Shown here: piece after piece, positions 1-32,461 of the stretch
Numbering within the stretch: the stretch's first letter is position 1
How the letters are laid out: each line of letters opens with the position of its first letter
Assembly: GCF_002000365.1 (NCBI RefSeq)
Contig: NZ_MVBK01000029.1
Span: 1 to 32,461 of the forward strand
Length of the DNA stretch: 32,461 bases
Source: Thioalkalivibrio denitrificans
GTDB taxonomy: Bacteria; Pseudomonadota; Gammaproteobacteria; Ectothiorhodospirales; Ectothiorhodospiraceae
Direction of reading: 5' to 3'
Translations under genes and position numbers: made by a program
Notes under the pieces: model-generated
Seen by the model: the letters and a program-made list of their open reading frames with translations, nothing else
The model's database searches: none
What the model was told of the DNA's origin: nothing

Positions 1-5
1 GGCCC

Positions 6-22
6 TTCATAGTTTCTATGAA
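6..22. other. Short perfect inverted repeat at window edge
   Basis: TTCATAG and CTATGAA form a 7 bp stem around a TTT loop. It is AT rich, unlike the genes here, and lies about 200 bp upstream of fleQ. It could be an operator or the tail of a terminator of a gene left of the window. No T tract follows on either strand, so the role is open. Confidence 0.4.
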
Positions 23-77
23 TCCATCCTCTTGGCGAGCTTCGCGCCTTCGCGAGAGAACATTCTTTTTTCAGTTT

Positions 78-104
78 CCTTCGTGTCCTTCGTGCGCTTC
101 GTGG
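78..104. repeat. Nine-base tandem repeat upstream of fleQ
   Basis: Three 9-base units (CCTTCGTGT, CCTTCGTGC, GCTTCGTGG) run in tandem. A degenerate copy of similar CTTCGCG units lies at about 40-56. Read on the minus strand the region gives a Lys/Thr-rich peptide with repeated TK dipeptides. I take this as a non-coding repeat rather than a gene. It resembles the other short-unit arrays between genes in this window. Confidence 0.6.
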
Positions 105-128
105 TAAGACAAGCACCCCGCGCAACGC

Positions 129-158
129 TTTGCCCTTGTCTGGCAAAACACCTAAGAT
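129..158 (+). promoter_or_regulatory. Candidate sigma-70 promoter of fleQ with overlapping inverted repeat
   Basis: TTGCCC at 130-135 and TAAGAT at 153-158 are 17 bp apart and each match 4 of 6 consensus bases, so this is a plausible but weak housekeeping promoter for fleQ. TTTGCC (129-134) and GGCAAA (142-147) form an inverted repeat over the -35 region and could be an operator. FleQ-type genes are commonly transcribed by sigma-70, which fits. There is no experimental support. Confidence 0.3.
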
Positions 159-218
159 GTGACGGGCATCTTCTGGCGGGTTCCGCCGGGAGGCCTGCGT
201 TCAAGAATAATCCAGGGC

Positions 219-1682
219 ATGAGCGTGCCAGAACAAGACATTTCCTCCAGCGATGCCGTCGATCCGGGCACATTGCCCCGGCGTGTGCTGGTGCTGGCGC
301 GCGATCCCGAGCGCGCCGCGCGGCTGGAAACGGTGCTGGATTTCCTGGAGTGCGAGCCGCAGGTCCTGAACCAGAGACCCTCCCGGGAAGCGGGCGCCCA
401 GCACGACTGGCTGGCCTGGGTGGTGAGCAGCTGCCTCGGCGACCAGCTCGGCGATATCCTCAACGAACTCCCCGACCTGGCACCCCGCGTGCCCGTGGTG
501 CTGCTGGGTGAGGAGCCCGATTTCCCGGCGCTGACACAGACGGCGGCGGCTCAGGTGGTGCGGCGCGTGTCCTATCCGCCACGCCATCCCCAGTTCTCCG
601 ACGTCCTGCAGAGCGCGCGCCACGTGGTGGCCAATGGCGGGCCGGACGAGGCCCGTTCCCTGGAATTGTTCCGCTCCCTGGTGGGCAGCAATCCCCTGGT
701 GCAGCGCATCCGCCGCCTCATCGAGCAGGTGGCGGCCACCGATGCCAACGTGCTGATCCTGGGGGAGACTGGCACCGGCAAGGAAGTGGTGGCGCGCAAC
801 ATCCACGCGGGCTCCACCCGCCGGGAGCGCCCCTTCGTGGCGGTGAACTGCGGTGCCATTCCGGCGGATCTGCTGGAAAGCGAACTGTTCGGCCACGAAA
901 AAGGGGCCTTCACCGGCGCGCTTAGCGCCCGCCAGGGCCGTTTCGAGCTGGCTCAGGGGGGCACCCTGTTCCTGGACGAGATCGGCGACATGCCTCTGCC
1001 CATGCAGGTGAAGCTGCTACGGGTCCTGCAGGAGCGAACCTTCGAGCGGGTGGGCAGCAACCGCAGCATTCAGTGCGACGTGCGCATCATCGCCGCCACG
1101 CATCGGGACCTGGAAACTGCCATCGACGAGGGGCGTTTCCGGGAGGATCTGTACTACCGCCTGAATGTCTTTCCCATCGAGGTGCCGCCGCTTCGCCACC
1201 GGCGCGGGGACCTGCCGCTGCTCATCAGCGAGCTGACCAATCGCATGGAGGGAGAGGGGCGGGGCAGCGTGCGCCTGGCGCATTCCGCCCTGCGCGCGCT
1301 GGCCACCTACGACTGGCCCGGCAACGTGCGCGAGCTGGCCAACCTGATCGAGCGTCTCGCCATCATGTTCCCCGGCGAAACGGTGGAGGTGGACGGTTTG
1401 CCGGCCAAGTTCCGCAGGGAAGGGGACGAGGAGCTGGCGGAACTGGCCGACCAGGTCCTGGGAGAGGGCGTGCCGGGGCTGGACGCGCAGCTTCCCCGCG
1501 AGGGCATCGACCTCAAGGAATACCTCAACGACCTGGAGATGGGGCTCATCCGCCGTGCCCTGGACGAGGCCTCGGGCGTGGTGGCACATGCCGCCAAGCT
1601 GCTTGGGATGCGCCGGACCACCCTGGTGGAGAAGATGCGAAAGTTCGGCATCACCCGCCCCGAGGACGCGACGGAAATTTGA
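219..1682 (+). CDS. fleQ: FleQ, sigma-54-dependent flagellar master regulator
   Basis: This 487-residue enhancer-binding protein is close to the usual FleQ length (about 490). The N-terminal receiver-like domain (1-140) lacks the acidic pocket, as in known FleQ. The AAA+ domain has Walker A GETGTGK (182-188), the sigma-54 contact loop GAFTGA (229-234) and Walker B LFLDE ending at E254. A C-terminal helix-turn-helix follows. LFRS at 150-153 and the R193-N194 pair match residues that bind c-di-GMP in Pseudomonas FleQ, so c-di-GMP control is inferred. I chose the ATG at 219. An in-frame upstream start at 159 would add 20 residues that look like translated leader. It is followed by fleR, as in Pseudomonas but without fleS. 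It probably activates the sigma-54 promoters at 1738 and 12556. Confidence 0.93.
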
Positions 1683-1737
1683 CTCCTGCCCGGTCGTCCT
1701 AATTCCCGCCCCTTGATTTAAAAGCAAAAATCCATTC

Positions 1738-1753
1738 TGGCATCTTTCCTGCT
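1738..1753 (+). promoter_or_regulatory. Sigma-54 promoter of fleR
   Basis: TGGCATCTTTCCTGCT has GG at 1739-1740 and GC at 1751-1752 with exact -24/-12 spacing, and matches TGGCA and TGCT of the consensus TGGCACG-N4-TTGCT. An AT-rich stretch lies just upstream (about 1713-1732). The start of transcription would be near 1764, giving a leader of about 60 bases. FleQ is the likely activator, by analogy with Pseudomonas. Confidence 0.85.
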
Positions 1754-1772
1754 TTCGGCTGGTTAAAACCGT

Positions 1773-1790
1773 CGGGGAGCCAAATCCCCG
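1773..1790 (+). other. Small hairpin in the fleR leader
   Basis: CGGGGA and TCCCCG pair perfectly around a GCCAAA loop, about 10 bases after the predicted transcription start and 34 bases before the fleR ATG. It could stabilise or tune the leader. It has no T tract, so it is not a terminator. Confidence 0.4.
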
Positions 1791-1824
1791 CCGCACAACG
1801 AACCGGCCATTCGAGGAAGACCAG

Positions 1825-3174
1825 ATGGATCAATCACCGACCGTGCTGCTCGTGGACCCGGACGCCGCATTGCGCGCCGAGCTGCGGGCACGGCTGTTGC
1901 GTGACAACTACCGGGTGCTGGATACCGAACAGGGGGAGTCGGCGCTGGAGCTGTTGGGCCGCGAGGACGTGGCCATTGTGTTCGCAAGCCGCGAGGGCGG
2001 GACCATGGACGGCACCGCCCTGTTGCGCCAGGTCAGGCGCAGGCGTCCGGACCTTCCCTTCGTGCTCACCAGTCAGGACGGCAGCATCCAGGCGGCCGTG
2101 TCCGCCATTCGCGAGGGTGCCAGCGACTTCCTGGTGAAACCCTTCGGACCCACGGCCGTCGCAGAGCGCGTGCGTCAGCTGGTGGAGACCGACAGCGGTG
2201 CCGAGATGGTGGTGGAGGACCCCTACAGCCGCGAACTGCTCAGGCTGGCGGGGCGCGTGGCCGCATCCGAGGTCACCGTCCTGATCCACGGTGAGTCCGG
2301 CGTCGGCAAGGAAGTCTTTGCCCGCTATCTGCATGTCCGCTCCACGCGGGCGGAAGGTCCCTTCGTGGCGGTCAACTGCGCCGCCATCCCCGAGAACATG
2401 CTGGAGGCGATGCTGTTCGGCTACGAGCGCGGCGCCTTCACGGGGGCCTACGAGTCCCGCGCAGGCAAGTTCGAGCAGGCGCAGGGCGGCACGCTGCTGC
2501 TGGATGAGATATCGGAGATGGACCTGGGCCTGCAGGCCAAGCTGCTGCGCGTGTTGCAGGAGCGCGAGGTGGAACGACTGGGCGGCAAGCGCACGCTGCC
2601 CCTGGACGTGCGCGTCATGGCCACCACCAACCGCGATCTGCGCAGCGCCGTGGCGGAGGGCCGCTTCCGCGAGGATCTCTTTTACCGCCTGAGCGTGTTT
2701 CCCTTGCTGATCCCGCCGCTTCGCGAGCGTCCCGGCGACGTACTGCCGCTGGCCCGGCGCTTCATGGAGCGCCACGGGCGCGGCATCGACCGGGCGGAAC
2801 TCACACCCTGCGGTGCCGCAAAGCTCATGAACCACACCTGGCCGGGCAACGTGCGCGAACTGGATAACGTGATCCAGCGTGCCCTGATCCTGCGCAGCGG
2901 CCCTCTGATCGACGCCGACAGCATCCAGTTCGAGTCTGTCGCCTCCGGCATCGAGATGCCGCCCATGACGGCAAGGACCGAGTCCCCCGTGAACGGCCAC
3001 AACGGCAACCAGCTGAGCGATGACCTGCGCACCCGCGAGGAGCAGCTTATCCTCGACGCCCTGCGCAGCGAACGCGGCCGCCGCAAGCAGGCTGCCGAGC
3101 GCCTCGGCATCAGCCCCAGGACATTGCGATACAAACTGGCGAGATTGCGGGAGGCGGGCATCGCGATTCCCTAA
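1825..3174 (+). CDS. fleR: FleR/FlrC-type sigma-54 activator with degenerate receiver domain
   Basis: The 449-residue protein has an N-terminal receiver domain (about 6-120), an AAA+ domain with Walker A GESGVGK (156-162), GAFTGA (203-208) and Walker B LLLDE ending at E228, and a Fis-type helix-turn-helix near the C terminus (about 410-445). It is the second regulator of the flagellar cascade by position and architecture. The receiver is odd. The phosphorylated Asp expected seven residues before the D of MDG is Ser55 (codon AGC, 1987-1989). The acidic pair reads D11-P12-D13 instead of adjacent acids. Thr82 and Lys105 of the fold are kept. The partner kinase gene fleS is absent between fleQ and fleR. 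FleR here is therefore probably controlled without phosphorylation. A sigma-54 promoter precedes it, and fliE follows after a repeat-filled gap. Confidence 0.9.
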
Positions 3175-3178
3175 GGCA

Positions 3179-3323
3179 GGTACAAGGTACAAGGGCAAAG
3201 ATACAAGGGTTGAAATCGGCAAGGTTGGTATGGAGGTGGAGATCGTGTCACTGAGCTTCGAAAACGTGGTGAGGGAAATACGGGGTTACCCCCCCTTGTA
3301 CCTTGTACCTTGTACCTTGTACC
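3179..3323. repeat. GGTACAA heptad arrays as inverted repeat, fleR-fliE gap
   Basis: The left arm (3179-3195) holds two GGTACAA units ending in GGG, with a decayed copy GATACAA near 3200. The right arm (3293-3323) holds four units of the complement CCTTGTA. The arms are exact complements over 17 bp and are separated by 97 bases that encode nothing recognisable. The same 31-base right arm occurs again at 6372-6402. I see no good sigma-54 or sigma-70 promoter for fliE in this gap, so fliE is probably read through from fleR, possibly tuned by this hairpin. Confidence 0.9.
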
Positions 3324-3345
3324 TGTCCTCGAAGAGGACCTCCCC

Positions 3346-3660
3346 ATGAGCGAAATGCAGATCAACCAGGTCCTTGCGCAGATGCGCGCGCTGGCGAACA
3401 ACGCCGGCGTCAATGAGCCGGCGCAGGCGAACGGCACGCCGGATTTCGCGCAGATGCTCAAGCAGAGCCTGGATCATGTGAACGAGACCCAGCAGGCGTC
3501 GGCGCAGTTGAGCCAGGCCTTCGAGATGGGCGATCCCAACGTGAACCTGGCGCAGGTGATGGTGGCCATGCAGAAGGCGAGCGTGTCCTTCGAGGCGGTG
3601 ACCCAGGTGCGCAACCGGCTGCTCTCCGCCTATCAGGAAATCATGAACATGCCGGTCTGA
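3346..3660 (+). CDS. fliE: FliE, MS-ring/rod junction protein
   Basis: The 104-residue protein has the usual FliE length. It is rich in Gln and Ala and has the conserved C-terminal helix with VSFEAVTQVRNRLLSAYQEI. FliE joins the MS ring (FliF) to the rod and opens the path for export. I chose the ATG at 3346 because GAAGAGGA lies 5-12 bases upstream. A longer frame from 3310 would begin inside the heptad repeat. fliF follows after 21 bases, and the order fliE-fliF-fliG is the standard operon. Confidence 0.95.
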   Translation: MSEMQINQVLAQMRALANNAGVNEPAQANGTPDFAQMLKQSLDHVNETQQASAQLSQAFEMGDPNVNLAQVMVAMQKASVSFEAVTQVRNRLLSAYQEIMNMPV

Positions 3661-3681
3661 CCGGCTTCGGACTAGAGTGCC

Positions 3682-5328
3682 ATGGCAAACTCGATCGTAA
3701 CCGTCAGCAACCAGGTACGCGGCTTCGCGCGCATGCCGCTGGAGCGCCAGATCGGCCTGATCGTGGCGCTGGTGGCCGCCATCACACTCGTGGCGAGCAT
3801 CTTTCTCTGGCTCACGCGCCCGAGCTACACGGCGCTGTATCCCAATCTCAACGAACAGGAGACGGCGCAGGTGGCGGACGCGCTGGCGCGCAACGGCGTT
3901 GGCTACCGCCTGGAGGGCGGTACGGTGAAGGTGCCGGCACGCCAGATGCACGAGGCCCGGCTGAAGCTGGCCACCGAGGGGCTTCCGCGCGCCTCCGGCT
4001 TCGGCTTCGAGCTGCTGGAACAAGACCAGGGTCTTGGCACCAGCCGGCTGATCGAGGACGCCCGTTACCATCGCGCCATCGAAGGCGAGCTGGCGCGTTC
4101 CATCGCCACGCTCAACAGCGTGGAGAGCGCGCGGGTTCACCTGGCGCTGCCGCGCCAGTCGGTGTTCGTGCGCGACCGCGCCAAGCCCAGCGCGTCGGTG
4201 CTGGTGAATCTGTTTGCGGGGCGTTCCCTGGACGACAACCGTGTGGCAGGCATCGTGCACCTGGTGGCGTCCAGCGTGCCGGAACTCGATCCGGAAAACG
4301 TCACGGTGGTGGATCAGCGCGGCCGGCTGCTCACGGCACCGTCCGGCGGCGCGGACAACCTTGGGGGGAATGGCCACCAGCTGGACTTCACGCGGCGGGT
4401 GGAGGAGAGCTACGTACGCCGCATCATGGACATCCTCTCGCCCATCATGGGCAGCGACGCGGTGCGCGCTCAGGTGGCTGCGGATCTGGACTTTTCCGCG
4501 ATCGAGCGCACCGTCGAGGCCTATGACCCGGAATTCTCCGTGCTGCGCAGCGAACAGATCTCCGAGGACGAGAGTCGCGGAGGCGGAAACATGGGCATTC
4601 CCGGCGCGCTGACCAATCAGCCGCCCGAGGCCGGCGTTGCGGACGGCAACGAGGTCGTCAACGGCAACCCCGTGGGGAACATGCCGGGTTCCAACAGCCG
4701 GCGCACGGTACGCAACTACGAGGTGGACCGCACCATCAGTCATATCCGTGAGGCACCCGGCAGCCTGCGGCGCCTGTCGGTGGCCGTGGTGGTGGATCAT
4801 CGCCAGGAAACCAACGCCCAGGGGCAGATCGAGCGGGTGGCGCTCTCGGAGGAGGAACTGGAACGCATCAACACGCTGGTGCGCGAGGCGGTGGGTTTTG
4901 ATGCCCGTCGTGGCGACAGCGTGAACGTGGTGAACGCCTCTTTCCGACCAACGGACGTTCCGGAGCCCCTGCCGGAGCCGCCACTCTGGGAAGAGCCCTG
5001 GGTGATGGATATGGCCAAGACTATACTGGCCGTGATCATGGTGCTGGTGCTCGCCCTGACCGTGGTGCGGCCGCTGCTGCGCAACCTGGCCGAGAAGGGC
5101 GCCGCGGCGCACCGGGAGGAGCAGCGTTTTCAGCAACTGGCCCTGGAGGCCGGTGAAGCGGTGCCCGGCCTGGAACACCAGTCACAGGGCGCCCTGCCGG
5201 GTCCCGCGCGCAAGAACACGAACTACGAGGCCAACCTTGAATCCGCCCGTGGGTTGGTCCGAGAGGATCCCAAGCGGGTGGCCCAGATGATGAAGACGTG
5301 GATTGCGACCGATGGCTCAGCAGGCTGA
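3682..5328 (+). CDS. fliF: FliF, flagellar MS-ring protein
   Basis: The 548-residue protein has two membrane segments, at about 24-44 and 441-465, with the large periplasmic ring-building region between them, as in FliF. The conserved YxxLYPNLNEQE-like stretch follows the first membrane segment. A cytoplasmic tail after residue 466 ends in the segment that binds FliG (ESARGLVREDPKRVAQMMKTW). The length is typical (about 550-600). Its last codons overlap fliG by 17 bases, so the two are probably translationally coupled, matching their one-to-one assembly. Confidence 0.97.
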   Translation: MANSIVTVSNQVRGFARMPLERQIGLIVALVAAITLVASIFLWLTRPSYTALYPNLNEQETAQVADALARNGVGYRLEGGTVKVPARQMHEARLKLATEGLPRASGFGFELLEQDQGLGTSRLIEDARYHRAIEGELARSIATLNSVESARVHLALPRQSVFVRDRAKPSASVLVNLFAGRSLDDNRVAGIVHLVASSVPELDPENVTVVDQRGRLLTAPSGGADNLGGNGHQLDFTRRVEESYVRRIMDILSPIMGSDAVRAQVAADLDFSAIERTVEAYDPEFSVLRSEQISEDESRGGGNMGIPGALTNQPPEAGVADGNEVVNGNPVGNMPGSNSRRTVRNYEVDRTISHIREAPGSLRRLSVAVVVDHRQETNAQGQIERVALSEEELERINTLVREAVGFDARRGDSVNVVNASFRPTDVPEPLPEPPLWEEPWVMDMAKTILAVIMVLVLALTVVRPLLRNLAEKGAAAHREEQRFQQLALEAGEAVPGLEHQSQGALPGPARKNTNYEANLESARGLVREDPKRVAQMMKTWIATDGSAG

Positions 5329-6328
5329 GAAGAGCAGCTTTAACGGCTCCGAACGGGCGGCCGTGTTCCTAATGAGTCTCGGTGAGGATGCTGCCGCCGA
5401 GGTACTCAGACACATGGGACCCAAGGAGGTGCAGCGTCTGGGTACGGCCATGGCCACGCTCACCAACGTCTCCAAGTCGGAGGTGAGCCAGGTGCTGGAG
5501 GAGTTCAACGCCGCCGTTCAGGAACAGACCGCGCTGGGCGTCGGCTCGGACGAGTACATCCGCAAGGTGCTCACCTCGGCCCTGGGCGAAGACAAGGCCG
5601 GCGGCCTGATCAACCGCATTCTGCTCGGCCGCAACTCCAAGGGCCTGGAGGCGCTGAAGTGGATGGAGCCGCGCGCGGTCGCGGAGATCATTCGCCTGGA
5701 GCACCCGCAGATCATCGCCATCGTGCTGTCCTACCTGGATGCCGATCACGCAGCGGACGTGCTGAGTTATCTGCCTGAGCGCACGCAGCCGGACATCATG
5801 ATGCGCATTGCCACCCTGGACGGCATCCAGCCCAATGCTCTGCAGGAACTGGACGATATCCTCGAGCGCCAGTTCGCCGGCAGCAACAACGTCAAGGCAT
5901 CCACGGTGGGCGGCGTGAAGAGCGCGGCCAATATCCTGAATTTCCTCGAGCCGTCCAAGGAGGCGGCGCTGGTGGAGAGCATTCGCGCAGCCGACGAAGA
6001 CTTGAGCCAGGAGATCCAGGACCTGATGTTCGTGTTCGACAACCTGGTGGACGTGGACGACCGGGGCATTCAGGCGCTGCTGCGGGAGATCTCCACGGAG
6101 TCCCTGGTGCTGGCCCTCAAGGCCGCCGACGAGCCGCTCAAGGAGAAGGTCTTCAAGAACATGTCCAAGCGTGCCGCCGAGATGCTGCGCGACGACCTGG
6201 AGGCCAAGGGCCCGGTGCGCCTGAGCGAGGTGGAGAGCGCCCAGAAGGAGATCCTGACCATCGCGCGGCGCATGGCCGAGACCGGCGAGATCGTATTGGG
6301 CGGAAAGGGCTCGGAAGAATATGTGTAG
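5312..6328 (+). CDS. fliG: FliG, motor switch and torque protein
   Basis: The 338-residue protein matches the FliG family in length. It has the N-terminal FliF-binding domain, the middle-domain EHPQ motif (130-133) that contacts FliM, and the C-terminal torque domain with conserved charged residues (for example the segment RGIQALLREI). FliG forms the rotor face that meets the stator. The ATG at 5312 is preferred; an upstream TTG at 5303 is possible but would add only three residues. The gene overlaps fliF. Its stop is followed at once by GGGAGGAGG and a heptad array. Confidence 0.97.
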   Translation: MAQQAEKSSFNGSERAAVFLMSLGEDAAAEVLRHMGPKEVQRLGTAMATLTNVSKSEVSQVLEEFNAAVQEQTALGVGSDEYIRKVLTSALGEDKAGGLINRILLGRNSKGLEALKWMEPRAVAEIIRLEHPQIIAIVLSYLDADHAADVLSYLPERTQPDIMMRIATLDGIQPNALQELDDILERQFAGSNNVKASTVGGVKSAANILNFLEPSKEAALVESIRAADEDLSQEIQDLMFVFDNLVDVDDRGIQALLREISTESLVLALKAADEPLKEKVFKNMSKRAAEMLRDDLEAKGPVRLSEVESAQKEILTIARRMAETGEIVLGGKGSEEYV

Positions 6329-6334
6329 GGAGGA

Positions 6335-6402
6335 GGTACAAGGTACAAGGTACAAGGGAAAAGGGGAGAACCCCTTGTACCTTGTACCTTGTACCTTGTA
6401 CC
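6335..6402. repeat. GGTACAA heptad hairpin, fliG-fliH gap
   Basis: Three GGTACAA units ending in GGG (6335-6358) face four CCTTGTA units (6372-6402). The arms can pair over 24 bp around a 13-base loop, and because they are repetitive the pairing can slip by 7 bases. The array lies between a strong Shine-Dalgarno-like run (GGGAGGAGG, 6328-6336) and the fliH start at 6410, which has no ribosome site of its own. Confidence 0.93.
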
Positions 6403-6409
6403 TGCAGTC

Positions 6410-7096
6410 ATGATTCAGCGGGTCATCAGCGGGGAACACGGGGAGGCGGCGCAGCTCTGGGAGGCGCCGTCGGTGGCCGGAGCGAGCGCGCGGCCGACGC
6501 CGGCGCAGGGGAAGGCACAGGCTCATGGTCTGCCGACGGCGGAGCGCATCGAGGACATCGAACGCCAGGCCCGGGAGGAGGGTTATCAGAAGGGCCTGGA
6601 GGAAGGACGTAAGGCCGGGCGCGACGCGCTGGCGCGGGAAGGCAAGGCACTGCACCGGCTGGTCAGTTCCCTGACACCCACCGTGGAGGACCTGGACGCG
6701 CGGCTGGAGGATGAGCTGGTGACCCTGGCCGTCACGGTGGCGCGGCAGCTGGTACGCCGCGAGTTGCGCACGGATCCGGGACAGATCGTTGCCGTGGTGC
6801 GCGAGGCGCTGGGCGTGTTGCCCAGTTCCGAACGGCGCATCCGCCTGCATCTGCATCCGGAGGACGCGCGCATCGTGCGCGAGGCCATGCATCTCTCCGA
6901 GCTGGAGCAGCCGTGGCAGATCTTCGAGGATCCGACCCTCAGCCGGGGCGGCACGCGTGTCGAGACGGACGTTTCCAGCGTGGACGCGACGCTGGAGACG
7001 CGGCTCAATGCGGTGATCGCGGAGTTCTGGGGCGAGCGTCGTGACGACGCCCGCACCGAGGGCCATGAAGTCGACGAGGGGGACGCGCAGGCATGA
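6410..7096 (+). CDS. fliH: FliH, export ATPase regulator
   Basis: The 228-residue protein has the FliH pattern: a variable Ala/Pro-rich start, then a repeated GxxxG-like stretch ([21 protein letters not shown], within about 55-78) and a C-terminal V-ATPase E-like domain that holds FliI. FliH recruits the ATPase to the C-ring and export gate. The ATG at 6410 is the only good start and directly follows a heptad hairpin. No Shine-Dalgarno sequence lies within 20 bases, but one exists on the far side of the hairpin. The stop overlaps the fliI start (ATGA). Confidence 0.92.
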
Positions 7097-8472
7097 CGCT
7101 CCCCGCCGCACTGGAACCCGAGCATCGCTTCTCAAGGCTTCGTGAAAGCCTCGGGCGTCATGCGCGCAGGGCCCACAGGGCCCGTTCGCTCACGGCCGAG
7201 GGGCGGCTGGTGCGTATGGTGGGCCTGACCCTGGAGGCGGAGGGTGTGCAGGTGCCGGTGGGGGGCCGTTGCCGGGTGGTCAGCGCCGGGGGCAGCGAGC
7301 TGGAGGCGGAAGCGGTGGGATTCTCCGGCGACCGGGTGTTCCTGATGCCGGTGGGTGACATCAGCGGACTGACCCCGGGCGCGCGGGTGATACCGACACA
7401 CCATGCCCGGGAAGCGGGTGTCGGCGAGGCGTTGCTCGGCCGTGTGCTGGACGGGGCCGGTCGGCCACTGGACGGCGGCGACGCGCCGGACTGCGAAGCG
7501 CGGGTGCCCCTGAACGGACGTTCCATCAATCCCCTTGCCCGGCGCCCCATTCGGGAACCGCTGGACGTGGGTGTGCGCGCTATCAACGGGCTGCTGACCG
7601 TCGGGCGCGGTCAGCGCATGGGATTGTTCGCCGGCAGCGGTGTGGGCAAGAGCGTGCTGCTCGGCATGATGACCCGCTACACCGCCGCGGACGTGACGGT
7701 GGTCGGACTGATCGGCGAGCGCGGCAGGGAGGTGAACGAGTTCGTCCAGAACATCCTGGGGCCCGAGGGCATGGCGCGCGCCGTGGTCGTGGCGGTGCCT
7801 GCGGATCATCCGCCGCTGATGCGCCTGCACGGCGCCATGCTGGCGACCTCCATCGCCGAATACTTTCGCGACCAGGGTCTCAACGTGCTCCTGCTCATGG
7901 ATTCGCTGACGCGATTCGCGCAGGCGCAGCGCGAGATCTCCCTGGCCATCGGCGAGCCCCCCGCCACCAAGGGCTATACGCCGTCGGTGTTCGCGCGCCT
8001 CCCGCAGCTGGTGGAGCGGGCCGGCAACAGCGACCGTGGGCAGGGGTCCATGACCGCCTTCTATACCGTGCTGACCGAGGGCGATGATCATAACGATCCC
8101 ATCGCCGACGCGGCGCGCGCCATCCTGGACGGCCATGTGGTGCTCTCAAGGGAGATCGCCGAGTCCGGGCGATACCCGGCCATCGACATCGAGGCCTCCA
8201 TCAGCCGGCTGATGAACGAGATCTCCGACCCGGGTCAGATCCAGGCGGCACGTCTGTTCAAGCAGGTCTATGCCACCTACCAGCGCAATCGTGACCTCAT
8301 CAGCGTGGGCGCGTACCAGCGCGGCGCCGACCCGCGTGTGGACGCCGCCATCGAGTATTACCCGCGGCTTGAGGAATTCCTGCAGCAGGACATGCGTGAA
8401 AAGGTGGATTTCAGGGACAGCCTAAAGGCCCTGGATGCGCTGGTGGGGGAGGACGAGGAGGGCGGGAAGTGA
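7093..8472 (+). CDS. fliI: FliI, flagellar type III export ATPase
   Basis: The 459-residue ATPase of the F1-beta/SctN family has Walker A GSGVGKS (181-187), the catalytic Glu in [10 protein letters not shown], Walker B-type [12 protein letters not shown], and the family signature [16 protein letters not shown]. FliI drives unfolding and loading of export substrates with FliH and FliJ. The length is typical. It begins with ATGA overlap to fliH. Its stop codon (8470-8472) lies inside the first unit of a GAAGTGG heptad array, so the last codons may have been reshaped by the repeat. Confidence 0.97.
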
Positions 8473-8507
8473 GAAGTGGGAATTTGGAAGTGGGAATAAA
8501 TGAGAAA
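8466..8507. repeat. GAAGTGG-type heptad array at the 3' end of fliI
   Basis: Period-7 units GAAGTGA, GAAGTGG, GAATTTG, GAAGTGG, GAATAAA and TGAGAAA run in tandem. The first unit supplies the TGA stop of fliI. The units are more degenerate than the GGTACAA arrays. Confidence 0.65.
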
Positions 8508-8509
8508 AC

Positions 8510-8585
8510 GTAGGGCGGATAAGCGAAACGCATCCGCCGCTGGGGTGCGGGAATGCCGGATGAGGCTGCGCCTTATCCGGCCTAC
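8510..8585. repeat. REP/BIME-like palindrome pair, fliI-fliJ gap
   Basis: Two palindromes are framed by GTAGG and CCTAC. The first pairs GGCGGAT (8514-8520) with ATCCGCC (8532-8538), with an inner GCG/CGC stem. The second pairs GCCGGATGAGGC with GCCTTATCCGGC (8555-8581) around a short loop. The second unit closely resembles, from memory, the enterobacterial REP unit ending in CCTTATCCGGCCTAC. Such elements between operon genes can block RNA decay or weaken downstream expression. No RAYT transposase is in the window. Confidence 0.75.
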
Positions 8586-8598
8586 AACCGACGCCTGA

Positions 8599-8626
8599 CT
8601 TGTATCTTGCTACTTGCATCTTGACT
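8599..8626. repeat. CTTGNNT heptads before fliJ
   Basis: Four period-7 units (CTTGTAT, CTTGCTA, CTTGCAT, CTTGACT) lie just upstream of the fliJ ribosome site. They look like a decayed right arm of the CCTTGTA arrays seen before fliE and fliH. Confidence 0.6.
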
Positions 8627-8643
8627 CTGCCCCGGAGGGGCCA

Positions 8644-9081
8644 ATGACTCGATCCAAGCGTATGCAGCCTGTGGCCGACGTGGCGCGCAACCGCCAGGAG
8701 GATGCGGCGCGCAAGATGGGGGACCGTCAGCGCGAACTGAACAAGCAACTCGAGCGGTTGGACGAACTCAGTTCCTATCGCTCGGAATATGCGCGCCGGT
8801 TTGAGGAGGGACCCGAGAACATGACGGGCATGAACGTGCGCGATTACCGGTTGTTCCTGTCGCGCCTCAACCAGGCCATCGAGGAGCAGGCCCGGCGTGT
8901 CGAACAGGCCCGCAGGGAACTGGAACAGAGCAAGGGGAAATGGACGGCGTCACGGGTGCGCAACGACGCCATCCACAAGGTCATGGACCGCTTTCGCGAG
9001 GACGAGAAACGCGAGGCCCGGCGCCGGGAGCAGGCGCAGGAAGACGAGTTGGGTCAGCGGGGTCGGCGCAGGGAGGACTGA
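8644..9081 (+). CDS. fliJ: FliJ, export chaperone/stalk protein
   Basis: The 145-residue protein is short, highly charged and predicted to be coiled coil throughout, as in FliJ, which fits the hexameric FliI ring like the gamma stalk of F1 and links it to FlhA. Sequence similarity in this family is low, so position after fliI carries weight. The ATG at 8644 has CGGAGGGG 5-12 bases upstream; a longer frame from 8614 lacks such a site. It is separated from fliI by a 171-base gap filled with repeats, unlike the tight spacing of fliH-fliI. Confidence 0.88.
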   Translation: MTRSKRMQPVADVARNRQEDAARKMGDRQRELNKQLERLDELSSYRSEYARRFEEGPENMTGMNVRDYRLFLSRLNQAIEEQARRVEQARRELEQSKGKWTASRVRNDAIHKVMDRFREDEKREARRREQAQEDELGQRGRRRED

Positions 9082-9095
9082 TGGCGGCGCGTGAC

Positions 9096-9111
9096 TGGCA
9101 CGAATATTGGA
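9096..9111 (+). promoter_or_regulatory. Sigma-54-like site upstream of fliK
   Basis: TGGCACGAATATTGGA matches the -24 half perfectly and TTG of the -12 half with correct spacing, but carries GG where GC is expected at -12. It lies about 78 bases before the fliK ATG. It may be a weak or decayed promoter. Confidence 0.35.
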
Positions 9112-9188
9112 TCGGGGTTGGATGAACCCTGAATCGGATCGGTAACGGTCCCTGGCCGGGGGTCCCGTGGACCCTCGCGAAACTCGAG

Positions 9189-10199
9189 ATGATGCCCATG
9201 CAGCTTGCTTCGTTTCCCCTGAATCTGCCGGCCCCCCTGTTGCGGGCGCTGGGTGAGCTGGAAGCCCTGCCAGACGGGCTCCAGGGCCTGGATACGCCGG
9301 AAGCGGAGGCGTTCTGGATGCGCCTTGCGGAGCACCTGCAGCATCTGGAAGGTGTCGCGGAGGGTTTGCCGGAGGATCTGGATACCACTCAACTGGCGGC
9401 GCTCCTGGCCGCCGGTCTCGACGGCGAGGAATTGCCGCAGGACGGCGAACCCCTGCCGGTCACCGTGCCGGTTATCCAGCCCCAGGAAGTGTCCCGGGCG
9501 TTGGGGCGCACCGAACCGCAGGGCGGATCGGCCGCGTCGGTTCGCGATCAGCTGCTGGCCTCCCTTCCGTTGCTTGCGTCTCAGGGCGACCGTGAAGGCG
9601 GCCGGGCGGTGCCGCTGCCCCAGGCCCTGGGCGCTCTGGTGGACGCCGTGGCGGCCGGGTCCCGCAGCGAAGCGCCGCCGGTGCCGGTTGCGGCGGCGAT
9701 CGTGGCGTCCGCTGATGCGGCCACATCAGGTCAGCAGCCCCAGCAGTCGACCCAGGCGATGCCACGCGTCTTCCAGTTGGACGTACCCATGCATCAGCCC
9801 GGCTGGGACCGTGCCCTGGGTGACCGGGTGCAATGGATGGTCCGCGAGAACATCCAGGTTGCGGAGCTGCGCCTCAACCCGCCCAACCTGGGGCCGATCG
9901 AGGTGCGTCTGCATGTGGAGGGGGATCGTACCCACGTCAATTTCCTTGCGCCCCAGGCCGCTGTGCGTGAAGCCATCGACGCCGCGTTGCCCCGTTTGCG
10001 GGAACTCTTTGCCGAAGGCGGGGTGCAGTTGGGAGACGTTACCGTGTCGCACCAGGATGCCCGTCAGGCGGGTGGGGATGCGGGACAGGATGCCGGTCAC
10101 CGGGGTGAATCGGGCAGCGTCGACGACGAGGGCGAGGGCGCCATGGCGCAATCCGACGCACCGCGTCGCGGGGCAGGGCTGGTCGACTACTACGCCTGA
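9189..10199 (+). CDS. fliK: FliK, hook-length control protein
   Basis: The 336-residue protein has a low-complexity Ala/Pro/Gln-rich first two thirds and the conserved FliK C-terminal domain (about 205-290) containing VAELRLNPPNLGPIEVRL, which triggers the switch of export specificity through FlhB. FliK is exported and acts as a ruler for the hook; this copy is on the short side for the family. Three in-frame ATGs (9189, 9192, 9198) compete; the first is used here and no strong ribosome site settles it. A strong hairpin follows the stop, which suggests that the fliE-fliK unit ends here. Confidence 0.92.
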   Translation: MMPMQLASFPLNLPAPLLRALGELEALPDGLQGLDTPEAEAFWMRLAEHLQHLEGVAEGLPEDLDTTQLAALLAAGLDGEELPQDGEPLPVTVPVIQPQEVSRALGRTEPQGGSAASVRDQLLASLPLLASQGDREGGRAVPLPQALGALVDAVAAGSRSEAPPVPVAAAIVASADAATSGQQPQQSTQAMPRVFQLDVPMHQPGWDRALGDRVQWMVRENIQVAELRLNPPNLGPIEVRLHVEGDRTHVNFLAPQAAVREAIDAALPRLRELFAEGGVQLGDVTVSHQDARQAGGDAGQDAGHRGESGSVDDEGEGAMAQSDAPRRGAGLVDYYA

Positions 10200-10209
10200 A
10201 CGTTGCACC

Positions 10210-10241
10210 GCCTGTCAGGGGTCATGGCCCCGGCGACAGGC
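10210..10241 (+). terminator. Hairpin after fliK
   Basis: GCCTGTC (10210-10216) pairs with GACAGGC (10235-10241), with an inner GGGG/CCCC stem. It begins 10 bases after the fliK stop and could end the fliE-K transcript or protect its 3' end. There is no T tract, so it would be an imperfect intrinsic terminator. Confidence 0.5.
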
Positions 10242-10416
10242 AGCGTGTCCGGTTCTTGTCCCGGCGGTCACATGGGCATGACCAGTGGTCAGGCGGCACC
10301 GGCTCCCGGCGCATGCCGGCCCGTATAATTCCCGACGAATTTCATCAAACTTTCAATCCCCTGCCTTTCCGGACGCGGGTCAGCGCCGGTGGGCGGGCAA
10401 CACAGTGACACGTCCC

Positions 10417-12327
10417 ATGTTAAAGAATCTCAAGATCAGCACACGCCTTCTCGGCGGGATCGGCCTCATCCTGGTCCTCACCATCGCGGTGATCCTGCCC
10501 GTGGTCCTCTCCAATCTCTCGCAGATGAGTGAACGGGCAGAAGAGCGTCAGCTGCAGGATCTTTACCAGTCCCTGCGCGCCTCCATCGATGCCCAGTCGC
10601 AACGCGCGGAGGCCATGAGCGCGGCGATCAGCCACATTCCCGAGGTGCAGGCGGCGTTCGCCGCCCGGGACCGCGACAGGCTGATCGAGCTGACCGAGCC
10701 TTTGTTTCGCAATATGCGCGATACCCACGGCATCGAGCAGTTCCAGTTTCACGTCCCGCCTGCCACTTCGTTCCTGAGGGTGCACCGCACGGATCGTTAT
10801 GACGATGATCTCTCGTCGTTCCGCCACACGGTGGTCGAGACCAACCGCTCGCGCCGTCCCGTGCAGGGGCTGGAGGCGGGCGTGGCCGGGCTCGGTGTGC
10901 GCGGTGTCGTGCCCATGGTAAATCAGGGAGAACACACCGGTTCGGTGGAGTTCGGACTCACGTTCGGCCAGGCGTTCTTCGACGAATTCACGTCGGCGTT
11001 CGGCGCCGGCGCCGCCTTGCACATTCTCCGTGACGGCCAGTTCCGGGCCTTCGCCAGCACCATCGGCGAGGAAGCCCTGCTGGAGCGGCAGGATCTGGAC
11101 ACCGCGCTGCGCGGCGGTGTGGTCATGCGGCAGATGGTCCACGACGGGGTGCCGGTGGCCGTGCTGGGCAGGGTCATCGAGGATTTCACCGGTCAACCGG
11201 TGGGCGTGCTGGAACTGATGGTGGATCGCAGCGATTACGTGACCGGCTACCGGGACGCGTTCGCGTCGGTGGTGGGCGTGGGGATCGTGGTGCTGCTGCT
11301 GGGTCTGGCGTTCACCTGGGTCATTGCCCGCGGCATCGTCAAACCCCTGCATCTGACCGTCCAGCGTCTGGACGACATCTCCAGGGGCGAGGGTGATCTG
11401 ACGCAGCGTCTGCCCGTGGAGGGGAACAACGAGCTGTCGCGCCTGGCGGAGTCGTTCAATGCCTTCGTGACCAAGCTGCAGGAACTGATCCAGCAGGTGG
11501 CCGGTGCCACGGCGCAGCTTGCCGCGGCGTCCGAGGAACTGTCCGCCACGGCGGAGCAGACCACCACGCAGGTACGGCGCCAGCAGGGCGAGACCGAGCA
11601 GGTGGCCACGGCCATGAACGAGATGACCGCCACGGTCCAGGAAGTGGCCCGCAACGCCAACGAGGCCGCCCGTTCCGCCCAGGATACCGACAAGGAGGCG
11701 CGCGGCGGTCGCGAAGTGGTGAAGGCCACCATCAAGTCCATCGAAACGCTCGCCGCCGAGGTGGAAGCCGCAGGCGGCGTGATTCAGCGCCTGTCCGCCG
11801 ACAGCGAGGAGATCGGCAAGGTACTGGACGTGATCCGGGGCATTGCCGAGCAGACCAACCTGCTGGCCCTCAACGCCGCCATTGAGGCGGCCCGAGCCGG
11901 AGAACAGGGCCGCGGCTTTGCCGTGGTGGCCGATGAGGTGCGCAGCCTCGCCTCGCGGACTCAGTCCTCCACCCGCGAGATCCAGGAGATGATCGAGCGT
12001 CTGCAGGGCAATGCCGGCGGGGCCGTGGAGGCCATGGAGAAGGGACGCCTGCGTGCCCGTGAAAGCGTCGAGGAGGCGGCCCGGGCAGGGTCGTCCCTTG
12101 AGGCCATCACGGGGGCCGTGGGCAACATCAGCGACATGAACGCCCAGATCGCCAGTGCCGCCGAGGAGCAGTCGGCGGTGGCCGAGGAGATCAACCGCAA
12201 CGTGGTCAACATCCGCGAGGCCGTGGATGACACCGCCCAGGGCTCCGGACAGATCAGCACGGCCAGCGACGAGCTGGCGCGCCTGGCTGCCGATCTGCGC
12301 AACCTGGTCAGCCGCTTCCGGGTCTGA
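10417..12327 (+). CDS. Methyl-accepting chemotaxis protein with large periplasmic sensor
   Basis: The 636-residue transducer has membrane segments at about 9-33 and 283-305, a periplasmic domain of about 250 residues between them, a HAMP linker, and the cytoplasmic signalling domain with the conserved hairpin tip near 465-520 ([20 protein letters not shown]). The periplasmic part contains [18 protein letters not shown] and looks like a Cache-family sensor; the ligand is unknown. There is no C-terminal pentapeptide for CheR docking. The start at 10417 ([14 protein letters not shown]) is preferred because earlier in-frame residues are hydrophilic and come before a normal MCP start. The gene sits between fliK and fliL, flanked by hairpins, so it may be its own transcription unit. 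Confidence 0.93.
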
Positions 12328-12355
12328 CGCGCTCCCCGTCCGGCCATTCTGTGAC

Positions 12356-12383
12356 AGGTCGACCCGCAGTCGCGGGTCGGCCT
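12356..12383 (+). terminator. Strong hairpin after the MCP gene
   Basis: AGGTCGACCCGC pairs with GCGGGTCGGCCT around an AGTC loop, 12 bp with one G-U pair, 28 bases after the MCP stop. It is GC rich but has no T tract. It probably ends or stabilises the MCP message. Confidence 0.6.
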
Positions 12384-12503
12384 GGGTACCACCTTCGCTG
12401 CCGCCGCCCTCCTTCCCGGATCGTCCCGCACTGGTCGTCATCCCGCCAAGTTTTCGGCAGCCGCGCGCTGCCAGGCCCGTCAAAACTCCGTCATGTCCTG
12501 TGT

Positions 12504-12518
12504 CCATGTGACGCATGG
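12504..12518. promoter_or_regulatory. Palindrome upstream of the fliL sigma-54 promoter
   Basis: CCATG-TGACG-CATGG is a perfect interrupted palindrome about 40 bases upstream of the -24 element. It could bind an activator such as FleQ or FleR, but the site matches no motif I can name. Confidence 0.3.
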
Positions 12519-12555
12519 GATTGATTGGACGTGGGTTTTTATCCTGTATCTCCAT

Positions 12556-12571
12556 TGGCACGGCGATTGCT
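12556..12571 (+). promoter_or_regulatory. Consensus sigma-54 promoter of the fliL operon
   Basis: TGGCACGGCGATTGCT matches the sigma-54 consensus TGGCACG-N4-TTGCT at every fixed base. GG is at 12557-12558 and GC at 12569-12570. It lies 35 bases before the fliL ATG and probably drives the tightly packed fliL-to-flhA run, with FleQ or FleR as activator. The rest of the 279-base gap holds the MCP hairpin and the palindrome at 12504. Confidence 0.93.
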
Positions 12572-12606
12572 TTTGAACCACGTAACCACAGGAGCACAGA
12601 AACAAG

Positions 12607-13104
12607 ATGGCAGACACAGACGATCTCGACCTCAACGTGGAAGAGGCACCGAAGCCGAAACGCGGCAAGCTCTGGCTGATCATTGCCCTGGTCATCGTGC
12701 TGGGTGCGGGGGTGGCCGGTGGCCTGGTGTTCGTGGCTTCCGGCGAAGGGGAGGAGGCCGCCGAGGCGGCACCCGAGCCGCTGAAGGCTCCTGTCTACAA
12801 GGAGATCGACCCCCCACTCGTCGTGAACTTCCAGGGGCCGTCCCGTATTCGCTATGTGCAGGTGGGGATGGTGATCAGCTCCACCGACAAGCGGACCCTG
12901 GACGCCGTGGATCGGCACATGCCGGTGATCCGCAACAACCTGATCATGCTCCTGAGCGACAAGACCTACGAGGAACTCAACAGCCGGGAAGGCAAGGAGC
13001 GGACCCGGCAGGAAGTGCTCGACAACGTGCGCCAGGTGCTCTTCGAGCGCACCGGCGAGGCGAACATCGACGCCGTCTACTTCACCTCTTTCGTGATGCA
13101 GTGA
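12607..13104 (+). CDS. fliL: FliL, stator-associated membrane protein
   Basis: The 165-residue protein has one N-terminal membrane segment (about 22-45), an acidic linker, and the conserved periplasmic stomatin-like FliL domain ending in the typical VYFTSFVMQ. FliL rings surround the MotA/MotB-type stator and support torque at high load. It is the first gene after a consensus sigma-54 promoter. CACAGGAG upstream of the ATG gives a ribosome site. Only 3 bases separate its stop from fliM. Confidence 0.94.
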   Translation: MADTDDLDLNVEEAPKPKRGKLWLIIALVIVLGAGVAGGLVFVASGEGEEAAEAAPEPLKAPVYKEIDPPLVVNFQGPSRIRYVQVGMVISSTDKRTLDAVDRHMPVIRNNLIMLLSDKTYEELNSREGKERTRQEVLDNVRQVLFERTGEANIDAVYFTSFVMQ

Positions 13105-13107
13105 CCC

Positions 13108-14088
13108 ATGGCCCAGTCAGACCTGCTTTCCCAGGAAGAGATCGACGCCCTGCTGCACGGCGTCGACAGCGGTGACGTAGACACCGAGTCCGAACTCCAG
13201 GCACACGACGGCGTCGCCCGGCAATACGATTTCACCAGCCAGGACCGGATCGTGCGCGGGCGCATGCCCACGCTGGAGATGATCAATGACCGGTTCGCGC
13301 GCCATCTGCGCATCAGCCTGTTCAACCTGCTGCGCCGCTCGGCCGAGATCTCGGTGGGTGGTGTGAAGATGACCAAGTTCTCCGAGTACGTGCATTCGCT
13401 GTTCGTGCCTACCAGCCTCAACATGGTGAAGGTCAAGCCGCTGCGCGGCACGGCGCTGTTCGTGGTGGATCCGAAGCTGGTGTTCATTCTCGTGGACAAC
13501 TACTTCGGCGGCGACGGCCGCTATCACGCCAAGATCGAGGGGCGCGACTTCACCCCCACCGAGCAGCGCGTAATCCGCAAGACGCTGGACCATGCCTTCG
13601 CAGACCTGAAGAAGGCGTGGTCCCCGGTCACCGATCTGGAGTTTGAGTACATCAACTCCGAGGTCAATCCCCAGTTCGCCAATATCGTGACCCCCACAGA
13701 GGTGGTGGTGGTGTGTTCGTTTCACATCGAGCTGGACGGCGGCGGTGGCGATCTTCACATCACCATGCCGTACTCGATGATCGAACCCATGCGCGAACTC
13801 CTGGATGCCGGCATCCAGAGCGACCGCTCCGAGGTGGACGAACGCTGGATCCGCGCGTTGCGTGACGAGGTGAAGGTGGCCGAGGTGGAGCTTGCGGCGG
13901 ATCTCGTGGAGACCACGGTTAGCCTGCAGGACGTACTGCGGTTCAAGGCGGGCGATATCGTCCCGGTGGATCTGCCCGATACGGTCCTGTTGCGCGCCGA
14001 GGGCATTCCCGTGGTGCGGGGGCGCTTCGGCGTGTCGGAAGGCCGCAATGCAATCAAGGTGACCGAGCGCATCAGGCGTTCGGATTGA
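13108..14088 (+). CDS. fliM: FliM, switch protein and CheY-P receptor
   Basis: The 326-residue protein has the N-terminal CheY-binding motif LSQEEIDALLHGV (7-19), the CheC-like middle domain and the C-terminal SpoA domain that joins FliN. FliM builds the C-ring wall and turns CheY-P binding into a change of rotation. The length is normal. There is no clear ribosome site after fliL, so translation is probably coupled. The N-terminal motif has three look-alikes inside CheA of this same cluster. Confidence 0.97.
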   Translation: MAQSDLLSQEEIDALLHGVDSGDVDTESELQAHDGVARQYDFTSQDRIVRGRMPTLEMINDRFARHLRISLFNLLRRSAEISVGGVKMTKFSEYVHSLFVPTSLNMVKVKPLRGTALFVVDPKLVFILVDNYFGGDGRYHAKIEGRDFTPTEQRVIRKTLDHAFADLKKAWSPVTDLEFEYINSEVNPQFANIVTPTEVVVVCSFHIELDGGGGDLHITMPYSMIEPMRELLDAGIQSDRSEVDERWIRALRDEVKVAEVELAADLVETTVSLQDVLRFKAGDIVPVDLPDTVLLRAEGIPVVRGRFGVSEGRNAIKVTERIRRSD

Positions 14089-14110
14089 TCACAGACGAGG
14101 GTCAGCAGTC

Positions 14111-14578
14111 ATGAGTGACGACAAGAAACAGGGTGGCGACGACGCGGCCATGGACGACTGGGCGGCGGCGCTTGCCGAACAGGCGCAGAGCGACGGCGAG
14201 ACCGGTAGCAGCGCCGGGGCGGACAAAGGCAAGGGGAAGGGCGCCGGTGACGAGCAGGTGAAGAAGGCGAGTTTCGACAACATCACCTCCGAGCCCGTGA
14301 AAGGCGCGACCCAGGAAGACGTCAACCTGGACGTGGTGTTGGACATCCCGGTCACCATCTCCATGGAGATCGGCCGCACGCGCCTGCCCATCCGCAACCT
14401 GCTCCAGCTTAACCAGGGTTCCGTGGTGGAACTGGACAGGCTGGCCGGCGAGCCGCTGGACGTGTTCGTCAACGGCACGCTCATCGCGCACGGCGAGGTG
14501 GTGGTGGTCAACGAGAAGTTCGGCATCCGGCTCACCGATGTCATCAGCCCCAGCGAGCGGGTGAAGAAGCTCAAGTGA
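14111..14578 (+). CDS. fliN: FliN, C-ring protein
   Basis: The 155-residue protein has a long charged, disordered start (1-75) and a C-terminal SpoA domain (about 80-152) with VVVVNEKFGIRLTDVISPSE. FliN forms the base of the C-ring and docks FliH-FliI. Its charged extension is typical of Pseudomonas-type FliN. It starts 22 bases after fliM, and its end nearly touches fliO. Confidence 0.96.
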   Translation: MSDDKKQGGDDAAMDDWAAALAEQAQSDGETGSSAGADKGKGKGAGDEQVKKASFDNITSEPVKGATQEDVNLDVVLDIPVTISMEIGRTRLPIRNLLQLNQGSVVELDRLAGEPLDVFVNGTLIAHGEVVVVNEKFGIRLTDVISPSERVKKLK

Positions 14579-14580
14579 TC

Positions 14581-15066
14581 ATGGCGATGTTGTCGCATCC
14601 GATACAGATCTCCTTTGTGCGCCGCACGGCCCTCGCGCTGCTGATCGGCCTTCTGCCCGGCATCGCGCTGGCCGAAGGTGTCGCGGCGGGATTGCCGTTT
14701 GCCGGCGGCGGGGCGAGCTACCTGGCACAGCTGTTGTCGGGTCTGCTCGTTGTGATCGCCGCCATCGTGGTATTCGCCTTCATCATGCGCCGCATGACGG
14801 GCGTGCAGTCGCGTCTGGGCGAAGAATTCAGAGTGGTGAGCGGGATTTCCCTGGGTTCTCGGGAGCGCATGCTGCTGGTGCAGGTGGGTGACCGGCAGCT
14901 GGTGGTGGGCGTCGCGCCGGGGCGGGTGCAGACCCTGCACGTGCTGGACAAGCCGCTGGAGGTGCCCGGCCGTACGGGATCCCCCGCAGGCGGTTCGACG
15001 GGCGCGGCCGAGAGTCCGTTCGCCCGTTCGCTTCGGGCGGTACTCCAGCGCAGGAGCGAATCGTGA
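14581..15066 (+). CDS. fliO: FliO, export gate assembly protein
   Basis: The 161-residue protein has a hydrophobic N-terminal stretch (about 16-32) and a main membrane segment (about 45-68), followed by the conserved [20 protein letters not shown]-type cytoplasmic region. FliO helps FliP fold and assemble. The start could also be the GTG at 14575, which overlaps the fliN stop, or the ATG at 14587. Its stop overlaps the GTG of fliP. Confidence 0.9.
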
Positions 15067-15809
15067 GCTTCCGGCGCTGGCTCGCAGCCGTGCCGGCGCT
15101 GCTGTGCATGGCCTCTCCGGCCATGGCCCAGAGCGGCCTCGAGGTGCTCAACGTCACCACGGCGCCGGACGGGGCGCAGACCTATTCGGTCACCCTGCAG
15201 ATCCTGATCCTGATGACGCTGCTGAGCCTGCTGCCGGCGGCGTTGATCATGATGACCTCCTTCACGCGCATCATCATTGTGCTGGCCATCCTGCGCCAGG
15301 GGCTCGGCACGACGCAGACACCGTCGAACCAGATCCTGATCGGCCTCGCGCTGTTTCTCACGCTGTTTGTCATGACGCCGGTGTTCGACCGCATCAATGC
15401 GGAAGCGCTGCAGCCCTACATGGAAGAGTCCCTGTCCATGGAAGAGGCCGTGGTCAGTGCCAGCGGGCCGATTCGCGAGTTCATGCTTTCGCAGACCCGC
15501 GAGTCGGATCTGGCCATGTTCGCCCGCATCAGCGGGCGGGACGGTTTCGAGTCCCGCGACGATGTGCCTTTCACGATGCTGGTGGCCTCCTTCGTCACCA
15601 GCGAGCTCAAGACGGCCTTCCAGATCGGGTTCCTGCTTCTGATCCCGTTTCTGATCATCGACCTGGTGGTGGCGAGCGTGCTCATGTCCATGGGCATGGT
15701 GATGCTCTCGCCGCTGATCATCTCGCTGCCGTTCAAGATCATGCTGTTCGTGCTGGTGGACGGGTGGGCCCTGATCATGGGCACGCTGGCGTCCAGTTTC
15801 TTCGTCTGA
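15063..15809 (+). CDS. fliP: FliP, export gate core protein
   Basis: The 248-residue protein starts with a cleavable signal peptide (about 1-22, ending AMA-Q), as known for FliP, followed by four membrane segments. The region [19 protein letters not shown] and the SxFFV end are typical. Five FliP subunits form the core of the export channel with FliQ and FliR. It uses a GTG start that overlaps the fliO stop. The gap to fliQ is unusually large (221 bases) and holds a long inverted repeat. Confidence 0.97.
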
Positions 15810-15872
15810 AGCAACGTGGACCATTCGCGGCAAACCTGCTGCTTCTTATCTGGACACGATGCAGCGGGATCT

Positions 15873-15982
15873 TTAGCCACAGAGGTCACAGAGGTCACAG
15901 AGATGACAACAAACCGAAGAATACCCCGCGGTGTGGCCGCGCCAGCGGTTTCCTCTGTGACCTCTGTGACCTCTGTGGCTAA
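15873..15982. repeat. 30 bp perfect inverted repeat of CACAGAGGT units, fliP-fliQ gap
   Basis: The left arm (15873-15902) and right arm (15953-15982) are exact complements over 30 bp. Each arm is made of period-9 units CACAGAGGT capped by TTAGC/GCTAA. The 50-base loop itself holds AAACCG/CGGTTT and CGCGG/CCGCG stems, so the whole could form a branched structure. It splits the fliP-fliQ pair, which is normally tightly spaced. The fliQ ribosome site (GGAGG near 16018) lies outside it. Confidence 0.95.
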
Positions 15983-16030
15983 TGAAACGATGCGCCTTTC
16001 CAAGGCACGCGACGCCGGGAGGAATGATCG

Positions 16031-16300
16031 ATGACACCGGAAACGGTCATGGAAGTGGCGCGCCAGGCGCTGCTGGTGATCATCATGCTGTCCGCGCCGG
16101 TGTTGCTCACGGCGCTGGCCATCGGTCTGGCGATCGGCATGATTCAGGCCGCCACCCAGATCCAGGAGATGACCCTGTCGTTCATTCCCAAGCTGCTGGG
16201 CATGTTCGTGGCGCTGCTCATCGCCGGCAGCTGGATGCTGGACCTGGTGGTCAATTTCACCCTGCGCCTGTACGAAAACGTACCGGCCCTGATCGGATAG
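16031..16300 (+). CDS. fliQ: FliQ, export gate protein
   Basis: The 89-residue protein has two membrane segments (about 14-38 and 52-75) and the conserved AIGLAIGMIQAATQIQEMTL region. It has the exact family length. FliQ packs around FliP-FliR in the export channel. A strong GGAGG lies about 8-13 bases upstream of the chosen ATG. A second ATG at 16024 is in another frame and too close to that site. Confidence 0.97.
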   Translation: MTPETVMEVARQALLVIIMLSAPVLLTALAIGLAIGMIQAATQIQEMTLSFIPKLLGMFVALLIAGSWMLDLVVNFTLRLYENVPALIG

Positions 16301-16316
16301 CTGATGGGCACGACTC

Positions 16317-17087
16317 ATGTACTTCACCACCGCCGAGATCACCGCATGGGTAGGGGCACTGTTGTGGCCCTTCCTGCGTATCAGCGCCATGCTGATCGCC
16401 GCGCCGCTGTTCGGCGCGGGCACCGTGAGCGTGCGCATCCGTGTGGGCCTGGCCTTTATCCTGGCGCTGGTGGTGGCGCCGCTCATTCCCACGCCGCCCG
16501 CGGTGGAGCCCCTGAGCCTCGCGGGCCTGGCCATTGCCGTGCAGCAGGTGGTGATCGGCGCGTCCATCGGTTTCATCCTGCAGATGGTGTTCAGCGCGCT
16601 CACCCAGGCGGGCGAATCCATCGCGCTGTCCATGGGACTGGGCTTTGCCTCCATGGTCGACCCGCAACAGGGCGTTCAGGTGCCCGTGGTGTCCACCTAT
16701 TTCGTGATCATGGCGACGCTGATGTTTCTGGCCCTGAACGGTCACGTGGCCATCATCGAGCTGACCCTGCAGAGCTTCTACACCATGCCCATTGCGGTGG
16801 ACGGCCTGGCCCGCGCGGACCTGTGGGCGCTGGTCTCCTGGGGCAGCACCATGTTCGTGTACGGGCTGCTGGTGGCCATGCCGGCGGTGGCGTCCATGCT
16901 GCTGGTCAACCTGTCCATGGGCGTGATCACCCGCGCCGCGCCGCAGCTGAACATCTTCGCGGTGGGCTTCCCGATGATGATCATGCTGGGCTTCATCCTG
17001 CTCATGGTCACCATTCCGGTGCTGATGCCGCAGTTCACCGAACTCCTGGCCAACGCCTTTGAACTGATGGGGCGCATCACGAGCTGA
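16317..17087 (+). CDS. fliR: FliR, export gate protein
   Basis: The 256-residue protein is almost entirely hydrophobic with about six membrane segments and the family stretch LGFASMVDPQQGVQVPVVSTY (around 114-134). FliR closes the FliP5-FliQ4-FliR1 channel. It starts 16 bases after fliQ and ends 7 bases before flhB, consistent with coordinated synthesis of the gate. Confidence 0.97.
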   Translation: MYFTTAEITAWVGALLWPFLRISAMLIAAPLFGAGTVSVRIRVGLAFILALVVAPLIPTPPAVEPLSLAGLAIAVQQVVIGASIGFILQMVFSALTQAGESIALSMGLGFASMVDPQQGVQVPVVSTYFVIMATLMFLALNGHVAIIELTLQSFYTMPIAVDGLARADLWALVSWGSTMFVYGLLVAMPAVASMLLVNLSMGVITRAAPQLNIFAVGFPMMIMLGFILLMVTIPVLMPQFTELLANAFELMGRITS

Positions 17088-17094
17088 GAACGTC

Positions 17095-18246
17095 ATGGCC
17101 GAGAACGAGAATTCACAGGAGAAGAGCGAACAACCCACTCCCAAACGCCTGCGCGAGGCGCGGGAGAAGGGGCAGGTCGCCAATTCCCGGGATCTGAACA
17201 CCACGCTCGTGCTGCTGGGCGGTTCCGGCGCACTCCTTGTGTTCGGCGGCGGCATGCTGTCCCGCATCGAGGAACTCATTCGCAGGAGCTTCGTGCTGGA
17301 CCGTGACCTGATCTTCGATCCGGGCCAGCTGCAGGCCGTGCTGCAGCTTCGAATCACCGAAGCCCTGGTCACGCTCTTTCCGTTGTTTGTGGTGCTGATG
17401 GTGGTGGCCGTGGCCGGTCCGATCATGATGGGAGGCGGCCGTCCCTCCGGAAAGGCCATGGCGCCGAAGTGGAGCAAGCTCAATCCGATCAAGGGACTCA
17501 AGCGCATCTTCTCCTGGCAGGGGCTCATGGAACTGGGCAAGACCCTGGCGAAGTTCACGCTGATCGCGACCGTCGCCGGTTTCCTGTTGTGGCAGCTCTC
17601 CGGTTCCCTGCTGGGGCTGGGTCACCAGAGCCTCGAGCGCGGGCTGGCCCATGCCGGCACCCTGGTGAGCTGGACCTTCCTTATGCTGGCGGCGTCGCTG
17701 ATTCTGATCGCCATGGTGGACGTGCCGTTCCAGCTGTGGAACCACCAGAAGCAGCTGCGCATGACCAAGCAGGAGGTCAAGGACGAGTTCAAGGAGACGG
17801 AGGGCAAACCAGAGGTCAAGAGCAAGATCCGCCAGACGCAGATGGAGATCGCGCGCCGGCGCATGATGGCCGAGGTGCCCAAGGCGGACGTGGTGGTCAC
17901 CAACCCGACGCACTACGCCGTGGCGCTTCGCTACGACCAGCAGGGGATGGGCGCGCCGCGGGTGGTGGCCAAGGGCGCCGACCTGGTGGCCGGGGAGATT
18001 CGCGAGCTGGCCCGAAGCGCCGGCGTGCCCCTGTTCCCGGCGCCGCCGCTGGCGCGCGCGCTCTACTACAGCACCCGCCTGGACCAGGAGATCCCCGCAG
18101 GGCTCTACGTGGCCGTCGCCCAGGTGCTGGCCTACGTTTACCAGCTGCGTGCTGCCACCCGTCAGGGTGCCCAGGAACCCGCACCGCCGCGTGATCTGCC
18201 GGTGCCCGATGAATTGCTGCGGCGTGCGCCGCCCGGGGAGTACTGA
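17095..18246 (+). CDS. flhB: FlhB, export specificity switch
   Basis: The 383-residue protein has the N-terminal ENSQEKSEQPTPKRLREARE pattern, four membrane segments, and a cytoplasmic domain with the autocleavage motif N270-P271-T272-H273. Cleavage between N and P lets FlhB switch from hook to filament export with FliK. The length is typical, including a short Pro-rich tail. It is 3 bases from flhA. Confidence 0.97.
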   Translation: MAENENSQEKSEQPTPKRLREAREKGQVANSRDLNTTLVLLGGSGALLVFGGGMLSRIEELIRRSFVLDRDLIFDPGQLQAVLQLRITEALVTLFPLFVVLMVVAVAGPIMMGGGRPSGKAMAPKWSKLNPIKGLKRIFSWQGLMELGKTLAKFTLIATVAGFLLWQLSGSLLGLGHQSLERGLAHAGTLVSWTFLMLAASLILIAMVDVPFQLWNHQKQLRMTKQEVKDEFKETEGKPEVKSKIRQTQMEIARRRMMAEVPKADVVVTNPTHYAVALRYDQQGMGAPRVVAKGADLVAGEIRELARSAGVPLFPAPPLARALYYSTRLDQEIPAGLYVAVAQVLAYVYQLRAATRQGAQEPAPPRDLPVPDELLRRAPPGEY

Positions 18247-18249
18247 TCC

Positions 18250-20340
18250 ATGGCCGGTTTACTCAACAACCTGAGCGCGGTGGGCAAGGCGGGGCTGGTC
18301 ACGCCGCTGCTGCTCATGGCCCTGCTGGCCATGCTGGTCATTCCGCTGCCGCCGCTGGCGCTGGACGTGCTGTTCACGTTCAACATCGCACTGTCGCTGG
18401 TGGTGATCCTGGTGGCGGTGTACACGCCCCGCCCGCTGGAGTTCGCCGTGTTCCCCACGGTGCTGCTGGTGGCGACGCTGCTGCGCCTGGCGCTCAACGT
18501 GGCCTCCACGCGCGTCATCCTGCTCAACGGTCACACGGGCACCGATGCCGCCGGCAACGTGATTCAGGCCTTCGGCGACTTCGTGGTGGGCGGCAACTAC
18601 GCCGTCGGCCTGGTGGTGTTCCTGATCCTGGTGATCATCAACTTCGTGGTGGTGACCAAGGGCGCGGGCCGCGTCTCCGAGGTGAGCGCGCGCTTCACCC
18701 TGGATGCCATGCCCGGCAAGCAGATGGCCATCGATGCGGATCTCAACGCCGGACTGGTCTCCCAGGACGAGGCCCGCCGGCGCCGTGAGGAGATCGCCCA
18801 GGAGGCGGACTTCTACGGTTCCATGGACGGTGCCAGCAAGTTTGTGCGCGGCGATGCCATCGCCGGCATCCTGATCCTCGCCATCAACATCATCGGCGGT
18901 CTGACCATCGGCACCCTGCAGCACAGCATGGCCATGTCCGACGCGGCCACCAACTATGTCCTGCTGACCATCGGCGACGGTCTGGTGGCGCAGATTCCGT
19001 CACTGCTCCTGTCCTCTGCGACGGCCATCATCGTCACCCGCGTGTCCGCCGCCCAGGACATGGGCAACCAGGTGTTCCAGCAGATGTTCGCCACCCCCCG
19101 CGCGTTGTACATCGCGGCAGGCGTGGTGGGCTCCCTGGGCCTGGTGCCGGGCATGCCCAACATGGTGTTCCTGTCCCTGGCCGCGCTGATGGCCACCAGC
19201 GCTTATCTGACCGCCCAGCGCCGGGCGGCCGAGGAGGCGGCGCTGCTGCAGCCGGCGGTGGAGGCCGCGCCGCCCACCTCGCCCGAGCTCAAGGAGCTGT
19301 CCTGGGACGACGTACCGCCGGTGGACCTGGTGGGGCTGGAAGTAGGTTACCGGCTCATCCCGCTGGTGGACCGGGCCCAGGGCGGACAGCTCATGGGCCG
19401 TATCAAGGGTGTGCGCCGCAAGCTGTCCCAGGAGCTGGGCTTCCTGATCCAGCCGGTGCACATCCGTGACAACCTGGACCTGGAGCCGAACCACTACCGC
19501 ATCGCGCTGATGGGCGTCACCGTGGGTGACGGCGAGGTGTTCGCGGACAGGGATCTGGCCATCAATCCCGGGCGCGTGTTCGGCGAGATCGCCGGTACGC
19601 CCACCAAGGACCCCACCTTCGGACTCGACGCGGTGTGGATCGACCCCGCCAACCGGGAGCAGGCCCAGGGACTCGGCTACACGGTGGTGGATGCCGGCAC
19701 GGTGATCGCCACGCATCTCTCGCAACTGCTCAAGGAGCACGCCCACGAGCTGCTGGGGCACGAGGAGGTCCAGCACCTGCTTGACGTGCTGGGCAAGCAC
19801 TCGCCCAAGCTGGTGGAAAACCTGGTGCCCAAGACCCTGTCGCTGGGGGTCGTGCTCAAGGTCATGCAAAACCTGCTCGCCGAGCAGATCTCCGTGCGCG
19901 ACATGCGCACCATCGCCGAAACCTTGGCGGAACACGGTGCCAAGAGTCAGGATCCCGGCGTTCTCACGGCCGCCGTGCGCGTGGCGCTGTCGCGTTCCAT
20001 CGTGCAGAACATCATCGGAACCGCGGCCGAACTGCCCCTCATCGCCCTGGATCCCTCTCTGGAACAGATCTTGCAACAGTCCTCCCAGGGCGCCGGCGGC
20101 GGAGGCCTCGGCATCGAGCCGGGACTGGCCGAGCGGTTGCAGAAGTCCATCTCCGAGGCCGCACAGCGCCAGGAGATGGCCGGGGAACCGGCGGTGCTGG
20201 TGGTCTCTCCGGATATCCGGGCCTGGATGTCGCGCTGGCTGCGCTCGGCGATCCGGGGACTCACGGTCCTGGCCTACACGGAGATCCCGGACAACAAGCG
20301 GATCCGGGTGGTGGCTACGGTGGGAAGAGACGAAAAGTAG
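18250..20340 (+). CDS. flhA: FlhA, export gate receptor
   Basis: The 696-residue protein has about eight N-terminal membrane segments (to about 330), the conserved RFTLDAMPGKQMAIDADLNA loop that links FlhA to proton use, and a large cytoplasmic domain that forms a nonameric ring and binds chaperone-substrate complexes. The length is normal. Its TAG stop lies within the first bases of a REP-like element (GTAGGAG). Confidence 0.97.
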   Translation: MAGLLNNLSAVGKAGLVTPLLLMALLAMLVIPLPPLALDVLFTFNIALSLVVILVAVYTPRPLEFAVFPTVLLVATLLRLALNVASTRVILLNGHTGTDAAGNVIQAFGDFVVGGNYAVGLVVFLILVIINFVVVTKGAGRVSEVSARFTLDAMPGKQMAIDADLNAGLVSQDEARRRREEIAQEADFYGSMDGASKFVRGDAIAGILILAINIIGGLTIGTLQHSMAMSDAATNYVLLTIGDGLVAQIPSLLLSSATAIIVTRVSAAQDMGNQVFQQMFATPRALYIAAGVVGSLGLVPGMPNMVFLSLAALMATSAYLTAQRRAAEEAALLQPAVEAAPPTSPELKELSWDDVPPVDLVGLEVGYRLIPLVDRAQGGQLMGRIKGVRRKLSQELGFLIQPVHIRDNLDLEPNHYRIALMGVTVGDGEVFADRDLAINPGRVFGEIAGTPTKDPTFGLDAVWIDPANREQAQGLGYTVVDAGTVIATHLSQLLKEHAHELLGHEEVQHLLDVLGKHSPKLVENLVPKTLSLGVVLKVMQNLLAEQISVRDMRTIAETLAEHGAKSQDPGVLTAAVRVALSRSIVQNIIGTAAELPLIALDPSLEQILQQSSQGAGGGGLGIEPGLAERLQKSISEAAQRQEMAGEPAVLVVSPDIRAWMSRWLRSAIRGLTVLAYTEIPDNKRIRVVATVGRDEK

Positions 20341-20413
20341 GAGGCCCGCCCTCGGGCCGAACTGGGGAGGCACGGTCGGCACAGGCTGTTCGCGGCGAGG
20401 GCGCCGCTCCTAC
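20337..20413. repeat. REP-like palindrome pair, flhA-flhF gap
   Basis: GTAGGAG (20337-20343) and CTCCTAC (20407-20413) frame two hairpins: GGCCCG/CGGGCC with a CCCT loop (20343-20358), and GCGGCG/CGCCGC with an AGGG loop (20392-20407). The second unit resembles pseudomonad-type REP units with GGAGCGGC. The left end supplies the flhA stop codon. It may stabilise the upstream message and weaken flow into flhF. Confidence 0.75.
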
Positions 20414-20440
20414 ATGAACGCCTTGTAACGAGTGATAGAG

Positions 20441-21715
20441 ATGAAAATCAGACGCTTTTTTGCACAGGACATGCGCCAGGCGCTGCGGCTGGTCCGGGAC
20501 GAACAGGGACCGGATGCCGTGATCCTCTCCAGCCGCAAGGTGGAGGGCGGGATCGAGATCGTCGCCGCGGTGGACTATGACCAGGAGCTGGTGATGCGCA
20601 TGGCCGCCGAACAGGGCGAACCGCGTGAACCGCTGCGCAAGCCGCAACCCGAAGCGCTGCTCACCGCGGTCGCTGACGAGCCGGAGATGCTCGAACCGGT
20701 CAGCGAGCCGCCGCGGCCCGATCCTGTCCAGGCCCGCCCCGCGATGCCGGAGGTGGTCTGGTCCCAGGATCCGACGCTGGTGGCCATGCAGCGCGAGATC
20801 GAAGGCCTGCGGGGCATGTTGCAGGACCAGCTGGCCAGCTTCGCGTGGAACGATTTTCGCCGGCGCGAGCCTGAGCGGGTGCAGATCATCCGGCGCCTGG
20901 TGCGACTCGGTCTGGACGAGACGCTTTCCCGGGAGATTGCCGCAGAGGTTCGCCACGTGACGGTACCCGACCGCGCCTGGCGCGAGGCGCTCTACGGGCT
21001 GGCGCGGCGCATTCCGGTCGAGGATGAAAAGATTCTCGATGGCGACGGCGTGATCGCGCTGGTAGGCCCCAGCGGTGTCGGCAAGACCACCACCATCGCC
21101 AAGCTCGCGGCGCGTCACATTCGCCGCCACGGCAAGCATTCCGTGGCACTGGTGACCACGGACGCCTATCGCATCGGCGCCTATCGTCAATTGCAGACCT
21201 TCGGTCAGATCCTCGGCGTTCCCGTCCATCTGGCTGAGACAGGACGTCAACTGGGCGATATCCTAATGGGCCTTGGCGACAAGCAAAGGATCTTCGTGGA
21301 TACCGCCGGGATGAGTCAGCGCGATGTGCGGCTCGTGGAGGAACTCTCGGGCCTGGCCGATATCGCGCGCCTGCGCACGTTGCTGGTGGTTGCCGCCAAT
21401 GCCCAGCAGGCCGTACTGGAAGAGACCTTCGACGCCTTCGGGCATCTGCCCCTGACGGGCACGGTGCTGACCAAGGTGGACGAGGCGGCCAGTCTCGGGC
21501 CGGTCATCTGTGCGCTTCATGGAGGAAATCTCCCGCTCGTGTACGTGAGCGAGGGTCAGCGCGTTCCGGAGGACCTTCAGCCTGCACGCGTTCAGCGCCT
21601 GGTCAGTCGGGCGGTTTCTCTTGCGGCGGAGCGTCGGACCCGGGGCGCCACGCCCGGCCGTGCCGCCACGACCCGTGAACACATGAGCCAGCATGTCCAT
21701 GTCCAGATCCAGTGA
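20441..21715 (+). CDS. flhF: FlhF, SRP-like GTPase for polar flagellum placement
   Basis: The 424-residue protein has the FlhF order: a basic N terminus starting MKIRRFFAQDMRQALR, a helical N domain, and a GTPase G domain with P-loop GPSGVGKT (209-216), the TTDAYRIGA region, the DTAGM switch motif and TKVDEA. FlhF marks the pole for basal body assembly. It is paired with FlhG, which overlaps its end by 23 bases. The ribosome site is weak (GAG runs 4-10 bases upstream). It follows a REP-like element, so its level may be set apart from flhA. Confidence 0.95.
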   Translation: MKIRRFFAQDMRQALRLVRDEQGPDAVILSSRKVEGGIEIVAAVDYDQELVMRMAAEQGEPREPLRKPQPEALLTAVADEPEMLEPVSEPPRPDPVQARPAMPEVVWSQDPTLVAMQREIEGLRGMLQDQLASFAWNDFRRREPERVQIIRRLVRLGLDETLSREIAAEVRHVTVPDRAWREALYGLARRIPVEDEKILDGDGVIALVGPSGVGKTTTIAKLAARHIRRHGKHSVALVTTDAYRIGAYRQLQTFGQILGVPVHLAETGRQLGDILMGLGDKQRIFVDTAGMSQRDVRLVEELSGLADIARLRTLLVVAANAQQAVLEETFDAFGHLPLTGTVLTKVDEAASLGPVICALHGGNLPLVYVSEGQRVPEDLQPARVQRLVSRAVSLAAERRTRGATPGRAATTREHMSQHVHVQIQ

Positions 21716-22598
21716 GAACAGCGCGGACCAGGCGGCAGGACTGCGCCGCATGAGCGCCCCGAGGCCGGTGCAGGTGATCGCCGTCACCAGCGGCAAGGGC
21801 GGTGTTGGCAAAACCAATGTCTCCGTGAACCTGGCGGTGGCGCTGTCCCAGGCGGGGCGCAGGGTCATGCTCATGGATGCGGACCTGGGACTGGCCAATG
21901 TGGACGTGCTGCTGGGGCTGCAGCCGCGCGCGAACCTGTCCCATGTGTTGCAGGGCGATCTGGGGCTGGAGGAGATCCTGGTGGAGGGGCCGGCGGGCAT
22001 CAGCATCGTGCCCGCGGCTTCGGGCGTGGCCCGCATGGCGGACCTGGCGCCGGCCGAGCACGTGGGCATCGTGCGTGCCTTCAGCGAACTGCCGCAGCCC
22101 CTGGATGTGCTGGTGGTGGATACCGCTGCGGGCCTGCATGACAGCGTGGTGAGTTTCTGCCGGGCGGTGCAGGAGGTGCTGGTCGTTGTCTGCGACGAGC
22201 CCGCCTCCATCACGGATGCCTACGCTTTGATCAAGGTGCTCAGCCGGGACAACGGCATTTCACGGGTGCGCGTGCTGGCCAACATGGTCCGCGGACCGGA
22301 AGAGGGCAGGAGCCTGTTCCGCAAGCTCACCGCCGTCTGCGACCGGTTCCTGGACGTGACGCTGGACTACGCGGGTGCGGTGCCCCATGACGATTACCTG
22401 CGCAAGGCTGTGCAGCGCCAGCAGGCGGTGACGATCGCCTATCCGTCGAGCCCCGCGGCGCGCGCATTCAAGGATCTGGCCCGCAAGGCCGATACATGGC
22501 CCATACCCGGTGGAAGCAGCGGGCGGATCGAGTTCTTCGTTGAGCGGCTCGTAGGGCCAGGTTCCAATGACAGGGGGGCCCTGTCATTAACGGATTAG
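21693..22598 (+). CDS. fleN: FlhG/FleN, MinD-type ATPase setting flagellar number
   Basis: The 301-residue ATPase has the N-terminal activator helix DQAAGLR (12-18), which stimulates FlhF in the known family, and the deviant Walker A KGGVGKT (35-41), followed by MDADLGLANVDVLLGL. Keeping DQAAGLR supports the start at 21693 over the ATG at 21750. FleN also restrains FleQ in Pseudomonas and so limits flagella to one. Its coding end contains a perfect 10 bp hairpin just before fliA. Confidence 0.95.
   Translation: MSMSRSSENSADQAAGLRRMSAPRPVQVIAVTSGKGGVGKTNVSVNLAVALSQAGRRVMLMDADLGLANVDVLLGLQPRANLSHVLQGDLGLEEILVEGPAGISIVPAASGVARMADLAPAEHVGIVRAFSELPQPLDVLVVDTAAGLHDSVVSFCRAVQEVLVVVCDEPASITDAYALIKVLSRDNGISRVRVLANMVRGPEEGRSLFRKLTAVCDRFLDVTLDYAGAVPHDDYLRKAVQRQQAVTIAYPSSPAARAFKDLARKADTWPIPGGSSGRIEFFVERLVGPGSNDRGALSLTD
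22566..22588 (+). other. Perfect hairpin in the fleN 3' end before fliA
   Basis: AATGACAGGG and CCCTGTCATT pair over 10 bp around a GGG loop. The stem ends 12 bases before the fliA ATG, next to where a ribosome would bind, and the only Shine-Dalgarno-like bases are a weak GGAT (22592-22595). The hairpin lies in codons for the poorly conserved FleN tail. A role in controlling fliA translation is inferred. Confidence 0.7.
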
Positions 22599-22600
22599 CC

Positions 22601-23320
22601 ATGTACGCGACCGACGCACTGGACCGTAACCGCCTGGTGGATGATCACGTTGCGCTGGTCAAGCGCATCGCCTACCACCTGCTGGGCCGGCTGCCGGCCA
22701 ACGTGCAGGTGGAGGATCTGATTCAGGCCGGCGTGGTCGGCCTGCTGGAGGCTGCGCGCAACTACGATGCGTCGCAGGGCGCCAGTTTCGAGACCTATGC
22801 GGGCATCCGCATCCGCGGCGCCATGCTGGACGAGGTACGGCGCACGGACTGGACGCCCCGTTCCGTGCACCGCAACGCCCGGCGCGTGAGCGAGGCCGTG
22901 CGCCAGGTGGAACATCGCACGGGTCGCGACGCCAGACCGCAGGAGGTGGCTGAGGTATTGGGTGTCGACCTGGACGAGTACCAGCGCATGGTCAGCGACG
23001 CCGCGTCCTGCCGCGTGTTGAGTTTCGAGGACATGTTTCAGGCCGATTCGGACAGCGAGGAATTGATCCCGGGTGAGGAGCCAAGCCCTTACGAGGCATT
23101 GCAGCAGGAGGATTTTCGCGATGCCCTGGCGCGTGAGGTGGCGACGCTCCCGGAGCGCGAGCGGCTGGTGATGTCGCTGTACTACGACGATGAACTGAAT
23201 CTAAGGGAGATAGGGGAGGTGCTGGGCGTCAGCGAGTCGCGGGTCTGCCAGCTTCACGGTCAGGCCCTGACCCGGTTGCGGGCACGCATGGGCGACTGGA
23301 CCGACCGGCACACCGAATAA
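22601..23320 (+). CDS. fliA: FliA, sigma-28 flagellar sigma factor
   Basis: The 239-residue sigma factor has region 2 with the -10 recognition segment ([21 protein letters not shown], near 28-48), region 3, and region 4 with the helix-turn-helix [18 protein letters not shown] (about 198-215). It transcribes flagellin, chemotaxis and late genes and is held by FlgM, which is not in the window. Only two bases separate it from fleN. The length equals that of other FliA proteins. Confidence 0.96.
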
Positions 23321-23335
23321 ACATCGGCCAGGCGT

Positions 23336-23355
23336 GCCAGGGGCGCAGGCCTGGC
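23336..23355 (+). other. Weak hairpin between fliA and cheY
   Basis: GCCAGG and CCTGGC pair over 6 bp with an 8-base loop, 16 bases after the fliA stop. The 118-base gap shows no recognisable sigma-28 or sigma-54 promoter, so cheY probably shares the fliA transcript. The hairpin may mark RNA processing at most. Confidence 0.3.
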
Positions 23356-23438
23356 TGCGTGCGTATCGAGGCACTCGGAAAACCAACGGGCGTGCGGCGG
23401 CACGGCCGTGTCCATTTTCAGAACACGCGGAGGTCAGT

Positions 23439-23831
23439 GTGGACAAGAACATGAAGATCCTCATCGTGGACGATTTCTCCACGATGCGCCGAATCATCAA
23501 GAATCTGCTGCGGGATCTCGGTTTCAACAATACCAGCGAAGCCGATGACGGCAGTACGGCGCTGCCCATGCTGCAGAACGGCAATTTCGACTTCCTGATC
23601 ACCGACTGGAATATGCCCAACATGCCGGGCATCGACCTGCTGCGCGCGGTGCGGGCGGACGAGAAGCTCAAGACCATGCCCGTGCTGCTGGTGACGGCCG
23701 AGGCCAAGCGTGACCAGATCGTCGAGGCGGCCGAGGCAGGCGTCAACGGCTACATCATCAAGCCGTTCACCGCCGAAACCCTGCGCGAGAAGATCGAGAA
23801 GATCTTCGAGCGCGTGAACGCGGGGGGCTGA
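23439..23831 (+). CDS. cheY: CheY, chemotaxis response regulator
   Basis: This 130-residue single receiver domain has the acidic pair D11-D12, phosphorylated Asp56 in ITDWNMP, the conserved Thr in VTAEAKR, and Lys in IIKPFT. Phosphorylated CheY binds FliM and reverses the motor. I chose the GTG at 23439 (giving [12 protein letters not shown]), because CGGAGG ends 5 bases upstream; the ATG at 23451 is 17 bases away. The cheY stop overlaps the cheZ ATG by one base. Confidence 0.96.
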
Positions 23832-24607
23832 TGGGGATGGACACGCCGGGCGTTGAAGAAAAAGAAGCCGAGATGCGTGCACGCCAGCTGGAGCGTGCCC
23901 GTCAACTGGTCGCGCACATGGAATCCGGCGACGACGACTCCGCGGGGCGGCTCATCGAGGAGCTTGGGCGCATGCATGAGAGCCTCATCTTCCAGGAACT
24001 GGGCAAGCTGACCCGCGACCTGCACGAGGCATTGAATGCGTTTCGTACGGACTCCCGGCTTTCGGAGATTGCCGAGACCGACATCCCCGATGCCAAGGAA
24101 CGTCTGAACTACGTGGTGACGCTCACCGAGCAGTCCGCGCATCGAACGCTGAATGCCGTGGAGGAGAGCCTTCCAATGGCAGAGAGCCTGGCTGGACGCG
24201 CCGGAGAACTTTCGGGTGTCTGGGAGCGCTTCAAGGCGCGGGAACTCTCGGCGGAGGAGTTCCGCCAGCTGAGCGCGGATCTGGGAGATTTCCTGAACCA
24301 GACGGGGCGCGATGCGGAAGTCATTCGCAAGAACCTGTCGGATGTGCTCATGGCACAGGACTTCCAGGACCTCACCGGGCAGGTGATTCGCCGCGTGATC
24401 AACCTGGTCCATGACGTTGAGCAGAACCTGGTCGGACTGGTGCGCATCTCCGGCGAGCGACTGTCCACGCCGGAGCAGAAGAAGAAAAAGCCAAAACAGA
24501 AATCGAACAAGGGCACAGGTCCGGCAGTACCCGGAACCGTCGACGGCAGCGATGTGGTCAGCGGCCAGGACGATGTGGACGATCTGCTGTCCAGCCTGGG
24601 TTTCTAA
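23831..24607 (+). CDS. cheZ: CheZ, CheY-P phosphatase
   Basis: The 258-residue helical protein carries the CheZ signature AQDFQDLTGQ (175-184), which includes the catalytic Gln, and ends in the CheY-docking peptide DDVDDLLSSLGF after a Lys-rich linker. CheZ removes phosphate from CheY and sets signal lifetime. A second in-frame ATG at 23837 is possible. It forms a tight pair with cheY. Confidence 0.95.
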   Translation: MGMDTPGVEEKEAEMRARQLERARQLVAHMESGDDDSAGRLIEELGRMHESLIFQELGKLTRDLHEALNAFRTDSRLSEIAETDIPDAKERLNYVVTLTEQSAHRTLNAVEESLPMAESLAGRAGELSGVWERFKARELSAEEFRQLSADLGDFLNQTGRDAEVIRKNLSDVLMAQDFQDLTGQVIRRVINLVHDVEQNLVGLVRISGERLSTPEQKKKKPKQKSNKGTGPAVPGTVDGSDVVSGQDDVDDLLSSLGF

Positions 24608-24675
24608 GTGATCCACGCCTGAAACGGCAGCGACGTGTGCGGCGAGCTCCGCCAGTGTGACCAACGAGGAACGGC

Positions 24676-26763
24676 ATGAGTCTGGATACCGAAGACGAGA
24701 TCCTGCAGGACTTTCTGGTGGAAGCCGGCGAGTTGCTGGACGCTCTCAGCGAGCAGCTCGTGGAACTGGAGCGCAATCCGGACGACCGGGATCTGCTCAA
24801 TGCCGTGTTTCGCAGCTTTCACACCATCAAGGGCGGTGCGGGTTTTCTTAACCTGAATAACCTCGTGGCGGTCTGCCACCGGGCGGAAGACGTGTTCAAC
24901 GTGCTGCGCCAGGGGCAGCGCCAGGTGGACAGCACCCTCATGGATGCTGTCCTCCAGGTACTTGATGTGGTGATCCGGATGTTCAACGAGGTGCGCGGCG
25001 GGGAGGAGCCGGGCCCCGCGGATCCGCAATTGTTGACGCTGCTCGAGTCCCTGGCCATGCCGGACGATGGCAGCGGGAGCCAGCCGGCGCCCCGGGCCGC
25101 CGAACCGGCGCCTGCGCCGGCAGCAGGGGAACCCGTGCCGGCGCCCGCTGAATCGAAGCAGGACAGCGGAGACATCACCGACGAGGAGTTCGAGGCGCTG
25201 CTTGACGCCATGCAGGCCGGCGGCACCCATCCTGCTTTGCCGACCAAACCGGCGGCTTCGGCTTCCACGGGGGCTCCCGTTCCGGACAAGAGCGAAGGCG
25301 AGATCACCGAGGACGAGTTCGAAAGCCTGCTCGACGAACTGCATGGCAAGGGGGCGGCGCCGGGCAACGGAGCAACGTCCGATGCGCCGACGGCCAAGGC
25401 ATCGGGAGGTTCCGGCAACGCGGACATCATCACCGAGGACGAGTTCGAGAACCTGCTGGATGAACTTCACGGCAAGGGCCAGGCGCCCAAGGAAGCACCG
25501 GTGTCTGTGTCGGGTGCGGGCGCCGAGCCGGCTCGCGCCGGCGCTTCGATCCCTGCCGTCGCGGCGAAGGCGAGCCCGGCGCCGTCTCCGCCGGCGGAGA
25601 CCTCTGTTCGCGTGGATACCCGCAGGCTCGACGACATCATGAACCTGGTGGGCGAACTGGTGCTGGTGCGCAACCGGCTCGCCACACTGCGCTCCAAGCT
25701 GGGTGACGAACAGGTGGCCAAGGCGGTCAGCAACCTGGACGTGGTCACTGCGGACCTGCAGAGCGCCGTGATGAAGACGCGAATGCAGCCGATCAAGAAG
25801 GTGTTCGGCCGCTTCCCGCGGGTCGTGCGTGACCTGGCTAGAAGCCTGAACAAGGAAATCAATCTGGAGCTTCGCGGCGAGGAGACCGACCTGGACAAGA
25901 ACCTGGTGGAGGCCCTGGCCGATCCGCTGGTTCACCTGGTGCGCAACGCCGTGGATCACGGCATCGAGTCCCCGGAAGAGCGGGAGAAGGCGGGCAAGCC
26001 GCGCACCGGTCACGTGGTTCTGTCCGCCGAGCAGGAGGGTGATCACATCCTTCTGACCATCTCCGACGACGGCAAGGGCATGAATCCCGACGTGCTGCGC
26101 GCCAAGGCGGTGGAAAAGGGCCTGATGGACGAGGACGCCGCCGCGCGCATGAGCGATCAGGATGCCTACAACGTGATCTTCATGGCGGGCTTCTCCACCA
26201 AGGCCGAGATCTCCGACGTATCGGGGCGGGGCGTCGGCATGGACGTGGTGAAGACCCGCATCGCCCAGCTCAACGGTAGCGTCGAGATCGACTCCACCCT
26301 GGGGCAGGGGAGCGTGTTGCGGATCAAGGTGCCGCTCACGCTGGCGATCCTCCCCACCCTCATGGTGGTGCTGGGCGAGCAGCGCTTTGCCCTGCCGCTG
26401 TCCAACGTGAGCGAGATCTTCGATCTGGATCTGTCCCGTACCAACCGCGTGGATGATCAGGAAGTGGTCATGGTGCGCAACCAGGCGCTGCCCCTGTATT
26501 ACCTGCGTCGCTGGCTGGCGCCCAACGCGCCTCCGGTGGAGGACAAGGCGACACAGCACGTGGTCATGGTGTTCGTGGGCAACCGGCGCGTGGGGCTGGT
26601 GGTGGACAGCCTGATCGGTCAGGAAGAGGTGGTCATCAAGCCGCTGGGTTCCACGCTGCACGGCCTGCCCGGGTTTGCGGGCGCCACCATCACCGGTGAC
26701 GGCGGCATCGCATTGATTCTCGATGTGCCGGGTCTGCTGCGCACCTACGCGAAGCGTTTCTAG
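24676..26763 (+). CDS. cheA: CheA, chemotaxis histidine kinase with three FliM-like motifs
   Basis: The 695-residue kinase has an N-terminal HPt domain with His49 (FRSFHTIKGG), a long Ala/Pro-rich linker (about 130-305), the dimer domain, a HATPase with LVRNAVDHGIE, DDGKGM and GRGVGMDVVK, and a C-terminal CheW-like domain. The folded P2 domain of E. coli CheA is not visible. Instead the linker holds three copies of an acidic motif, starting near residues 166, 209 and 250: DITDEEFEALLD, EITEDEFESLLDELHGKG and IITEDEFENLLDELHGKG. These resemble the CheY-binding N terminus of FliM. CheA phosphorylates CheY and CheB in the receptor array. The gap before it (68 bases) holds only a short GC-rich stem. 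Confidence 0.97.
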   Translation: MSLDTEDEILQDFLVEAGELLDALSEQLVELERNPDDRDLLNAVFRSFHTIKGGAGFLNLNNLVAVCHRAEDVFNVLRQGQRQVDSTLMDAVLQVLDVVIRMFNEVRGGEEPGPADPQLLTLLESLAMPDDGSGSQPAPRAAEPAPAPAAGEPVPAPAESKQDSGDITDEEFEALLDAMQAGGTHPALPTKPAASASTGAPVPDKSEGEITEDEFESLLDELHGKGAAPGNGATSDAPTAKASGGSGNADIITEDEFENLLDELHGKGQAPKEAPVSVSGAGAEPARAGASIPAVAAKASPAPSPPAETSVRVDTRRLDDIMNLVGELVLVRNRLATLRSKLGDEQVAKAVSNLDVVTADLQSAVMKTRMQPIKKVFGRFPRVVRDLARSLNKEINLELRGEETDLDKNLVEALADPLVHLVRNAVDHGIESPEEREKAGKPRTGHVVLSAEQEGDHILLTISDDGKGMNPDVLRAKAVEKGLMDEDAAARMSDQDAYNVIFMAGFSTKAEISDVSGRGVGMDVVKTRIAQLNGSVEIDSTLGQGSVLRIKVPLTLAILPTLMVVLGEQRFALPLSNVSEIFDLDLSRTNRVDDQEVVMVRNQALPLYYLRRWLAPNAPPVEDKATQHVVMVFVGNRRVGLVVDSLIGQEEVVIKPLGSTLHGLPGFAGATITGDGGIALILDVPGLLRTYAKRF

Positions 26764-26805
26764 GAGCACGTCCATGGCGATTCACCGGCGAAGGAGTGAT
26801 GATCG

Positions 26806-27864
26806 ATGGTAGTGAAGGCCCTGGTGGTGGACGATTCCGGATTCTTCCGGCGGCGCATTGTGGAGATCCTCAATGCCGATCCGGGAATCGAGGTCATCGG
26901 CACCGCGGCCAACGGGCAGGAGGCCGTTGAACAGGCAGCGAGGCTGAAGCCGGACGTCATCACCATGGACATCGAGATGCCGGTGATGGACGGCATCACC
27001 GCCGTGCGCAGAATCATGGTGCGCCAGCCCATGCCGATTCTGATGTTCTCCTCGCTGACCTTCGAGGGGGCCAAGGCCACCCTGGATGCTTTGGAGGCCG
27101 GCGCGGCGGATTTCCTTCCCAAGCGCTTCGAGGACATCGCCCGGGATCAACAGGAGGCCCGTCGTGTGCTGTGCCGGCGCGTGCGCACCTTGGGCATGCG
27201 CCGGGCCCGGGAACGCGAACCCGCACCACCGTCAGCTGCGCGGACGGCTCCGGCGCGCCCGCTGGCCCGCGGGGAACGCTCGCCCCTGCGCCTGCGGGAT
27301 CTGCGTGCGGTGCTGATCGGCACATCAACGGGAGGGCCCGTGGCGCTGCAGAAGGTGCTCACGGCGCTGCCCGAAAATTTCCCGCTGCCCCTGCTCCTGG
27401 TTCAGCACATGCCCGCCAGTTTCACGCCGGCGTTCGCGCAGCGGCTGGATTCCCTGTGTGCCATTCGCGTCAGGGAGGCGGCCGACGGGGACATGCTGGA
27501 GCCGGGTCTCGCCCTGCTGGCCCCCGGGGGTATGCAGATGGTGGTCGAGCCATGCGGCGCCCAGGCGCGGGTGCGCATCGTCGAGAGTGAACCGGGTCAG
27601 CACTACAAGCCGAGCGTGGACGTGACGTTCAGGTCAGCGGTACCGGTGTTCGGCGGACAGGTGCTGGCGGTGATCATGACGGGCATGGGCGCCGACGGAC
27701 GTGAAGGCGTGCGGGAACTCAGGGAAAAGGGGGCTCGCGTGTGGGCCCAGGACGAGCAGACCTCGGTGGTTTACGGGATGCCGGCCGCAGTGGCGGAGGC
27801 CGGGCTGGCCGACCGCATCCTGCCTCTCGAACAGATCGGTCCGCAGATCACCGGCGGCATGTGA
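26806..27864 (+). CDS. cheB: CheB, chemoreceptor methylesterase
   Basis: The 352-residue protein has an N-terminal receiver with Asp55 ([11 protein letters not shown]) and a C-terminal methylesterase with the Ser174 (GTSTGGP), His201 (VQHMPASF) and Asp297 (TGMGADG) triad, joined by an Ala/Arg/Pro linker. It removes receptor methyl groups during adaptation when phosphorylated by CheA. AAGGAG ends 9 bases before the ATG. An out-of-frame ATG seven bases earlier is ignored. CheR, the opposing methyltransferase, is not in the window. Confidence 0.96.
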
Positions 27865-27884
27865 CGCCCGGGTAGCCGCACACC

Positions 27885-28625
27885 ATGGATATCCTGAGTC
27901 TCATCGGAGTGTTTCTGGCCCTGGTGGCGATCTTTGGCGGGATCATCGCCAAGGGCAGCGGCATCGACGCGCTCTGGAATGCTGCGGCGTTCATCATCGT
28001 CGTCGTCGGCACGGTGGCCGCCGCACTGGTGCAGACACGTCTCAAGGTGTTCATGCATGCCATGCGCATCTTTCCCTGGGTCTTCGTCGCTCCGCGCATC
28101 GAGTCCCTGGAAGCGATCGAGAAACTGGTGAACTGGAGCCAGATTGCCCGCAAGGAGGGGTTGCTGGGTCTGGAGACGCTGGCGGAGGAGGAGCAGGACG
28201 CGTTCGCGGCCAAGGGGCTGCAGCTGCTGGTGGACGGCACGGAACCCGAGGCGATCCGCACCATTCTGGAGGTGGACCTCAATACCCGCGAGCAGTTTGA
28301 TCTGGAGGGTGCCAAGGTCTTTGAGAGCATGGGTGTGTATGCCCCCACGCTGGGCATCATCGGGGCCGTGATGGGGCTCATGGCGGTGATGCAGAATCTG
28401 GCCGACCCGAGCCGTCTTGGCATCGGCATCGCGGCCGCCTTCGTTGCCACCATCTACGGCATCGCCTCGGCGAACCTCTTCTTTCTGCCCGTGGGCAACA
28501 AGCTCAAGAACACCATCAGGGGCCAGTCGGCGTACCGGGAGATGATCATCGACGGCATCATCTCCATCGCCGAAGGCGAGAACCCGAGAAACATCGAAAC
28601 GAAACTGCGAGGTTACGTCCTGTGA
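27885..28625 (+). CDS. motC: MotC (MotA/PomA family), stator subunit
   Basis: The 246-residue protein has the MotA-family layout of four membrane segments: two near the N terminus (about 2-20 and 28-50) and two at about 150-170 and 180-205, with a cytoplasmic loop bearing charged residues that meet FliG. The APTLGIIGAVMGLMAVM segment and the adjacent Pro are typical. I use motC because the gene pair and neighbours (cheB, motD, parC) match Pseudomonas motCD. The coupling ion cannot be told from this protein alone. Confidence 0.93.
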   Translation: MDILSLIGVFLALVAIFGGIIAKGSGIDALWNAAAFIIVVVGTVAAALVQTRLKVFMHAMRIFPWVFVAPRIESLEAIEKLVNWSQIARKEGLLGLETLAEEEQDAFAAKGLQLLVDGTEPEAIRTILEVDLNTREQFDLEGAKVFESMGVYAPTLGIIGAVMGLMAVMQNLADPSRLGIGIAAAFVATIYGIASANLFFLPVGNKLKNTIRGQSAYREMIIDGIISIAEGENPRNIETKLRGYVL

Positions 28626-28632
28626 GGGACAG

Positions 28633-28716
28633 ACATCAGACATCAGACATCAGACATCAGACATCTGAAATCTGAAATCTGAAATCTGAAATCTGAAATT
28701 TGAAATCTGAAATCTG
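28633..28716. repeat. Twelve-unit heptad array, motC-motD gap
   Basis: Twelve period-7 units fill 84 bases without interruption: four ACATCAG, one ACATCTG, then seven AAATCTG (one reads AAATTTG). TCAGA blocks of the first half can pair with TCTGA blocks of the second half, giving 5 bp stems with 2-base internal loops. The array occupies the gap between GAGGGA (28624-28629), which overlaps the motC stop, and the motD ATG at 28725, which has no ribosome site next to it. Confidence 0.97.
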
Positions 28717-28724
28717 CAATTGCC

Positions 28725-29681
28725 ATGGCCCGACGTCACAAGAAGCACGAGGAACATGTAAACCACGAGGCGTGGGCGATCCCCTATGGGGATCTCATTA
28801 CGTTGCTGCTGGCGTTCTTCGTCGTGATGTACGCCATCTCCTCGGTGAACGAAGGCAAGTACAGGGTCCTGTCGGATTCCCTTGTGGCGGCCTTCAGGTC
28901 CACGCCCAAGGCGCCGGATCCGATTCAGCTGGGTGAAGTGGGACGCAGGGCGGATCAGGGTCAGCAGCAGATGCCGCGCACCATTGCGCCGTTTGACCTG
29001 GGCGTGCCGCTGGATCCCGGCGTGCCCATCGACTCGGATATCCCCTTGGATCCCGTACCCGAACCGGAGGCGGGTGCCGTGGACCGCGGTGTCGACGAGC
29101 TGCTCAGGGGGACCGAGCTGGACGAGGAAACCTTCCAGGAGGCGGCCGAAGGCATGCAGCGCATCGCCGACGAGATCGAGGAGGCGGTTTCGCCGCTCAT
29201 CGAGGCGGACCTGATCCGCATGCGCCGGGACCGCTTCTGGATCGAGGTGGAGATCAACACCAGCCTGCTGTTCGCAAGCGGCAGTGCACAGTTGTCCGGG
29301 GATGCAATCCCGGTGCTGGAGCGCCTGGCGGGCATCCTGCGCGATTTTCCGGCGCGCATCCACGTGGAGGGTTTCACCGATACCGTGCCCATCAGCACGC
29401 CGGTGTTTCCCTCCAACTGGGAACTGTCCGCGGCGCGTGCCGCCAGCGTGGTGCACCTGTTCACGCGCAACCAGCTGGATCCCACGCGCATGGCGGCTAT
29501 CGGCTACGGAGAATACCGACCGATCGCGTCCAACGAGACCGCGGAAGGCCGTCGTCAGAACCGGCGGGTGACCATCGTGGTGCTGGCCGATCGTCGCCCC
29601 CGCGTGGAGAACGGCACGGATCCCGAATATCTTCGCGAGGACCTGGAGGAGATGCTGCTTCCGGTGGAGGAACAGGCGTGA
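28725..29681 (+). CDS. motD: MotD (MotB family), stator subunit
   Basis: The 318-residue protein has a short basic start, a single membrane segment (about 21-41) with the ion-binding Asp23 in PYGDLITLLLAFF, a plug/linker rich in Pro and Asp, and a C-terminal OmpA-like peptidoglycan-binding domain (about 165-310) with VEGFTDTVPI and ELSAARA. It anchors the stator to the cell wall. The coupling ion (H+ or Na+) is not decided here. The ATG at 28725 follows a heptad array and lacks a nearby Shine-Dalgarno sequence. Its stop overlaps the parC ATG by one base. Confidence 0.95.
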   Translation: MARRHKKHEEHVNHEAWAIPYGDLITLLLAFFVVMYAISSVNEGKYRVLSDSLVAAFRSTPKAPDPIQLGEVGRRADQGQQQMPRTIAPFDLGVPLDPGVPIDSDIPLDPVPEPEAGAVDRGVDELLRGTELDEETFQEAAEGMQRIADEIEEAVSPLIEADLIRMRRDRFWIEVEINTSLLFASGSAQLSGDAIPVLERLAGILRDFPARIHVEGFTDTVPISTPVFPSNWELSAARAASVVHLFTRNQLDPTRMAAIGYGEYRPIASNETAEGRRQNRRVTIVVLADRRPRVENGTDPEYLREDLEEMLLPVEEQA

Positions 29682-30472
29682 TGCGGGTCTGGGCCGTGGC
29701 CAACCAGAAGGGAGGCGTCGGAAAGACCACCACGGCGGTGACCCTGGGCGGCCTGCTGGCGGCCCGCAACCGGGAAACCCTGCTGGTGGACCTGGATCCT
29801 CACGGCTCACTGACCGTGTACCTCGGCCTCGATCCGGAGCAGGTGACCGGCGGGGTGTATGAGCTTTTCCAGCGTGCCGCATCGGGTGCGCGCGCAGACC
29901 CCGGGGAGTCCGTGCTCGCGACGCGATTCGATCACCTTCACATCATGCCCGCGTCCACCGCCATGGCCACCCTGGACCGACAGCTGGGCACGCGGGAAGG
30001 GATGGGGCTGGTACTCAAACGTGCGATGGCTTCGCTCACCGCACGCTTCGATACCGTGATCATGGACTGTCCTCCGATGCTGGGCGTGCTCATGGTGAAT
30101 GCGCTTGCGGCGTGTGATCGTCTGCTGATTCCGGTGCAAACGGAGTTCCTCGCCATCAAGGGGCTGGAACGCATGCTCCACACGCTGGACATGATCCGAC
30201 ATTCACGGGGCATGCGCCTGGATTCCGTGGTGGTCCCCACCCTGTTCGATCGCCGCACGCGGGCCTCCACGCGCAGCCTGCGTAAACTTCGCGATGAACA
30301 TGCCGATAACCTGTGGGAAGGGGTGGTGCCGGTGGATACCCGGTTTCGGGAAGCCAGTACGGCGGGGGTGCCGCTTCCCCAGATGTCGCCGGACGCGCGG
30401 GGCGTGGAGGCCTATGCGCGCCTGCTGCGGTACCTGGAAGACAACGATGAAGCGCACAGGGCGGCATCATGA
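29681..30472 (+). CDS. parC: ParC, ParA-type ATPase for chemotaxis array positioning
   Basis: The 263-residue ParA-family ATPase has Walker A KGGVGKTT (about 9-16), VDLDPHGSLTVYLG and the DCPPMLGVLM Walker B region. In this position, after motD and before a CheW-like gene, it corresponds to PA1462 of Pseudomonas and ParC of Vibrio, which place chemoreceptor arrays at the pole and pass them to daughter cells. ATG at 29681 is preferred over the overlapping GTG at 29678. It is distinct from FleN, which lacks the double-Thr Walker end (KTN). Confidence 0.88.
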   Translation: MRVWAVANQKGGVGKTTTAVTLGGLLAARNRETLLVDLDPHGSLTVYLGLDPEQVTGGVYELFQRAASGARADPGESVLATRFDHLHIMPASTAMATLDRQLGTREGMGLVLKRAMASLTARFDTVIMDCPPMLGVLMVNALAACDRLLIPVQTEFLAIKGLERMLHTLDMIRHSRGMRLDSVVVPTLFDRRTRASTRSLRKLRDEHADNLWEGVVPVDTRFREASTAGVPLPQMSPDARGVEAYARLLRYLEDNDEAHRAAS

Positions 30473-31164
30473 GCGAACACAGGAACACAGGGGTGCTGCT
30501 GGACGAGCGCCGTGCGCTCACCGAGTACCTGGACAGTCTGTTGCAGGAGATCCCGACCGCGCCGGAACCGGCGGTCGTTGCACCGCAGCCCCGCATCCAG
30601 ATCCCCGCGCCGGTACGCGAACCGGTGGTCGAAGCGGGCGAGGCGGTGCGTACACAGCCCGCGAGCGCAGTCGGCGAACCGGTGCGACCGGACTGGGCGG
30701 AGGGTACGTTTCAGTGCCTGACGTTCTCGGTGGCGGGCCTGACGCTTGCGGTGCCATTGGTCAAGCTAAACGGGGTGATCGAGGTGCCCGAAGAGATTAC
30801 CCCCATGCCCGGCCATCAGCCGTGGTTTCTGGGATTGATCCGGCATCTTGAGCGCCAGGTCAAGGTGGTGGACATCGGTCGTATCGTGCTGCCGCAGGGA
30901 CGTGAGTACTCACCGGTTGAGCCGGCGCACGTGATCCTGATCGATGATTCCCGCTGGGGCATCGCCTGTGAAGGCGAAACTCAGATGCTGACGCTCCCGG
31001 AACACGGCGTGCGCTGGCGCACCAGCCGTGGCAAGCGGCCCTGGCTGGCGGGAACGGTGATCGAGCACATGTGTGCCATACTGGACGTGGATGCGCTCGC
31101 ATCCGAGCTGGCCACGGGACAGTGGAGTGCAGCGGACGCCGCCAAGGATTCGGGATCGGGGTGA
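30469..31164 (+). CDS. parP: ParP, CheW-like array integration protein
   Basis: The 231-residue protein has a Pro/Ala-rich N-terminal half (about 25-75) and a CheW-like domain from about residue 80 (FQCLTFSVAGLTLAVPLVKL). By context it matches ParP of Vibrio, which links ParC to the chemoreceptor array through its CheW-like domain and CheA contact. It overlaps parC by the ATGA motif. The name rests on gene order and domain type; it could simply be called a CheW-domain protein. Confidence 0.83.
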   Translation: MSEHRNTGVLLDERRALTEYLDSLLQEIPTAPEPAVVAPQPRIQIPAPVREPVVEAGEAVRTQPASAVGEPVRPDWAEGTFQCLTFSVAGLTLAVPLVKLNGVIEVPEEITPMPGHQPWFLGLIRHLERQVKVVDIGRIVLPQGREYSPVEPAHVILIDDSRWGIACEGETQMLTLPEHGVRWRTSRGKRPWLAGTVIEHMCAILDVDALASELATGQWSAADAAKDSGSG

Positions 31165-31234
31165 TCGCCGACGCACAGGTGCAAGCCCGCAGTGCACATC
31201 CATTCGGTATGGGGAAATGAGAGGAACAGAAGAC

Positions 31235-31714
31235 ATGAGTACACAAGACAAGGCGGCCAGCCGGGGTCCCACGGCACAGTACGTCACCTTCCGTCTGGCG
31301 GAAGAGACCTATGCGATCAACGTGATGCAGGTGCAGGAGGTGCTGCGCGTGAGCGAGATTGCGCCGGTGCCGGGCGCGCCCCATTACGTGCTGGGCATCG
31401 TGAACCTGCGTGGCAATGTGGTGACCGTCATCGACGCCCGGCGCCGGCTCGGACTGGAAAGCCGCGAACCCGACGATGCGTCGCGCGTGGTGATCATCGA
31501 GGTGAGCAACCAGGTGGTGGGTATCCTGGTGGACAGCGTGGCCGAGGTCATCGAGCTGGGCGCAGCGGAGATCGAACCGGCGCCCAACGTGGGCAACGAC
31601 GAGAGTTCCAAGTACATCCAGGGGGTTGCCAGCCGCGACGGAGAGTTGACCATCGTCGTGGATCTCAACAAGCTGCTGTCCGATGAAGAGTGGGCAGACG
31701 TGGCAAACCTGTAG
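31235..31714 (+). CDS. cheW: CheW, receptor-kinase adaptor
   Basis: The 159-residue CheW has the full two-subdomain beta fold, with YVTFRLAEETYAINVMQVQE and the conserved GIVNLRGNVVTVIDARRRLG. It couples MCPs to CheA. The ATG at 31235 has GAGGAAC about 8-14 bases upstream; a longer frame from 31073 would overlap parP and lacks CheW-like sequence in its added part. It lies 70 bases after parP. Confidence 0.96.
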   Translation: MSTQDKAASRGPTAQYVTFRLAEETYAINVMQVQEVLRVSEIAPVPGAPHYVLGIVNLRGNVVTVIDARRRLGLESREPDDASRVVIIEVSNQVVGILVDSVAEVIELGAAEIEPAPNVGNDESSKYIQGVASRDGELTIVVDLNKLLSDEEWADVANL

Positions 31715-31755
31715 TCTGAAGGACCGGTTCCGAGGACACGCGAGGTGCCGATGCC

Positions 31756-31971
31756 ATGGCCGCTGATCTCGATCCCGTCAAGCCCGTACATCCCGGCTGG
31801 CCGAGTCGCCCGGTTCCGGAGGAGGGCGACGAGCGGCGACGCTACCGCCCCGAAGTGCCGCCGCGCGACGAGGCTGAAGATGGGGAGCCGGGAGAAGGCG
31901 AACCCACCCCGGACAACCGGCGTCCGCCGCCCGATGACTCCACGGGCCGGCACGTGGACGAATACGTATGA
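31756..31971 (+). CDS. Small proline-rich acidic protein of unknown function
   Basis: The 71-residue product is rich in Pro, Asp, Glu and Arg, has no hydrophobic segment, and is probably disordered. It starts MAADLDPVKPVHPGWPSRPV and ends in HVDEYV. It overlaps the next gene by ATGA, and GAGGTG upstream gives a modest ribosome site. The tight coupling suggests it is real. The place between cheW and a DUF2802 gene is shared, as far as I recall, by small unnamed genes in Pseudomonas. I do not recognise a domain. Confidence 0.65.
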   Translation: MAADLDPVKPVHPGWPSRPVPEEGDERRRYRPEVPPRDEAEDGEPGEGEPTPDNRRPPPDDSTGRHVDEYV

Positions 31972-32375
31972 ATGAACCACTGATGCTTGCCGCAGCGGGC
32001 CTCGTCGTGCTCCTGGCGCTGGGCGGGGGCGTGGCGGCCTGGTGGGCGGTGGCTCACGTGCGTCGCCTGCAGCGGCGGATCATGATCCAGGAGACGGCCC
32101 TGCTGTCGCTGCGCGGCGCCCTGAGCGCGGTGTGTTCAGGCGAGATGGCCACGGACAAGCGCCAGGCGGAAGTGGAGCGCAGGTTGCGGCAGCTGGCGGA
32201 ACAGCAGGAAACGCTGCTGATGCGCGACCCGGAACAGGGCCCCTACCAGCATGCCATGCGCATGGCGGTCCAGGGCGCGAGTCGCGAGGACCTCATGAAG
32301 GCCTGCGGTCTTACCCGCGGCGAAGCGGATCTGCTCCTGGCGCTGCATGGGACACATGAGAAGGATGAAGGATGA
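31968..32375 (+). CDS. DUF2802 single-pass membrane protein
   Basis: The 135-residue protein has one N-terminal membrane segment (about 6-27), a predicted coiled coil (30-88) and a C-terminal helix-turn-helix-like DUF2802 domain (about 92-130) with AMRMAVQGASREDLMKACGL and TRGEADLLLALHG. Genes of this family commonly end polar flagellar/chemotaxis clusters of gammaproteobacteria; their role is not established. The end of the frame (KDEG and the TGA stop) is encoded by GAAGGAT heptad repeats, so its tail may have been altered by the array. Confidence 0.85.
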   Translation: MNEPLMLAAAGLVVLLALGGGVAAWWAVAHVRRLQRRIMIQETALLSLRGALSAVCSGEMATDKRQAEVERRLRQLAEQQETLLMRDPEQGPYQHAMRMAVQGASREDLMKACGLTRGEADLLLALHGTHEKDEG

Positions 32376-32424
32376 GCGCCCTTCCGGGCGAAGGATGAAG
32401 GTTGAAGGATGAAGGATGAATGAA
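32360..32424. repeat. GAAGGAT heptad array with a small GC hairpin
   Basis: Two GAAGGAT units (32360-32373), a 5 bp hairpin CGCCC/GGGCG with TTCC loop (32377-32390), then GAAGGAT, GAAGGTT, GAAGGAT, GAAGGAT and GAATGAA (32390-32424). The array begins inside the DUF2802 coding region and supplies most of its stop codon. The remaining 37 bases to the window end show only a T-rich run. Confidence 0.9.
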
Positions 32425-32461
32425 ACCACTCCTCCCTCGCCGAGTCTGTAATTCTTTTTGT

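Follow-up and report, generated by a model that had tools for sequence, protein, structure and literature searches.

The chemotaxis kinase CheA encoded in the window (the whole stretch of 32,461 nucleotides of Thioalkalivibrio denitrificans that was analyzed) carries three copies of a conserved 21-residue motif in the linker between its P1 and P3 domains, and no P2 domain is recognizable there. Judged from sequence conservation, these repeats appear to be a genuine, old, and multivalent docking array that stands in the place of P2. We tentatively propose that the main ligand of this array is CheY, or possibly CheB, and that the array acts as a substitute for P2.

The kinase belongs to a flagellar and chemotaxis cluster that comprises fliM, fliN, fliO, flhA, flhF, flhG, fliA, cheY, cheZ, and cheA and continues past cheA with cheB, motA, motB, parC, parP, and cheW. 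The names parC and parP are putative and follow from gene order and from likeness to the published ParC/ParP pair. Two very long antisense frames are also present, one of 723 aa opposite cheA (24604-26775, − strand) and one of 832 aa opposite an upstream gene (10420-12918, − strand); they are probably by-products of high G+C codon use.

Repeats and domain layout of the window CheA

The cheA gene (24676..26763, + strand) encodes a protein of 695 aa with the architecture P1–linker–P3–P4–P5, in which Pfam recognizes Hpt (residues 8-97), H-kinase_dim (309-368), HATPase_c (416-555), and CheW (562-689). The linker, taken from the Pfam Hpt to the H-kinase_dim domain (24967..25599, + strand), is rich in Ala and Pro and bears the repeats: repeat 1 (GDITDEEFEALLDAMQAGGTH, aa 165-185, 25168..25230, + strand), which has no HGKG tail, repeat 2 (GEITEDEFESLLDELHGKGAA, aa 208-228, 25297..25359, + strand), and repeat 3 (DIITEDEFENLLDELHGKGQA, aa 250-270, 25423..25485, + strand). 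They match a repeat profile, built from the repeats of relatives and window copy 2, with E-values of 4.8e-8, 4.4e-11, and 5.1e-11, respectively. Searching the whole 3.6 Mb genome with this profile returned these three places only, the next match having an E-value of 2.3. The three copies that a first-pass annotation of this DNA had noticed in the linker are thus real, and the residue numbers and the interval (25171-25476) that it gave for them are right within a few residues. Over the 21-residue windows, copies 2 and 3 are 81% identical, and copy 1 shares 43-48% of its residues with the others. Because third codon positions agree poorly between the window copies (only 38-67%), the identity sits at the protein level, and a tandem repeat at the DNA level is ruled out. 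Chance resemblance of the copies is excluded by their conservation together with the genome-wide profile scan. The motif is contained in none of the solved structures, and a literature search confined largely to non-subscription papers returned no earlier notice of such a motif in CheA.

The repeats share the consensus I-[ST]-x-x-E-F-[DE]-x-L-L-D-x-L-H-G. We take the I-[ST]-x-x-E-F start to be a hydrophobic staple with a capping box and the H-G end to be a Gly cap, and each copy reads as a self-capped amphipathic helix, one face of which is formed by F0, L3, L4, and L7. The AlphaFold2 model of P1 and the linker from a relative, Marinobacter litoralis (L019), consists of P1 and isolated helices at residues 158-172, 201-212, and 247-258, which are set in a low-confidence chain with no strands.

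Neither of the P2/CheY-binding domains (PF09078, PF07194) was matched by Pfam in the window CheA, and no P2 was found by Pfam in the P1-linker parts of 25 relatives or in the CheAs of three further loci (L009, L052, and L174). The same search detects PF09078 in E. coli CheA at 8.2e-17, which served as a positive control, and the earlier remark that no P2 is visible is borne out. A folded P2 in the repeat segment, named earlier as a finding that would speak against docking, was found neither by Pfam nor in the linker model of the relative, which has no folded domain or strand between P1 and P3. As a marker of kinase type, P2 was rejected: PF09078 occurs in only one of 229 genomes sampled from the class, and its absence alone says little. 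The second CheA of the same genome (L108 1441-3525, − strand, contig C49) has no Pfam P2 match and no repeats, and its P1–P3 region, with Trp and Gly-Asn-Asp-Pro, looks folded.

P2 and the repeats occupy the same place between P1 and P3, and the repeats would serve the same purpose, but P2 is a folded domain, whereas the repeats are predicted to be isolated helices in a disordered linker. According to the available text of a CheA survey (PMC10782961), more than half of all CheAs lack P2 and have an unstructured stretch instead, and P2 is judged dispensable; the words “motif”, “repeat”, and “ParP” are absent from its main text as available. The same text states that CheY is still phosphorylated, if slowly, by E. 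coli CheA without P2, which counts against the need for a dock. On the other side, E. coli CheY is reported to bind P2 of CheA with an affinity of 0.5 uM and isolated P1 with 900 uM (available text of PMC5705603), and since P2 binds CheY far tighter than isolated P1, a substitute dock would be expected in a CheA that lacks P2.

Distribution and conservation of the repeats

Eighty relatives of the window CheA were gathered partly with repeat words as search patterns, and this set favors repeat carriers. Automatic cutting of 78 of these linkers gave 40 with four copies, 35 with three, and 3 with two; the remaining two (L039 and L043) both show copies on other inspection. As an unbiased sample, we took 229 genomes spread evenly over the class. 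Of these, 91 were matched by the repeat profile (E <= 0.05), and a search with CheA P3–P5 found 95 genomes at E <= 1e-100, 89 of these at E <= 1e-119. Counting the repeats across the CheAs of relatives, a check that the first-pass annotation had suggested, showed them in 88 of the 89 CheAs within the stricter threshold, with 1-8 matches per genome; the linker of the 89th (G225) is lost at a contig end. The six more distant CheAs of the class sample (E <= 1e-100 but beyond 1e-119) contain no repeats, and three genomes with repeats are outside the CheA list (G064, G162, and G238). Given the range of 1-8, a copy number of three is not special. In a sample of the phylum, 40 of 299 genomes matched the repeat profile, all of them within the same class.

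The highest count, eight matches, belongs to a genome with a CheA frame of 1073 aa (G045:C33 around 10613-11218, − strand). In G238, a CheA-linker remnant of 119 aa with repeats lies between fliA and motA (L186 1498-1857, − strand); cheY, cheZ, and cheB are missing from this locus, as is the remainder of cheA, and its che operon is either decayed or misassembled.

Conservation within the motif was assessed on 193 non-first copies from the 78 automatically cut relatives, found by a scan that required F/Y at position 0, D/E/Q at +1, and hydrophobic residues at +3 and +4. Ile is present at −5 in 193 of 193 copies, S/T/N/D at −4 in all, and Glu at −1 in 191, followed by L3 (190), L4 (192), D5 (189), L7 (184), H8 (188), G9 (188), and G11 (183). 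When the tail, [LIMF]HGxG, served as the sole anchor of the scan, F0 was present in 191 of 191 copies, L3 in 188, L4 in 191, and D5 in 190; with I[TSND][DEQ]x[ED] as the sole anchor, F0 was present in 246 of 252. First copies (n=78) keep the core (E-1 in 76 and L4 in 75), and their H-G-x-G tail is mostly lost. The median spacing between copies is 41 residues (range 24-62, n=193 spacings). The invariant positions make free use of synonymous codons, and in the linkers of relatives, which are otherwise unconserved, the only recurring words besides the copies are Ala/Pro ones.

Candidate ligands of the repeats

The proposed ligand, CheY, is encoded upstream of cheA (23451..23831, + strand; Response_reg 1.8e-30); its closest solved chains are CheY, and it carries R92, Q94, V103, and R117 (E. 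coli numbering). The window also provides two comparators. The N-terminal CheY-binding motif of FliM, LSQEEIDALLHGV, which the first-pass annotation had quoted, is found at 13126..13164 (+ strand), and the C-terminal peptide of CheZ, VSGQDDVDDLLSSLGF (24557..24604, + strand), which we take to be CheY-binding, is kept in CheZ of 79 relatives. The repeats and LSQEEIDALLHGV have a common helix pattern, with hydrophobic residues at 0, +3, +4, and +7 and a capping box, and CheZ SGQDDVDDLLSSLGF has the same pattern with a less exact match. Like the FliM EIDALL motif and the CheZ peptide, each repeat is predicted to be an amphipathic helix that is N-capped and carried by a flexible tether, and it has the acidic core E-hydrophobic-D/E-x-L-L-x-x-hydrophobic, with its hydrophobic residue at +7. 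The repeats differ, however, in being internal (aa 165-270 of 695) rather than at a protein end, in being repeated, in their HGKG tail, and in having Phe in all tail-anchored copies at position 0, where FliM and CheZ have Ile or Val (Val in 79 of 79 CheZ proteins).

Sequence similarity to FliM is weak. In 13-mer comparisons with BLOSUM62, copies 1, 2, and 3 match the FliM N-terminus with p-values of 2.8e-5, 4.1e-4, and 8.2e-4, 20% of the 193 later copies reach p < 1e-4, and similarity to CheZ is weaker still. FliM/CheZ PSSM scores of the repeats are not outstanding, the PSSM being dominated by near-invariant training sets. Across the 13-mer and PSSM comparisons, FliM N-termini were extracted for 15 of the 28 genomes. 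The parts common to repeats and FliM are generic helix-start signals, which are also present in SHOCT and EF-hand sequences. The earlier description of the repeats as FliM-like therefore holds for the helix pattern, whereas the similarity in sequence is modest. FliM peptides prefer phosphorylated CheY, and a dock of this kind would retain the product of phosphotransfer and not its substrate, which counts against docking.

Structure prediction of CheY with the repeats was performed in cis, by modeling cheY, out-of-frame cheZ filler, and the P1-linker of L019 as one chain through the stop codons with AlphaFold2. Mean pLDDT over ten-residue blocks was 64-75 for copy 1, 85 for copy 2, and 80/78 for copy 3 with CheY, compared with 65-80, 83, and 74/78 without it. 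CheY, itself poorly modeled in this chain (TM about 0.75 to solved CheY), thus did not raise confidence in the repeats, and the contrast is weak evidence for or against docking. In the relatives, cheY lies upstream of cheA at 79 of 80 loci (the 80th begins inside cheZ), but any che operon would be expected to have cheY near cheA. At two loci, L195 (G034) and L197 (G159), there is no cheZ between cheY and cheA.

Among 76 CheY partners of repeat kinases, all have Q94 and V103, 67 have R92, and 74 have K117. Positions 92, 94, 103, and 117 are reported to be altered where CheY has switched from CheA-F6 to CheA-F7 kinases, and three of them face P2, while 117 is located in the FliM-binding helix (PMC7184735, available text). 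In Pseudomonas aeruginosa, the polar signals of CheY-EYFP and CheA-CFP overlap, according to the available text of PMC12410967, so CheY is retained at the arrays; the CheAs examined here from other Pseudomonas have no P2 match and contain repeats. Taken together, the earlier proposal that the repeats dock CheY is partly supported, by real, conserved docking-type motifs, the helix pattern in common with FliM, the missing P2, and the adjoining cheY; AlphaFold2 gave no sign of the docking itself.

The strongest rival to CheY docking, absent from the first-pass annotation, is that the repeats constitute the CheA LID, which binds the AIF domain of ParP, with the arrays tethered polarly through ParP and ParC and no docking of CheY. 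We regard this as a possible but rather unlikely full account. The available texts of PMC5706961 and PMC7534058 describe the LID as an extra region before P3 that is bound by the ParP AIF domain and is said to occur only in CheAs with ParC/ParP. The repeats are an extra conserved region in the same part of CheA, likewise in polar flagellates, and a parC–parP pair is present in the operon of the window (parC, ParA-like, 29678..30472, + strand, AAA_31 4.1e-43; its partner parP, with a CheW-like AIF domain, 30469..31164, + strand, CheW domain 1.1e-15). Because the repeats are the only conserved part of the linker in the relatives studied, they very likely correspond to the published LID (Ringgaard 2014), taken here as later papers describe it. 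ParP matches were found in 71 of the 229 class genomes, namely in 70 of the 91 with repeats and in G225. Of the 21 repeat genomes without a ParP match at E <= 1e-8, 19 had the genes surrounding cheA inspected for their order (G181 was not among these, and G238 was looked at separately), and ParC was searched for in 11 of the 21, with G102 as a positive control. In ten genomes, parC is present and ParP is either divergent or missing (G068, G122, G130, G159, G167, G169, G170, G176, G204, and G224), G024 has a ParC-level match elsewhere in the genome (206.5 bits), G100 meets a contig end and is left unassigned, and G238 has only the remnant. In eight genomes from six families (G013, G022, G034, G181, G183, G038, G203, and G165), neither ParC nor ParP was detected, and 1-4 repeats are kept. 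Their best ParA-type matches score 117-144 bits, compared with 196-330 for true ParC and 100-145 for background ParA matches in ParC-bearing genomes. In five of them, the operon is contiguous, and cheW directly occupies the expected place of parC/parP; the copies kept are four in G013, two in G022, one in G034, two in G183, and three in G203, the last with the core but no HGKG tail. Unlike the LID as described in those texts, the repeats thus also occur independently of ParC/ParP, and ParP is not the sole reason for their presence. At other Pseudomonas loci (L017, L020, L047, and others), a ParC homologue with 50-54% identity follows motB, in contrast to P. aeruginosa, which the available text of PMC12410967 states to be without ParC/ParP-related genes.

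Docking of FlhG/FleN through an EIDAL-like pattern had been raised in the first-pass annotation as another option, there with a view to array-to-pole contacts; it would link the arrays to flagellar number control. FlhG binds the FliM N-terminus in polar flagellates (PMC12826062, available text), and flhG/fleN (21693..22598, + strand; ParA-type ATPase 9.5e-21) is located between flhF and fliA in the same cluster as cheA. However, fliA comes directly after flhF, with flhG missing from this position, in Oceanospirillum sediminis, O. multiglobuliferum, Maribrevibacterium harenarium, and Marinomonas algarum (L012, L018, L032, and L074, with no flhG upstream of cheY), and the CheAs of these four species have 3-4 good copies; this option is weakened to the point of being very improbable. 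An unlikely alternative of a different kind is that the repeats act within or between kinases, through self-association or binding to P1, P4, or P5, as SHOCT-like helices that tune activity or array packing. The repeats resemble SHOCT more than FliM (in a comparison with a SHOCT-like 13-mer), the Pfam SHOCT model reaches 28.2 bits summed over the window copies (cut-off 27) and matches 23 of 25 relatives, and both have the start G-x-I-T-x-E-E-F-E of the second SHOCT helix (PF09851). Yet only positions 11-27 of 28 are matched, the first helix is missing, L-L is at +3/+4, and the location is internal, whereas 89.2% of proteins with SHOCT have it close to their C-terminus, and the test run by the authors of SHOCT gave no support to oligomerization (PMC3581485, available text). 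Membership in SHOCT was rejected for the partial match and the internal location. An EF-hand was rejected as well: the Gly of loop position 6, corresponding to −7, is present in 3 of 193 copies, and EF-hand models matched 2 of 7 CheAs searched, only at E >= 0.04. Since eight genomes keep the repeats without detectable ParC/ParP, and four species keep them with flhG missing from the locus, a second ligand besides ParP is likely, most plausibly CheY.

Proposed role of the docking array

For CheY as this ligand, we propose that short docking helices are strung on a disordered tether where other CheAs have P2 and that they would hold CheY, perhaps CheB, close to phosphorylated P1. CheY would be gripped on the same face that FliM and CheZ use, and several sites could raise its local concentration. 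In lineages with ParP, the array would very likely also be the LID gripped by ParP. A broader and more speculative picture is that, in the motility kinase of polar-flagellated Gammaproteobacteria, P2 has been replaced by a tunable string of 1-8 FliM-mimic helices, that CheA, CheZ, and FliM compete for one face of CheY, and that ParP shares the array. If true, CheY capture and polar tethering would be coupled through one array.

A nearly invariant repeated motif, predicted to be helical, fills the P2-less stretch in every checkable CheA of one large class. The repeats are therefore a concrete candidate for how kinases without P2 recognize CheY and a candidate for the physical identity of the ParP-binding LID, and signaling could be tuned through their copy number.
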